A stretch of 50,466 bases of DNA from a bacterium (GTDB taxonomy: Bacteria; Vulcanimicrobiota; Xenobia; Xenobiales; JADMJV01). Position 1 is the first letter of the stretch. Each line of letters begins with the position of its first letter. Position numbers and translations under genes: made by a program. The stretch spans positions 1-50,466 of the forward strand of contig JASBRJ010000029.1 in the NCBI GenBank assembly GCA_030149525.1, read 5' to 3'. Of this stretch, positions 1 through 50,466 are shown in pieces. The notes beneath the pieces were generated by a model. It made no database searches and was not told the DNA's origin. It saw only the letters and a list, made by a program, of their open reading frames with translations.

Positions 1-20
1 TTTGCTTGAGTGCCGACGAG

Positions 21-1451
21 CTATCTCTTCTTTCGACCCGCCTTGAAGGCCAGGAAGACAAAGACCAGAGCACCTGCCGCCAGGCCGACGCTGATGAGAG
101 GTCGAGCGGCAAACCAGCCCACCGCGATGGTTGCTAAGGTCAAAGGTGCGGCCAAGAGAAAACTGAAAAGCCCGACTCCCTTATTGAGAAGATTGCCGAA
201 CAGCGGAATCACGTCGGCCACCACCACAAACGGTCGGAAGATACTGACGAGACCGATAAACATAACGAAGAAGCCGACCCCACGCAGGATCCAGGTCGTC
301 TGAGCGTTCTCCGCCTCCATCTGACCGAACATTTCATCGGCCGTTTTCTCCCCGCTCTCGATGCGATAGATATCCGTATCACCGACTGTGTAAGGCACGA
401 ACCCGTCGCCCTGTTGCCGGCCCAGCAAGCTCACCGGCTGCTCTTTCACCACGGCAAAGCTGATCCTCACATCCCCAACTTCAGGACTGTCAGGATTCTT
501 ACCCTGATAATACCCGCCGTTGTGGGGCTTCAAGTGACTCAGTTTCTGTTGGCGAACAGTCTTCTCGATTTCCCGTCGTTGTACCGCGAGATTATATTCA
601 CGCTCTTTCTCAGCTTGGAGAGCTTGTCGGCGCTCCGCCTCTTGCTGACGCAAACTCTCTTCGTAGGCTCGCCTGCGGGCTTGAGCCTCTTCTCGTCGCC
701 TGCGGTCTGCCCGAGCCTTCTCTTTGTTTGCGAACGGGTCCAGTTTGTCTGTATCCTCGGTGACCTCTTCCTCTTCCAAGTTCAAAGAGGAGTCCTCCTC
801 CACCGTGTTCCCATCCAACTCGGGCATTACCTCGGTGGGGCTAACGGAAGGCGGTTCAAACTCTCCCTCGCTGACGGGAAACGGCTCCCAGGCGGTGAGA
901 TGAGTGACGAGTTCTCCTAAACGGAAAGCTCCCAGTGTCGCATTCAAATCGTTGCTAATCCTGGAGCGATAAGGCATCGAGGTGGGATTGTCGTGACCTC
1001 GTTCCTTAAATCGGCGAGAGTCGATGAGTTCTTGAGACCAAACTCTGTCGTAACTGTAGGTGGTGGTAATCTCTTCACCTCCACCGACCTTCTTTCTCCG
1101 CTTCTCCGACTTCGTCTCTTTCCAAAGAAACATCTCAACCTTGCGCTCTAGGCGGAGGGCGTCCTTAGCAAACAGACTGAAGTCTTTATCTTCCAAGGCC
1201 TTTTCCGACTTGGCCTGGCCGGTGGTGTGAACCAGGAAACCCTCATACTGCGAGTCGACCTTATCGGCGGAGACGGTGACCACCGCCTTCCCGCCTTCTT
1301 TCAGCCCATCAGCCCGACGGACGGCTCGCCCCTCGTTCCAGTAAAGCAAAGGAAAAGAAACGGCAAAAAGGAGAATCCCGAAAAAGACCCCCTTGATAGA
1401 GTCTTTGAGACGACGAGAAAAGCTGACGTTCTTGATTTCTGTGTAGGCCAC
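21..1451 (-). CDS. TMEM43 family membrane protein
   Basis: This looks like a bacterial TMEM43 (LUMA) family protein. The N-terminus has one membrane segment (about residues 20-38) followed by the family motif WNEGRAVR, then a long soluble domain. About three hydrophobic segments lie near the C-terminus (roughly residues 385-470), and the tail is basic (KAGRKKR). The known family is a membrane protein with a large extracytoplasmic domain of unknown biochemical role. Unusually, residues about 215-310 form a Glu-rich stretch followed by an Arg/Glu/Gln-rich region with coiled-coil character, inserted in the soluble domain. I chose the GTG at 1451 because an AGAGGGG Shine-Dalgarno lies 6 nt upstream. 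A GTG two codons earlier abuts that site and is less likely. The gene appears monocistronic. Family assignment is fairly sure; function is unknown. Confidence 0.75.
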   Translation of the reverse strand: MAYTEIKNVSFSRRLKDSIKGVFFGILLFAVSFPLLYWNEGRAVRRADGLKEGGKAVVTVSADKVDSQYEGFLVHTTGQAKSEKALEDKDFSLFAKDALRLERKVEMFLWKETKSEKRRKKVGGGEEITTTYSYDRVWSQELIDSRRFKERGHDNPTSMPYRSRISNDLNATLGAFRLGELVTHLTAWEPFPVSEGEFEPPSVSPTEVMPELDGNTVEEDSSLNLEEEEVTEDTDKLDPFANKEKARADRRRREEAQARRRAYEESLRQQEAERRQALQAEKEREYNLAVQRREIEKTVRQQKLSHLKPHNGGYYQGKNPDSPEVGDVRISFAVVKEQPVSLLGRQQGDGFVPYTVGDTDIYRIESGEKTADEMFGQMEAENAQTTWILRGVGFFVMFIGLVSIFRPFVVVADVIPLFGNLLNKGVGLFSFLLAAPLTLATIAVGWFAARPLISVGLAAGALVFVFLAFKAGRKKR

Positions 1452-1506
1452 GTACACCCCCTCTTAAACGAAACAGTTTGACGTTAACGGGAAGGGACCT
1501 TCGTTA

Positions 1507-2415
1507 TCAGAGAAGACCCCCACATTGAAGTGCCAGGTCTCGTATCCAGCGATGAGCCGGTTCAGAGTGGAGGCGTTCATGCCAGATCAGATCGATGGAG
1601 AACCCTTCCAGAGCAAGCGGCAATTCCCAAATCTTGAGATCCGCCCACTGCGCCGCCCGGGTGGCCAGACGCTCCGGGAGAGTGAGTATCATGTCCGTCT
1701 CAGCAACAGCTAAAGGGGCGGCCAGAAAATGGGGAAGGCGCAGACCTACTCGCCGGGTGAGACCTCGCTCGGCCAGAAGATCGTCCACCGGGCCACCCGG
1801 CGCCCCCGAGGTTGTGATCATGACATGTTCAAGCTCCACATACTTCTCCAGGGTCAGGCCGTCTCGAAGCCTGGGATGGTTTCCACAAGTGACCGCAACG
1901 AACCGCTCCTCGAACAACGTCCTACGGTGGAAATCTCCAGCAAGGCTACCAGGAGCCCCCGTAACAAGATCCACTCGCCCTTGTCTGAGCTCCTCGATAG
2001 GATCCTGAACACGGGGCGGGATGTCCACCTGAATCAGGGGAGCCCGGGATTTCAGCTCGTTCAAAAAGGCTGGGAGAAAGACCAGACTCTCAAAATCCAG
2101 GGTATAGAGCCGAAAGGCAAAGTCGGCCTCCTCCGGCACGAAGGAGGCAGGATTGATCAATCTTCGAGTTTCCTGCAACACCCTCTGAAGTGGCCCTAAA
2201 AGCTCTTCTGCTCGCGGAGTCGGCATGAGGGTGCGCCCACAGGGCACCAGGAGTGGGTCTTGAAACAGCCGACGCAGTCTAGCCAGAGCCCGACTGGCTG
2301 CCGGCTGGCTCATCTCTAACTCTTCTGCCGCCGCACTTACGGTGGGCTGGATCAACAGTTGCTCTAGAATCACCAGAAGATTCAGATCCACAGCCCTTAT
2401 ATTCACTTCGCGCAT
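1507..2415 (-). CDS. LysR-family transcriptional regulator
   Basis: The first ~65 residues carry the LysR winged helix-turn-helix (LNLLVILEQL, then VSAAAEELEMSQPAASRALARLR). The rest is the usual periplasmic-binding-protein-like effector domain (DFAFRLYTLDF, RQGRVDLVTG). The length of 302 residues is typical. I chose ATG 2415 because the protein then begins just ahead of the HTH; longer in-frame forms would run through the start of the divergent gene. No strong Shine-Dalgarno is visible. The gene is divergent from the NmrA-like gene at 2507, the classic layout in which a LysR protein controls its neighbour and itself. A T-N11-A palindrome sits between them. The effector is unknown. Confidence 0.9.
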   Translation of the reverse strand: MREVNIRAVDLNLLVILEQLLIQPTVSAAAEELEMSQPAASRALARLRRLFQDPLLVPCGRTLMPTPRAEELLGPLQRVLQETRRLINPASFVPEEADFAFRLYTLDFESLVFLPAFLNELKSRAPLIQVDIPPRVQDPIEELRQGRVDLVTGAPGSLAGDFHRRTLFEERFVAVTCGNHPRLRDGLTLEKYVELEHVMITTSGAPGGPVDDLLAERGLTRRVGLRLPHFLAAPLAVAETDMILTLPERLATRAAQWADLKIWELPLALEGFSIDLIWHERLHSEPAHRWIRDLALQCGGLL

Positions 2416-2431
2416 ATTAATTATGTTTTTT

Positions 2432-2446
2432 ATGCCATTGATGCAT
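2432..2446. promoter_or_regulatory. Candidate LysR-type operator (T-N11-A palindrome)
   Basis: ATGC at 2432-2435 and GCAT at 2443-2446 form an inverted repeat with a 7-nt centre, embedding the T-N11-A pattern typical of LysR binding sites. It lies between the divergent LysR and NmrA-like genes. The match is short and could be chance. Confidence 0.4.
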
Positions 2447-2506
2447 TCCTCTGCCGGCCGTAAGCTAAGAACATCAAAAGACATCACGAAGTTTAAGGAG
2501 TCATCT

Positions 2507-3373
2507 ATGTTTGTAGTATTAGGAGCCACAGGAAATACGGGGGGAGCCACCGCCAGGGCGCTTCTCGCTCAAGGGCAACAAGTGAGAGTCGTTCTTCGGA
2601 ATGAGGAGAAAGCGGGTTTGTGGCAGCAAATGGGAGCGGAAGTCTTTCTTTCAGACTACAAGGATCGCTCCCGACTAACAGAAGCCGTCCGGGGCTCTCA
2701 GGGCGTCTATCTCATGAACCCTCCACCCGACCACCAGCCGGACCCGTTTCTTGCCACACGAGAGCAGGCTGAGATCTACCGAGGCCTGATAGACCTCACC
2801 CCCCGCGTGATAGTGCTCTCCTCTGTGGGGGCGCACAGGCGCCTTGGGACCGGGAGCATTCAAACCCTTCACCTCCTGGAGGAGGCTTTAAGGGCCGACA
2901 ACGTGACATTCTTGCGACCCGGATACTTCGCGGAGAACTGGCTGCAAGTTCTCCCGCTGGCTGAAAACCAGGGCGTTCTCCCCTCGTTTCTGCAGCCTTT
3001 GGACAAACCGGTCACCATGGTTTGCACTCGCGATGTGGGCATCACCGCCGCAAAACTGCTTCTCTCACCTGAGCCTCCTGGCGTGGTGGAACTGACCGGG
3101 CCAAGCGATCTCTCCCCCCGAGATCTCGCCGCCCAATTGAGTCTGCGCTTCCACCGACCGGTGCAGGCGGTGGCTGTTCCGGAGGAGCAGTGGGAGGCGG
3201 AGGTCGGTCAATGGGGCTTGAGTCGCCGGGCAGCGGACTTGATTATGGAGCTTTACCGAGGGGTGAACAACGGCACAGTCGATTACCAGTTTCCGGACAA
3301 AGTTTGGCGAGGTGAAACGGAGATTGTGGACGCCCTGCTTTCCCGACAGCCTGCAACAGCTTCCGCGAGCTAG
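2507..3373 (+). CDS. NmrA/QOR2-like NAD(P)-binding oxidoreductase
   Basis: This 288-residue protein has a Rossmann fold at its N-terminus with the NmrA-type dinucleotide motif GATGNTGGATARAL (residues about 6-19). An Arg (VRVVLRNEEK) follows beta-2, as in NADP-preferring members. Further family features are VYLMNPPP, VLSSVGAH and FLRPGYFAENW. NmrA-like and QOR2 (YtfG) proteins are atypical short-chain dehydrogenases that act as quinone reductases or redox sensors. The start is ATG 2507, preceded by AAGGAG at 2495-2500; longer in-frame forms would run through the LysR start. A strong terminator follows at 3482. The divergent LysR gene is its probable regulator. The substrate cannot be read from sequence. 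Confidence 0.85.
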   Translation: MFVVLGATGNTGGATARALLAQGQQVRVVLRNEEKAGLWQQMGAEVFLSDYKDRSRLTEAVRGSQGVYLMNPPPDHQPDPFLATREQAEIYRGLIDLTPRVIVLSSVGAHRRLGTGSIQTLHLLEEALRADNVTFLRPGYFAENWLQVLPLAENQGVLPSFLQPLDKPVTMVCTRDVGITAAKLLLSPEPPGVVELTGPSDLSPRDLAAQLSLRFHRPVQAVAVPEEQWEAEVGQWGLSRRAADLIMELYRGVNNGTVDYQFPDKVWRGETEIVDALLSRQPATASAS

Positions 3374-3481
3374 ACACAACGAGCTCCCCCCAAGCCGTGA
3401 CCATGGCGTGACCAGAATTGCCGAAACAATTCAGTCTATTGGGCTAATCTGAGGTTAAGTTAAGTGAGAAGAGCATAGTTC

Positions 3482-3514
3482 GACACTCCGGGAGAGACCG
3501 GGGTGTCTTTTTTT
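3482..3514 (+). terminator. Rho-independent terminator of the NmrA-like gene
   Basis: A 10-bp stem (GACACTCCGG with CCGGGGTGTC, one T-G pair) encloses a 6-nt loop and is followed by seven T residues at 3508-3514. It lies 108 nt after the NmrA-like stop codon and just before the convergent phosphoesterase gene. Confidence 0.85.
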
Positions 3515-3537
3515 GTTGAGACGCGCTCAACCCGAGT

Positions 3538-4038
3538 CTAAAGAACCTGTCGCTGATAAGAACGAGTCGTGCCGTCGAACAGGCCCCAACTCGGTTCGTG
3601 CAAACGCCCCATAATCTCGCCGGGGTTGATGAGATGGCAATCCCCGTGGATGGAGTGATGGGGGGTATGATCATGCCCGTAAACGACAACATCTAAGTGG
3701 CCCGACTGAGCAATTCTGAGGGCGGGCTCGGGATAATGTATACAGGCTACCTTAAGACCGTTCAGCTCGGCCTCAAAATAAGGACCTTGAAGGGTCACAT
3801 GGGAGAACTTGGAGGCGACCTGATGACAGAGTCGACCGTCTCCCTCATTATTCCCGAAAACGATATGGATAGGTCCCTCGAAGCCGCCGGCGAGATCGGC
3901 AATAACAAAGGGAGCGTTAAGGTCACCTGCGTGAATCAGATGACTACAGTTGGCTTCTCGAATCTGCGCCAGAGCCTTGTTGAGATGATCCAGACGGTCA
4001 TGCGAGTCGGCTATGAGAGCCAATCGAGCTTGAGACAA
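3538..4038 (-). CDS. YfcE-type metallophosphoesterase
   Basis: This 166-residue calcineurin-like phosphoesterase shows the family motifs in order: DSH near residue 11 (metal ligands), HAGD near 36-39, GNNEGD near 62-67 (GNHD-type loop, with N in place of the usual H) and GHDHT near 120-124. Its length and layout fit the YfcE/MJ0936 group of small cytoplasmic phosphodiesterases. The natural substrate of such proteins is usually unknown. The gene is last in a minus-strand run with a TPR protein (3-bp gap) and a Ser/Thr kinase-TPR protein, so all three are probably co-transcribed. Confidence 0.9.
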   Translation of the reverse strand: MSQARLALIADSHDRLDHLNKALAQIREANCSHLIHAGDLNAPFVIADLAGGFEGPIHIVFGNNEGDGRLCHQVASKFSHVTLQGPYFEAELNGLKVACIHYPEPALRIAQSGHLDVVVYGHDHTPHHSIHGDCHLINPGEIMGRLHEPSWGLFDGTTRSYQRQVL

Positions 4039-4041
4039 AGC

Positions 4042-4758
4042 TTATCCGCCCTGAAGCCGCTTTCGAATCGACTCCTGCAGGTCCAGATTTCCGGACCGAC
4101 GGCCACGACGACGACCTTCTTTTGAGCTGTTGTCCTCGGAGGATTCTTCCTTATCCTTCTTGCGTGTTCGACCGGAGCGCTGGACCTGGTCGAGAAAACC
4201 TCCGGTCATCTCGCCGGAACCGAACGAGTTACCCTTGCTGTTGCCGAAGGCGCTTTCCACGGCGGTTCGATTCTTGGCCCGCTCCGCTTCGCGCTGGGCC
4301 TCCATACGGCGATTCTTCTCTTGAACCGCACTGGCGTCGACCTTAGGCAGGGGATTGTAGGGGAAAAACTTCGGATTGGGCGCCGAAGAGACCTGAGTAA
4401 GAATGGCCGAAATCTGCTCACTTCTCAGGTATAACGAGGGGGTCGGTATGGTCACGGACCCGCTCCCTGCAGCAGCAGCGGGCTGAGAAGGGGCGGCCCC
4501 GGAAGATTTCTGCGGTGGCGCCTGACCGAGACTGGCCAGGTGTTGATCGAGCTTAGTGAGGTAAGTCTTCGCCTGGCTGTTGTCGGGCTCCAATTGAAGA
4601 ACCTTCTCCAGCAATTCACGACCGCGATCAAACAGTTTAGCCTTGAGAGCGATTTCGGCAGCAGCCAAATAATAACGAGCCGCCTTAGGCAGTTGCCCCA
4701 TCTCCTCATAGAGTTGAGCTACCTCAAGCCTCGCCTTAATCTCCTCTTGCGCCTTCAT
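4042..4758 (-). CDS. TPR-containing protein of unknown function
   Basis: The first ~75 of 238 residues contain two tetratricopeptide-like helix pairs (ARLEVAQLYEEMGQLPKAAR and DRGRELLEKVLQLEPDNSQA). The remainder is low complexity: a Pro/Ala/Ser stretch, an Arg/Glu helix and a basic tail (GRRRGRRSGN). The start has GGAAGG upstream at good spacing. The gene lies between the Ser/Thr kinase-TPR gene (22-bp gap upstream) and the phosphoesterase (3-bp gap downstream). A scaffold or kinase-partner role is inferred only from position and the TPRs. No catalytic motif is visible. Confidence 0.7.
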   Translation of the reverse strand: MKAQEEIKARLEVAQLYEEMGQLPKAARYYLAAAEIALKAKLFDRGRELLEKVLQLEPDNSQAKTYLTKLDQHLASLGQAPPQKSSGAAPSQPAAAAGSGSVTIPTPSLYLRSEQISAILTQVSSAPNPKFFPYNPLPKVDASAVQEKNRRMEAQREAERAKNRTAVESAFGNSKGNSFGSGEMTGGFLDQVQRSGRTRKKDKEESSEDNSSKEGRRRGRRSGNLDLQESIRKRLQGG

Positions 4759-4780
4759 AACCGCGTCCTTCCCATCGAGC

Positions 4781-6787
4781 TTACTTCCACGGAAACAGCA
4801 TTAGACCTATGGCCCGCGTCCAATAGGCGATGGCCTGGTCAAGTTTCCCCCTCTGATAAAACAGTGTACCTAGGTTATGGTAAACATGCCAAAATCCTGG
4901 GTTAAGTTGAACAACTTTATCCCACTCCAGAATGGCGAGTTCAATCTTGCCCTGCTCAAGGTAAGCTTCTCCCAGGTTGTAGTAAGAAGGCCAATGATTG
5001 GAGTGGACTCGAGTCACCGTCTGCCATTCCACAATCGCCTCTTCAAGCTGACCTCGATGATAGAAGAAAGTGTTGGCAAGATTCCAATGAGCGGGCCAGT
5101 AATCGGGTTCGAATTGAACCGTTTTCTGCCACTGACTGATAGCTTCATCGAACTGGGAACGTTGATAGTAGGCGTTACCGAGATTGTTGTGAGCCTGCCA
5201 GAATCCGTGCTCGGCGTTGGCCGCCTTCTCCCAGCCGGCGATGGCAAGATCGACATTCCCCTGTTCCCAGTGCATGTTGCCGATATTGTAGTGAGCTCTG
5301 GCAAAATTGGGGTTGAGTTCAATGCTCTTCTCCCAGAGTTCCACGGCCCCGTCGAGATCACCCTGATCGAGCTTGATAGTTCCGATATTGTAGAGAGCGA
5401 CGGCGAATTGAGGGTCGAGTTCAACCGCTTTCTCCCAATGCTTGATAGCTTCTTCCTTACGCCCCTTGGCGTGGAAAGCGTTACCTAGATTGTAATGGAC
5501 CTCGGCAAACTGAGGATTGATCACCAGCGCTTTCTGCCATTCCTCAATCGCTGCGTCGATCTTTTCCTGTTGATAAAACCCATTCCCGAGATTGTAATAG
5601 GCCGGAGCAAACTTGGGGTTGAGAACGGTCACTTTGCGATATTCTTCTATCGACTTATCGATCTGATTTTGCCGATAGTAAGCCGAGCCCATATTGTAGT
5701 GGGCCACAAAGTTGTTGGGATTGAGCGCGACCGCTTTGTTATACTCGTCGACCGCCTCGGGCAGCTTACCCAGTCCGTCGAGGGCCGTGCCGAGATTGTT
5801 GTGGGTTAGGGCGTTATAAGGGTCGAGAACAGTGGCCTTTCGCCATTCCATAATAGCGAGATCAAGCTTGCCCTGCTTGTAGTAGTTGTTACCCAAAATA
5901 TTGTGGAGAGCCGCTTCGGACGGGCTGATATTGGTTTTATAGAGATCCTCTGGAACAGACTCTGTTTCCAGCGCCTTCACCAACTCTCCCACGCTCTGAA
6001 AGCGCTCCCCCGGGTCTTTAGCCATGCACTTGAGAACGGCATCATCGATGTTTTGGGGAATCTTGCGATTGATCTCGCGAAGGGGTGTGGGTTCAGCGGT
6101 CAAGTGCTGCTGAATGACGGCAGGAAGGTTGTCGGCCTTGTAAGGTACTCGACCGGCCAGCATCTGATAGAGAACGATTCCCAGGGAGTAAATATCGGCA
6201 CGACGGTCGACCTTTTCCCCCCTCGCCTGCTCCGGCGAAAAATAGAAACAGGAGCCGATCATCTGCCCCGGCTGAGTGAGGGTTTGGGACATTTCCACCC
6301 AGGCGATCCCGAAGTCCGCCAGCTTGACCTCCCCGTTCTCTGTGACCATCACGTTACCAGGTTTCACATCGCGGTGAACGATTCCGTGTTGGTGGGCGTA
6401 GTCGAGAGCGTGGCAGAGAGGAATAAAGAGTTCCAGTGCCTTGGCCACATCCATGGGACCTTTGTGTTTTTCGATGACCTCGTCGAGATCGGATCCCTTG
6501 ATGAACTCAAAAACGAGATAGTAAATGCCCTCGTGTTCAGCGATGTCGTAGATGGCGACAATGTTGGGATGATTGAGTCGAGCAGCCCCCTGCGCCTCGC
6601 GCAGAAATCGCTCCTTGGCTTCAGGATTACCTACCAACTGTTGGGAGAGAATCTTGATCGCTGCGGGCCTATCGAGAAGCGGGTCGTGTCCGTGATAAAC
6701 CACGCCCATACCACCTCGGCCCAACTCTTCGATAATGTGATAACGTCCAATGGTTGCGTTGATCATGTGCGCTTCTGTTCTCGCCAT
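4781..6787 (-). CDS. Ser/Thr protein kinase with eleven C-terminal TPRs
   Basis: This is a Hanks-type (PknB-like) kinase of 668 residues. Numbered from the chosen start, the kinase domain spans about 13-275. It has the Gly-rich loop GRGGMGVVY, the ATP-binding Lys in AIKIL (about 45), catalytic HRDVKPGN (138 on), DFG (158-160) and the SPEQ segment of the activation loop, so it should be active. From about residue 305 to the end, eleven TPRs of 34 residues follow one another (each with a YNLGNA-like motif). There is no membrane segment, so the protein is cytosolic. ATG 6787 is preferred because it starts just before the kinase domain and has AAAGGGG upstream; a TTG 17 codons earlier has no Shine-Dalgarno. 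The gene leads an operon with a TPR protein and a phosphoesterase and is divergent from a PilZ gene. Confidence 0.92.
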   Translation of the reverse strand: MARTEAHMINATIGRYHIIEELGRGGMGVVYHGHDPLLDRPAAIKILSQQLVGNPEAKERFLREAQGAARLNHPNIVAIYDIAEHEGIYYLVFEFIKGSDLDEVIEKHKGPMDVAKALELFIPLCHALDYAHQHGIVHRDVKPGNVMVTENGEVKLADFGIAWVEMSQTLTQPGQMIGSCFYFSPEQARGEKVDRRADIYSLGIVLYQMLAGRVPYKADNLPAVIQQHLTAEPTPLREINRKIPQNIDDAVLKCMAKDPGERFQSVGELVKALETESVPEDLYKTNISPSEAALHNILGNNYYKQGKLDLAIMEWRKATVLDPYNALTHNNLGTALDGLGKLPEAVDEYNKAVALNPNNFVAHYNMGSAYYRQNQIDKSIEEYRKVTVLNPKFAPAYYNLGNGFYQQEKIDAAIEEWQKALVINPQFAEVHYNLGNAFHAKGRKEEAIKHWEKAVELDPQFAVALYNIGTIKLDQGDLDGAVELWEKSIELNPNFARAHYNIGNMHWEQGNVDLAIAGWEKAANAEHGFWQAHNNLGNAYYQRSQFDEAISQWQKTVQFEPDYWPAHWNLANTFFYHRGQLEEAIVEWQTVTRVHSNHWPSYYNLGEAYLEQGKIELAILEWDKVVQLNPGFWHVYHNLGTLFYQRGKLDQAIAYWTRAIGLMLFPWK

Positions 6788-6934
6788 GGAGAAATGACCC
6801 CTTTGGTCCGAGAAAATTGATTTTGAGGTGATTTCCAAGTCCGAACGAGGGGCCGAATTTGAGGTCGGTCCCCGGCTAAAAATCCTATAGCGTCCGCCCT
6901 CCTGCGTTGATAAAATTCTAGCAGGAGGCCCGTT

Positions 6935-7549
6935 TTGCTTCGTAGCCTATTCTCTCGTCCCAAAGTGGAATTCGTCACTTTCAACCCCGCCGATCGTTCT
7001 ATCTTATTTCATTCAGAAAAGCCCTTGGAACGTGGCCAAATGAAAGTTTCCGCTCAAGTTGCCGGCAACACCCTCAAATGTGACATCTCCCTTGAGTCAA
7101 CGGAAGGAGGCCTCCATTTCGGTTATTTTCTCAGCCCGGAAGATGCTCTGGAACCGCTTTCGGTGCTCCTTCCCCAACCCAAAATAGAAGAAGACAAACG
7201 GGCCCACCAGCGTTCGCCCAGAGTTCTTCGGGTCTGTTCTGCGCATCTTCCCCATTTTCAGGCCTACACCGAGGACCTCTCCCTGGGCGGCATGAAGCTG
7301 CGGGCTCAAGGGGAGTTGAAAGCTGGAGAATTCCTGGAATGCCAGGTGGAGTTCGACGACGCTCTGGTAGCGAGAATTCAAGTGGAGTGCACGGTCAAGT
7401 GGTGTCGCAAGGCGGAGGATGGCTGGGACGTGGGCCTGGAGTTCTGTCGCTTAACTCCGGACACCAAATCGCGTTTAGCCTGGTTTCTTAAGGCTATCAC
7501 CGAGGTAGAACATGGGGTCCTGACAACAGCTTACGCCGTATTCGACTGA
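6935..7549 (+). CDS. PilZ-domain protein
   Basis: The C-terminal half of this 204-residue protein is a PilZ domain. The basic motif KRAHQRSPR (about residues 88-96) supplies the RxxxR element, and DLSLGGMKL (about 117-125) is the (D/N)xSxxG element; together these bind cyclic-di-GMP. The N-terminal ~85 residues resemble a YcgR-N-like beta domain only in general form. The start is TTG at 6935, set by a perfect AGGAGG at 6923-6928 with 6-nt spacing. The gene is divergent from the Ser/Thr kinase and convergent with the radical SAM gene. Its c-di-GMP output target is unknown. Confidence 0.8.
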   Translation: MLRSLFSRPKVEFVTFNPADRSILFHSEKPLERGQMKVSAQVAGNTLKCDISLESTEGGLHFGYFLSPEDALEPLSVLLPQPKIEEDKRAHQRSPRVLRVCSAHLPHFQAYTEDLSLGGMKLRAQGELKAGEFLECQVEFDDALVARIQVECTVKWCRKAEDGWDVGLEFCRLTPDTKSRLAWFLKAITEVEHGVLTTAYAVFD

Positions 7550-7570
7550 TCTGGTGAATCAGAGAAAGCT

Positions 7571-8875
7571 CTAGACCGTCCCACGGAAGACCCGAGGGGT
7601 ATGATTTCCCAGGGTCAAGCCGGGACACTCCGTCCGTAACCGCTTGAGAAGGGCCGGAACTCCGATCGCCTCCCCCTGGGGAACGGGAACATACTTGGCA
7701 TAGAAATTCGGATCGATATTGAGAGTTCGGCATTGGATCATATTGACTTCGAATTCGTTGACGAAGGCGATGAGAGCTTCCACTTCCTCTTCTGCATCGA
7801 TCCAGCCGGGCATCATCAAGAGATTGAGCGACACATGACACCCGGCCTTTCGAGCGATTCTGGTGGATTCTCTGAGGGCCTGGAACGTATATCGACGGGG
7901 TTGATAATAAGCCTCATACACCCTGGGAAGCACCGAGTTCGTGGAGACCCGCAAAGAGTCCAGACCGGCATCCACTATCTTTTGAATCTTATCGGGAAGT
8001 GAGGCGTTGGAATTGAGGTGGATGGTCCCTCGACCTTCTATTTTGGAGAGCACCGCCACCGCTTCGGCGATAACATCTCCAGCCAGGAGTGGCTCGCCCT
8101 CGCAACCCTGACCGAAACTAAAGATCGCATCCTTCGAAGTCAAATGGTGTCGACCGATTTCGATAATCTCTTCAACCTGTGGCTTGAATTTGAATCGCTC
8201 TTGAGGGCTGGGAGGCAGATCTTCCGGCTGCAACGATATACAGCCGCGACACTGGGCGTTGCAGGCCGGACTGACGGTGACAGCCCCCTCCCATCGATTC
8301 TGGAAAATGTTCTGCGCGTTGTAGCAGCCGTATTCCAACGCGCAGATCTCCAACTGCTGGAGAATCCTGTTGTTGGGGATAGCCTTGTGCAGCGACTGGA
8401 TTTTCTCCGACAGTTCTGAGCCGTGGTAGTATTTGGGAGACCAGTGGGGGTTACTCTCTGTTCTCACGGCCGCACAGAGAAGCTCCTCACCGCGAGCGAA
8501 CACCGCCGTGTAGCCGAAGAAAGGAAGAAACCCCTCCCCCTCCGGCGGCTCCTCAAAAGCAGGCAGCAAAGTTCGGGTACAGCCCACAGGGATTCGGGCA
8601 GCCACAGCCACTCCGTCCAGAACGACCTCGTGACCGTCCTCGTCGAGGGCTATCGCCCCGCGAGCAGGGAGCAGCTGAAGGTCGGCCCCCTCGGGCAGCG
8701 GCATGAGCTCTTCTTCCCGTGGTAAGCGAAACTCGTTGCCGCTTCGAGCTAAACCCAAAAGACCCGGAACGTCCTCAACCTCTCCGTCAGGACCCCGGGC
8801 GATTAACGGAAGAAGAGGCTCACGCCGGGACTTCTTCCGGCGCGGCCTCTTCTTTGGCGAACGGGTGGGTGTCAC
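7571..8875 (-). CDS. Radical SAM protein of unknown reaction
   Basis: This 434-residue protein carries a radical SAM [4Fe-4S] motif, CNAQCRGC (about residues 208-215). FGQGCEGEPLL and LNSNAS follow, as expected for SAM-binding strands of the barrel. The first ~200 residues are unusual: a very basic start (SPKKRPRRKKSRR), then a beta-rich region not seen in short radical SAM enzymes. No SPASM or B12 domain is evident. The start is GTG at 8875 with no clear Shine-Dalgarno, 14 nt after the rho stop codon, so translation may depend on coupling to rho. The reaction cannot be predicted. It ends 21 nt from the convergent PilZ gene. Confidence 0.85.
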   Translation of the reverse strand: MTPTRSPKKRPRRKKSRREPLLPLIARGPDGEVEDVPGLLGLARSGNEFRLPREEELMPLPEGADLQLLPARGAIALDEDGHEVVLDGVAVAARIPVGCTRTLLPAFEEPPEGEGFLPFFGYTAVFARGEELLCAAVRTESNPHWSPKYYHGSELSEKIQSLHKAIPNNRILQQLEICALEYGCYNAQNIFQNRWEGAVTVSPACNAQCRGCISLQPEDLPPSPQERFKFKPQVEEIIEIGRHHLTSKDAIFSFGQGCEGEPLLAGDVIAEAVAVLSKIEGRGTIHLNSNASLPDKIQKIVDAGLDSLRVSTNSVLPRVYEAYYQPRRYTFQALRESTRIARKAGCHVSLNLLMMPGWIDAEEEVEALIAFVNEFEVNMIQCRTLNIDPNFYAKYVPVPQGEAIGVPALLKRLRTECPGLTLGNHTPRVFRGTV

Positions 8876-8889
8876 TTAAACAGCGGGGT

Positions 8890-10641
8890 CTAAAGAGCAC
8901 CCTTGCCCAGTGTGAGCAAGAACTCGGCGTTCGTTGTGGCACGACGCATACGTTCCAGAACCGCCTCGGTGGGTTCTTGCTGATTATCGCTGAGCATGCT
9001 GAGCGCGCGGCGCATCAGGATAATCTTCTGAAGCTCTTCCTCAGTGAGAAGCTTGTCTTCTCGGCGAGTACCCGACTTGATGATGTCGATGGCGGGATAG
9101 ACCCGTTTTTCGGCCAGTCGGCGAGACAGATCGAGTTCCATGTTACCGGTACCCTTGAACTCTTCGAAGATGACCTCGTCCATCTTGGAGCCGGTCTCAA
9201 TGAGAGCCGTAGCGATGATGGTAAGGCTTCCGCCGTTCTCGATGTTTCGAGCGGCACCGAAGAACCGTTTGGGTGTTCTCAGAGCGGCGGTGTCGAGACC
9301 ACCGGAGAGAGTACGACCGGAAGGAGGCGTGATGTTGTTGTAAGCGCGACCCATACGAGTCAGGCTGTCCATCAGAATCACCACGTCTTTACCCATTTCC
9401 ACCATCCGTTGCGCTTTGGCCAGAGCCAATTCACAAACATGGGCGTGGTGGTCGGGAGACTCGTCGAAGGTAGAAGCGATCACTTCACCCAGGATGGAGC
9501 GTTCCATGTCGGTCACTTCCTCAGGTCGCTCGTCGATGAGGAGCGCCATCAGGGTGACATCCGGGTAGTTCTCCGAAATTCCGTTGGCGATCTTCTTGAG
9601 AAGAATGGTCTTACCGGCTTTAGGAGGCGCCACAAGCAGCCCTCGTTGACCTTTTCCGATGGGAGCGAAGAGGTCGATAATACGGCGAGAGTAATCGTTC
9701 TTGGTATCGCTCTCCAGAGTATAACGCTCTTCCGGGAAGATGGGGGTGAGTTGATCGAAGCGAGGGCGGCGACGGGCCTGATCGGGGTCCACGCCGTTCA
9801 CGGTTGCCACTTTCAGCAGTCCGTAATACTTCTCACCACTCTTGGGCGCTCGCACTTGACCGAGAACCATGTCGCCCATCCGGAGACCGAATCGGCGAAC
9901 CTGGGAGACCGAAACGTAGATATCGGTGGGGCTGGGAAGATAGCGACGACCTCTGAGGAAACCGTATCCTTCCGGGAGAATTTCCAAGACACCGGAAGCG
10001 TAGAGCAAGTGGCGCTTGGTGGAAGACTTGTCGTCCTCATCTCCATCCTCGTCATCGTCCTCAGAGTCATCGGAATCGGCCTCGGAGTCGGAGTCGTCGT
10101 CCTCTTCGTCACGACGACCGCGACGACCGCGACGCCTTGAGCCACGGTCATCATCTCGCTTGCGACGGCGTCCGCGACGTCCACCGTCGTCGGACTCCTC
10201 TTCCTCGGACTCGTCGTCGGAATTTTCTTCTTTATCCTCGTTGGAGGATTCGTTGGAATCCCGTCTGGAGGGACGACGTCTGCGGGACCTGCGGCGGGAA
10301 TTGTTCTCTTCCTCGGCCTCTTCGGTGTCGTCAGAATCTCCAGAATCTTTGGATTCAGCCTCGGCAGCGACCTCCGAATCTTCCCTCTTTTCGCCCCGAC
10401 GACGAGAACGTCGTTTACTGCGGGAAGGCTTATCGGAACTGTCGGCCTTTTCTTTTTTCTGGGGCTCTTCGTCCGACTCTTTCGCGCCGTTGCTGGCACC
10501 GTTGCCGGAATGCTCCAGAATGAGGGCGATCATGTCGTCTTTACGGAGCTTCTGAAACCCCTTCAGGCCAAGCTCTTTGGCTTTTTCCATGAGTTCTGGT
10601 CGATTGCAGCTCTTGAGTGAGTCTGCCGTCATCTTCGCCAT
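8890..10641 (-). CDS. rho: Transcription termination factor Rho
   Basis: This is a full Rho protein of 583 residues. Residues 1-45 form the Rho_N helical domain ([19 protein letters not shown]). Residues about 47-205 are a low-complexity insertion of alternating acidic Ser/Asp/Glu and Arg-rich RGRR segments. The cold-shock-like RNA-binding domain follows ([15 protein letters not shown], then [11 protein letters not shown]). The RecA-like ATPase comes next with P-loop [11 protein letters not shown], Walker [15 protein letters not shown] and a Q-loop region (SGGLD). Long RG/DE-rich insertions are known in Rho of actinobacteria and some other phyla, where they add RNA-binding capacity. ATG 10641 has AAGGAG 8 nt upstream. 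The gene sits in the middle of a long minus-strand run. Confidence 0.97.
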
Positions 10642-10702
10642 TAGCGATTCTCCTTTTTAAGGAACCTTCTTCGATATTTGGCTTTCTGGTTGAGAAAGCT
10701 CA

Positions 10703-11749
10703 TCAGGCCCCCATTAAAATTCTCTCCGGTCTGCGCGTCGTCCACAAACCCATCAGGGCGAAGCACACGCCGAAACCGAGCAGAATACCTAAATCCGTCA
10801 GCCCGTTCCCCGTATGACTGTCCATAAAATAGCGGGTACCCCGTTGCAAATAGAACGCTGGTGAAAATGCTGCCACTCTGTAAAACAGGACACTCATTTC
10901 TTGGAGAGCTAGTGGAATGTAGATCACCATGAACAGTGTGGAGGTGGCGGCGTTTGCCGCTGCTCCGCTTGAACAGAGCAGCCCTACCAGTATTCCTAAA
11001 GCCGCGAACGCTGTGCATCCGGCTATCAAATGAAGGAGCAGGTACGTCGAGGGGACGATGCCGTTCCCAATGAGAACGGCGAGGGTGGAAAGGAAGGATA
11101 AGATGATACCTGACCCAACCTTACCTACCCAAAGTTCTACCATGTTCACAGGCGCTGTCAAGACCCCTGGCAAGGTTCTGTGGTCTTTTTCCTCAATTAT
11201 AGAGGCTGAACAGAACATAAGTCCAGACATAGCCGTGAAAACAAGCCAGTTGGACAACATTCCCTCAGCGAAGTCCGCTTCCCCCTTTTTTTCAATTTTC
11301 CCGTCTATCAAGAGATCGATGGGGAGTTCCTGGCCGGCCAGAGTGCGCGCACAGCTTTCCAGTGCGCGTTCGAGCAGTCGAGTTCTGAGCGACTCTGTTT
11401 CCACCACATGGAGGGTGAGAGTCGGAAACCGATCGGCGAGAATGTCTTCCGCTAGATCGGATGGGATCTCCACGAAGCCGTCGATCTTGTCCTCGTCGAG
11501 CGCCGCTTGAGCTTCCACTGGAGACCCGAAGCTGCGATACAAAATAGAATCCGATGTAGAGAGGACTAAACCGAGTCCTTCCGTCTGGGACCCCACAACA
11601 CCGAGGCGAGGCTTCCCGAAATCTTTGTCACCGGAAAGTCGGAAAAAAAGAATACTGCAGACGACCGGCCCAATCAGAATCAGGAGAAATGTGCTGTTGC
11701 GGAGCGCATCTTCCAAGTCTCGCTTAGCGATGGCCCAGGCTCGTTTCAT
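10703..11749 (-). CDS. ABC-2 type transporter permease
   Basis: This 348-residue protein has the ABC-2 exporter permease layout. TM1 lies at residues 17-36 (TFLLILIGPVVCSILFF), followed by an extracytoplasmic domain of about 130 residues. A bundle of about five TM helices follows from ~165 to the end, including the conserved EEKDHRTLPGVLTAPV element that precedes the second bundle in NatB/DrrB-like permeases. The ATPase partner is probably the ABC protein at 12437-13204, separated only by the SPOR-like gene. The substrate is unknown. No good Shine-Dalgarno is seen before ATG 11749. Confidence 0.85.
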   Translation of the reverse strand: MKRAWAIAKRDLEDALRNSTFLLILIGPVVCSILFFRLSGDKDFGKPRLGVVGSQTEGLGLVLSTSDSILYRSFGSPVEAQAALDEDKIDGFVEIPSDLAEDILADRFPTLTLHVVETESLRTRLLERALESCARTLAGQELPIDLLIDGKIEKKGEADFAEGMLSNWLVFTAMSGLMFCSASIIEEKDHRTLPGVLTAPVNMVELWVGKVGSGIILSFLSTLAVLIGNGIVPSTYLLLHLIAGCTAFAALGILVGLLCSSGAAANAATSTLFMVIYIPLALQEMSVLFYRVAAFSPAFYLQRGTRYFMDSHTGNGLTDLGILLGFGVCFALMGLWTTRRPERILMGA

Positions 11750-11792
11750 ATCTAGACGACTTTACTGCTCCGGACCGGGGTGGAGAAGAGAT

Positions 11793-12416
11793 TTACTCTT
11801 CGGTCGCTTCGCCTTCACCGGATGCTTCCTCTGCAGGCTCCAAGGACTCTTCTTCCTGATTGGCGATCTCGACATCTTCTAGAGTGCCGAGTTCGTCGGT
11901 GATGAGCGGGATGAAGTTATCAGGGACACTGGTCAAGATTATCTTGTGACTCTTGACCATAACAGTTTTCTCCCCGGGCTGAACCTCGAAGACGACTTTT
12001 TCTCGCGCTTCCAACGACTTAGCAATGCGCTTGGCCTCAGCTTTTTGCTTATAGACCCCGCCGTAGAAAAGCATGGTGCCTTCCTTGTTGATGCTTAGGT
12101 TCTTGTGCCCTGCGCGCTTCAATACGTTGGCGATCGGTTCAAGCAGAGCTCTCTTGCTGGCGCTGTAAACGAGTCGATAGTTGGCCTGCACCTTGGTTTC
12201 GCGTTTCGCCTCTTTGACAATGGGCTCGTAGTCCATCTCCGTGAGTTTGTCTCGAACACGCTTGGCCTGTTCCTTGTCGTCGACCCAGAAGACGACCTTG
12301 CTCTTCTCCTCGGAAGGCTTCGGCCCACCGGCAAATTTTACAACAGCAAGCGCCGCCGCATCGAAAAGAAGTAACATACCCACAATGAGAATCAGGGCTC
12401 TGCGTAGCATTGTCAT
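11793..12416 (-). CDS. Membrane-anchored SPOR-like protein
   Basis: Residues 7-27 form a single N-terminal hydrophobic anchor, giving a type II or lipid-free anchored protein of 207 residues. The exported part contains two weak repeats of a beta-alpha-beta unit: VVFWVDDKEQAKRVRDKL and FYGGVYKQKAEAKRIAKSL. The second closely follows the SPOR consensus (G-x-F/Y-x-x-x-x-A-x-x-x-x-x-x-L). SPOR domains bind glycan chains of peptidoglycan lacking stem peptides. The C-terminus is strongly acidic. The gene lies between the ABC ATPase (20-bp gap) and the ABC-2 permease (43-bp gap), so it may be an accessory to that exporter. SPOR assignment is an inference from pattern. Confidence 0.5.
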   Translation of the reverse strand: MTMLRRALILIVGMLLLFDAAALAVVKFAGGPKPSEEKSKVVFWVDDKEQAKRVRDKLTEMDYEPIVKEAKRETKVQANYRLVYSASKRALLEPIANVLKRAGHKNLSINKEGTMLFYGGVYKQKAEAKRIAKSLEAREKVVFEVQPGEKTVMVKSHKIILTSVPDNFIPLITDELGTLEDVEIANQEEESLEPAEEASGEGEATEE

Positions 12417-12436
12417 ACCGTCAAAATCTCCACACC

Positions 12437-13204
12437 CTACAGTTTTGAGTCATTCAACCCCACTCCTGCTTGAATTTTCAGGATCAAGGCGCGCAGTCCC
12501 TGGCCGTCGACCTTCTGACTGAGTTCCTCAGGAGGACCCTGGATAGCGATTTTTCCTTCTGAAAGAACCAGAATTCTATCACAGAGTCGTTCTACTTCTT
12601 CCAAACGATGAGAGGTCAGAATCACCGCCCCCCCCTGGTCGCGATAATTTTTGAGATACTCATGAAGAGCTTCCGTGGCCCCCGGATCCAATCCGTCGGC
12701 CGGCTCATCCAAAAGAAGAAGACGAGGAGAATGCAGGGTTGCTCGGGCCAGGGCCAGACGCCGCCGATATCCGTGGGAGAGCTGTTGAGCCTTCTTCCCC
12801 ACCTGATCGGCCATCGCATGTTTGCGGAGATGTTCCTCAACATCGATTTTGAGACCGTACAGTTCGGCGAAGAAAGAAAGGTTTCTGGCCACGGTCAGAC
12901 GGGGGTACAAACCGGCCCCTGCCATCATAACGCCCACGGAATGCGTCCAACTCTTGCTGACGGCCGGGTCGCATCCAACCACCTCGATCGCCCCCCCCTG
13001 AGGTTTCAGCAAGCCGGTAGCCAGCAGAAACGAGGTGGTCTTCCCCGCTCCGTTCACTCCCAAAAATCCAACGATCTCACCCTTGGTAACGGAAAAGGTG
13101 AGATCGCTGAGAACCGGAGTCTGCGGGTAGCTGAACGAAACTTGACGAAAGCTCAGAAGAGCTTCAGAGGGTTGAGAGCTCACAGGCTCTACATATAACC
13201 CCAA
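12437..13204 (-). CDS. ABC transporter ATP-binding protein (ABC-2 exporter type)
   Basis: This 255-residue ATPase has Walker A GVNGAGKTTS (about residues 49-58), a signature variant LSHGYRRRLALAR in place of LSGGQ, Walker B LLLLDEPADGLDP and the switch His in LTSHRLEEVE. It resembles the DrrA/NatA/CcmA group that works with ABC-2 permeases, here probably the one at 10703-11749. The start is uncertain: TTG 13204 overlaps the end of the zinc-ribbon gene by 16 bp, and a GTG at 13183 is an alternative. The degenerate SHGY signature is common among exporters of this group and does not imply loss of activity. Confidence 0.88.
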   Translation of the reverse strand: MGLYVEPVSSQPSEALLSFRQVSFSYPQTPVLSDLTFSVTKGEIVGFLGVNGAGKTTSFLLATGLLKPQGGAIEVVGCDPAVSKSWTHSVGVMMAGAGLYPRLTVARNLSFFAELYGLKIDVEEHLRKHAMADQVGKKAQQLSHGYRRRLALARATLHSPRLLLLDEPADGLDPGATEALHEYLKNYRDQGGAVILTSHRLEEVERLCDRILVLSEGKIAIQGPPEELSQKVDGQGLRALILKIQAGVGLNDSKL

Positions 13205-13821
13205 TCTTCATCGAGTTGAGCACGGAACTCGCGGTTGATGCGCATGGCCTCGTTGCACTTCTGATTGCCTTCCCACATCTGACCCAGAGCATCAGCCAGA
13301 ATGCTGTCGTCGGCATCCGGGTTCCCCGCCCACAGCACCATCATTTCCATGGACTGTTCGTATTCCAGGATCCCGGTCATACCCATGTCGACCTCGTCGG
13401 AGCTGAACTCGTAATAACCCGAGGTCTGGATCATTTCCACGTATCGCTCGCGCTGAGACAGGAGCTTCTTCTGCATAGTCCCGAGCCAGGTCCCGAACTG
13501 GTCTCTCGTCATGTTGCCGTCCAGAACCGCTTGCACTTTCTGAGCGAACTCGTCGTAACGAGTGGTTATGTCTCGGTCATGGGATCGAGGAGCCGGTCGG
13601 TCGAGGGGGTCGTCGGAAATCAGCACATGATTGCAGTTCCGACAAACTTTATCTGTGGGGTCGACCGGCTGAGCGCACATAGGACATGTGCTCGGCTCTT
13701 CGGCACCTTCGGCTTCTGGGTTGTCACCCTGATCTTCCTCAACCGACAGTGGCTGCGAACAGGAGTGGCAGACTGCGGCACCTGGGCTATTAGCTGCGCC
13801 ACAGAACAGACAAACTTGCAT
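13189..13821 (-). CDS. Double zinc-ribbon protein with C-terminal helical domain
   Basis: This protein starts with two treble-clef/zinc-ribbon pairs: CLFCGAANSPGAAVCHSC (residues 4-21) and CPMCAQPVDPTDKVCRNC (about 47-64). A helical domain of about 120 residues follows (KVQAVLDGNMTRDQFGTWL, then EYEQSMEMMVLW). ATG 13821 is preferred over a TTG nine codons earlier because GGAAGG lies 6 nt upstream, giving 210 residues. The ribbons probably bind zinc. The helical domain resembles that of the protein at 37777-39342, which also pairs it with a zinc ribbon. The role is unknown. It sits between two unrelated ABC transporter gene sets. Confidence 0.75.
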   Translation of the reverse strand: MQVCLFCGAANSPGAAVCHSCSQPLSVEEDQGDNPEAEGAEEPSTCPMCAQPVDPTDKVCRNCNHVLISDDPLDRPAPRSHDRDITTRYDEFAQKVQAVLDGNMTRDQFGTWLGTMQKKLLSQRERYVEMIQTSGYYEFSSDEVDMGMTGILEYEQSMEMMVLWAGNPDADDSILADALGQMWEGNQKCNEAMRINREFRAQLDEDWGYM

Positions 13822-13844
13822 ACTTACCCTTCCAAAACCGCCTT

Positions 13845-14534
13845 TCAACGAGCGGATTCGTGTCCCTTCTCCCTAAGTCTACCTCGGTCGAGCTCTATCG
13901 TTCGTTCCGCGAATTGAGCCGCCTGAGGGTCGTGGGTCACCATAATGGTTGTTAGAGTCCGACTTTTGTTGATGGACTGCAAAACCTCTAAAATTTCGCG
14001 AGTGCTTGCAGTATCCAGATTTCCCGTGGGCTCATCCGCCAGGAGCAGTTCCGGCAGATTCGCCAGAGCCCGCGCTATGGCAACTTTCTGCTTCTGTCCA
14101 CCGGACAAGACTCCCGACATCTGATCTCTTTCTCGCTCCATGCCGATAAGGCGCAACAGTTCTCGAGCCCGCTGACGAGATTCCGCCCCGGAAAGTCCCG
14201 CCAACTGCATCGGTAGCGTGATATTCTCCAACACAGTGAGAGCCGGAATGAGACGAAAATCCTGAAAAACGAAGCCGATGTGACGAAGACGAATCTTTTC
14301 CCGGAGAGACTCACCATCCTTAGCCACATCCCGGTTTCCCAGATGGATCTCCCCAAAATCGGGGTAATCCAGACAGCCGAGCAAGTACAACAATGAACTC
14401 TTGCCGGCACCACTTGGCCCCGTTACCGCTACAAACTGTCCAGAAGGCACCACCAGGTCGACTCCATCCAGAACCTTGTTAGGACGCGGACCGGTCTTGT
14501 AGACCTTGTGGACGCCACGAAGTACGACCTCCAA
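13845..14534 (-). CDS. ABC transporter ATP-binding protein (LolD/MacB type)
   Basis: This 229-residue ATPase has Walker A GPSGAGKSS, Q-loop FVFQDFRLIPALTVLENI, signature LSGGQKQKVAIARAL, Walker B LLLADEPTGNLD and the switch His in VTHDPQAA. The phrases FRLIPALTVLEN and ADEPTGNLD mark the LolD/MacB/FtsE group. These use ATP to drive mechanotransmission through an FtsX-like permease rather than direct transport. Its partner is the permease gene immediately upstream (1-bp gap). The substrate could be lipoproteins, a peptide or a lipid; nothing in the sequence decides this. Confidence 0.92.
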   Translation of the reverse strand: MEVVLRGVHKVYKTGPRPNKVLDGVDLVVPSGQFVAVTGPSGAGKSSLLYLLGCLDYPDFGEIHLGNRDVAKDGESLREKIRLRHIGFVFQDFRLIPALTVLENITLPMQLAGLSGAESRQRARELLRLIGMERERDQMSGVLSGGQKQKVAIARALANLPELLLADEPTGNLDTASTREILEVLQSINKSRTLTTIMVTHDPQAAQFAERTIELDRGRLREKGHESAR

Positions 14535-14535
14535 T

Positions 14536-15942
14536 TTAAAGTCCTTTCCTCAACTGAGCCACCAGATCGATTCGACTCACGATGAAACAAGGGATCAACG
14601 CCCCGGCCACTCCAACGCAACCACTCAAAATCAGCGCTTGAAGGAGCAGAGCGGGGGTCACCTCCGCCATGGGGTAAGGGATCTCCAGAAGCAAGGCCAC
14701 CGCTTTGTCCAGCACCCCGGTGGCCAGAAAGCCGAAGAGAAGTCCGAGCACCCCACCGGTGACGTTAAGAAAGATGGCTTCAAAAATGATGGTCAATGAG
14801 ATCACCCGCCGGGACGCCCCCACCGCACGCAGGGTGGCATATTCTCCCAGACGCTCGTAGGTTGACATGAGCATGGTGTTCATACTGGCCGTAATGGCAA
14901 TGAGAACTCCCACCATGGAGACGGCCACCTGAAGCAGCCAACCATAACCCAGATACTCACGAGCCGATTTCAGATATTGTCGGCGAGTCAAAACCTCGAT
15001 ACTTCGAGCGCCCGCATAATCTTTGGACTGCTCTTTCTTGGCGACATACTCCTCGATGCGCACCTTGAGGAGAGCCTGAATGTCGTTGACGACAGCCTCG
15101 TTCTCCACCGTGATCCAGTATTCGTGCACTCCTCTGTCCGGTCGCTGTTCAAAGAACGCTTCGATGGGGAGTATCACCGAATAGTCGAGAAAACCTAAAC
15201 TTCCCATCTTGGCCTGAGGCACAAAAGGGAGTTCTTCGATGACCAGAACACCATCGGTCACACCGAGAAGCTCCTGGATATCCCGTTCTAATCCTTGACC
15301 GGTAATGGCGGGATAAACGGTATACTCGTCCGATCGTTTTCGAGCTCCGGCAGGCCCTGTTTTGTCAGGCTCCTGAGACAGCGAGGGTGGGGCGGGCGAG
15401 TCGGTCGGGGACGGAGTAGGCCCGGGACTGGAAGATATTTCCGGAGTGGGACTCAATTCCGGCTCTGGTGTGGCGGCGGGCAAAGGGCCTGAGCGCACTA
15501 CGGTCTCCGCCTTGAGGTCTCGGGGTTCAGGGCTAAATCTTCCCCCTTTGAAGACATTCTGCGCGTGATCGAGAGGGAGTGCGATAACAGGTATGACGGA
15601 ACGAGGACCGTCAAGGTGAGAACGAATGACCGGAGTCACCATGCTCACCCCTTTGTTGCGCAGTTCTTGACTCTCCAAAATCGAGATCATATCTCGCGGC
15701 AAAGAGACCCCGCCGGACCCGGCTCCGGCCAGTGGACTGACCGGCAGATTCGAGGCTCGACTACCTGTGACGTAGATATGAACCTCACGACTTCCCATCT
15801 CGCGTTCTACTCGAACCGTGAAGCCTGCCGCGACCGATACGAGAGCCACGAAAGACCCGATAGCCAAAACAACCCCCACCAGGGTCAGAAGACTTCGCTC
15901 CTTGTTCCTTAACACATTGCGAAAGGCCAGGCTCGCGATCAC
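14536..15942 (-). CDS. FtsX/MacB-like ABC transporter permease
   Basis: This 468-residue permease has the MacB/LolC topology. TM1 lies at about residues 18-40 (LTLVGVVLAIGSFVALVSVAA), followed by a periplasmic domain of ~300 residues. Three further TMs follow at roughly 337-360, 385-412 and 432-455, with FtsX motifs such as YATLRAVGASRR on the cytoplasmic side. A Pro/Ser/Thr-rich flexible linker (SPTPEISSSPGPTPSPTDSP) interrupts the periplasmic domain near residue 170, which is unusual for LolC/E. ATG 15942 overlaps the preceding glycosylase stop by 4 bp, indicating translational coupling. The ATPase partner follows directly. Confidence 0.9.
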   Translation of the reverse strand: MIASLAFRNVLRNKERSLLTLVGVVLAIGSFVALVSVAAGFTVRVEREMGSREVHIYVTGSRASNLPVSPLAGAGSGGVSLPRDMISILESQELRNKGVSMVTPVIRSHLDGPRSVIPVIALPLDHAQNVFKGGRFSPEPRDLKAETVVRSGPLPAATPEPELSPTPEISSSPGPTPSPTDSPAPPSLSQEPDKTGPAGARKRSDEYTVYPAITGQGLERDIQELLGVTDGVLVIEELPFVPQAKMGSLGFLDYSVILPIEAFFEQRPDRGVHEYWITVENEAVVNDIQALLKVRIEEYVAKKEQSKDYAGARSIEVLTRRQYLKSAREYLGYGWLLQVAVSMVGVLIAITASMNTMLMSTYERLGEYATLRAVGASRRVISLTIIFEAIFLNVTGGVLGLLFGFLATGVLDKAVALLLEIPYPMAEVTPALLLQALILSGCVGVAGALIPCFIVSRIDLVAQLRKGL

Positions 15943-16520
15943 AGAGGAACTCCTCCCCTATTCGGCTTGGAGACATGAGCACTTTCGGCCAACCAGAAAC
16001 GATACTTCTTTTCTCTATTTTGAGAGATCCCGATACGGGGTCCGCGAACTATGAAATGCTCGTTTTCCAGAGGAGACGTCCTTGTGAGTGATATGGGGCC
16101 CCGAGAGAGACTGGTTCCGTCCAGGCGAGGACTAAGGTCGAGGCACTGGGAAAGTTTTCCTGGTCCGTCGGCCAGACCCTTGGAAACTCCCCGACGAGAT
16201 TCCGCCAGATTCTTACCGTCAACGACTTCGCCGGCTCGGATCAGCACCGCTCCACCGGTTTCCGGCAGGTGACAAACCACGTTAAAGCAGAGATGGACTC
16301 CGTAACTTTTGTAGATGTAAGCACGGCCCACGGCGCCGTACATGACCTCACAGCGACCCGTCGGACCGGAGCGGGCGTGGGAGGCGGCGTCGTCAGGGCC
16401 GAGATACGCTTCCGTCTCCGTAATCCTAAGCCTCACGCCGGCGTGACTGAGGTGACAACCCAGCAGGTCCGGAGCGACCTGAACAGGGGAGCGCCAGAAG
16501 AATTCTTCCTCAAGCCTCAC
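15939..16520 (-). CDS. 3-methyladenine DNA glycosylase (AAG/MPG family)
   Basis: This enzyme excises alkylated purines in base excision repair. The family pattern is clear: FFWRSPVQVAPDLLGCHL near the start, ITETEAYLGPDDAASHA containing the catalytic Glu, then YGAVGRAYIYKSYGVHLCFNVV, AVLIRAGEV, GPGKLSQCL and a final GPRIGI. I chose GTG 16520, giving 193 residues, the usual family length; an upstream TTG at 16580 would add 20 residues unlike the family. The gene overlaps the end of the PolX/PHP gene by 11 bp, and its own stop overlaps the permease start. The pairing with a PHP-domain nuclease fits a base-excision-repair couple. Confidence 0.9.
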   Translation of the reverse strand: MRLEEEFFWRSPVQVAPDLLGCHLSHAGVRLRITETEAYLGPDDAASHARSGPTGRCEVMYGAVGRAYIYKSYGVHLCFNVVCHLPETGGAVLIRAGEVVDGKNLAESRRGVSKGLADGPGKLSQCLDLSPRLDGTSLSRGPISLTRTSPLENEHFIVRGPRIGISQNREKKYRFWLAESAHVSKPNRGGVPL

Positions 16521-18186
16521 CTTTGAACCATTTCTTGAGACGCTCCGTGTCCCAGGTGTTGACCACGCGATCGGGATCAAGGCCGCCGCGTCGAGCCATG
16601 TCTACCCCGTGACGAGTATAATCGAACTCTCTCAGAGAGTGGGCGTCGGTGTTGATAGCGATCAGGCAGCCGCACTCCTGAGCAAGTTCCAGAAGCTCCT
16701 CGCTGATATCCAAACGCCAGGGGCTGGAGTTGATCTCAAGAGCCACCTTCCTCTCCGCACATCGCTTGAACACCTCTTCCCAGTCGGCGGAGTAGCCGTC
16801 TCTTCGAGTGAGCAGTCGTCCGGTGGGATGGGCCAGGATTCGTGCGGCAGGATGGGACACCCCTGCAAGCAAGCGTTGAGTCATAGCCTCTTGGCTCAAA
16901 TGAAAGAATGAGTGGACCGCCACCACAACGTAGTCGAGTTTCTGCAGCACTTCATCGGGATAATCTAAACAACCGTCTTCCAGAATATCCGTCTCGTTGG
17001 AGGCAAAAATTTCGATATCCGAACGTCGCTCGTTGAGAGCGCGAATCTCTTGAACCTGCTCCAACAGCCTCTCCTCGGTCAGGCCGTTGGCCACCACCAG
17101 CGAACGGGAGTGATCGCTTACTCCGAAAAAACTGTGCCCCAAGTCCACCGCTTGCTGCACCATCTCTTCCAGCGAATTCTGACCGTCGGAGTAGGTGGTA
17201 TGAGCATGGAGATTTCCCTGAATCTGGGATAACTCCAGAAGCACCGGCCGATATTTGAGCACATTCTTTCGGTGACGAATTTCGGGCAGCACGAACGGCA
17301 CTTTCGCCGCCTCAAAAACCGCTTCTTCGGTGGGAAAAGAAACCGCCTGCGACAGCTTCTTTTCTACCGAGGCCACGAACTGGTCCGGGCCTGTCCAGCG
17401 CAAAAGCAGATTGCCCGCCTCCTCTTGAGAGGCAAACCGTAACCAGATGGGGCAACCGGAGGGATGATCAAAAATCAAGGCGCCTTCCCGACTCTCCATG
17501 TTGCTGCTGGTACTGGCAAACCTTTGTTCCACATCCTGGCGCGCGGCGTCCCGGTCCGAACAGACGAGCAGCAGCTCGAGACGGCTCGATTGAGGAGCCT
17601 TTCTCCGCACCTCCCCAACCACTTCAATCCGGGTCACTCCGGCCACGTCACAGAGCCGTTCACGGGTTTGTTCGGCCCACTCCTCCAGGCGACTCTTAAT
17701 AAAAGTCGTCTCCGCGCTGAGCGCCTTCTCCACAAGAGCCAGATACTTGGCCTGAGACTTTTTCGAAAAGCCTTTGACTTCTTCCACCTTCCCGGCTTCC
17801 AAGACCGCCTTGAAACTCTCCAGGTCGGACACCCCCAACTCTTTGTGGAGAAGGACGGTCTTCTTAGAGCCCAGGCCGGGTAGATTAGAGACGTCTACAA
17901 GGCCTCGTGGGATCTCCTGCTTGAGCGCCTCTAACTGAGGAATGGTTCCGGTCTTAATAAAGGCTTCCAGTTTGTCGGCGATGGCCTTCCCGACCCCGTC
18001 GATAGAACGCAATTTGCCCTCTAGGGAGAGTTCCTCCAGATCGGTCTCCAGGGTACGCAAAACCCGTGAAGCCTTCACGTAGGCCTTGATCTTGAAGGGG
18101 TTCTCCCCTTTCAACTCCAGATATTGCGAGATCTCCGAAAAGGCTTGAGCGGCGCTTTCATTCAGAGGAAAGAGTGAGGTTTCCAT
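16510..18186 (-). CDS. PolX-like protein with PHP domain; polymerase site lost
   Basis: The 558-residue protein has the bacterial PolX architecture: HhH/8-kDa domain (residues ~5-110, with LRSIDGVGKAIADKL and LPGLGSKKTVLL), a nucleotidyltransferase fold, and a C-terminal PHP domain (~325-555). The PHP metal ligands look intact: HAHTTYSD (327-334), SDH (357-359), ETD (398-400), H425, HP (453) and NTDAH (512-516). The polymerase part is not intact. The GS-x-RR loop reads GEVRR (191-195), the DxD pair reads RLE in SSRLELLLV (200-208), and the third Asp position reads IWLR. The protein should therefore act as an AP endonuclease or 3'-5' exonuclease rather than a polymerase. ATG 18186 has AAGGAAGG upstream. 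It heads the ten-gene run and overlaps the glycosylase gene. Confidence 0.88.
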   Translation of the reverse strand: METSLFPLNESAAQAFSEISQYLELKGENPFKIKAYVKASRVLRTLETDLEELSLEGKLRSIDGVGKAIADKLEAFIKTGTIPQLEALKQEIPRGLVDVSNLPGLGSKKTVLLHKELGVSDLESFKAVLEAGKVEEVKGFSKKSQAKYLALVEKALSAETTFIKSRLEEWAEQTRERLCDVAGVTRIEVVGEVRRKAPQSSRLELLLVCSDRDAARQDVEQRFASTSSNMESREGALIFDHPSGCPIWLRFASQEEAGNLLLRWTGPDQFVASVEKKLSQAVSFPTEEAVFEAAKVPFVLPEIRHRKNVLKYRPVLLELSQIQGNLHAHTTYSDGQNSLEEMVQQAVDLGHSFFGVSDHSRSLVVANGLTEERLLEQVQEIRALNERRSDIEIFASNETDILEDGCLDYPDEVLQKLDYVVVAVHSFFHLSQEAMTQRLLAGVSHPAARILAHPTGRLLTRRDGYSADWEEVFKRCAERKVALEINSSPWRLDISEELLELAQECGCLIAINTDAHSLREFDYTRHGVDMARRGGLDPDRVVNTWDTERLKKWFKGEA

Positions 18187-18278
18187 GATTTTCCTTCCTT
18201 CACACACCCCGATCACGACGGGATAAAAACATCCCGGCTCAGGACCTGTGACAAGGCGAGCATCAGAACCTGCATAAA

Positions 18279-18312
18279 CAAAAAAACCCGTCCCCCCGAA
18301 GGATGACAGGTT
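18279..18312 (-). terminator. Rho-independent terminator of ftsZ
   Basis: Read on the minus strand, a 12-bp imperfect stem capped by a TTCG tetraloop (arms AACCTGTCATCC and GGGGGACGGGTT) is followed by seven T residues. It lies just past the ftsZ stop codon and separates ftsZ from the PolX-led gene run. Confidence 0.85.
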
Positions 18313-18335
18313 TTCTTGCCGCTAGCGGTTTGAGC

Positions 18336-19721
18336 TTAGACGCCGGAACCGTTCTTGCTGCGACGGAAGATCGCGGGCTCAAGCTCCATGTCCTTAAGAG
18401 CACTTCCGAAGGTAATCTCTTCCTTGAGGGCGCCCAGGGAGAAGCCTGTGTCGTGGTCTTCAAGCGGCGAAGGCGCGGTTTGGGTAAACCCTGTGGCCAC
18501 AACGGTGATTCGAATTTCGCCTTCCATTCGCTCGTCTTGGACAGAACCGAAGATAATTTGAGCTTCCGGGTCGACGGCTTCGGAGATGATTCGAGCAGCT
18601 TCGTGAAGCTCGATCAAGGTCATGTCGTCGCCACCGGTGATGTTGAACAGAACTCCGGTAGCACCATCGATAGAAGCTTCCAACAGCGGCGAACTGATAG
18701 CAGCCCGAGCCGCTTCCACCGCGCGGTTCTCACCGGAGGCGATGCCGATACCGAGGAGAGCGGAGCCGGCGTCTGCCATGATGGTTTGTACGTCGGCGAA
18801 GTCAACATTGATGCGACCGGGAACGGTGATAATTTCAGAGATCCCCTGAACGCCGTTTCTAAGAACATCGTCGGCCAAACGGAAAGCTTCGGAGATATTC
18901 TCTTTTTCGCTCACAATCTTCAGCAGGCGATCATTGGGAATGGTGATGATAGTATCAACCTTCTTCTTGAGCTCTTCAATACCCGATTCAGCCATCTGCA
19001 TACGACGCTGTCCCTCAAAAGAGAAGGGCTTAGTGACCACGGCCACGGTGAGAGCACCGGCTTGACGAGCCAGGTCGGCCACCACGGGAGCAGCACCGGT
19101 TCCGGTTCCGCCTCCCATTCCCGCCGTAATAAAAACCATATCTGCTCCATCCAGAGCCTTCAGGACTTCATCAGCATTCTCTTCAACAGCCTTGCGACCG
19201 ACCTCGGGAGCAGAACCTGCTCCGAGCCCTCGGGTAGCCTGCGAACCGATATGAATTCTTTGATCGGCATCACACAAGAAGAGCGCTTGAGCGTCTGTAT
19301 TGATCGCAATAAACTCTACTCCACCCAAGCCTTCTTGAATCATGCGGCTGACTGCGTTACATCCTGCACCCCCCACGCCGATCACCTTGATACCGGCGAA
19401 GTGCTCCAACTGGTGACGATTCTCTGCCTGAGCCGAGGGTTTAACCGGACTGGTCAATCCGCTGGTAGCAGTCGTCTTAGGAGCAGGAGCAACAGGGCGA
19501 GCCACCTGAGCGCGAGGAGCTTGTTGCTGCACTCTCGGCGCCGCCACAGGGGCAGGGGGCTGCTGTCTCGGCATGGCCAAGGCTGGCTTGGAAGGGAGTG
19601 AAGGAGATGCAGCCGTCGGAGGGAGCGGCTCCAGGGAGGGCTCCAAGCTCGGCTCCACACTATTTTGCGGTTGTTGCAGTGGTTGCTGTCCTACCACAAC
19701 TTCATTCGTATCTTCCATCAT
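18336..19721 (-). CDS. ftsZ: Cell division protein FtsZ
   Basis: This is the tubulin-like GTPase that forms the Z ring. The core starts near residue 107 ([17 protein letters not shown]) and has the tubulin signature [20 protein letters not shown]-like IPNDRLL and the T7 loop [11 protein letters not shown]. The C-terminus [12 protein letters not shown] resembles the conserved FtsA/ZipA-binding tail. Two things are unusual. About 103 Pro/Gln/Ala-rich residues precede the core, whereas most FtsZ have 10-30. The C-terminal linker is only about 30 residues. ATG 19721 has AGAGGTG very close; the next codon is also ATG (19718) and has better spacing. The gene is not beside ftsA/ftsQ; maf lies upstream in the same direction. 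Confidence 0.97.
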
Positions 19722-19863
19722 ACACCTCTAATTTTTGTTTTCCCCGTCACGGAGGAAGTCTATAAGAACTGTAAGGGAAATACCGAAGATGTGGGTGATT
19801 ATCCTTCCAAAATTTGAAATTTTTTCTGCATTTTTTTTAAGGAAGATCAACAAAAAGCGATTC

Positions 19864-19883
19864 AAGCCTTATTTTAAGGGCTT
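19864..19883 (-). terminator. Weak hairpin after maf
   Basis: AAGCCTT and AAGGGCTT form a short imperfect stem directly after the maf stop codon. On the minus strand a T5 run occurs 8 nt later. It may end some maf transcripts before ftsZ, but the stem is weak. Confidence 0.3.
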
Positions 19884-20510
19884 TCAAGCCTTGAAAAGTT
19901 TCCAAGAAATTTTCGCCTGGCGAAGCAAAAGTGCCGTTTCTCTCACCGGGAGGCCCATAACAGTGAAGTAACAACCCTCGATGGACTCCACCAGAGCGCC
20001 TCCCACCCCCTGGATTCCATAACCGCCGGCCTTATCAAAAGGCTCTCCGGTCTCCACATAGGCTTCCATGGTCTCCCGATCAAGTTCGGCGAAGCGAACA
20101 AGAGTTCTCCGCCAGGCAGACAGACGTGTTTCCCCGTCAAGGATCCAAACCGCACTGACCACACCATGAGTGGTTCCAGAGAGACTCTGTAAGAATTCGA
20201 TGGCCTCAGCCTGATTTTGAGGTTTGTCCAGCAACCGCTCATTCAGGTGAACGACCGTGTCGGCTGAGAGAACAGGGCAGGCTACACCTTCGGCCAGGAG
20301 TTGCTCTTGAACCGCTACCCCCTTGAGCCGGGCTCGCTCTAAAGCCACCTGCTCTGCCTCTCGTCCTCTTCCGGCGCCCGCCACGGCCTCTTCCACCTCG
20401 TCACCGGCGGCTCGAACGAAGAAGGTGACTCCAAGCTGCTCAAGGAGCTGCCGTCGTCTCGGAGAATGGGAGGCCAGACAAAGCTGGGCGGTTGATGTAG
20501 CGCAAGTCAT
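19884..20510 (-). CDS. maf: Maf-family nucleoside triphosphate pyrophosphatase
   Basis: This 208-residue protein has the Maf signature: LASHSPRRRQLLEQLG near the N-terminus, LSADTVV with the catalytic Asp region, DKPQNQAEAIEFLQSLSGTTHGV, and EPFDKAGGYGIQG near the C-terminus. Maf/YhdE proteins hydrolyse dTTP, UTP and modified nucleotides to monophosphates and, when over-produced, can inhibit septation. It lies just upstream of ftsZ. I chose ATG 20510 because the conserved start of the fold lies 12 residues in. There is no Shine-Dalgarno, but a promoter-like pair of hexamers ends 7 nt before the ATG, suggesting leaderless translation. A TTG at 20546 would overlap that promoter. Confidence 0.92.
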   Translation of the reverse strand: MTCATSTAQLCLASHSPRRRQLLEQLGVTFFVRAAGDEVEEAVAGAGRGREAEQVALERARLKGVAVQEQLLAEGVACPVLSADTVVHLNERLLDKPQNQAEAIEFLQSLSGTTHGVVSAVWILDGETRLSAWRRTLVRFAELDRETMEAYVETGEPFDKAGGYGIQGVGGALVESIEGCYFTVMGLPVRETALLLRQAKISWKLFKA

Positions 20511-20517
20511 AGCGCCG

Positions 20518-20546
20518 AGTCTACACCGCCCCGTCCAAGGAGACAA
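20518..20546 (-). promoter_or_regulatory. Predicted leaderless promoter of maf
   Basis: On the minus strand TTGTCT (20546-20541) and TAGACT (20523-20518) are separated by exactly 17 nt. The -10 element ends 7 nt before ATG 20510, which puts the transcript start at or next to the start codon. The site overlaps the Shine-Dalgarno of the divergent HTH gene. Confidence 0.5.
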
Positions 20547-20876
20547 GTGTTGAAAGATTGCCCCGACCTGACCAAGTTTTCATCAGCTGAAAAGCGTGAG
20601 TTCTGGGAGAGTTCCGACCCGCGCGAACTCAAAAGAGTGGGAGACAGATTGCTGGCCGAGTCCCTACCCATGGTGGAGTCCAGCCGTTCCCGCGAAGAAG
20701 TGAGTGAAGAAGCGTTCCTGGCTCGAGAAGAGCTCGGTTGGTCGTTGAAGCAAGTCTCAGAATCGTTGGGAGTGACCGAAGAGCTGTTGGAAGCCTGGGA
20801 AGACGACCGCGTGAAAGCCCCCGAATGCCTGCCCCTGGTGGTTCGGAGATTGAAAGCCTTGAGTCAGGAAGGGTAG
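20547..20876 (+). CDS. Small helix-turn-helix protein
   Basis: This 109-residue protein ends in a likely HTH: REELGWSLKQVSESLGVTEELLEAWE (about residues 62-87), which resembles an XRE/Cro-type helix pair. The N-terminal half is charged and helical with no recognisable domain. Start options are GTG 20547 and TTG 20550; AAGGAG at 20537-20542 suits either. The stop TAG is followed after one base by the apparent ATC start of the Lgt-like gene, so the two are probably translationally coupled. A DNA-binding role is inferred from the HTH alone. Confidence 0.6.
   Translation: MLKDCPDLTKFSSAEKREFWESSDPRELKRVGDRLLAESLPMVESSRSREEVSEEAFLAREELGWSLKQVSESLGVTEELLEAWEDDRVKAPECLPLVVRRLKALSQEG
20866..20873 (+). 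promoter_or_regulatory. Shine-Dalgarno deciding an ATC start for the lgt-like gene
   Basis: AGGAAGGG lies inside the last codons of the HTH gene, 4 nt before ATC 20878. No ATG, GTG or TTG exists in that frame between the upstream in-frame stop (20860) and TTG 20917, and TTG 20917 has no Shine-Dalgarno. Confidence 0.5.
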
Positions 20877-20877
20877 C

Positions 20878-21633
20878 ATCTGGTTTCATCCGACGCCCTA
20901 TCTTAAGCTTTTTTCGTTGACTCTCCCCACTCATGGGGTCTTTTTTCTTGGCGGTGCCCTCCTCTCTTTAGGACTCGCCCGAAAGCGACTGGAACCGCTC
21001 CAATATCGGACAGCCCTCGACTCTATCCCGCTGGCTGTGCTCCTGTCCTTAATAGGAGCTCGACTGGCCTACCTTTCAATACACCCGGACCTATGGACCC
21101 ACCCAGTGGAGTGGTTTCAGTTCTGGCGCGGTGGAATGGTCAGCTACGGAGGACTGGGCGGCGCATGGCTCGGTCTTCTCCACGGCACGCACAGAGCAAA
21201 ACTCAAGGCTCTCCCCTTCTTTGACCGACTCACTCCTTGCCTTCTCGCGGGCTGGGGAGTGGGGCGCCTCGGCTGCTTTATCACCTGGTTCGGTGAGGAG
21301 GGAACTCCCACTCACCTACCCTGGGCGGTCACAATTGCAGGCACCCACTATCACCCGACTCTCCTCTATCTCAGCGGGAGTATTCTCATTCTCTCTTTCT
21401 ATTGCTGGCGTTACCCCGGTCAGCGCGTGGGAGACACAGCTTATCTCGGCGCAACCGGCTTCTTTCTCCTCCGAGCCTTTTTTGACATGTTCCGAGCTTA
21501 TCATCCGGAACATCTCAGAATACTTTCTCAGAGCGTCAGCGCGCTACTTGCTATCCTTTGCTACAGGAAATGGCAACGGCAAGCTTCGGCCGGGATCCAG
21601 AGGATCGAAAAGAGTTCCAGGTCCGGTCGTTGA
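20878..21633 (+). CDS. Prolipoprotein diacylglyceryl transferase family protein
   Basis: This is a multi-pass inner-membrane protein of the Lgt family, which attaches diacylglycerol to the lipobox Cys. Family landmarks are PTHGVFFLGG in TM1, WRGGMVSYGG (the WxGG-S-x-HGG region), GVGRLGCFITWFG (the GRIGN signature) and HPTLLYLS. Compared with classical Lgt, the signature Asn is Cys and the His of SFHGG is Tyr, as in the divergent paralogue group. The N-terminus is notable. Homology continues upstream of TTG 20917 (WFHPTPYLKLFSL matches the usual HPxLFxxG start). The only initiator there with a Shine-Dalgarno is ATC at 20878, giving 251 residues. If ATC is not used, the TTG form has 238 residues and a truncated first segment. 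Confidence 0.78.
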   Translation: MWFHPTPYLKLFSLTLPTHGVFFLGGALLSLGLARKRLEPLQYRTALDSIPLAVLLSLIGARLAYLSIHPDLWTHPVEWFQFWRGGMVSYGGLGGAWLGLLHGTHRAKLKALPFFDRLTPCLLAGWGVGRLGCFITWFGEEGTPTHLPWAVTIAGTHYHPTLLYLSGSILILSFYCWRYPGQRVGDTAYLGATGFFLLRAFFDMFRAYHPEHLRILSQSVSALLAILCYRKWQRQASAGIQRIEKSSRSGR

Positions 21634-21645
21634 AGTGACCTAACA

Positions 21646-22143
21646 GTGGATAAGGATCAGTTAGTACAACAGTTCGCACAACTGCTCGGCGACGCTGAAA
21701 AAAAGAATCAACCTCCTGAGATCCCCGAGGACGGCTGGGTCGAAGACTGGTCGGAACCTCTTGAGAACATCCCCGGCGGAACCATCGACTCTTTCAACGA
21801 CTACGAGGAAGTCACTCTGGAGGATGGCCGCTTGCTACGACGCTACGCCAGCGGTTCGGTGAGAGTCGAGAACCCCACCAGCGGCGTTATTCAAGAGGAG
21901 CGCGTAGACGGCTCGCTGGTTATCTCTCTCCCCGACGGCAAAAATCTGTTTCAGGAGTTTCGAGGCGAACCGCTGCTGCTCTACGACACGGAGAAAGGCG
22001 GCCCCCCTGGACTGGCCAGAGTCTCTTCTGCTCAACTTCCGGGTGAGACTCAGCCGAGGTTTGTGTTTCACTTTCAGGTTGGCGAAATCGCCCACATGGT
22101 AGAGCTTGAGTCGTTGAGGTACTACCGACTGCGCCGAGCTTAG
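21646..22143 (+). CDS. Hypothetical protein with G-box-like beta repeats
   Basis: I do not recognise this 165-residue protein with certainty. The N-terminus is acidic and Pro-rich (PPEIPEDGWVEDW). The middle has beta-strand repeats with a DG turn (LEDGRLLRRYASGSVRVE, then RVDGSLVISLPDGKNLF), a pattern like the G-box beta sheets of the TCP10/CPAP C-terminal domain. There is no signal peptide or membrane segment. It starts at GTG 21646 with no good Shine-Dalgarno, 12 nt after the Lgt-like gene, so coupling to that gene is likely. It precedes another unknown gene and the (GNA)n protein. Confidence 0.55.
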   Translation: MDKDQLVQQFAQLLGDAEKKNQPPEIPEDGWVEDWSEPLENIPGGTIDSFNDYEEVTLEDGRLLRRYASGSVRVENPTSGVIQEERVDGSLVISLPDGKNLFQEFRGEPLLLYDTEKGGPPGLARVSSAQLPGETQPRFVFHFQVGEIAHMVELESLRYYRLRRA

Positions 22144-22183
22144 CTTCCGCGACAAAAGACGAAGACAGGAGTCATTCTCAAAG

Positions 22184-22870
22184 GTGGCAGAATCAGAAGA
22201 CAAAGAAGGCGGAAAAGTCTCTATTGGCGAGGCTCTTGAGGCTATCAAGTCCGGCAAGAAGCTCGCCGTCCCGAAAAAAGCCATGGCCGCAAAGCCGGCT
22301 CGTCGCATGGGTAGGGCCACAGCTTCCTTCTGGGTGCGGAATCTCCAGGAGAGCGTGGAACGGCGGATGGACCTTCTCTATGATGGAATTCGAGACGACC
22401 CCGGGGCGATGAGCCAAATGAAGAGGCGGGACTTTTACTCCAGCGAGCGTTTCACCATACCGTTGAACGCGGTGACGGCCGTTGTCGAAGTCACCCCCGG
22501 TGAGCCACCGCCTCCCATGCGCCCGGTAGCCACCTTTAACGACTTGGACGGAGTCGATCTCGGTAACGTCTCACCGGAATCGATCCCTCGAAGCGGTCAA
22601 GTCAATCCGCAAGCCGTCGCCAACGGCGAGTTCGCCGGCAACGCAGAGCAACTCGGCAAACTCGATCTCTCCGGCCATCTCCAGCAACAAGATGCTCAGA
22701 GACCGACCGGAGATCCCAACGACCCGCGGTTCGCCCCGGCGTCGCAGTTCGACACCGGACGCTGGATCATCGAAGAGATTAGGGCCACACCCAAGGAGCG
22801 CGGTAAAAAGTTCAAAGTCAACCCGCTTATTCGTAAGATGTTTGAAAAGCGTTCTGAAGAAGAAGAGTAG
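22184..22870 (+). CDS. Hypothetical protein, no recognised domain
   Basis: I do not recognise this 228-residue soluble protein. The first ~45 residues are Lys/Ala-rich (GKKLAVPKKAMAAKPARR). The middle has SFWVRNLQESVERRMDLLYDGIRDD, probably helical, and a Pro-rich segment (TPGEPPPPMRP). The C-terminus is basic then acidic (KERGKKFKVNPLIRKMFEKR, SEEEE). The start is GTG 22184, with AGGAG about 12 nt upstream, so the exact start is uncertain. It lies 40 nt after the G-box-like gene and about 160 nt before the (GNA)n gene, in the same direction. Codon use looks like its neighbours. Confidence 0.55.
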   Translation: MAESEDKEGGKVSIGEALEAIKSGKKLAVPKKAMAAKPARRMGRATASFWVRNLQESVERRMDLLYDGIRDDPGAMSQMKRRDFYSSERFTIPLNAVTAVVEVTPGEPPPPMRPVATFNDLDGVDLGNVSPESIPRSGQVNPQAVANGEFAGNAEQLGKLDLSGHLQQQDAQRPTGDPNDPRFAPASQFDTGRWIIEEIRATPKERGKKFKVNPLIRKMFEKRSEEEE

Positions 22871-23031
22871 GCCCGTTTTTTAAGACTTCTTTGGAACCCG
22901 TCCAAAAAATGTAAACTTTTCTTTAACAGGGGGGCATTTTAGGACAAGCTTGATAATATTAACCACAAGAGCCGGGCCTGACTTCTAAGCAGACCCCGAG
23001 TCAATCAAAAAGTCACAAGAGGGAGTAATCC

Positions 23032-25032
23032 ATGGCATTTATCCAACAAGCAGGTTTCGGACCCAATCCATTCCTGAGCCAGTTTCCACAATCTTTCCAA
23101 GGCCCGCAGGCCTTCGGCCAATCACCAACTTTCGGCTTCAACCCACAGCAAGCTCAGATGATGTATATGCTGCAAACGCTGATGCAAGCGGTGCAGTCTC
23201 TATCGGCTGGATGGGGTCAATTCGCAGGCGGACAGCCTCAGCAGTTTGGCGGCGGCGGTAGCGGTGGCTACGGCGGCGGAGCACCTGCACCGGTTGGCGG
23301 TGGAGGCGGTTACGGCGGCGGAGCACCTGTCGGCGGAGGTGGCGGCGGCTACGGCGGCGGAGCACCTGTCGGTGGAGGCGGATACGGCGGCGGCGGCGTC
23401 AGCGGCGGCTACGGCGGCGGCGTAGGACCGACTCGTTTCCAACCTCAGCATACCGATGTAGCCGGCTTCCAAGCCTACATCGATGCGGTCGACCAGAACG
23501 GTAACGTCAACGCGAAGAAAATTGCGGCACCTGGCGCGAATGGCCAGAAACCGAGTGTTGCCGGCCAGCGTCGTCGAATCATTGAAGGATACAGCGCAGA
23601 ATTCTACGCCGGTAAGCGGATCGAGAGCGCACAGGAGATGAACCAGTACGCGAATATCGTGAACCGGGATCTCAATAGCAATGACCCTAGGGCACGAGAG
23701 GCAGCAACCTTTTCCCTCGTTGCGGCATCTTTCAAGAACGCAGGCGGAAACTACAACAACGGCCAGCTCAAGAAAGTACTCGAACAAACCGGCAATAAGG
23801 ACCTGGTCGGCGGCGGCGTAGGCAACAAAGACGTGCAAACCCTGGGAGCGGTCTCTCTGGCTATCAAACGGGGAACTCTAAAGCTCAGTCAGATATTTGG
23901 CGAAGACGGAAAAGACGTCCTCGGCGGAAACTCCATTACCGCCGGTGACAAAGTCAAATACGACGCAGCTATCGCAGCCGTGACATCCGGAAATCTCGGT
24001 GCCAACATCGCAGGCGTGAACAACAACACAAAGCCTGCCGACTTCAACCTGAACACATCCGGCCTGGCGGGCAACGCCGGTAATGCGGGTGCTGCTGGAA
24101 ACGCCGGTAACGCTGGAAATGCCGGAAACGCTGGTAATGCCGGAAATGCTGGCAATGCCGGAAATGCTGGCAATGCCGGTAACGCTGGAAATGCCGGTAA
24201 CGCTGGTAACGCTGGTAATGCCGGAAACGCTGGAAATGCCGGTAATGCCGGAAATGCCGGTAACGCAGGCGGAGCGGGCAGCTACGGCGGCGGTGCAGCC
24301 AACTTCGGTGGAACCCAGCCTTTCAGACCCGTACAACCCAACCCGTACAGCGGATTCAACCCCTACGGAGGCTTCGTCCCTCAGTCTCCTTACAGCTCCA
24401 CCGCTCACAACGGAATGAACCCGTCTCACGCTTACGGACTCAGTCCATTCATGGGTGGACAGGCTCAAGACCCGATGAGTCAACTGATGCAGATGCTCTT
24501 CACGATGCTGCAGTCACTCTTCCCGGGTATGGGCGGTTCGTTCCCTCCGGCGGGATTCAACGGCGGAGGTAACTTCGGGAATGTCGGAAACGCCGGTAAT
24601 GCCGGAAACGCGGGCAATGCTGGCAACGCCGGCAACGCCGGAAATGCTGGCAACGCCGGAAATGCCGGAAACGCTGGTAATGCAGGCAACGCCGGAAACG
24701 CGGGCAATGCCGGAAACGCTGGTAATGCAGGCAACGCCGGAAATGCCGGTAATGCCGGTAATGCCGGTAATGCCGGCAATGCCGGTAATGCAGGCAACGC
24801 CGGTAATGCCGGAAACGCCGGCAATGCCGGAAACGCCGGTAATGCAGGCGGAGCGGGCAGCTACGGTGGCGGCGTGACGGCCGGCTCTTACGGTGGCGCT
24901 CCCGTCGGCGGTGGTTACGGCGGAGCTCCAGTGGGAGGAGGCTACGGTGGCGCCCCCGCCCCCGCACCTTACGTTCCACCGGCACCGGCCCCAGCCCCGG
25001 CACCTCCCAAAAAGCAAGGTGGCTACGCCTAA
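23032..25032 (+). CDS. Gly-Asn-Ala tripeptide-repeat protein
   Basis: This 666-residue protein has a modular plan. Residues 1-70 are Phe/Gln/Pro-rich with a Met-rich helix (QMMYMLQTLMQAVQSL). Residues ~70-140 are YGGGAP/VGGGG repeats. Residues ~140-345 form the only globular-looking domain, mostly helical. Then comes array 1 with 21 GNA tripeptides, a Phe/Tyr/Pro linker with a second Met-rich helix (MQMLFTMLQSLFPGMGG), array 2 with 29 unbroken GNA tripeptides, GYGGAPVGG repeats and a Pro/Ala tail. There is no signal peptide, sortase motif or membrane segment. Codons for G, N and A vary freely, so the repeat is held at protein level. ATG 23032 has AGAGGGAG upstream and a strong terminator follows. 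No function is known; Gly at every third position suggests a polyglycine-II or collagen-like fold. Confidence 0.8.
   Translation: MAFIQQAGFGPNPFLSQFPQSFQGPQAFGQSPTFGFNPQQAQMMYMLQTLMQAVQSLSAGWGQFAGGQPQQFGGGGSGGYGGGAPAPVGGGGGYGGGAPVGGGGGGYGGGAPVGGGGYGGGGVSGGYGGGVGPTRFQPQHTDVAGFQAYIDAVDQNGNVNAKKIAAPGANGQKPSVAGQRRRIIEGYSAEFYAGKRIESAQEMNQYANIVNRDLNSNDPRAREAATFSLVAASFKNAGGNYNNGQLKKVLEQTGNKDLVGGGVGNKDVQTLGAVSLAIKRGTLKLSQIFGEDGKDVLGGNSITAGDKVKYDAAIAAVTSGNLGANIAGVNNNTKPADFNLNTSGLAGNAGNAGAAGNAGNAGNAGNAGNAGNAGNAGNAGNAGNAGNAGNAGNAGNAGNAGNAGNAGNAGNAGGAGSYGGGAANFGGTQPFRPVQPNPYSGFNPYGGFVPQSPYSSTAHNGMNPSHAYGLSPFMGGQAQDPMSQLMQMLFTMLQSLFPGMGGSFPPAGFNGGGNFGNVGNAGNAGNAGNAGNAGNAGNAGNAGNAGNAGNAGNAGNAGNAGNAGNAGNAGNAGNAGNAGNAGNAGNAGNAGNAGNAGNAGNAGNAGGAGSYGGGVTAGSYGGAPVGGGYGGAPVGGGYGGAPAPAPYVPPAPAPAPAPPKKQGGYA
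24070..24267 (+). repeat. 9-bp coding repeat array 1, (Gly-Asn-Ala)n
   Basis: Twenty-two consecutive 9-bp units encode 21 GNA and one GAA tripeptide. Third codon positions differ between neighbouring units (AAC/AAT, GGA/GGT/GGC, GCC/GCT/GCA), so the array is not a fresh expansion of one unit. Confidence 0.95.
24586..24846 (+). repeat. 9-bp coding repeat array 2, (Gly-Asn-Ala)29
   Basis: Twenty-nine unbroken 9-bp units encode GNA, preceded by one GNV unit. Parts of the array repeat in longer blocks (for example GCAGGCAACGCCGGAAA recurs), suggesting some duplications of several units at once. Confidence 0.95.
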
Positions 25033-25062
25033 AACGTAGTCACCCGACTCTCGCAAAGTGAC

Positions 25063-25092
25063 AAAACCGCTCCTGGCTCGGAGCGGTTTTTT
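25063..25092 (+). terminator. Rho-independent terminator of the (GNA)n gene
   Basis: An 11-bp perfect stem (AAAACCGCTCC with GGAGCGGTTTT) has a 6-nt loop and a T6 tract that includes the end of the stem. It lies 30 nt after the stop codon. The remaining stretch to 25264 shows nothing else that I can identify. Confidence 0.95.
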
Positions 25093-25264
25093 CTTTTGCT
25101 CACAATCTGTCCAAGGTCTAATCGACGAAGAGTTCCTCTATGCCGACCGCTCCCTGAGCGCTAGAAGGTCAGACCCGGAAACCAAAACACACGGCTAATA
25201 AAAAGCGCCCCCCAACCGGAGAGCACTACAAAATTCCTTCAAAACCTAAAATCCTAAAGGTATT

Positions 25265-25996
25265 CTAAGCCGTTTGCGCCTCAATTCCATGCTCTGTCGT
25301 TCCGTGTTGTTCAACCACGAAAAAAGCGGCCCAGGTCACCGCCGCGGCCCAGGCTTGGGGCGACTCCAGATGAGAGAAGAGATGATAGAGATGGTTATTC
25401 CAACGTCCGTCGACAGCCGCCACTGCCAGCAAACCAACCCATCCCAGGGCGCTTGTCTTCCAAAAATCTCCCGGGCTGGGAGCTAAGCCGAGCACACTGA
25501 ACCCAAGTCCGAGAAACAGAAAGACGGGAAACACTAGACTCAGATGTCGATAAAGGGTCGCCTTCAGAGCGATGAGTGGCAAAGACTCCATGAGGCCACA
25601 AGCCACCAAACATCCCAAGACCAGGAGAGGCAAGACTTTTAGGCACTTGCGAGCCCCCAGAATAAGACCGGCGGCTAGCCTCTCAAAGACACCGTTACCG
25701 CCCGAAATCAACTTCCAGGTGCCGGCCCAGCATTGAGAGCCATCCTCTTTCTGAGTCTTTCCCCAAGGGTCGAGTAGGAAGAGGAAAGCTCTAGCCCCTG
25801 CTACCAGGTAAAAAATATCGTCTAGCGGCCCTGACCAAAGCATAGCTAGGTGGGCCCAAACATCATTCTTGGATGCGAGAGCCAACGAAACGAGAAAGTC
25901 CGCCCCTAGAATGAAAATAAACATCGGAACAAACTGTTGTTGCCGCTGTGAGGGTGCCGGCGGGCCCGGATTCCCTATGTTGGCATTTTCTGTCAT
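25265..25996 (-). CDS. Multi-pass membrane protein of unknown function
   Basis: This 243-residue protein has about five or six hydrophobic segments (for example VPMFIFILGADFLVSLALA, LLVLGCLVACGLM, LVFPVFLFLGLGFSVLGLA) after a Pro/Gln-rich cytoplasmic start. It matches no family I know. ATG 25996 overlaps the PEP carboxylase stop by 4 bp, so it is translationally coupled to ppc. A transport or regulatory role tied to anaplerosis is only a guess from position. Confidence 0.65.
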   Translation of the reverse strand: MTENANIGNPGPPAPSQRQQQFVPMFIFILGADFLVSLALASKNDVWAHLAMLWSGPLDDIFYLVAGARAFLFLLDPWGKTQKEDGSQCWAGTWKLISGGNGVFERLAAGLILGARKCLKVLPLLVLGCLVACGLMESLPLIALKATLYRHLSLVFPVFLFLGLGFSVLGLAPSPGDFWKTSALGWVGLLAVAAVDGRWNNHLYHLFSHLESPQAWAAAVTWAAFFVVEQHGTTEHGIEAQTA

Positions 25997-28671
25997 CCTG
26001 TTGTCCTCAATCCTGCGGCGACTCCCTTAATAGCCAACCGCATTAAAATCGGTCCGTCCGGGCTGCCGGCTTCGATAAGCTCGAAGGCGCGAAGTTGAAT
26101 CAAGTTGAGTGGGTCAACGTAGGGGTTTCGGCGGCGAATGGAGTCGGCAAGCCAAGGAACTTCGTCGAGCAGCTCACTTTCACCCGTGATCTCTTTGACC
26201 AACTGAACAGTTAAATCGTACTCCTCACGGATCCTCTGCCAAACCGACCAGAGAGCCTCATCCTCTCGTCCCCTCTCGGCGTACCCAAGAGCGATATCCA
26301 TGTCGGCCTTCGCCAAAGCGAGAGTCGCGTTTCGAATGATAGCCCTGAAGAAGCTCCAACTCTTATACCACTCTTTCACCTGGGAGAGATCTTCGTCTTT
26401 GAACGCCGTTCCAACTCCATACCATGCCGGAAGAAGAATGCGAGCCTGAGTCCAGGCAAAAGTCCAGGGAATGGCTCTCAGATTCTCCAGTGAGGCCTGG
26501 CCCTTTCTTCTGGAGGGCCGAGAGCCGATGGGCAACTGTTCGATCTCGGCGATGGGGGTCATGGAACGAAAAAATCGGATGAAGCCCTCCATGGCGAGCA
26601 GACTTCGATAGCCCTCCAAACTCTTTTGAGCCATGCGCTCCAACTCGTCGCCCCATTTTTGAGTGAGCTCTTCATTTTTGCCGAAGTCGGGCGAATGAAC
26701 AGAAAGCTGCGCCCACAGGAGTTGTTCCAAGTGGCGATAAGCAATGGCCGGGTCGTCGTAGCGCTCGGAGAGCACTTCGCCCTGCTCGGTCACCCGGAGA
26801 CCTTCCCTGGCAACCTTCACGGGCAGAGAAAGGATGGAACGCGCAGCCGGACCACCTCCGCGACCCAGCGCACCTCCTCGACCATGAAAAAACAGAAGTC
26901 GAATGTTCAATTCTCCTGCCACTTCCGCCAACGCTCGTTGCGCTTTGTAGAGATTCCAGTTGGCGGCAAGGTATCCACCATCTTTCGTGCTATCGGAATA
27001 ACCGATCATAACCATTTGCAGCGGCGTCTCTTCGGTGAACGTGTTGCGGTAAGCTCGACAGGAAAATAGCTCGCGCAACAGATCTGGACCGTTTCGCAGA
27101 TCGTTGACCGTCTCGAGCAGAGGCACCAGCGGCTGGCTGAGGGTCGGAGCGAACGTCTTTTGCAACCACAACAGGGCCAGGATGTCGGAGGCGCTCTCCG
27201 TCATCGACACAATGTGCGCCCCCAAACCTTCTCCTTGCGATCGCCCTGCAAATTGCTCAAGGACCCCGAAAAGCTCGATGACACGCTGAGTGTTCTCACT
27301 CCAGCCGGATCGAGGCAAGTCGATAGCTGTTTCAAGAACTTGATTTAGAACACGGGAGCGCTCGTGAGAGGCCAGGCCAAGATAGTTATCTGTCAGGCCG
27401 AGATGCTTGAGAAGTTCGGCCACCACTTCCCGATAGACTTTACTGTTCTCTCTGACGTCGAGGCGCGCCGTGGCAAAGCCGAAGGTCTCAACACATGCAA
27501 TCCAATCATCCAATCGCGGCTCGAAGGAGATTCCACCGCGAGAACACTGGTGACTGACCGCATCACGCAACAAGTTCAAGTCTCGAAGCAGGCTTCTAGA
27601 CGATCGGTAGCCCGTCACGCCACCTTGCTCGGTGGCCAACAGTCGCCAGTGTACGGCCTCTAGATAACAACGGTAGATCTCCTCTGCAGGCTGTTTCTCT
27701 AACTCCTGACCGAGAGCAGCGAACTCCTCACGATAGTGGTTCAGTCGTTCCACGAGAGGCTTGTGAAATTGGATCCTGACGGTGGATTGAGAGAGATGAT
27801 CCAGGATGTAACGACAAGCTTTGCGGTGCCGCTTGAGGGTTTTCATCCGCAATTTGTCGAGCGCCGCCGCCGTCACCGCCGGGGTAACGAAAGGGTTGCC
27901 GTCCCGGTCTCCGCCGATCCAAGTTCCGAACCGGAGCAGAGACGGTAAAGTTCCATCGAGTTCCGGATAGTATTCCCGCACAGACTCTCTCAAGTCGCCT
28001 ACTAAGTTAGGAACCACCTCCCACAGGCTGCCCAGAAAAAAGAGTGAGCGGTCCAACTCCTCCAATACCGTGGGGCGCTTAGCTCTTAGCATGTCTGTTT
28101 CCCACAAGGTCATAAGCTCCGAGCGAATCTCGGTCTCCACCCGCTTTGCCTCCCTGGCGAGAAGGTCTCCCCGCTCTCGACGACGGAGAAGCCGGCGGAT
28201 TCGCCGGAGTTTGCTTCGCACTGTGCGCCGCTTGGCTTCGGTGGGATGAGCCGTGAAAACGGGTTCGATAAAGGAGAAGTCAAGAACGACAAGCAGTTCT
28301 TCGGCCGAAACTCCGGCCTCTTTTAAAGACTGAACAGCCGCCCGGATAGACTCTTTTCGGGGAGCCGGTTCGGTCTCTCGTTCTCGATTGCGCAGGACCC
28401 TCACTCGGTGGCGGTCCTCGGCCAAATTGGCCAGATCAAAAAAGACCGAAAAAGCTCTACAAAGTCCAAAGAGCTCTTCATCCTTAGAGGAAAAGATAAG
28501 CTCTTTCAACTTCTCGGTGGCCCCTTCTGTTCCCTTACGACGGGCGATAGAGCATTCCCGAACCTCTTCTTCGAAGGCTAGAAAATCCGGGCCTTCCTGT
28601 GCGCTTATAACGCCTCCCAAAAGGTCTCCTAAATACCGAACTTCGTCTCGGAGATGATGATTATCGCTCAT
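25993..28671 (-). CDS. ppc: Phosphoenolpyruvate carboxylase
   Basis: This enzyme adds bicarbonate to PEP to make oxaloacetate, feeding the TCA cycle. At 892 residues it is full length, with the conserved signatures FTAHPTEAKRRTV (catalytic His), GTWIGGDRDGNPFVTP, GYSDSTKDGGYLAANW and the glycine-rich loop FFHGRGGALGRGGG. The catalytic loop WTQARILLPAWYG and a C-terminus of GLRTTG are close to the usual RNTG end. The start is ATG 28671 with GTGAGG upstream; a GTG four codons earlier is possible. It overlaps the DUF2470-like gene upstream and the membrane protein gene downstream, so all three are coupled. Confidence 0.97.
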   Translation of the reverse strand: MSDNHHLRDEVRYLGDLLGGVISAQEGPDFLAFEEEVRECSIARRKGTEGATEKLKELIFSSKDEELFGLCRAFSVFFDLANLAEDRHRVRVLRNRERETEPAPRKESIRAAVQSLKEAGVSAEELLVVLDFSFIEPVFTAHPTEAKRRTVRSKLRRIRRLLRRRERGDLLAREAKRVETEIRSELMTLWETDMLRAKRPTVLEELDRSLFFLGSLWEVVPNLVGDLRESVREYYPELDGTLPSLLRFGTWIGGDRDGNPFVTPAVTAAALDKLRMKTLKRHRKACRYILDHLSQSTVRIQFHKPLVERLNHYREEFAALGQELEKQPAEEIYRCYLEAVHWRLLATEQGGVTGYRSSRSLLRDLNLLRDAVSHQCSRGGISFEPRLDDWIACVETFGFATARLDVRENSKVYREVVAELLKHLGLTDNYLGLASHERSRVLNQVLETAIDLPRSGWSENTQRVIELFGVLEQFAGRSQGEGLGAHIVSMTESASDILALLWLQKTFAPTLSQPLVPLLETVNDLRNGPDLLRELFSCRAYRNTFTEETPLQMVMIGYSDSTKDGGYLAANWNLYKAQRALAEVAGELNIRLLFFHGRGGALGRGGGPAARSILSLPVKVAREGLRVTEQGEVLSERYDDPAIAYRHLEQLLWAQLSVHSPDFGKNEELTQKWGDELERMAQKSLEGYRSLLAMEGFIRFFRSMTPIAEIEQLPIGSRPSRRKGQASLENLRAIPWTFAWTQARILLPAWYGVGTAFKDEDLSQVKEWYKSWSFFRAIIRNATLALAKADMDIALGYAERGREDEALWSVWQRIREEYDLTVQLVKEITGESELLDEVPWLADSIRRRNPYVDPLNLIQLRAFELIEAGSPDGPILMRLAIKGVAAGLRTTG

Positions 28672-29113
28672 GGCGTGCCTCACGTAACATTAGTATTAAA
28701 GTCTTCCGAACGTCGTTGGCCGATAAACATGGCTGCGGGAACGAGACCCACACATGTTCGGCTCCGTCCTGATGAATAGTGAGAAAAAAGCCGTCCTGTT
28801 CAACCCAAGGCATGGTCACGGGAACACCTTTTTCAACCTCTCGACCGGCTGTCCTTAAGAAGTCGGCAAACGTATCGGCATGGTCGTCTTCCATATGGGA
28901 ACATATCCCCTGAGCGCTCTCCCACAGAGGGTCGGGTTCGGTCGCGGCAAGCATAGAAGCCGAGATCGGAAACTCTCCAAAAGCCGTGAGGAGAGACTCG
29001 CCGCTCTTGGAGAGACGAAACAGAGGTTGTCCCTGGGCAGGTTCGGGTGTCCCCTGCAATCCACGGACCCGGAGAGTGCTTGCCACCTTGGCCGGTTTCA
29101 AATCATAGTTCAC
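28661..29113 (-). CDS. DUF2470-like protein (HugZ C-terminal domain type)
   Basis: This 150-residue protein ends in a DUF2470-like domain: ICSHMEDDHADTFADFL (the HMNxDHxD pattern), VTMPWVEQDGFFLTIHQDG and VWVSFPQPCLSANDVRKTL. Such a domain forms the C-terminal part of heme-utilisation protein HugZ and of related split-barrel proteins. The FMN/heme-binding barrel half is not evident here, although residues 1-70 may be a reduced version. GTG 29113 is preferred, with AAGG about 6 nt upstream; longer readings run into the divergent gene's 5' region. It overlaps the start of ppc. Whether it binds heme is unknown. Confidence 0.65.
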   Translation of the reverse strand: MNYDLKPAKVASTLRVRGLQGTPEPAQGQPLFRLSKSGESLLTAFGEFPISASMLAATEPDPLWESAQGICSHMEDDHADTFADFLRTAGREVEKGVPVTMPWVEQDGFFLTIHQDGAEHVWVSFPQPCLSANDVRKTLILMLREARHER

Positions 29114-29263
29114 TGACCTTGTCCTTTGCTCTCTTGACGAGGTGGCCTGCCGGTCATTTCTCAAGAGAGTGTGATCCAGTTCACAGATATTCCACCCTCG
29201 GCAAGAGATGATTCTGAAGGGAAAAACCGTGTCAGCGAGGGTGTCGCCGGACGGAAGGTAAGC

Positions 29264-31177
29264 ATGATTAGCAAAGAAGACTTTCGCGACGCAGCGGTAG
29301 CAGGCCTCGACGAAATCGAGCAACTCAACGACTTCGTGAAGCGAAACGCGGCCAACAAGCATTTTTCAAAGCCCGACGACGGTCGCCCGTACGGCTTCCA
29401 GATCACCTCCGCCCCGGAGATTCCACAGCAACTTGCCCCCTATCAGTTCCTGCGCACAGATTTGGGATTGCTCCTGGGGCCGAGCGGAAGCGGACTCCTC
29501 GACAACACTTGGAGTAAGTATGAGTTGAGTCCCGGAGAACGGGACCAGGGAAAGCTTCGACCGGCCCTCATGCGGCTTTTCTCGGCGGCTGCGCGCATCG
29601 CCGCACCGCGCGGGGTTGGACAGGCCCTCAAGCGGCTTGTGGGCGATTTTGAAAGACGATATTTTCCTATCGTGGCCGGCACCGTCTCCACCGAACACTC
29701 TCACACAGAGAAGCGCTTTGCTCTTCTATCCGTTTTGCAGAACGGACAGGGTAGCCACCTGCTCAACGGCCTGCTGGGGAACTCGCCCACAGGTTCCCAA
29801 TCCGACACGACTCTCCCGGAGAGCCTTCCCAGTCGCCATATTCGTCAGGATCCTGTAACAGCCAGACGCCAATTCTTATTTGAAGCGGCTTATCGAGCAA
29901 AATCCTGGAGCGACGCTTACCGTCAAGCGCGGGCTCTCAACCAGGTTCCTCCCAATCCGAAGTTTGAGCAAAAGCTCGGTCAGGTGTGTCGAAGCCTGGG
30001 CCAAACCAACTGCCCTCGAAACAAAAAAAAACAGATTCTAGCCGACCTGGCCTACGGCTCTAAGGAGAGTCGGCAGCAGGCTATCGGACTCGCCCTAGAA
30101 GCCCTCTCCTCCCCCGTTCTGGGATGCCGTCCGGGAGAATTGGAGAGCCTTCTTTGCCAACTTCTTGAGCCTGGAGACCCCTGGTGGAAGAGTAGCCTGA
30201 ACAGACTTTACCGCCACCTGCCGGTGCCTCATCGTTGGGGCTCGGACATGCGTCGATTATGGCAAGTCGAGCCGAGCCTTCGAGGGTTCTGCAGAGTTCT
30301 TTTCAACATGCTTCGCTATCCGAAACAACGCGCTCTCGCAAGTCTGATACGTCACGGAATGGCATCACCGGCGTTATCGGTCGATCCCACCTTGACGCGC
30401 CAACGGTTTCTTAAGGTGAAAGACGAGGTCGCTGGCTGGCTCGAACTCCTCCCACCGGTCGATGAGTTTTCCATGGAGACGCTCAACGGTGTGGACCTAG
30501 CAGAAGAACACGCGCCTCTGCTGAGGTCGGTTGCCGCCTTGCTCTCGATCTCCACTCCAAAGAACTGCTTTCTCTCCGACCAGCGAGTCCCGGTTAGACT
30601 GAGTGGCCATGGAGAAAGCACCCGGCTTGCGGTGAGTCGACAATTTCTAACATCGCCGATATCGGAGCAAAAGTTCCACCTCGCTCGCGCTCTCTACCGG
30701 CACGCAAGCGGACTCGACCGCCTGGAAAGCCGAGCGCAAGGCCTTGACGAGCTCTCCTCGCTGCTTGAGAAAGCTCTCGCCTACGCCGAATGGAATGCCC
30801 ATTGCGCGGAATCTTTGACAGAGTTTCCGGCGGACTTACCCACAGGCCCAGAACTGTTGGCGGCTCTGGAGGACATGTATTGGGACACCCAAGACTCAAC
30901 CTATCAACGCTTGGCGCTTAACATCCACTACGGTGGCTGGTGCCCGCTTTTCGACCGAGAGGCCGATCTGTTTGCAGGGTGCTTCGTCGACCTCGTCAGC
31001 GCCAGCTACGCTATGGTCAAGAGCGAACTCTGGAGACGGAACACCGAAGACATCTCCGACAACGTCGGCCTGGAGGCTCTCATCGTTTTGGGTGAGACCT
31101 CCTCCGTGGTGTGTCTACGACTGCAAACCCTCTGGGTCGAAACCGCCGATTCTTTACAAAGGACCTCTACCAAATGA
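29264..31177 (+). CDS. Unknown 637-residue soluble protein
   Basis: I do not recognise a family. The protein is largely helical with no signal peptide, membrane segment or clear catalytic motif. It shows charged helices (EDFRDAAVAGLDEIEQLNDFVK), a possible superhelical middle (RRQFLFEAAYRAKSWSDAYRQAR) and a Trp/Cys-containing C-terminal part (HYGGWCPLFDREADLF). The start is ATG 29264, fixed by GGAAGG 5 nt upstream, rather than an ATG 31 codons earlier. Its last 11 bp overlap the convergent TraB-like gene. It is divergent from the DUF2470-ppc operon. Proximity to a MoxR ATPase hints at a client or partner role, but this is weak. Confidence 0.6.
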   Translation: MISKEDFRDAAVAGLDEIEQLNDFVKRNAANKHFSKPDDGRPYGFQITSAPEIPQQLAPYQFLRTDLGLLLGPSGSGLLDNTWSKYELSPGERDQGKLRPALMRLFSAAARIAAPRGVGQALKRLVGDFERRYFPIVAGTVSTEHSHTEKRFALLSVLQNGQGSHLLNGLLGNSPTGSQSDTTLPESLPSRHIRQDPVTARRQFLFEAAYRAKSWSDAYRQARALNQVPPNPKFEQKLGQVCRSLGQTNCPRNKKKQILADLAYGSKESRQQAIGLALEALSSPVLGCRPGELESLLCQLLEPGDPWWKSSLNRLYRHLPVPHRWGSDMRRLWQVEPSLRGFCRVLFNMLRYPKQRALASLIRHGMASPALSVDPTLTRQRFLKVKDEVAGWLELLPPVDEFSMETLNGVDLAEEHAPLLRSVAALLSISTPKNCFLSDQRVPVRLSGHGESTRLAVSRQFLTSPISEQKFHLARALYRHASGLDRLESRAQGLDELSSLLEKALAYAEWNAHCAESLTEFPADLPTGPELLAALEDMYWDTQDSTYQRLALNIHYGGWCPLFDREADLFAGCFVDLVSASYAMVKSELWRRNTEDISDNVGLEALIVLGETSSVVCLRLQTLWVETADSLQRTSTK

Positions 31178-33395
31178 AGTTCTTGGCGATCTCCCTGTAG
31201 CGGTGTCCGGCCAGGACATGAAAAACTCGAATCCGCTCCAGCGACGTGGGACTCAGTGAACCGATGGGCAGATAGATAAGCTTTCGTCCCAGTCTCTGGG
31301 CGAACTGAAAAAAGTAAGAGCGTGGAGCATTGGCCGCAACATAAACCACATGTTTATCCTGGCAGTAGTCGATGGCCGCGAAAAGAAGAACCTCCGCTTT
31401 GGTCTTGGCGGCACGGTAAAAAGGATCGTTCCAAACGTTAGCCAGGCGCCTTGGTGGATAAGAAAGCATAAAACCACCGTACTCGCACCTTGCGATGCCT
31501 GGACCGATCACTTTACGCCTTTTATCGGTGGCGTAAAACGCCATGTCCGACTCCTGATCATGTTCACCATGCCAGGTCATACACCAGGGAAATTTTCGAT
31601 TCTCTTTGTCCTCATCGAAGACCACCACGACCGCTCCAGTGCCGCCGAAAATCTTTTTCTCTTCGCGCACGTAGAGGCGTTGACCGTCGGCCCAATTCCT
31701 CAACGTGGTTCGCATATCGATACCGTCGAGCAGGGACGTGGTGAAGGGCTCTGTGCGAGAATGAGCGTCTGATTGAACCTTGATGGCCTTCTTTTGCAGG
31801 TATCGACCGTAATCTTCGATCACGATATCCTCAGGGGGATAGCTGCAAATGCGCCCACTTTCAAAGGCTCCCGACCAATCGCTAGGGTCGTCGGAGGGGG
31901 CATGCCGCTCCGGAATAGGCATGCGCTTCATGCTCTGACGCAAGCGTGGGAAAGTTCTGTGGAACTCGAAATGTTTGAGGCGCACACCGTCGATCTGCAG
32001 ATTTTCTCCGTCAAAGTCAAACTCTTTGGCCCCGTCCCCCACATCAGCTTGCCAGGGATAAAAGGTGGCCAAGTCCCAGAATTCATAGGCGTAGTTGTGA
32101 TCGACACAGGAACGGGCCGAGTAGATCAGAGGCAGGAGTCCGGGCAAGAGTTTTCCGTGGAGAGCGGCTAAGCGCCGGGAGAAGGTATTGAAATTTCGGT
32201 ATTGCCAGCGCTTGAATTCGTCTCCGGTGTTTTCTTCATAGAACCGACCGGCAAGCTCCACCAAGCCCTTGTAGACCAACTGCCTGTCGAGAGCACCCTG
32301 AACGGTCCTGGAAAGCGTGTTAAGACGACCGAACTCTTGCAGGAGTTCAGCTCGTCGGTGCTCGGTATTCTTGTAGACAAAGAATCTCTGCGAGCCCTGC
32401 ACCACGGGCTCCGGAGGCGAACCGGCTTCATCGGAATCAGGATCGTCGAAAGACGGCGGTTGCCAACCTTCGGGCTCTAGCGAGTTGAGATAGCTGTGAA
32501 TCGACTTCAGTTGCTCGGCGGAAAGCTCTTGAAGCTGGGGTTCCACCTCCATACCAAGAAGTCTACTGAGAGAGCCGAAGAGAGCGTCTTTGGTAAGGGC
32601 AGGCTCCTCGGGCTTCTCCTCCTCTTCCTCCGCCTCCACATCCTCTTGATTGACCCACACTTGCTCGGGGCCCGGACCGCCTCTCTGAAGCTCATACAAA
32701 GTCATCAAAAACGGGATCTCTTGGGCCAGAGTTCGGACGGTTCTCGCACTCGGGTGAAAGATCTGAAAAAAGCTTGAGTCGACTCCGGACTCGTCCTGAA
32801 ATTCCGGGTCCGGCTCCTCGCTCAAGAGAACTCTCAGGGGCTCTATGTGCTTCAAGCCGCCTACAAAAAGGACCCGACCCTGACGACCCAGGCGGTGAAG
32901 CCTGCCGGCCATGAGCTGTTCACGTCGTTCATCCAACTGGTTTCGCGGGTCGTCGGGGTCATAACCGATAGCTTCCAGGCAAGACTTGTAGTAGGCTTCT
33001 AGCCCCATGGAGAGGACGGCGTAGGGGTCGGGAATGCGATCCCAGCCGCTGGGATAGTCCATCTCCAGGCTATCTACGAACCGTATGGGAATCTCCAGCT
33101 CAAGCGCGGCACGAACCGCCTCACAGAACGGGTCGGTCGGCTCCACTTTCCAAAGGGAGACACCGTGTTCACCGGGCTCCTGTAGCTCACCTCGAGTGAT
33201 GTAGGAGAGCCTCGGCAGCCGCTGCACTGCGCGCTGATAAATCTTTTCCAGGCCCGCAGGCAACTCGACAGCGACATAGTCGGGAGAGAGATCCATAACG
33301 GCCTCTCGAACCGGACGTGCGAACTCCGCTTTACCGTGCAGGACCGGAAGAAGAGAGACCGGACCGGCCTGAACTACCCAATATTGTTCAGTCAA
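31167..33395 (-). CDS. TraB/ChaN-superfamily-like protein next to a MoxR ATPase
   Basis: Residues 1-~215 of this 742-residue protein have the pattern of TraB/ChaN-like domains such as DUF5682: LLPVLHGKAEFARPVREAV, then PDYVAVELPAGLE, and GRVLFVGGLKHIEPLR with a late conserved His. An acidic linker follows (EDVEAEEEEEKPEE). The rest, about 450 residues, has no family I can name. It contains WYHGEHDQESDMAF-like acidic/His motifs and an alpha/beta C-terminus (HVVYVAANAPRSYFFQF). It starts at TTG 33395 with TGGAG 8-9 nt upstream, 21 nt after the MoxR gene, so the two form one operon. TraB/ChaN relatives include metal-dependent hydrolase-like folds. The function here is unknown. Confidence 0.6.
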   Translation of the reverse strand: MTEQYWVVQAGPVSLLPVLHGKAEFARPVREAVMDLSPDYVAVELPAGLEKIYQRAVQRLPRLSYITRGELQEPGEHGVSLWKVEPTDPFCEAVRAALELEIPIRFVDSLEMDYPSGWDRIPDPYAVLSMGLEAYYKSCLEAIGYDPDDPRNQLDERREQLMAGRLHRLGRQGRVLFVGGLKHIEPLRVLLSEEPDPEFQDESGVDSSFFQIFHPSARTVRTLAQEIPFLMTLYELQRGGPGPEQVWVNQEDVEAEEEEEKPEEPALTKDALFGSLSRLLGMEVEPQLQELSAEQLKSIHSYLNSLEPEGWQPPSFDDPDSDEAGSPPEPVVQGSQRFFVYKNTEHRRAELLQEFGRLNTLSRTVQGALDRQLVYKGLVELAGRFYEENTGDEFKRWQYRNFNTFSRRLAALHGKLLPGLLPLIYSARSCVDHNYAYEFWDLATFYPWQADVGDGAKEFDFDGENLQIDGVRLKHFEFHRTFPRLRQSMKRMPIPERHAPSDDPSDWSGAFESGRICSYPPEDIVIEDYGRYLQKKAIKVQSDAHSRTEPFTTSLLDGIDMRTTLRNWADGQRLYVREEKKIFGGTGAVVVVFDEDKENRKFPWCMTWHGEHDQESDMAFYATDKRRKVIGPGIARCEYGGFMLSYPPRRLANVWNDPFYRAAKTKAEVLLFAAIDYCQDKHVVYVAANAPRSYFFQFAQRLGRKLIYLPIGSLSPTSLERIRVFHVLAGHRYREIAKNFIW

Positions 33396-33416
33396 GAAAT
33401 CGACTCCAGAACCGTC

Positions 33417-34244
33417 TTACCCGACGTACCGAAGCGCTTCGAGCCCAAGCACCATGCGGATCGCTCGACGCAGTTCACCGGCCACTTCCGTTTTCTGGCT
33501 CTTCACCAATTTGGCCGCGTACCGCGCGATGTTGATCCCGTCGCGAACGGAATATCGTTCATCGGCGCGATGAGCTCTCTGCAGAAAATCGGCCACGTAT
33601 TCCAAGATCGAGTCTTCCAGATGAGGAAGGTTCTCGCGCAAAATGAGAAGCTCTTCCTCCCGCTCAGGGAAATCCACAAAAATCTGGGGCTGTAAACGGC
33701 TGTGAATATACTCCGGAAGCTCAAAGGTGCTGCTATCCTCATTCATAGTCGCCACGAATCTGAAGTCGGGATGCGCTTCAATCTTGATCCCGGCCACCAG
33801 AGATTCCACGTAGCGTCGAGCATCTAGTAGGGGGGCAAGCGAGGCCCACGACTTCTCAGACATCCTGTTGCCCTCGTCGAGAACCAAGATGCCTCCTGTG
33901 AGCATAGCTGAGACCAAAGGAGAAGCCACGTATCGAATCTTCTGGTCCTCGCCTACCACCGGAAGAACGATGAGGTCCTCGGGGCGAGTGTCCATAGTGG
34001 CCTGCATAATGTAGACTTCACGGCCCAGAGACTTCGCAGCAGCGTAAGCCAGCGTTGTTTTCCCTACCCCGGGCTTACCAAGGAGTCGAGGGTTGAGAGG
34101 CAGGTCTCCGTCGTCGATGACCATCCAGGCTGCCAGCAACTGCCCCAGCAGCTCATTCTGGCCGACCCAACGGACAGAAAGCCGGTCCGGCTCAACGAGA
34201 TGGAGTTGGACCCCTTGAATTTCAACCTGTTTGGAATTGCTCAT
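33417..34244 (-). CDS. MoxR-family AAA+ ATPase
   Basis: This 275-residue AAA+ protein has Walker A GKPGVGKTTLAY, Walker B ILVLDEGNRM, the DTRPEDL region, sensor 1 VATMNEDSSTFELPE with the arginine-finger region HSRLQP, and a C-terminal helical lid. The wording matches MoxR ATPases, which remodel or activate partner proteins, often ones with VWA domains. No VWA protein is visible here. Instead the TraB-like gene follows after 21 bp. I chose ATG 34244, which gives the usual MoxR length; a longer reading adds 34 residues with no family match. Confidence 0.88.
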   Translation of the reverse strand: MSNSKQVEIQGVQLHLVEPDRLSVRWVGQNELLGQLLAAWMVIDDGDLPLNPRLLGKPGVGKTTLAYAAAKSLGREVYIMQATMDTRPEDLIVLPVVGEDQKIRYVASPLVSAMLTGGILVLDEGNRMSEKSWASLAPLLDARRYVESLVAGIKIEAHPDFRFVATMNEDSSTFELPEYIHSRLQPQIFVDFPEREEELLILRENLPHLEDSILEYVADFLQRAHRADERYSVRDGINIARYAAKLVKSQKTEVAGELRRAIRMVLGLEALRYVG

Positions 34245-34431
34245 TCCTAGTATGCCTCGCCTTCGGCTCTCCAAGACTGAAAAGCCCGAAAAATAATAAT
34301 TCTCGGGACCTGAGTTCTCTCCAGAAACCCAAGAGCCTTCTCTCATTTGAGCCAGTCACACCCATTTCGTTTAACTGAAAACTTTCACCTTAACTAAATG
34401 GTCAGAAAAGAGGTTAACCCGAGCCCGAGAG

Positions 34432-34460
34432 TTGACTAAGGAAGGTTAAGGGTGTTAGAT
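34432..34460 (+). promoter_or_regulatory. Predicted leaderless promoter of prfC
   Basis: TTGACT (34432-34437) and TTAGAT (34455-34460) are separated by exactly 17 nt, a good sigma-70-type match. The -10 element ends 7 nt before ATG 34468, so transcription should start at or within a base or two of the start codon. No Shine-Dalgarno precedes the ATG. Confidence 0.65.
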
Positions 34461-34467
34461 TTCCCGC

Positions 34468-36090
34468 ATGAGCGATACCACCAGAACGGCCACAGCAGAA
34501 GCCGGAAGCCAGCTTGAGGCCGAGGTAAAGAGACGGCGAACCTTTGCCATCATCTCTCACCCCGACGCTGGTAAGACCACACTGACCGAGAAGCTTCTCC
34601 TTTATGGAGGTGCGGTACAGATGGCCGGTGCCGTTAAGGCACGCCGCAAACAGGCTCACGCTGTGTCCGACTGGATGGAAATGGAAAAAGAGCGGGGTAT
34701 CTCCATCACCTCGACTGTTCTCTCTTTCGACTATAGCGGGTATCGTATCAACCTTCTGGACACGCCCGGTCACCAGGATTTCTCGGAGGACACTTATCGT
34801 ACGCTACTGGCGGCAGACGCGGCTGTCATGGTTCTTGACGGTGCTCGGGGCATCCAGGAACAGACTCTGAAGCTGTTCGAAGTGTGCAAGCGTCGTCAGA
34901 TCCCCATCCTAACCTTTATCAACAAGATGGACCGACCGTCGCTCGACCCTTTCGAGCTGCTGGAGGATATCGAGAAAACTCTGGGGTTGGAAACCTACGC
35001 AGTCAACTGGCCACTGGGCAACGGAGACCGGTTCAAAGGCGTCTACGACCGGGAGTCGGGAAAGCTTCACCTATTCGAACGCCAGGCCCACGGGGGCAAG
35101 AAAGCCGTCGCCAAAGAGGTCGACCCTAGAGACCAGGCGGTGGCGGAACTCACCGACGAACAGACCCACGAGGAGTTCACCGAAGGCCTCGAACTGCTGG
35201 AGGCCGGTGCCGAACTGAGAAAAGAAGACTTCTCTCGAGGAAAGATAACCCCGGTGTTCTTCGGCAGTGCGCTTTCCAATTTTGGCGTACAGCTCTTTCT
35301 CGATAAATTTCTCACCCTGGCCCCCCAACCGTCTCCCCGTCTCTCGGAAGAAGGCACTATCGAGCCGACCGACGACAAGTTCCGCGGTTTTATTTTTAAG
35401 ATCCAGGCCGACATGAACCCTCGCCATCGAGACAGGGTCGCCTTCCTTCGGATCTGCTCCGGAAAATTCCGAAGAGGCATGAAAGCTAAGTGCACCCGCA
35501 CCGGTCAGGACATCAAACTCAACTACGCCCAGCAACTGTTTGCCCAGGAACGGGTCATCGTGGAGGAAGCCTTCCCGGGCGACGTGGTCGGCATGACCAA
35601 CAGTTCCAACCTGATTCTCGGAGACACCCTGTGCGAGGGGGAGGCTGTGAGCTTCGAGCCAATGCCGCTGTTTAGCCCCGAGCACTTTGCCCGAATCAAT
35701 ATCAAGGACCCCTCCCGAAGAAAACACTTCCAAAAAGCCATGGATCAGCTTTGCCTTGAGGGAGCCATTCAGGTGTTCTTTCCCAAGGATAGCTACGCCC
35801 GAGATCCTATCATCGGGGCTGTTGGTGTTCTTCAGTTTGAAGTCGTGCAAGACAGACTCAAGAACGATTATCGAGTCGACATCGATTACGAGCGGATGAA
35901 CTTCATACTCTGTCGTTGGCTTGAGGGCAAAGAAGAAGATATTGAGAAATTCACCGGATCGCGACAGACCCTGGTTTGCCACGACCTGTGGGACAAAACG
36001 GTTTGCCTTTTCCCGGGAAATTGGGATCTCGACTACGCTAAGGATAAGAACCCTAATCTCGTTTTTCGCTCAATTTCTCAAGTGAACTGA
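34468..36090 (+). CDS. prfC: Peptide chain release factor 3
   Basis: RF3 is the GTPase that recycles RF1/RF2 from the terminating ribosome. The 540 residues are full length. G1 is SHPDAGKTTLTEKLLLYGGAV, followed by RRKQAHAVSDWMEMEKERGISITS (G2 region, typical RF3 wording), LDTPGHQDFSEDTYR (G3), FINKMDR (G4) and domain II/III landmarks such as FVFFPKD-like QVFFPKDSYARDPIIGAVGVLQFEV. It begins at ATG 34468 without a Shine-Dalgarno and with a promoter placed for leaderless transcription. The THUMP-like methyltransferase and yqeY follow closely. Confidence 0.96.
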   Translation: MSDTTRTATAEAGSQLEAEVKRRRTFAIISHPDAGKTTLTEKLLLYGGAVQMAGAVKARRKQAHAVSDWMEMEKERGISITSTVLSFDYSGYRINLLDTPGHQDFSEDTYRTLLAADAAVMVLDGARGIQEQTLKLFEVCKRRQIPILTFINKMDRPSLDPFELLEDIEKTLGLETYAVNWPLGNGDRFKGVYDRESGKLHLFERQAHGGKKAVAKEVDPRDQAVAELTDEQTHEEFTEGLELLEAGAELRKEDFSRGKITPVFFGSALSNFGVQLFLDKFLTLAPQPSPRLSEEGTIEPTDDKFRGFIFKIQADMNPRHRDRVAFLRICSGKFRRGMKAKCTRTGQDIKLNYAQQLFAQERVIVEEAFPGDVVGMTNSSNLILGDTLCEGEAVSFEPMPLFSPEHFARINIKDPSRRKHFQKAMDQLCLEGAIQVFFPKDSYARDPIIGAVGVLQFEVVQDRLKNDYRVDIDYERMNFILCRWLEGKEEDIEKFTGSRQTLVCHDLWDKTVCLFPGNWDLDYAKDKNPNLVFRSISQVN

Positions 36091-36096
36091 GTAAAG

Positions 36097-37290
36097 GTGA
36101 CCGAGCATCAAGCCAAGGCGCTGGTGGAGGCCTCTGCCTCGGGAAGCCTCCAAGAAGCTTGGGAGGCTCACCAGGCCGGCTCGTCGGACATCAAACTCAG
36201 AAACACTCTGGAAAGAGCCCACCCACCCGAGGTGTGTCGCGCCATACTCGACTGCCTCACCTGTCGCGCTCACTTTCAGGACAAGTTTTGGCGAGCCTCG
36301 GAATGGCTTCTCACAAGAGAAGCCGCCGAGCAGGCCAGTCATTGGCTCATCTCCCGTTGGCGTGCTCAGCAACTCAGTGGAGACGTGATCGAGGTTGGTT
36401 GCGGGATCGGGGGCGACGCCGTCTTTCTGTCCCGCTCCACTGAGCTAACCTGCTTTGAGAAGGAGGCTTCCAGGAGCCTCCTGGCCCGGCACAACATCGA
36501 GACGCTAGGGGGAGGAGCCGTCGTGGAGTGCCGCGAGGTGGAACTCAAAAATCTCAAGGGGAACATCCTCTTCTGCGACCCCGCTCGCCGTGCCTCAAGC
36601 CGGCTCCATAATCCCGAAGATTGGCAGCCCTCGTTTTCGGCCGTCACCGATTGCTTTACCTCAGGCCGTTTTGACAGAGTCCTGATAAAGACGGCCCCTG
36701 GTATCAAAGACGAGGTTCTGGAGGCTCTCCCCTCCCCCGAGACCTCCTTCGTCTCCGTCAACGGCCACCTCAAAGAGGCCCAAATTCAGCTGGGCAGCCC
36801 CGGCACCGGAAAAGTGGCCGTGCTCTTGAATCACCAAACCGATCTCCCCCTCGTCTACAAGACGACCCGGCAAACTCTCCCCATTCAACAACCGGTAAAG
36901 GGTTATTACCTCTTCAACCCCGACCCCGCCATCTTGAGAGCGGACGCCCTCGATCATTTGGCACAGGAGTTGGGCGCCGGTATCGTCCACCCCAAAATAG
37001 GATATCTTGTAGGAGAGAACCCGGCCCTCAATCCGGCCTGCACCACCTTTGAAATTCTGGAGACCTTTCCGCTCAACTGGAACCACCTGAAAAAATGGCT
37101 GAAACAGAGCGACTGGAACGACTTTGAATACCTCGGACGAGGAGTGCCCTTCAGTCAACCGGAGGTAAGGAAGAAGCTTCCACGCCTGAAAGCGAACAGA
37201 CCTTATCGGCGGGGTTCGATCATCATCTATCGAACCGATTCCGGCTACCAGGTGGTTCTAGCCCTCCGACAGGGAAAGAATGTGCCGTGA
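36097..37290 (+). CDS. THUMP-like-domain SAM-dependent methyltransferase
   Basis: This 397-residue protein has a class I methyltransferase core. Motif I is DVIEVGCGIGGDAVFL (about residues 98-113), and the motif CDPARRASSR follows near 156, which is characteristic of the family with a C-terminal THUMP-like domain. The C-terminal ~100 residues (AGIVHPKIGYLVGENP, LNWNHLKKWLK, RRGSIIIYR) fit that domain. Relatives are thought to act on RNA, but the substrate is not established. It starts at GTG 36097, 6 nt after prfC, with GAGTAAAG just upstream, so it is in the prfC operon. Confidence 0.82.
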   Translation: MTEHQAKALVEASASGSLQEAWEAHQAGSSDIKLRNTLERAHPPEVCRAILDCLTCRAHFQDKFWRASEWLLTREAAEQASHWLISRWRAQQLSGDVIEVGCGIGGDAVFLSRSTELTCFEKEASRSLLARHNIETLGGGAVVECREVELKNLKGNILFCDPARRASSRLHNPEDWQPSFSAVTDCFTSGRFDRVLIKTAPGIKDEVLEALPSPETSFVSVNGHLKEAQIQLGSPGTGKVAVLLNHQTDLPLVYKTTRQTLPIQQPVKGYYLFNPDPAILRADALDHLAQELGAGIVHPKIGYLVGENPALNPACTTFEILETFPLNWNHLKKWLKQSDWNDFEYLGRGVPFSQPEVRKKLPRLKANRPYRRGSIIIYRTDSGYQVVLALRQGKNVP

Positions 37291-37305
37291 TAAACAGACG
37301 ATACT

Positions 37306-37755
37306 ATGAGCTTAAGTGAAAAATTGACAGCCGATCTAAAAGCGGCCATGAAGGCTAAAGATAAGCCGAAACTCAACCTGCTTCGATCGGTGAAGTCGTC
37401 GTTCAAAAACAAGGAAATCGAAACTCAACAACCGTTGAGTGTTGAGGAAGAGACCGCTGTGTTGATGAAAATGATCAAGCAGCGCAAAGAAGCCGCCGAC
37501 GGTTTTCGTAAAGGGGGGGCAGAAGAGCGGGCCGCCAATGAAGATTGGGAAGCCGAAGCGCTACAGTCCTACCTACCGCCCGCTCCCACCGACGAGGAGA
37601 TTGAAAGCGCCATCGAGGCCGAACTGGCCAAGATCCCAGAGTCCGAGCGCTCCCCCAAGACTATGGGAGTTCTGATGAAGGCTCTCAACGAGAAATTCGC
37701 CGGCCGGCCCATCGACGGAAAGGCTCTCAGCCAAAAGGTCCGAGCCAAACTCTAA
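37306..37755 (+). CDS. YqeY/GatB-like domain protein
   Basis: This 149-residue protein is a standalone YqeY. The first two thirds form the helical bundle (KLTADLKAAMKAKDKPKLNLLRSVKSSFKN, EEETAVLMKMIKQRKEAADGFRKGG). The last third is the small tail domain found at the end of GatB (MGVLMKALNEKFAGRPIDGKALSQKVRAKL). It is thought to have tRNA-related roles because of the GatB similarity, but no reaction is proven. The gene is the last of the prfC group, 15 nt after the methyltransferase. Confidence 0.9.
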   Translation: MSLSEKLTADLKAAMKAKDKPKLNLLRSVKSSFKNKEIETQQPLSVEEETAVLMKMIKQRKEAADGFRKGGAEERAANEDWEAEALQSYLPPAPTDEEIESAIEAELAKIPESERSPKTMGVLMKALNEKFAGRPIDGKALSQKVRAKL

Positions 37756-37776
37756 ACTGTCGGCTCTTGAGAAGAA

Positions 37777-39342
37777 CTAAGAAGGCGCTCCGGAGAAAGC
37801 TTCGGAGGCCTTATTTATTTTCTGGGCTCCCTCGTTGATCAATCGAACCCCTTCGGCAAGAGTTTCCTCGCTACCGGTTTCAGGGTATCGAGCAAGAGTA
37901 TCGATAGCTTTTCGAAAAGCCTGAACCCCTTCTTCAAAATCATCGTAGAGCTTGGTCACCATTTTTTGCTTACCGGCATCGCCCATATCGGGCTCCGGGG
38001 GAACACTGCCGGCGTTCGCCTCCACAAGATTCTCGAACCGTTGGACTTCAGCCATAAAGTCTTCCGTTGAGATCTCGCCTGCAGCAACCGCATTCACAGC
38101 CTCGTAGACCTTGGCGATATTGGCCGTTATGAGGACATCCACTTCCTTTTCCATAGCCCCCTGCTCTCGGTGACTGAAGGTGGTGCTGGCCGTGGCGGCA
38201 ACGTTCTGAGGCAGGGGGCCTCCACATTTGTCACAACGACTCCGGCCAACCTCGTTAAAGGTAGCGCAACTCGGGCAAAGGATTTTACCTTGATTGGCTT
38301 CGATTTCCTTGAGGCGTTCCTGGTGAGCGGAGAACCTCTTGGCAAACTCCAGGAAGCACCCCTTGGCCTCCACCAGGTAGGCTGTTTCTCGGTGGTCGAG
38401 AAACTTGTAGGCCGCCTCCATGGCTTCGTCGAATTCTTCGAAGGTTTCTTGCACGGCTTCCAGCTCGTCGTTAGCCAGAGCTGAATCCATTTTTCCGGTG
38501 GCTTGCTCGAGACCCTCGCGACTCTTGCCGAAGGATTCGTCGATCTCTTCCAGAGCGCTCAAAAGCATCTCATCTCCCATCTCGCCCTTCGCCACGTCCT
38601 CCAGCAAGCCGACCAGATAGTTGATATCGGGTAAGGAGGTTTCGCCCAGCGTTCGTAGCTTCATTTGAACCATGGGGACACGCTCCTGAAGCGCACGATA
38701 GGTGTTTCCCAGCTCGAAAAAGCAAGGTTCGAAATCAGCCTCTTCCGCTTCTTCCTCCACAATTTTGGCCAGTGTGTTAAGGGCATGGAGATGCTCTCTA
38801 AAGACGGAAATCAGGCCAACCACCTCAGGGATATCCGGCTCTTTCGCCAAATCTTGGAGACCTTCATAAACAACGATGCGCTCACTATCGATAGCTTCTT
38901 GGAAGACCAGGAGGGAGTTCTCACTGGGATCCTCAAGAAGCTCGTCTCTTTTCGACATCAAAAGGTTGAGGTTGGGAATATCGGTTGGACCCAAGGCATA
39001 AAGAGCCTGATTTCGAAACTCGGCGAAGGCGCGATTCAGTTGATAACTCGAGCGGGCAATGGTGTCCCCCGCCACGAAAAGAGTGTTCCTGTCTTTCGCC
39101 TTCACGGCTTGAATAGCGCGTTCTACAGCCTCTTCCAAGTCGGACAAGAGTTGGAAACAGTCATCCACGATCTCACCGCATCGCTCCTGTTGAGCTTCGT
39201 TAAGATCGTCGACCACCGACTGAAAACCAGTTCGATGCTTCTCCAGATCCGGGCGAGAACCCTCAAGCACTTCTATGAGCCTGCCGTCCTCGATCTTACC
39301 CTCAGACCATTGGGCAATTTGGCCTACGATTCCATCTTGCAT
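37777..39342 (-). CDS. Helical protein with single zinc ribbon
   Basis: This acidic 521-residue protein is almost all helical with heptad-like segments. One zinc ribbon, CPSCATFNEVGRSRCDKC, occurs at about residues 356-373. After it comes a helical domain (KVYEAVNAVAAGEISTEDFMAEVQRFENLV, then EEGVQAFRKAIDTLARYPETGSEETLAEGVRLI) that lines up with the domain following the zinc ribbons in the protein at 13189-13821. That suggests a paralogous family. There is no signal peptide or membrane segment. ATG 39342 has AAGGAGAG upstream. The function is unknown; a scaffold or adaptor role would fit a ribbon plus helical bundles. Confidence 0.7.
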   Translation of the reverse strand: MQDGIVGQIAQWSEGKIEDGRLIEVLEGSRPDLEKHRTGFQSVVDDLNEAQQERCGEIVDDCFQLLSDLEEAVERAIQAVKAKDRNTLFVAGDTIARSSYQLNRAFAEFRNQALYALGPTDIPNLNLLMSKRDELLEDPSENSLLVFQEAIDSERIVVYEGLQDLAKEPDIPEVVGLISVFREHLHALNTLAKIVEEEAEEADFEPCFFELGNTYRALQERVPMVQMKLRTLGETSLPDINYLVGLLEDVAKGEMGDEMLLSALEEIDESFGKSREGLEQATGKMDSALANDELEAVQETFEEFDEAMEAAYKFLDHRETAYLVEAKGCFLEFAKRFSAHQERLKEIEANQGKILCPSCATFNEVGRSRCDKCGGPLPQNVAATASTTFSHREQGAMEKEVDVLITANIAKVYEAVNAVAAGEISTEDFMAEVQRFENLVEANAGSVPPEPDMGDAGKQKMVTKLYDDFEEGVQAFRKAIDTLARYPETGSEETLAEGVRLINEGAQKINKASEAFSGAPS

Positions 39343-39441
39343 CTACCGGACTCTCCTTCAATGAACGCTGTACGGATTTCCGTTTCCGTAAGCAAAATAC
39401 AAACCCTACCTGAGAACTCGTCACAGTGGGGCTATACAAGG

Positions 39442-39486
39442 AAAATGACCCCGCTTGAGCAGGGTCATTAACCGCCTTGGGGCGGT
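39442..39486 (-). terminator. Double hairpin after the DUF1521-like gene
   Basis: On the minus strand, a hairpin with ACCGCC/GGCGGT arms and a 4-nt loop (39471-39486) is followed by a second one with 8-bp AATGACCC/GGGTCATT arms and a T4 tract (39442-39469). It separates the DUF1521-like gene from the next minus-strand gene. Confidence 0.65.
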
Positions 39487-39514
39487 CGAAAACCGCTCCC
39501 ACAGACCTTTAAGT

Positions 39515-40480
39515 TTAGGTCTTGGACAGAGTTGGGTCGTCGAAAAAGTCGTAGACTTTCCCAGGGTTATGATATCCGCCGGTGCGACCGAGTTGCTGGT
39601 ACAGACTGGTCACGTTGAAGCTAGAATCTTCGGAGTAGATGTTGTTGTAGATACCCGCGCCGTTACGGTTTGTATAGAAAACGGACGTTTCCCCGTCGTA
39701 CTGGCTCATCTCGCGATACATGGTGTCGTAAGGGTTGAAGCTATGATGTTCGATGGTGTTCGTTTTATTGTTGATCTGGACGTTCTGGTTACCATCATAG
39801 ATCGACGTTCCCAGGGTAACTCCCTTAGGTCCGTCGGCGTTCATGGTAATCTTGGTTCCATCGCCGAGTACAACGGTACGCTGCTTCTGCTGCCAGTCTT
39901 TGATGTGTTTGCCGTTGAGCTTTTCGTGGGGGTCACCCCAGTGCTGGACGGTGTTTTTACCGGAAGGATCTTTGATGGTGATAGTGTGCTTATCCACAGT
40001 TACATTGTAGCCGCCGGAAGTCGTGTAGGTGATGGGTTTACCCTGCTTCTCCTGATTGAGTTGGCCCATGCCTCGACCCTGCCCCGGGCAGCATCGGCTG
40101 GGAGGGCAGCATCGGTTGAAGTTCTGCTGGCAGTGTTGGGGTTGGTGATAACCGCCGAACTGGGGACCACCGAAGTGGTGTCCGTGGGCCGGGGGATAGG
40201 AAGCGCAACCGTGATGCTGGGGATGATGGTGACTCCCGCAGTTGGGACGGTTATGTTGAGACATATTGTGACCGATGAGGGCACCGATCCCCGCACCGGC
40301 CAGCCCCATAAACGGATTGCCGGCTCCTAGAATCGTGCCGATCAGGCCGCCGGCGAGTGCTCCCCAGAGCCCTCCGCGACGCGGTCCCATCATTCTGTTG
40401 CAGCAATTTCCAAAGTCGTTGCCCCAGGACCCTTGGGTAGGGTACATTTGAGGGCTGAAGCATCCGTTAATGTAAGCCAT
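39515..40480 (-). CDS. DUF1521-like protein with glycine zipper and His/Cys-rich region
   Basis: This 321-residue protein has three parts. Residues ~36-72 are a glycine-zipper hydrophobic stretch (GLWGALAGGLIGTILGAG, then GLAGAGIGALIG). Residues ~71-135 are packed with His and Cys (CGSHHHPQHHGC, HCQQNFNRCCPPSRCCPG), a likely metal-binding segment. Residues ~145-290 resemble a DUF1521 domain: YNVTVDKHTITIKDPSG, WGDPHEK at 181-187, then VLGDGTKITMNA. In NopE1-type proteins this domain cuts itself between Asp and Pro of a GDPH motif when metal (calcium) is supplied; here that would be D183-P184. There is no standard signal peptide. ATG 40480 has GAGGAG upstream. It is divergent from the GHKL-like membrane gene. 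Confidence 0.72.
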   Translation of the reverse strand: MAYINGCFSPQMYPTQGSWGNDFGNCCNRMMGPRRGGLWGALAGGLIGTILGAGNPFMGLAGAGIGALIGHNMSQHNRPNCGSHHHPQHHGCASYPPAHGHHFGGPQFGGYHQPQHCQQNFNRCCPPSRCCPGQGRGMGQLNQEKQGKPITYTTSGGYNVTVDKHTITIKDPSGKNTVQHWGDPHEKLNGKHIKDWQQKQRTVVLGDGTKITMNADGPKGVTLGTSIYDGNQNVQINNKTNTIEHHSFNPYDTMYREMSQYDGETSVFYTNRNGAGIYNNIYSEDSSFNVTSLYQQLGRTGGYHNPGKVYDFFDDPTLSKT

Positions 40481-40648
40481 CTAATCTCATCTCCTCTAAA
40501 TAACTATCTTCGATGGGAGTCTCCCACGGGATCGTCTTGAGTAAAGCCCTTCGGCCTAGATTTACATTTATTTAACAAACACATCGTTTCGTTTTTCCTC
40601 CCTCGCATTTTCCAGGGGATAGGGTTTGCCCGGGACTTGGGAAAAGTG

Positions 40649-42028
40649 ATGTCTATGGAACAACTCTCGGAACTGGAAAAGTTTCTTCATAGTCAATCTG
40701 CCGAAGGCAGCCAGCAGGGTGGCGGCAGCTTCACCTTGGCCAGAGAGAAAGCTCTCCTGAAACTGGCCAACTTTCAACTTCCGTTCGCCGGAGCCTGGGC
40801 GGTCAAACTTGTCCAGGCCGCCGTTTCCGCTGGAGCCCAAGTAGCCTTCTCCGCAACCCTTGGGAAACGGGTGGCAACTTTCTCTTTCGACGGCAACGAC
40901 AAGTGGGAAATAGAGCAGGTAGAAGAGGCCTTCTTCAACCCCGAGCCTACGAAAATACGACATTTGCGTCACCTCTTGAGTGCGCTCTGGCAAGTGGGAG
41001 TTGCCGAAAAAAGGGCCTTCCAACTCTCCCTACCCGGTTCCGAAGTCGACCTTGTGTGGAACGGTTCCACTCTTTCCCGCGTTCCCATGGGACGACAAGC
41101 CGACAAGGTCGAACTGGTTGTGACCCACGCCGAGGCAGGAAAAAACCTTCTTTCCGAAGTCCTCACGGGAGCGAAACGAAACCAGGAGATTGCTGAAGCC
41201 CTCAAAGACTACTGCTTCACCTGCCCCATTCCCCTGTTGGTTGACGCCAGACGTTTCGACGCGCTTCAACACTGTCCGGAGTACGGTTGGAACGAATCGT
41301 CTTTCCCCATCGCCATCTCCTTTCTTCAAGAAGAGGATGCTCCTCAACTCAAAGTTCCCAGCGGCACCTTCCTGGGTCATAAAGAGTTCCAGAACTCAGA
41401 ATTGATGGACGGAGCGGGTCTGGAAACGATCACGAAGAAGATGATGAAAGCCGTGGAACCGGTGGAATACTGCACCGGGGCGGCTCTTATTTCGGTCAAC
41501 GCCGGACTTCACAGCCAGGGTGAAAGTTCGGGCTATCTTTGGAAACTCCGACAGAGATCGTCCAAATGCTTTTGGATCCAGGACGGGGTCGCAGCCCAAA
41601 TTCAAACCTTCCCAACGGAACCGTCAGCCGTCAGCGTGGCATGCTTTCTCCCTGCCCATGATCTGGAAAACGACCTCTCCGGATTCTATATTGCCGACCA
41701 ACGAACTCGCAATCGTCGACTGGAAAAGATGGGAGTTCTCCTGCGTGAGACCGTGAGTTCCCTGGAGAGTGTCTCGGGAAAAGAGATCAAAAAGCATAAC
41801 AAGAGCCGCTACCAAAAACTGGGGAACGCCACCCTGTTTTTGGGGATCGGGATCGGCCACTACATCACCTGGGGCATCGGAGCCCTTCTTGTCAGCTTCG
41901 GTGTCTTTGCCCGCTTTGCCGAACGGGCAGAGGAAAAGAAGCTGCTCCAATCCCTTGAGCGGGAGCTGCATCTCTTTGTCAAAAACTGGCTTAAGATATA
42001 CAAAGCCAAAAAGCAAAAAACTCCGTAA
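40649..42028 (+). CDS. Degenerate GHKL-ATPase-like membrane-associated protein
   Basis: I only tentatively recognise this 459-residue protein. The N-terminal part (WAVKLVQAAVSAGAQVAFSA, then RVATFSFDG) looks like the start of an HSP90/histidine-kinase (GHKL) fold, but the N-box Asn is Ala, so ATP binding is doubtful. A long middle region has no known motif. Near the C-terminus two hydrophobic helices (ATLFLGIGIGHYITWGIGALLVSFGVFA) form a hairpin in the membrane, followed by a Glu/Lys-rich coiled helix. Start choice is uncertain: ATG 40649 or 40655, with a TTG at 40637 also in frame. It is divergent from the DUF1521-like gene. Confidence 0.55.
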   Translation: MSMEQLSELEKFLHSQSAEGSQQGGGSFTLAREKALLKLANFQLPFAGAWAVKLVQAAVSAGAQVAFSATLGKRVATFSFDGNDKWEIEQVEEAFFNPEPTKIRHLRHLLSALWQVGVAEKRAFQLSLPGSEVDLVWNGSTLSRVPMGRQADKVELVVTHAEAGKNLLSEVLTGAKRNQEIAEALKDYCFTCPIPLLVDARRFDALQHCPEYGWNESSFPIAISFLQEEDAPQLKVPSGTFLGHKEFQNSELMDGAGLETITKKMMKAVEPVEYCTGAALISVNAGLHSQGESSGYLWKLRQRSSKCFWIQDGVAAQIQTFPTEPSAVSVACFLPAHDLENDLSGFYIADQRTRNRRLEKMGVLLRETVSSLESVSGKEIKKHNKSRYQKLGNATLFLGIGIGHYITWGIGALLVSFGVFARFAERAEEKKLLQSLERELHLFVKNWLKIYKAKKQKTP

Positions 42029-42038
42029 CGTGGAGTTT
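42018..42038 (+). terminator. Hairpin over the stop codon, T-tract apparently cut off
   Basis: AAACTCC and GGAGTTT form a 7-bp stem, with the TAA stop codon of the GHKL-like gene in the 7-nt loop. The T run is only three bases and ends at 42038, one base before the palindromic element begins. The insertion may have shortened a normal terminator. Confidence 0.4.
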
Positions 42039-42039
42039 C

Positions 42040-42201
42040 GTGGTCTGTCACGTAAAGATTTTGGGCCGAGACCGCCCCAGAGGCGGCCGTAGCCTCACCG
42101 ATCTTTCCTCACGTGCGGCCAGGCACGCCGCGGAAAAACCGGTGAGCCCACAACCACCTCTGGAACGCCCTCGACTTCAAAATCTTTTTGTGACAAAACA
42201 C
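42040..42201. mobile_element. Candidate MITE with IS630-like inverted ends
   Basis: This 162-bp non-coding block is bounded by 24-nt inverted arms (42040-42063 and 42178-42201) that match at 20 of 24 positions. Its outer end GTGGTCTGTCA is identical to the left end of the IS630-like element at 50351. The right end abuts TA (42202-42203), the target dinucleotide of IS630/Tc1-type elements; the left flank is TC. The interior folds on itself: CCAGAGG/CCTCTGG, CTCACCG/CGGTGAG, TTTCC/GGAAA and CGTGC/GCACG pair in nested order around a GGCCAG loop. It lies between two convergent genes. A structured RNA or bidirectional terminator remains possible. Confidence 0.6.
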
Positions 42202-42578
42202 TAGAGCGGTCGATCAAAAGAAGAATCGCCGCCTTTCACAGTCCCGCTTTGAAGGAGAGAACGGAAGGCCTCCAAGTCTTCGGTAGGTTCGAAAGAGAGG
42301 CCCACGGCAAAATGACCGGGACCGACCCGCTCCCCCCAGGCTCGCTTGCCTCGAAGTTCGTAAACCCGCGAGTCACATTTCAGGTCGATGTCTACCAACT
42401 CAAAATCCTTTTGCTCAGCCACAATGTATCGAATCCCGGTGGAGGAAATATTGAGAATTTTGGCCTCGCGGCCTTCCACCACGAGCTCGAGCGGCAGAAC
42501 TTGGTTCCCCGTCCTCTCCTCGTCGCGGCGGTCGCCGAGCTCCAGGTGCAGCGCTAGTTCATCTCTTTGTTCAGGCAT
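42201..42578 (-). CDS. Single-domain PilZ protein
   Basis: This 125-residue protein is little more than a PilZ domain. The motif DRRDEERTG (about residues 16-24) is a partial form of the RxxxR c-di-GMP-binding element, and NISSTGIRYI (about 43-52) is the (D/N)xSxxG element; GHFAVGLSF closes the barrel. ATG 42578 has AAGGAG upstream. It follows the ATP-grasp gene at 42615 after 36 bp and is probably in that operon, which could link the pathway to c-di-GMP. Its TAG stop uses the TA target and the first base of the palindromic element, so the present C-terminus may have been set by that insertion. Confidence 0.78.
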   Translation of the reverse strand: MPEQRDELALHLELGDRRDEERTGNQVLPLELVVEGREAKILNISSTGIRYIVAEQKDFELVDIDLKCDSRVYELRGKRAWGERVGPGHFAVGLSFEPTEDLEAFRSLLQSGTVKGGDSSFDRPL

Positions 42579-42614
42579 AATCTCTCCTTTTTACTCTCCC
42601 CTCCACAACTCGCC

Positions 42615-43811
42615 TCAGGCCGGTTTGGCCGTAGGTGGCGCGACCGCCAGAATGTCGGCCTCAATCTTGAGTCGGTAGCGGTTCATCAGGTCGGTCACAC
42701 GATCGAAGTCCTTACTGCGTACGATCACCCCGGCATGATAATCCTCGCCCATTTTCCAAAAGACTTCCTGGTCGGAGAAAAAGGACAGCTCGGGCGCCTG
42801 TTGCTTGGAAAGACAGAGCAGAATTCCCCCGTTATAGCTGTGTGAACGCTTCACTTTATATTTCTTGCCCTGCACTTGAGCAATTTCAACTCGAGCCCAT
42901 TCCCTCCAGAGATCGAGGCCCGCCTCACCGTCAACCAGACGGTCGATGTGAGCACCACCAACTCGACCGGCGAGCTCAAGAAAGTAGAGTTCCCCCGTCT
43001 CTTCGTGGCGAATGAACTCCACATGGGTCACACCGTAAGGCAGTCCCATGGCCTTGATACAAGCTTTGTTAGTCTCCAGCAAAGGTTTGTAGGCCTGATC
43101 GAAGTCCGGGACGGTCTGGGACAAGAAAATGCCTCCGCCGTTCCAAACATCGAACGGCGGGCGCCAGTAGCGATGAGGAGCGGCGAAGAGTACCTTGTCG
43201 TTAAAGACGATGGAATCCACATGAAAGACCTGGCCTAGTATGTAGGCCTCCATCAGAAAGTGGCTGCGGCGATCTCCCAGGTGCTCCAGCCAATCCCACA
43301 CCTCGGAAGGCTTATAACACTTTTTGATCTGGACCGAACCGGCTTCCGAACGGGGCTTGATGAACCACGGTCCTGGAACCCTTTCCATATATTCGGCTAT
43401 TTTTCGATCGTTGAGCGTATGGACAAATTGGGGAATTTGAAGACCGGCTTCTTCCGCCTGCATTCTCATGGCGAGCTTGTCTCTGAAGTAGTGGGCCGTG
43501 GAAGCTCCCATTCCGGGAATTCTCATGTGCTCTCGTAGGAAGGCGGCTGTCTCCACAGCGTAGTCGTCAAGGGGAATGACGGCATCAAAGTTTCGCTCTC
43601 GCGCCAGGTAGCAAACGGCGTTGAGCAGATTATCGGTTTGCTCCAGATTCTCCACAAAGAAGATTTCATCGATGCAGTCGGGCCAGGATTTGTCCTTCAA
43701 CTCGACCTTAGAAACAAGAACGGTGCGTACACCCTGCGCGCGGCACTCCTCAAGAAACGACCGACCCTTAACGTAGTTGGCCAGGAACAAGAATGTGAGT
43801 GGTTGGGACAC
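42615..43811 (-). CDS. ATP-grasp ligase (BacD/carbamoyl-phosphate-synthase-like)
   Basis: This 398-residue ATP-grasp enzyme has a Rossmann-like pre-ATP-grasp domain (FLFLANYVKGRSFLEECR, FDAVIPLDDYAVETA). ATP-binding motifs follow: GPWFIKPRSEAGSVQIK, LMEAYILGQVFHVDS and VTHVEFIRHEETGELYFLELAGRVGG with metal-binding Glu/Asn-type positions. Members such as BacD join amino acids into dipeptides through acyl-phosphate intermediates. The start is GTG 43811, with AAGGAGG 8 nt upstream. It is the fifth gene of the ligase/peptidase block, 65 bp after the RimK-like gene. The substrate is unknown. Confidence 0.85.
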   Translation of the reverse strand: MSQPLTFLFLANYVKGRSFLEECRAQGVRTVLVSKVELKDKSWPDCIDEIFFVENLEQTDNLLNAVCYLARERNFDAVIPLDDYAVETAAFLREHMRIPGMGASTAHYFRDKLAMRMQAEEAGLQIPQFVHTLNDRKIAEYMERVPGPWFIKPRSEAGSVQIKKCYKPSEVWDWLEHLGDRRSHFLMEAYILGQVFHVDSIVFNDKVLFAAPHRYWRPPFDVWNGGGIFLSQTVPDFDQAYKPLLETNKACIKAMGLPYGVTHVEFIRHEETGELYFLELAGRVGGAHIDRLVDGEAGLDLWREWARVEIAQVQGKKYKVKRSHSYNGGILLCLSKQQAPELSFFSDQEVFWKMGEDYHAGVIVRSKDFDRVTDLMNRYRLKIEADILAVAPPTAKPA

Positions 43812-43876
43812 GGTGTGAGCCTCCTTTGAGTTACTTTCGCACCGCAACCATACACGACCGGGACCTCATGCTCCTA

Positions 43877-44713
43877 CTACCCGGCTCGCATTTCGAGAAA
43901 ATCCACAACCAGCCCGGGGAGAAGAGGCGACGCTGTCAATCCAGGGGATGAATTCACCTCCACCACTAGATATCCGTTTTCGGACTCCAGCAGATCGACA
44001 CCGGCGATTTCAAGCCCCAGTGCCCTGGTGGCTTGCTCCGAGATATCTTTGATCGCTTCGGTGAGCTCCACCTGGTGGGCCTTGCCACCAAGATAAACAT
44101 TCGACCGAAACTCGTCTCCCGACTGGGCCTGGCGTCGCGCTGCCAAGACGGCTTTCCCTCCAAGAACGAGAACCCTCACATCCGCACCCTTTGAGTGAGC
44201 GACGAACTCTTGCAGAACAACCGGCCCCTCCCGCTCCCCCACCACATCGAGAACAGACCGAAGACTACGGAGACTTTCCACCAGGCAGACTCCCTGCCCC
44301 TTGGTGCTCAGCGGAAGCTTGAGAATCCAAGGCGGACCGGACAAGGCCGAAAGGGCCGAAGAAAGCTCCTGGCGGTGGCTCAAAAGCACGGTTTTCGGGA
44401 TGGCGACGCCCGCTCCCGCTAATACGGAATAGGTGATGCCTTTGTGTCGAGCCCGACGGATCGGGACTGCAGAGTTGAGACAGAAAGCACCCTGTCCCTC
44501 AAGAATCTGAAGCTCGTCGATGGCAGAATCGGGGGCCGCCCCACCCACCCGCGCGTAGACCACATCTGGTAAGTCCTCGATGATCTGGCCGGGCACGATG
44601 TTGAGACTGTGGGGCCGTACCAGTCTCAATTCGTGCCCTCGGGACGCCGCCTCATCGCTTATCAACTGATTTCCGGGAGAATTGACGAGATGGGAGTAAA
44701 GCCAAATCCTCAA
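43877..44713 (-). CDS. RimK-family ATP-grasp ligase
   Basis: This 278-residue enzyme closely follows the RimK/LysX pattern. It has an N-terminal domain of ~90 residues, ILKLPLSTKGQGVCLVES (ATP loop), VVLQEFVAHSKGADVRVLVLGG, the RimK hallmark ARRQAQSGDEFRSNVYLGG, and AGVDLLESENGYLVVEVNSSPGL with the metal-binding Glu and Asn. RimK-type enzymes add Glu or other amino acids to a C-terminal or side-chain carboxylate of a protein or small molecule. Its start overlaps the stop of the preceding ATP-grasp-like gene by 4 bp. No carrier protein such as LysW is seen nearby, so the acceptor is unknown. Confidence 0.9.
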   Translation of the reverse strand: MRIWLYSHLVNSPGNQLISDEAASRGHELRLVRPHSLNIVPGQIIEDLPDVVYARVGGAAPDSAIDELQILEGQGAFCLNSAVPIRRARHKGITYSVLAGAGVAIPKTVLLSHRQELSSALSALSGPPWILKLPLSTKGQGVCLVESLRSLRSVLDVVGEREGPVVLQEFVAHSKGADVRVLVLGGKAVLAARRQAQSGDEFRSNVYLGGKAHQVELTEAIKDISEQATRALGLEIAGVDLLESENGYLVVEVNSSPGLTASPLLPGLVVDFLEMRAG

Positions 44714-46188
44714 AGAACCTCCTCTACCTCGTTGCCGGCTCTTATCTCCTCCATGAGAGACTCGTCGTTGTTGAGGGTCGCGTAAACCTTCAAGCGAAAC
44801 TTACCCTTAGAGGTGGTGAGATTACAGGCCATCTTGTCGATGGCGATAGTCGCCAGTACGGCCTGAACGTATCCCTTCAACAGGTCGTCCAAGCTCAATC
44901 CCATGGTGTTGAAATCTCGGCGATCCATCAGCACCAAACGGCTGGTCTCACTGCCCCAGTTATCCACTCCTTGGGCCACCGAAAGATTGGTTCCGAGCAT
45001 ACTCCAGGAATCGACCGAACCGTCCAGCTTATTTTGCAGCGGCGTGGGTGCCTTTCGCCCGTAAACAGCCATGGGAAAGAATCCCGACTCGTCGGCTCCG
45101 ACCATCATTCGGGCATCGGCCACGTAGATTTCATTCTTTCGATTGGGCAACATTCCCACATGATAAAATCGACCTCGTGCGCCCCTCGAACTCCACAGAT
45201 AGTTTCCAATGAGCGACTGAACAATAAACTTGTTGTAGCTGTATGAACCCTTCATAAACTCATTGAGTTCGGCTTCCGAGGTTATGGTAAAGACACCCTG
45301 ACCGGCATTGCTGTAGGGAATTTTCACCACGGCGTGCCCGCCCATTTTTCTCACCAGAATGGGAATTTCACCCTTGCTCACCTCTCGAATGGTTTCGGGG
45401 ACCCTGATCTGAAGCCCGGTGCCGGCAAGTTCCGAATTCAGCAGATCGTAGGCGGTTGAAGCGACCGCCTTATTCCGCCCTCCGGCAAGACAAGCCTGGA
45501 TCGGATTGAGCAGCAAAGTCTTTGTATGAAGCGGAATTCTGTTCCACGGTTTTTGAGTGACATATCGAAAAGCTGCCCGAACTCTTTCCCACTCTCCGCT
45601 TTCCGTACGAACCTCCATATAGCGGTCCTTGAATCTTACCGGGGGATCGGGATCGCTCCCTTTGTAAGTGGCGAGATAGACCGGTTCTTGGAAGTGATTG
45701 GCCATGGCGGCGGCGTATCCGGAGTTCTCCATCTCATTCTTGTCGTAGACCACCGCAAGAACACCGCCTTCACGCCCCTTTTCCTTCCGAATCTTCCGAA
45801 AGTAATAGTCCATGACTCGGGAGACCAGAGCCCTGTAACCACCTTCTTCCTCTTCATCCGTCACCAGAGGCATCGACTTTTGACCCGAAGGACAGGAGTT
45901 GGTTTCGATCAAGACCATCTCCCGGTGTCCTTCGGCCGTAGTCACATTGAAGAGATCCACCCCGGCCCAGCGGAAAAAACGAGGTTGATAGGCCAGTAGC
46001 TCGGCCAGAACGATCGGGTCCACTTTGGGATTCAGGTGGCAATATCGACTCACCAGGCGTTCGGCCGAGAACCTCATGAAAAACGACACCATGGGGTGAA
46101 TCGTTGCGTTCAGCGCTTTCGGATAAAAATGACGCGAGGGCTCAAATTCTCCGGGCCTAACGACCGTCACACAACTACTTCCTACCAT
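44710..46188 (-). CDS. Unusual ATP-grasp-like protein
   Basis: This 492-residue protein is not a close match to a family I know. It has ATP-grasp-like elements: VLIETNSCPSGQKSMP near residue 93, which resembles the metal-binding ExN strand, and HAVVKIPYSNAGQGVFTI near 280, which resembles the ATP-binding Lys plus glycine-rich loop. In this order (metal strand before ATP loop) the fold would be circularly permuted or divergent. ATG 46188 has GGAGG 5 nt upstream and lies inside the end of the P1 peptidase gene, so the two are coupled. The position among ligases supports an amide-bond-forming role. Confidence 0.6.
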   Translation of the reverse strand: MVGSSCVTVVRPGEFEPSRHFYPKALNATIHPMVSFFMRFSAERLVSRYCHLNPKVDPIVLAELLAYQPRFFRWAGVDLFNVTTAEGHREMVLIETNSCPSGQKSMPLVTDEEEEGGYRALVSRVMDYYFRKIRKEKGREGGVLAVVYDKNEMENSGYAAAMANHFQEPVYLATYKGSDPDPPVRFKDRYMEVRTESGEWERVRAAFRYVTQKPWNRIPLHTKTLLLNPIQACLAGGRNKAVASTAYDLLNSELAGTGLQIRVPETIREVSKGEIPILVRKMGGHAVVKIPYSNAGQGVFTITSEAELNEFMKGSYSYNKFIVQSLIGNYLWSSRGARGRFYHVGMLPNRKNEIYVADARMMVGADESGFFPMAVYGRKAPTPLQNKLDGSVDSWSMLGTNLSVAQGVDNWGSETSRLVLMDRRDFNTMGLSLDDLLKGYVQAVLATIAIDKMACNLTTSKGKFRLKVYATLNNDESLMEEIRAGNEVEEVL

Positions 46189-47287
46189 TGTTTCCTCCAG
46201 GGTGGTCTTCTAGCAAGGTCTTCACCAATTCTATGGGGATCTGCCGAGCCTTGCGATCGTTACTCCCCACCATGGTTTCGGATTGAAACAGAGAGTTCAG
46301 AATCGCCTCTTCCGTAGCGTCGACGGTCGCCTCGTATAGGGGATTGATAAAAGCATCCCCCAGCACTCTCAGACGATAGACCTTCTTCTTGGGCTTTCTG
46401 GGGATCCTGTTAGCCGTGGAGAAAGCGACGATAATCTCTCCCGACCCGTGAGCGGCATAGGAGCCCATCCGGGCGATTCCAAGAGCCGCCCGCTTGGACA
46501 AGCGACTGAGCTGGTGAGGCAAAAGTGGGGCGTCGGTAGCAACCACTGTGATGATACTTCCAGCGATTCCAGGCCTGGCCTGGTAGTCGAGTTGCTCTTT
46601 GATCTGAGGACCGAGCAGAGCGCCTCCCACTCGAAGGTGTTCCAGCATTCCGAAGTTACTCTGCACCAGCACCCCCACCGTGAAGCCACCCTCTGATTCG
46701 TCCAGAATTCTTGAGGAAGTTCCGATACCGGCCTTCAGATCGCAGGTCATCATGCCGGTACCTCCCCCCACAGCCCCCTCCTCGACCGGCCCGCCTTTGG
46801 CTGCTCGGATAGCCTGCACCGCGTGGCGAGGGGCCACATGATTTCCGCCAATATCGTTGAGCCAGGAATCATCACACTCGCCCACCAGCGGAATGATGAC
46901 ATCATGCTCGCGGCCGATGCTGGGGTGTTCTTCCAACATGTGGTCTATCACCCCGGCAGACACATGTCCTACGCTCAAAGTATTGGTCAGAGCTATTGGA
47001 GTTTCCAACAATCCCCACTCTAGAACTTGGGTGAGGCCGGAAACTTCCCCAGCACCATTGAGCACAAATCCGCCGGCATGGAAGCGCTCATAGAAAATGT
47101 TCCCTTCATTGGGCAAAATGGCCGTCACGCCGGTTCTGACCGGTCCGACTCCACGCTTGAGTTTGCCCTCCCCTGAAATGAGCGTGACATGACCGACTTT
47201 GATTCCTTCCACGTCGGTAATGGCATTGTAGTGGCCGGTGCGGTGCCGGCCTATGACGATGCCGATATCTCTTGCTCTACAGGGCAT
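46175..47287 (-). CDS. P1-family self-processing aminopeptidase (DmpA/BapA type)
   Basis: This 370-residue N-terminal nucleophile hydrolase matches DmpA/BapA: NAITDVEGIKVGHVTL near the start, NTLSVGHVSAGV, GAVGGGTGMMTCDLKAGIGTSSR, GFTVGVLVQSNFG and AGSIITVVATDAPLLPHQL. In the family, cleavage before Ser of the GS pair frees the catalytic N-terminal Ser; here G243/S244. DmpA removes D- and L-amino acids and BapA cuts beta-peptides. There is no signal peptide, so it is cytosolic. ATG 47287 has AAGGAAG upstream and directly follows the tandem ligase stop. It may trim or recycle the product of the neighbouring ligases. Confidence 0.93.
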   Translation of the reverse strand: MPCRARDIGIVIGRHRTGHYNAITDVEGIKVGHVTLISGEGKLKRGVGPVRTGVTAILPNEGNIFYERFHAGGFVLNGAGEVSGLTQVLEWGLLETPIALTNTLSVGHVSAGVIDHMLEEHPSIGREHDVIIPLVGECDDSWLNDIGGNHVAPRHAVQAIRAAKGGPVEEGAVGGGTGMMTCDLKAGIGTSSRILDESEGGFTVGVLVQSNFGMLEHLRVGGALLGPQIKEQLDYQARPGIAGSIITVVATDAPLLPHQLSRLSKRAALGIARMGSYAAHGSGEIIVAFSTANRIPRKPKKKVYRLRVLGDAFINPLYEATVDATEEAILNSLFQSETMVGSNDRKARQIPIELVKTLLEDHPGGNNGRK

Positions 47288-49267
47288 TTACGGCTTCCTT
47301 ATCTTTCTTCGAAATCGTTTAACCGCAGGCGTCAGTATTTCTTTCACCAGCGCTTTGTAATCCATGCCGCAAGCTTTAGCGAGAACGCACAGATCACTGA
47401 AATCCGGGCTCAGCCCGGGCAAGGGATTGCACTCCACAAAGTTGACTCTCCCTTGGGCATCGAGTCTCAAATCGATCCGGGCCACGTCTCGACAGCCCAG
47501 AGCGGCAAACGCTCCACGCGCTGTTTCAACGATGTTCTTTTCCAGAGCCGGAGTCAGCTTGGCCGGGGTTTCAAAACGTATAGGGGTGGTATCGTCGAGC
47601 TTATCCTGAAACGAGTATATGGGGTTCTTCTTCTCAGCCGGCAGCACGATTTCCATAATCGGCAGAACTCGAGGCCGACTCCCACCTCCCAACAGACCGA
47701 CGGTGAACTCCCGACCCGGCAAGAAGTCTTCCACCATCATGGGTTGACCGTAACGCTCCGTCATCTCCTTGACCAAGGCGGTTAACTCCTGGGGAGTCGA
47801 AACCACGCTCCGCGGAAGGATGCCCTTGGAACTCCCCTCGGCAACCGGCTTGACGATGACAGGATATCGAAACTTCTCGGCGTTGAGCCCCTTGCAGGAT
47901 TGCACGACCTGGAAATCCGGCGTTAGGAACCCGGCCTGCCGAACCAGCCTTTTGGCCAACCCTTTGTCGTGACAAACAGCCAGAGGTCCGGCCTCCGAAC
48001 CTGTAAACTCGATGTCCAAAAGCTCCAGCAAAGCAGGCACCTGGGACTCTCGATAGCGACCCTTGAGACCCTCGGCGATGTTGAAAACGATGTCGATGCC
48101 ACCGAGATTGCCGGCAAGCTCCGGAGTCGCTTCAAGAGTTGTGACGGGATAACCGGCCTCCGAAATCGCCTGGGCCAGAGCGTTGACCGTGGTCTCGGAG
48201 TCGAACTCGGCCTCCTCGTCTCGATCAAGCGTTGAAGCTCGTCTCCTAAGGTTGTAAACCAACCCAAACTTGGGGACTCTCTTTTTGCTGTTCTTGGGCG
48301 TCGGAGGTTTTCGCTTCAAAGCGCTCTTTAGAATTGCGTCAAGGACGTCCGGAACATTATCCAGACCTTTCTCGGCCGCTCCCAGGTAGATGGCAGCGCC
48401 AGGCTCTAAAGAAGGGAGTGCGTTCACTTCAATAAGAACCGGATGACCGCTTTTGTCCACCCGGAAGTCGACCCGGGCAAAATCCCGGACTCCCAGTCTT
48501 CTGAGGGCGAGTTTTGTGAATTTCGTTAACAGTCGCTTGGTTTTTTCGTCCACTTTCGCCGGACAGATCACCCGGACGTCGTCGGGGCGATTCTGCTTGA
48601 GATCGTAGTCGTATATCGGATGTTCGGCATCACAATTGTCAAACTCGTAGTGGGCAGGCTCCAGCACACCGACCTTTTCGATATAGGGAACAGTGACGTC
48701 TAAACCCGTGATAAACTCCTCGATCAAGAGGCCGCTGGGATACTCCGCCAGGAGCCGCGAAACCGTCTTCTCCAAGGCCACCTTGTCGGCGCAGATGGAG
48801 TCCGAGGTGATGCCTTTCGAACTACCCTCGAAGTTGGGCTTAACGATCACGGGGAAATTCAGTCGAAAATCCTCCAGTTGAGCTTTGTCCAGGAGAAAAA
48901 GAGAGGCTGGAACCGTTATGCCTACTTGGGACAGAGCCAGATTGGTGAGATACTTGTCCAGCGTGAGGTTGCATACGTAAGAGTCGGACCCGGTGTAGAG
49001 CAAGCCGAGTTGATCCAGAAGTTCAGGATAAAAGCCCTCCCGCCCACGACCGACCGTTCCTTCTGCGGTGTTGAGAACCACCTCCGGCTGGAGTGCCTTC
49101 AGTTTGCTCACCAACTGGTCGAGATGACCTGCAGCGTCCAAGGGAGTAACACGATGCCCTTTCGATTCCAAAGCCTCCACAATAGCCCGAATCGTTTCAG
49201 GCGTGTCGAACTCGGCTTGTTCAGGGACAGGCTCTAGCTGTACGTTATGCAAAAATGCGATATTCAT
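47288..49267 (-). CDS. Tandem D-alanine-D-alanine-ligase-like protein
   Basis: This 659-residue protein is two Ddl-like enzymes fused head to tail, joined by a Lys/Pro-rich linker (KRKPPTPKNSKKR, near residue 315). Each half has its own N-terminal domain, ATP loop (VKPNFEGSSKGI and VKPVAEGSSKGI) and metal-binding strand (VDFRVDKSGHPVLIEVNALP and IDLRLDAQGRVNFVECNPLP). Both therefore look active. Ddl is normally a single 300-350-residue enzyme that makes D-Ala-D-Ala. The halves differ from each other, which suggests two distinct peptide bonds. ATG 49267 is preferred to a TTG four codons upstream. A short hairpin lies just before it. It is the first gene of the ligase/peptidase block. Confidence 0.9.
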   Translation of the reverse strand: MNIAFLHNVQLEPVPEQAEFDTPETIRAIVEALESKGHRVTPLDAAGHLDQLVSKLKALQPEVVLNTAEGTVGRGREGFYPELLDQLGLLYTGSDSYVCNLTLDKYLTNLALSQVGITVPASLFLLDKAQLEDFRLNFPVIVKPNFEGSSKGITSDSICADKVALEKTVSRLLAEYPSGLLIEEFITGLDVTVPYIEKVGVLEPAHYEFDNCDAEHPIYDYDLKQNRPDDVRVICPAKVDEKTKRLLTKFTKLALRRLGVRDFARVDFRVDKSGHPVLIEVNALPSLEPGAAIYLGAAEKGLDNVPDVLDAILKSALKRKPPTPKNSKKRVPKFGLVYNLRRRASTLDRDEEAEFDSETTVNALAQAISEAGYPVTTLEATPELAGNLGGIDIVFNIAEGLKGRYRESQVPALLELLDIEFTGSEAGPLAVCHDKGLAKRLVRQAGFLTPDFQVVQSCKGLNAEKFRYPVIVKPVAEGSSKGILPRSVVSTPQELTALVKEMTERYGQPMMVEDFLPGREFTVGLLGGGSRPRVLPIMEIVLPAEKKNPIYSFQDKLDDTTPIRFETPAKLTPALEKNIVETARGAFAALGCRDVARIDLRLDAQGRVNFVECNPLPGLSPDFSDLCVLAKACGMDYKALVKEILTPAVKRFRRKIRKP

Positions 49268-49281
49268 CTGTTTGTCCAATC

Positions 49282-49306
49282 AAAATGGCTCGAGGTAACC
49301 CGAGCC
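49282..49306 (-). terminator. Short hairpin between FAS1 gene and tandem ligase
   Basis: GGCTCG and CGAGCC form a 6-bp stem with an 8-nt loop. On the minus strand it is followed by ATTTTG, a weak T run, and it ends 15-20 nt before ATG 49267. It could be a leaky terminator of the FAS1 gene or a leader hairpin controlling the ligase operon. Confidence 0.4.
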
Positions 49307-49339
49307 AACTCACTCTGCCTCTATGCAGAACTCTCCGTC

Positions 49340-49867
49340 TTAGACGTCTTCTTCCATGTCCAACGGGTCCTGATCCAACTCCACCTGAAAATCGTCGACC
49401 ACATGGATAACAAATCCGTTCCCTTTCAGATCACCGCTCACGACGGTTAGGCCGCCGACAACGAGTTCTTCGTCGACAATCTCGACATCCATCATCTCGC
49501 CCGCAACTGTCTCCACCTCTCGAACTTTGGAAAGCTGAGCGAGCGGCAACATCTGACTGAGCGTATGCCATTGGAGAGCCGCCTCAAGGGCCTCGGGCTT
49601 CGACTTCAGATGAGCATATTCCTGAGAAGTGAGTGACTCAAAGTAAGCCTCACTAGGTATCAAGTATGTCCCCCTGCCTTTATTGAAGTAGGAGGTAAGT
49701 CCTGTCTCTTTGAGCAGGGCAACAAAGCGAGGATGGCCGTCTTTCTCAAGAAGGGCAAGAACTTCCGATGGGTTGAGTTGGGCGGTGGTCGCCGGCGTGC
49801 CCACCCGGGCCGACGAAAGGGACGTATTCAGCACCAGTAAGAGCAACAGATATTTCAGCATTTTCAT
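49340..49867 (-). CDS. Secreted FAS1 (fasciclin)-domain protein
   Basis: This 175-residue protein starts with a signal peptide (MKMLKYLLLLLVLNTSLSSA). One FAS1 domain follows: RFVALLKETGLTSYFNKGRGTYLIPSEAYFESL (H1-like region), LQWHTLSQMLPLAQL and GFVIHVVDDF near the end, where FAS1 proteins have their H2 segment. The tail is acidic. FAS1 proteins act in adhesion outside the cell. ATG 49867 has no Shine-Dalgarno but has promoter-like hexamers ending 7 nt before it. The gene is 72 bp upstream of the tandem ligase on the same strand, so read-through into that operon is possible. Confidence 0.82.
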   Translation of the reverse strand: MKMLKYLLLLLVLNTSLSSARVGTPATTAQLNPSEVLALLEKDGHPRFVALLKETGLTSYFNKGRGTYLIPSEAYFESLTSQEYAHLKSKPEALEAALQWHTLSQMLPLAQLSKVREVETVAGEMMDVEIVDEELVVGGLTVVSGDLKGNGFVIHVVDDFQVELDQDPLDMEEDV

Positions 49868-49874
49868 GGGCGAG

Positions 49875-49903
49875 AGTGTAGTCCCCACGGGGGAGGCTGC
49901 CCA
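49875..49903 (-). promoter_or_regulatory. Possible leaderless promoter of the FAS1 gene
   Basis: TGGGCA (49903-49898) and TACACT (49880-49875) are separated by 17 nt on the minus strand, and the -10 ends 7 nt before ATG 49867. The geometry matches the maf and prfC promoters, but the -35 is a poorer match. Confidence 0.4.
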
Positions 49904-50085
49904 TCCTCCGGAGGGTTATCCAGACCATGTCTGAACACCGGAAAAATTTTCCCTTAAAAATAATCCGATCGGACTACTCCGATAGGCCTATTGGAGTATT
50001 TGCATTTTGGGTTTGCAAGCGTAATCTCAAAAGTAGGGGGTCAGAGACTGAACCGCCCAAAAAAAGTCTACAAGGAGGCACCGCC

Positions 50086-50265
50086 ATGGCAAGCCGTGCG
50101 GAAAAAATCGAAGAGCTACTCTGGGATTTGGACGACTACTATCCCGAAGATGAGATCGTCGAAGAAGCGTGGGAAGTTTTCGAAGATGAGGGTGATTTGC
50201 CCTCAGCTATGGTGAAAAAGCTAAAGCGGATGCTCAAAAAAGCGGCCGGTAAAGACGCAGCGTAA
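50086..50265 (+). CDS. Small acidic helical protein (59 residues)
   Basis: This short protein has an acidic helical first half (KIEELLWDLDDYYPEDEIVEE) and a basic C-terminal helix (KKLKRMLKKAAGKDAA). It has no Cys or membrane segment and no family that I recognise. The start at ATG 50086 is set by a perfect AAGGAGG 7 nt upstream; a longer reading from 49927 lacks support. A strong terminator follows, so the gene is monocistronic. Good initiation and termination signals make it a real gene, probably well expressed. Confidence 0.75.
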   Translation: MASRAEKIEELLWDLDDYYPEDEIVEEAWEVFEDEGDLPSAMVKKLKRMLKKAAGKDAA

Positions 50266-50282
50266 GCTAACGTCTTTCTAAC

Positions 50283-50320
50283 AAAGAGAGTTCTGGCACA
50301 GGTGGCGGGGCTCTTTTTTT
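50283..50320 (+). terminator. Rho-independent terminator of the small acidic protein gene
   Basis: A 16-bp stem with several G-T pairs and one mismatch (arms 50283-50298 and 50303-50318) has a CAGG tetraloop and runs into seven T residues (50314-50320). Confidence 0.8.
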
Positions 50321-50395
50321 ATGCCCTCCAAAGGAGTGGTCGGACTTCTAGTGGTCTGTCAATAAAATTTATTGGAAAAGCATGATTCGACATAG

Positions 50396-50420
50396 CCTCC
50401 GGCGTAGTAAACGTCGGAGG
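50396..50420 (+). promoter_or_regulatory. Hairpin sequestering the transposase Shine-Dalgarno
   Basis: CCTCCGGCG (50396-50404) pairs with CGTCGGAGG (50412-50420) over 9 bp with one G-T pair and a 7-nt loop. The Shine-Dalgarno GGAGG (50416-50420) is wholly inside the stem. Similar hairpins limit transposase translation from read-through transcripts in several IS families. Confidence 0.55.
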
Positions 50421-50427
50421 TTGTGCT

Positions 50428-50466
50428 ATGAGGAAGAAGTTCTTTGTTCGGCTTACTGGAGATCAG
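50428..50466 (+). CDS. IS630-like transposase, N-terminal fragment
   Basis: Only 13 codons lie in the window (MRKKFFVRLTGDQ). The basic start followed by F/Y-V-R-L-T resembles the first strand of IS630-family transposases, which goes on to an HTH DNA-binding domain. ATG 50428 has GGAGG 7 nt upstream. The call rests mainly on the inverted-repeat end and TA target, because the fragment is too short to identify alone. Confidence 0.55.
   Translation, partial: MRKKFFVRLTGDQ

Follow-up and report, generated by a model that had tools for sequence, protein, structure and literature searches.

The window, that is, the whole stretch of 50,466 nucleotides analysed here, encodes two members of a conserved enzyme unit that recurs across bacterial phyla and comprises an undescribed ligase (here UNK), a RimK/GshB-type ligase and an AstE-type hydrolase; the third member is encoded on another contig of the same genome. 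On balance we favour a module of two ligases and one hydrolase, in which a small amide or peptide, perhaps conjugated to a polyamine, is synthesised and recycled. The remaining genes of the presumed transcription unit, for a tandem Ddl-like protein, an S58 peptidase, a BacD-like protein and a PilZ-like protein, are local neighbours without conserved linkage.

Gene set and boundaries of the system

An earlier note had read this region as a single system of five consecutive minus-strand genes, with an S58 (P1) peptidase as its hydrolase. All the reading frames that it named are present, at the coordinates and in the order claimed, as follows.

42201–42578, minus strand: PilZ-like protein, final gene of the presumed transcription unit (weak PilZ match plus motifs)
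42615–43811 (TTG start: 43847), minus strand: BacD-like ATP-grasp protein, local neighbour (weak ATP-grasp profile match)
43877–44713, minus strand: RimK-family ATP-grasp ligase, 278 residues, core member (TIGR00768; nearest relatives are UNK-linked RimKs)
44710–46188, minus strand: UNK, 492 residues, core member (31-member alignment, fold matches, no Pfam family)
46175–47287, minus strand: S58/P1 (DmpA/BapA-type) aminopeptidase, local neighbour (Peptidase_S58 profile, catalytic motifs)
47288–49279, minus strand: tandem Ddl-like protein (DDL2), local neighbour (two Dala_Dala_lig_C domains)
49286–49307, minus strand: terminator-like hairpin between the FAS1 and Ddl-like genes (pattern match only)
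49340–49888, minus strand: fasciclin (FAS1) protein (PF02469, 66.4 bits)

The tight junctions are likewise real: the DDL2 and S58 genes abut (47288/47287), those for S58 and UNK overlap by 14 nucleotides (46188/46175) and those for UNK and RimK by 4 nucleotides (44713/44710). The count of five ATP-grasp modules stands, with the qualification that the UNK module is supported by motifs and fold and lacks a sequence-profile match. For the BacD-like gene, GTG 43811, behind AAAGGAGG, is the probable start, in preference to TTG 43847; translation of the Ddl-like gene may begin at ATG 49267 and not at 49279. The FAS1 gene is probably a separate unit, since the terminator-like hairpin (49307–49286) divides it from the Ddl-like gene; such hairpins are no commoner in the region than in shuffled sequences.

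Both the operon and contig C111, which carries the hydrolase partner described below, match the composition of the genome and show no recent foreign signature. Contig contamination was rejected, the tetranucleotide distance of the operon and C111 being 0.11–0.19 to contigs of their own genome and at least 0.25 to other genomes. A phage or plasmid origin of UNK was also rejected, as the viral contigs and plasmids searched contain no UNK, and PADLOC gave no defence-system match.

What proved misplaced is the boundary of the system: the genes are real and the chemistry sensible, and yet one core partner lies outside the window, and the five-gene set is kept nowhere that was searched, being private to this genome so far as the searches reach. 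No counterpart of the tandem Ddl-like protein was found in 18 relatives (E ≤ 1e-30), S58 is present in five of the 18, and in the relatives' neighbourhoods that were fetched the S58 and BacD-like genes are solitary, without each other, RimK, UNK or PilZ. Neither DDL2 nor S58 occurs near UNK in about 40 UNK loci. These observations argue against a dedicated five-ligase pathway, in which the Ddl-like, UNK, RimK and BacD-like enzymes would act in series to give one short peptide, with S58 trimming it or conferring self-resistance. We regard such a pathway as distinctly unlikely, even though the genes lie on one strand with overlapping or abutting junctions and good ribosome-binding sites upstream of S58, UNK, RimK and PilZ, the catalytic motifs of S58 are intact, and serial action is known for ATP-grasp ligases.

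The tandem Ddl-like protein consists of two full ATP-grasp modules that are 31% identical to each other. Both keep the E-x-N motif, and the N-terminal substrate motif (S-x-E) expected of a D-Ala-D-Ala ligase is absent. A cell-wall D-Ala-D-Ala role appears unlikely from the sequence, because the omega-loop Tyr of DdlB is lost in both halves, being replaced by Gln in one and Leu in the other. Plasmid relatives of the halves are single-module Ddl-like ATP-grasp proteins, found on the NGR234 symbiotic plasmid and other rhizobial plasmids; the NGR234 copy (L084:5893-6903), 35% identical to the second half, adjoins a CapA-family gene.

The S58 protein scores 380 bits against Peptidase_S58 and aligns with 2drh, 3n2w and 1b65. 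Its catalytic motifs comprise the GSIITVVATDAPL nucleophile context, SGE 282 and QSNFG 209, and it has no evident signal peptide, in contrast to some relatives. The BacD-like protein (42615–43847 from the TTG start) gives a weak ATP-grasp match (22 bits; cutoff 27) and falls far short of the alanine-anticapsin ligase BacD model NF053745 (14.4 bits against 850). Its family is expanded throughout the order, with 5 copies in this genome and up to 8 matches per genome (G135–G148); copies in this genome include those on contigs C194, C63 and C147, and are solitary in the neighbourhoods fetched. The PilZ-like protein scores 18.3 bits against a cutoff of 22.5 and keeps the c-di-GMP motifs RxxxR (RDEER) and NxSxxG (NISSTG). 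The links to c-di-GMP and the cell surface that had been suggested from PilZ and FAS1 have adjacency as their one basis. Control of the operon by c-di-GMP via PilZ is thinkable by analogy, because c-di-GMP is a ligand of RimK in Pseudomonas and E. coli and raises the activity of the enzyme (PMC4741518).

Distribution and probable joint origin of UNK and its partners

Searching GTDB genomes for UNK yielded six loci with 49–59% identity, spread over Bacteroidota, a MAG labelled Dadabacteria and one Patescibacteria genome; in one Bacteroidota order UNK is present in 68 of 299 genomes. Among the best 30 Bacteroidota loci, the second ligase and an AstE/aspartoacylase-like gene directly adjoin UNK in 24, both lie a few kilobases off in 5, and neither is nearby in 1; overall, 29 of the best 30 loci carry the second ligase and the AstE-type gene in the neighbourhood. 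When the survey was extended to ten lower-scoring Bacteroidota loci, both partners were found in 3, AstE only in 2, and neither nearby in 5. In the Dadabacteria-labelled phylum the order UNK-AstE-RimK is seen in 3 of 6 loci, with UNK-AstE in two of the remaining three, and the Patescibacteria locus has UNK-RimK. The unit conserved across phyla is UNK together with a RimK/GshB-type ligase and an AstE-type hydrolase. The proposed logic of linked amide ligases and an amide hydrolase is therefore borne out, not as a five-gene system and not with S58 as the hydrolase, whose place in the conserved unit is taken by the AstE-type enzyme. We found no description of this trio in the literature searched; it may be listed in part in Iyer et al. 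2009, a survey reportedly covering such ligase operons.

No AstE is encoded in the window. The same genome does, however, encode an AstE of the partner type on contig C111 (C111:31009-31962; L115:6989-7993), and its discovery weakened the idea that S58 replaces AstE in this genome. The gene adjoins a divergent FHA-domain gene, and futalosine-type menaquinone genes lie upstream of it. The encoded protein shares 61% identity with the UNK-linked AstE from the Dadabacteria-labelled phylum and approximately 39–47% with those from Bacteroidota.

The occurrence of both UNK and AstE was profiled across the phylum of the window. UNK is found in 1 of 149 genomes, and the partner-type AstE only in this genome among 148, the next match having 33% identity (E 3e-21). 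In the UNK tree, the UNK of the window groups with sequences of the Dadabacteria-labelled phylum (support 100/99), and the closest relatives of the RimK of the window are UNK-linked RimKs of that same phylum (46, 40 and 36% identity); plasmid-borne RimKs reach at most 35% among the matches listed. Because the three proteins point to a common source phylum, and UNK and AstE are equally sporadic, these sequence comparisons indicate that UNK, RimK and AstE were probably acquired jointly, and argue that they function jointly. Coincidence, with each ligase serving an unrelated pathway, is an adequate description of the BacD-like and S58 genes in the relatives, but it leaves the repeated UNK-RimK-AstE linkage and co-acquisition unexplained, and we consider it very improbable.

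The nearest curated or solved relatives of the AstE-type hydrolase are DoeB (N-acetyldiaminobutyrate deacetylase) and aspartoacylase, although it scores 80 bits against the DoeB model, whose cutoff is 402.7. The zinc ligands are kept in the hydrolase partners, whereas the NR-motif Arg of AstE/DoeB is replaced by His, Asn, Thr or Ser in 20 of 23. In aspartoacylases and M14 peptidases, the Arg of the N-R motif binds the substrate carboxylate. Since this Arg is lost, the substrate of the hydrolase may have no carboxylate at the corresponding position.

Fold of UNK and the type of the second ligase

UNK represents an undescribed ligase family that has no Pfam or NCBIfam model. Even at E 10, no match to the ATP-grasp families GSP_synth, CP_ATPgrasp or GshA (PF08886) was obtained with Pfam for 31 members or with NCBIfam for 7 members; a separate PF08886 search of one genome matched nothing, its controls included, and is thus uninformative about that genome. 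The sequence motifs nevertheless follow a recognisable order, with E95-x-N97 first, then K289 and the YSNAGQG loop (292–298), and then D358-x-R360. The catalytic-type residues E95, N97, K289, D358 and R360 are invariant across 31 UNK sequences, and YSNAGQG is invariant or nearly so. The metal-binding E-x-N motif is thus N-terminal to the Lys/Gly-rich ATP loop, as in the circularly permuted ATP-grasp ligases, and the ATP loop (K-loop) of RimK aligns with residues 261–313 of UNK.

A structure model built from seven sequences, of low confidence (pLDDT 59, pTM 0.66), agrees with this assignment. Foldseek gives a best E of 6.8e-6, to glutathione synthase, and its best nine rows are glutathione synthetases with effector-like relatives, YgiC and 3n6x. 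VIA-align ranks 3k1t, a putative gamma-glutamylcysteine synthetase, highest, at Z 10.3 over 276 residues. Every one of its top 25 rows is a circularly permuted ATP-grasp ligase, and unrelated rows appear from Z 4.9 downwards. Profile comparison (hhalign) of UNK with E. coli YgiC and Gss was not significant. From the motif order and the model, we conclude that UNK is a probable circularly permuted ATP-grasp ligase of the group that includes the glutathione, glutathionylspermidine and peptide-spermidine synthetases.

The second ligase differs in type between lineages. That of the window belongs to the RimK family (TIGR00768, 178.1 bits; cutoff 143.4) and falls well below the ribosomal protein S6 glutamate ligase equivalog (PRK10446, 140.2 bits against 331). 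The Bacteroidota second ligase is nearer to glutathione synthase (PRK05246, 130 bits; equivalog cutoff 272) than to RimK.

Taken with the match of UNK to 3k1t, this last affinity raises the prospect of a glutathione-like pathway, in which UNK would act as the gamma-glutamylcysteine synthetase and the second ligase as the glutathione synthetase, yielding a tripeptide thiol or a homologue. The scores are nevertheless far under the equivalog cutoffs, UNK has no PF08886 match, and the second ligase of the window is RimK-type; a hydrolase partner is moreover foreign to glutathione synthesis, and the polyamine linkage described below would be left unexplained. We judge this pathway unlikely.

Several gene neighbourhoods have a bearing on a protein substrate. 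In L090:9919-13429, directly downstream of UNK-AstE-RimK, are two retropepsin-like genes, a 7TM inactive-transglutaminase gene and a gene for a rimK_rel ligase, a set like Pseudomonas rloABC (PMC12239564). A small conserved protein (C3), which has no Pfam match and whose C-terminal tail is variable and strongly acidic, recurs beside the trio in Bacteroidota, at L003:6883-7230 and in ten further loci (L040, L059–L062, L064, L071, L073, L075 and L076); it is a possible acceptor or regulator. Together with the RimK family membership, these neighbours would suit protein tagging, whereby UNK and the RimK-type ligase attach residues to a protein and the AstE-type enzyme takes them off again, in the manner of RimK and RimB on ribosomal protein S6. 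Against this, the Bacteroidota second ligase resembles GshB, a small-peptide ligase, no acceptor protein is conserved across phyla, and the relatives of AstE are small-molecule deacylases (DoeB), so tagging too seems improbable. The small amide or peptide remains the reading that we prefer.

Possible products and comparison with known systems

Genes for arginine decarboxylase (SpeA), agmatinase and a deoxyhypusine-synthase-like protein (DHS) lie alongside the trio in 8 loci, in three gene orders, and in L086, from another phylum, agmatine deiminase follows it; this contig has no polyamine genes. On the UNK tree the polyamine-gene label falls in three separate clades and requires at least five changes, a number as low being reached in 36 of 500 label shufflings, so that shuffled labels are nearly as scattered. 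Such scatter argues against simple inheritance from a single event, and also against strong clustering. A GNAT-nitrilase fusion, like deaminated-glutathione amidase or N-carbamoylputrescine amidase, is found near UNK on the opposite strand in L063:4303-5856, L065, L066 and L077. In E. coli, YgiC and YjfC ligate peptides to spermidine (Pederick et al. 2023, as cited in PMC12568646). Because polyamine genes neighbour the trio, and by analogy with these two enzymes, a polyamine is a plausible amine acceptor for the UNK-type ligase.

In the module that we favour, which builds on the observed linkage, co-occurrence, common phylogenetic source and motif conservation, UNK would use ATP to activate a carboxylate and couple this to an amine, a second unit would be added by the RimK- or GshB-type ligase, and the AstE-type zinc hydrolase, encoded on C111 in this genome, would cleave an amide bond in the product so as to turn it over or trim it. 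We infer this order of reactions, as well as the substrates. Most likely the product would be a small metabolite resembling a peptide, in which polyamine or agmatine is possibly incorporated, and the tandem Ddl-like ligase, S58 and the BacD-like ligase may extend or tailor it, or may simply be co-transcribed. A bolder and tentative version, for which we see a modest chance, is that UNK is an unrecognised circularly permuted ATP-grasp family, common in Bacteroidota, that together with the RimK/GshB-type ligase synthesises peptidyl-polyamine (or agmatine) conjugates of a new class, which an amine-recognising AstE-type amidase releases, in a glutathionylspermidine-like cycle assembled from different parts.

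About a fifth of the genomes sampled from one large Bacteroidota order thus encode a ligase of a family for which neither Pfam nor NCBIfam has a model, and the family moves between phyla with two partner enzymes. Current annotation therefore probably overlooks an entire small-molecule or tag pathway. A substrate hypothesis follows directly from the polyamine linkage, and the small size of the trio makes reconstitution in vitro feasible.

Several known systems resemble the trio in part. A small module in which an ATP-grasp ligase is combined with a peptidase to produce a dipeptide metabolite is characteristic of the N-acetylglutaminylglutamine-type trio systems, but the families there (GNAT, asparagine synthase and M42) differ from those of the UNK trio, and the one profile link is a weak TIGR03103 match by superfamily. 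The closest curated and solved relatives of its hydrolase, DoeB and aspartoacylase (AstE/AspA), share the zinc ligands and differ in the NR-motif Arg, which is mostly replaced in the trio. RimK-RimB and the RloABC system of Pseudomonas likewise oppose a RimK-family ligase with an amide or peptide hydrolase, and both kinds of cluster are adjacent in L090; the set of the window, however, has no retropepsin or 7TM-transglutaminase, its hydrolase is of the zinc AstE type, and UNK is an additional ligase. For UNK itself the best structural match, 3k1t (PF08886 GshA type), is only 15% identical, and PF08886 matches none of 31 UNK members. A further parallel is with the E. coli peptide-spermidine ligases YgiC/YjfC and with the glutathionylspermidine synthetase/amidase Gss, to which UNK is linked by the circularly permuted ATP-grasp fold, as judged from its model, and by the polyamine genes near several UNK loci. 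UNK has no significant sequence relation to these enzymes, and is distinguished by the conserved motifs IE[TN]NS.PSG.K and YSNAGQG and by its RimK/GshB partner; and whereas the Gss ligase is paired with a fused CHAP amidase, the UNK ligase is accompanied by a separate AstE-type hydrolase.
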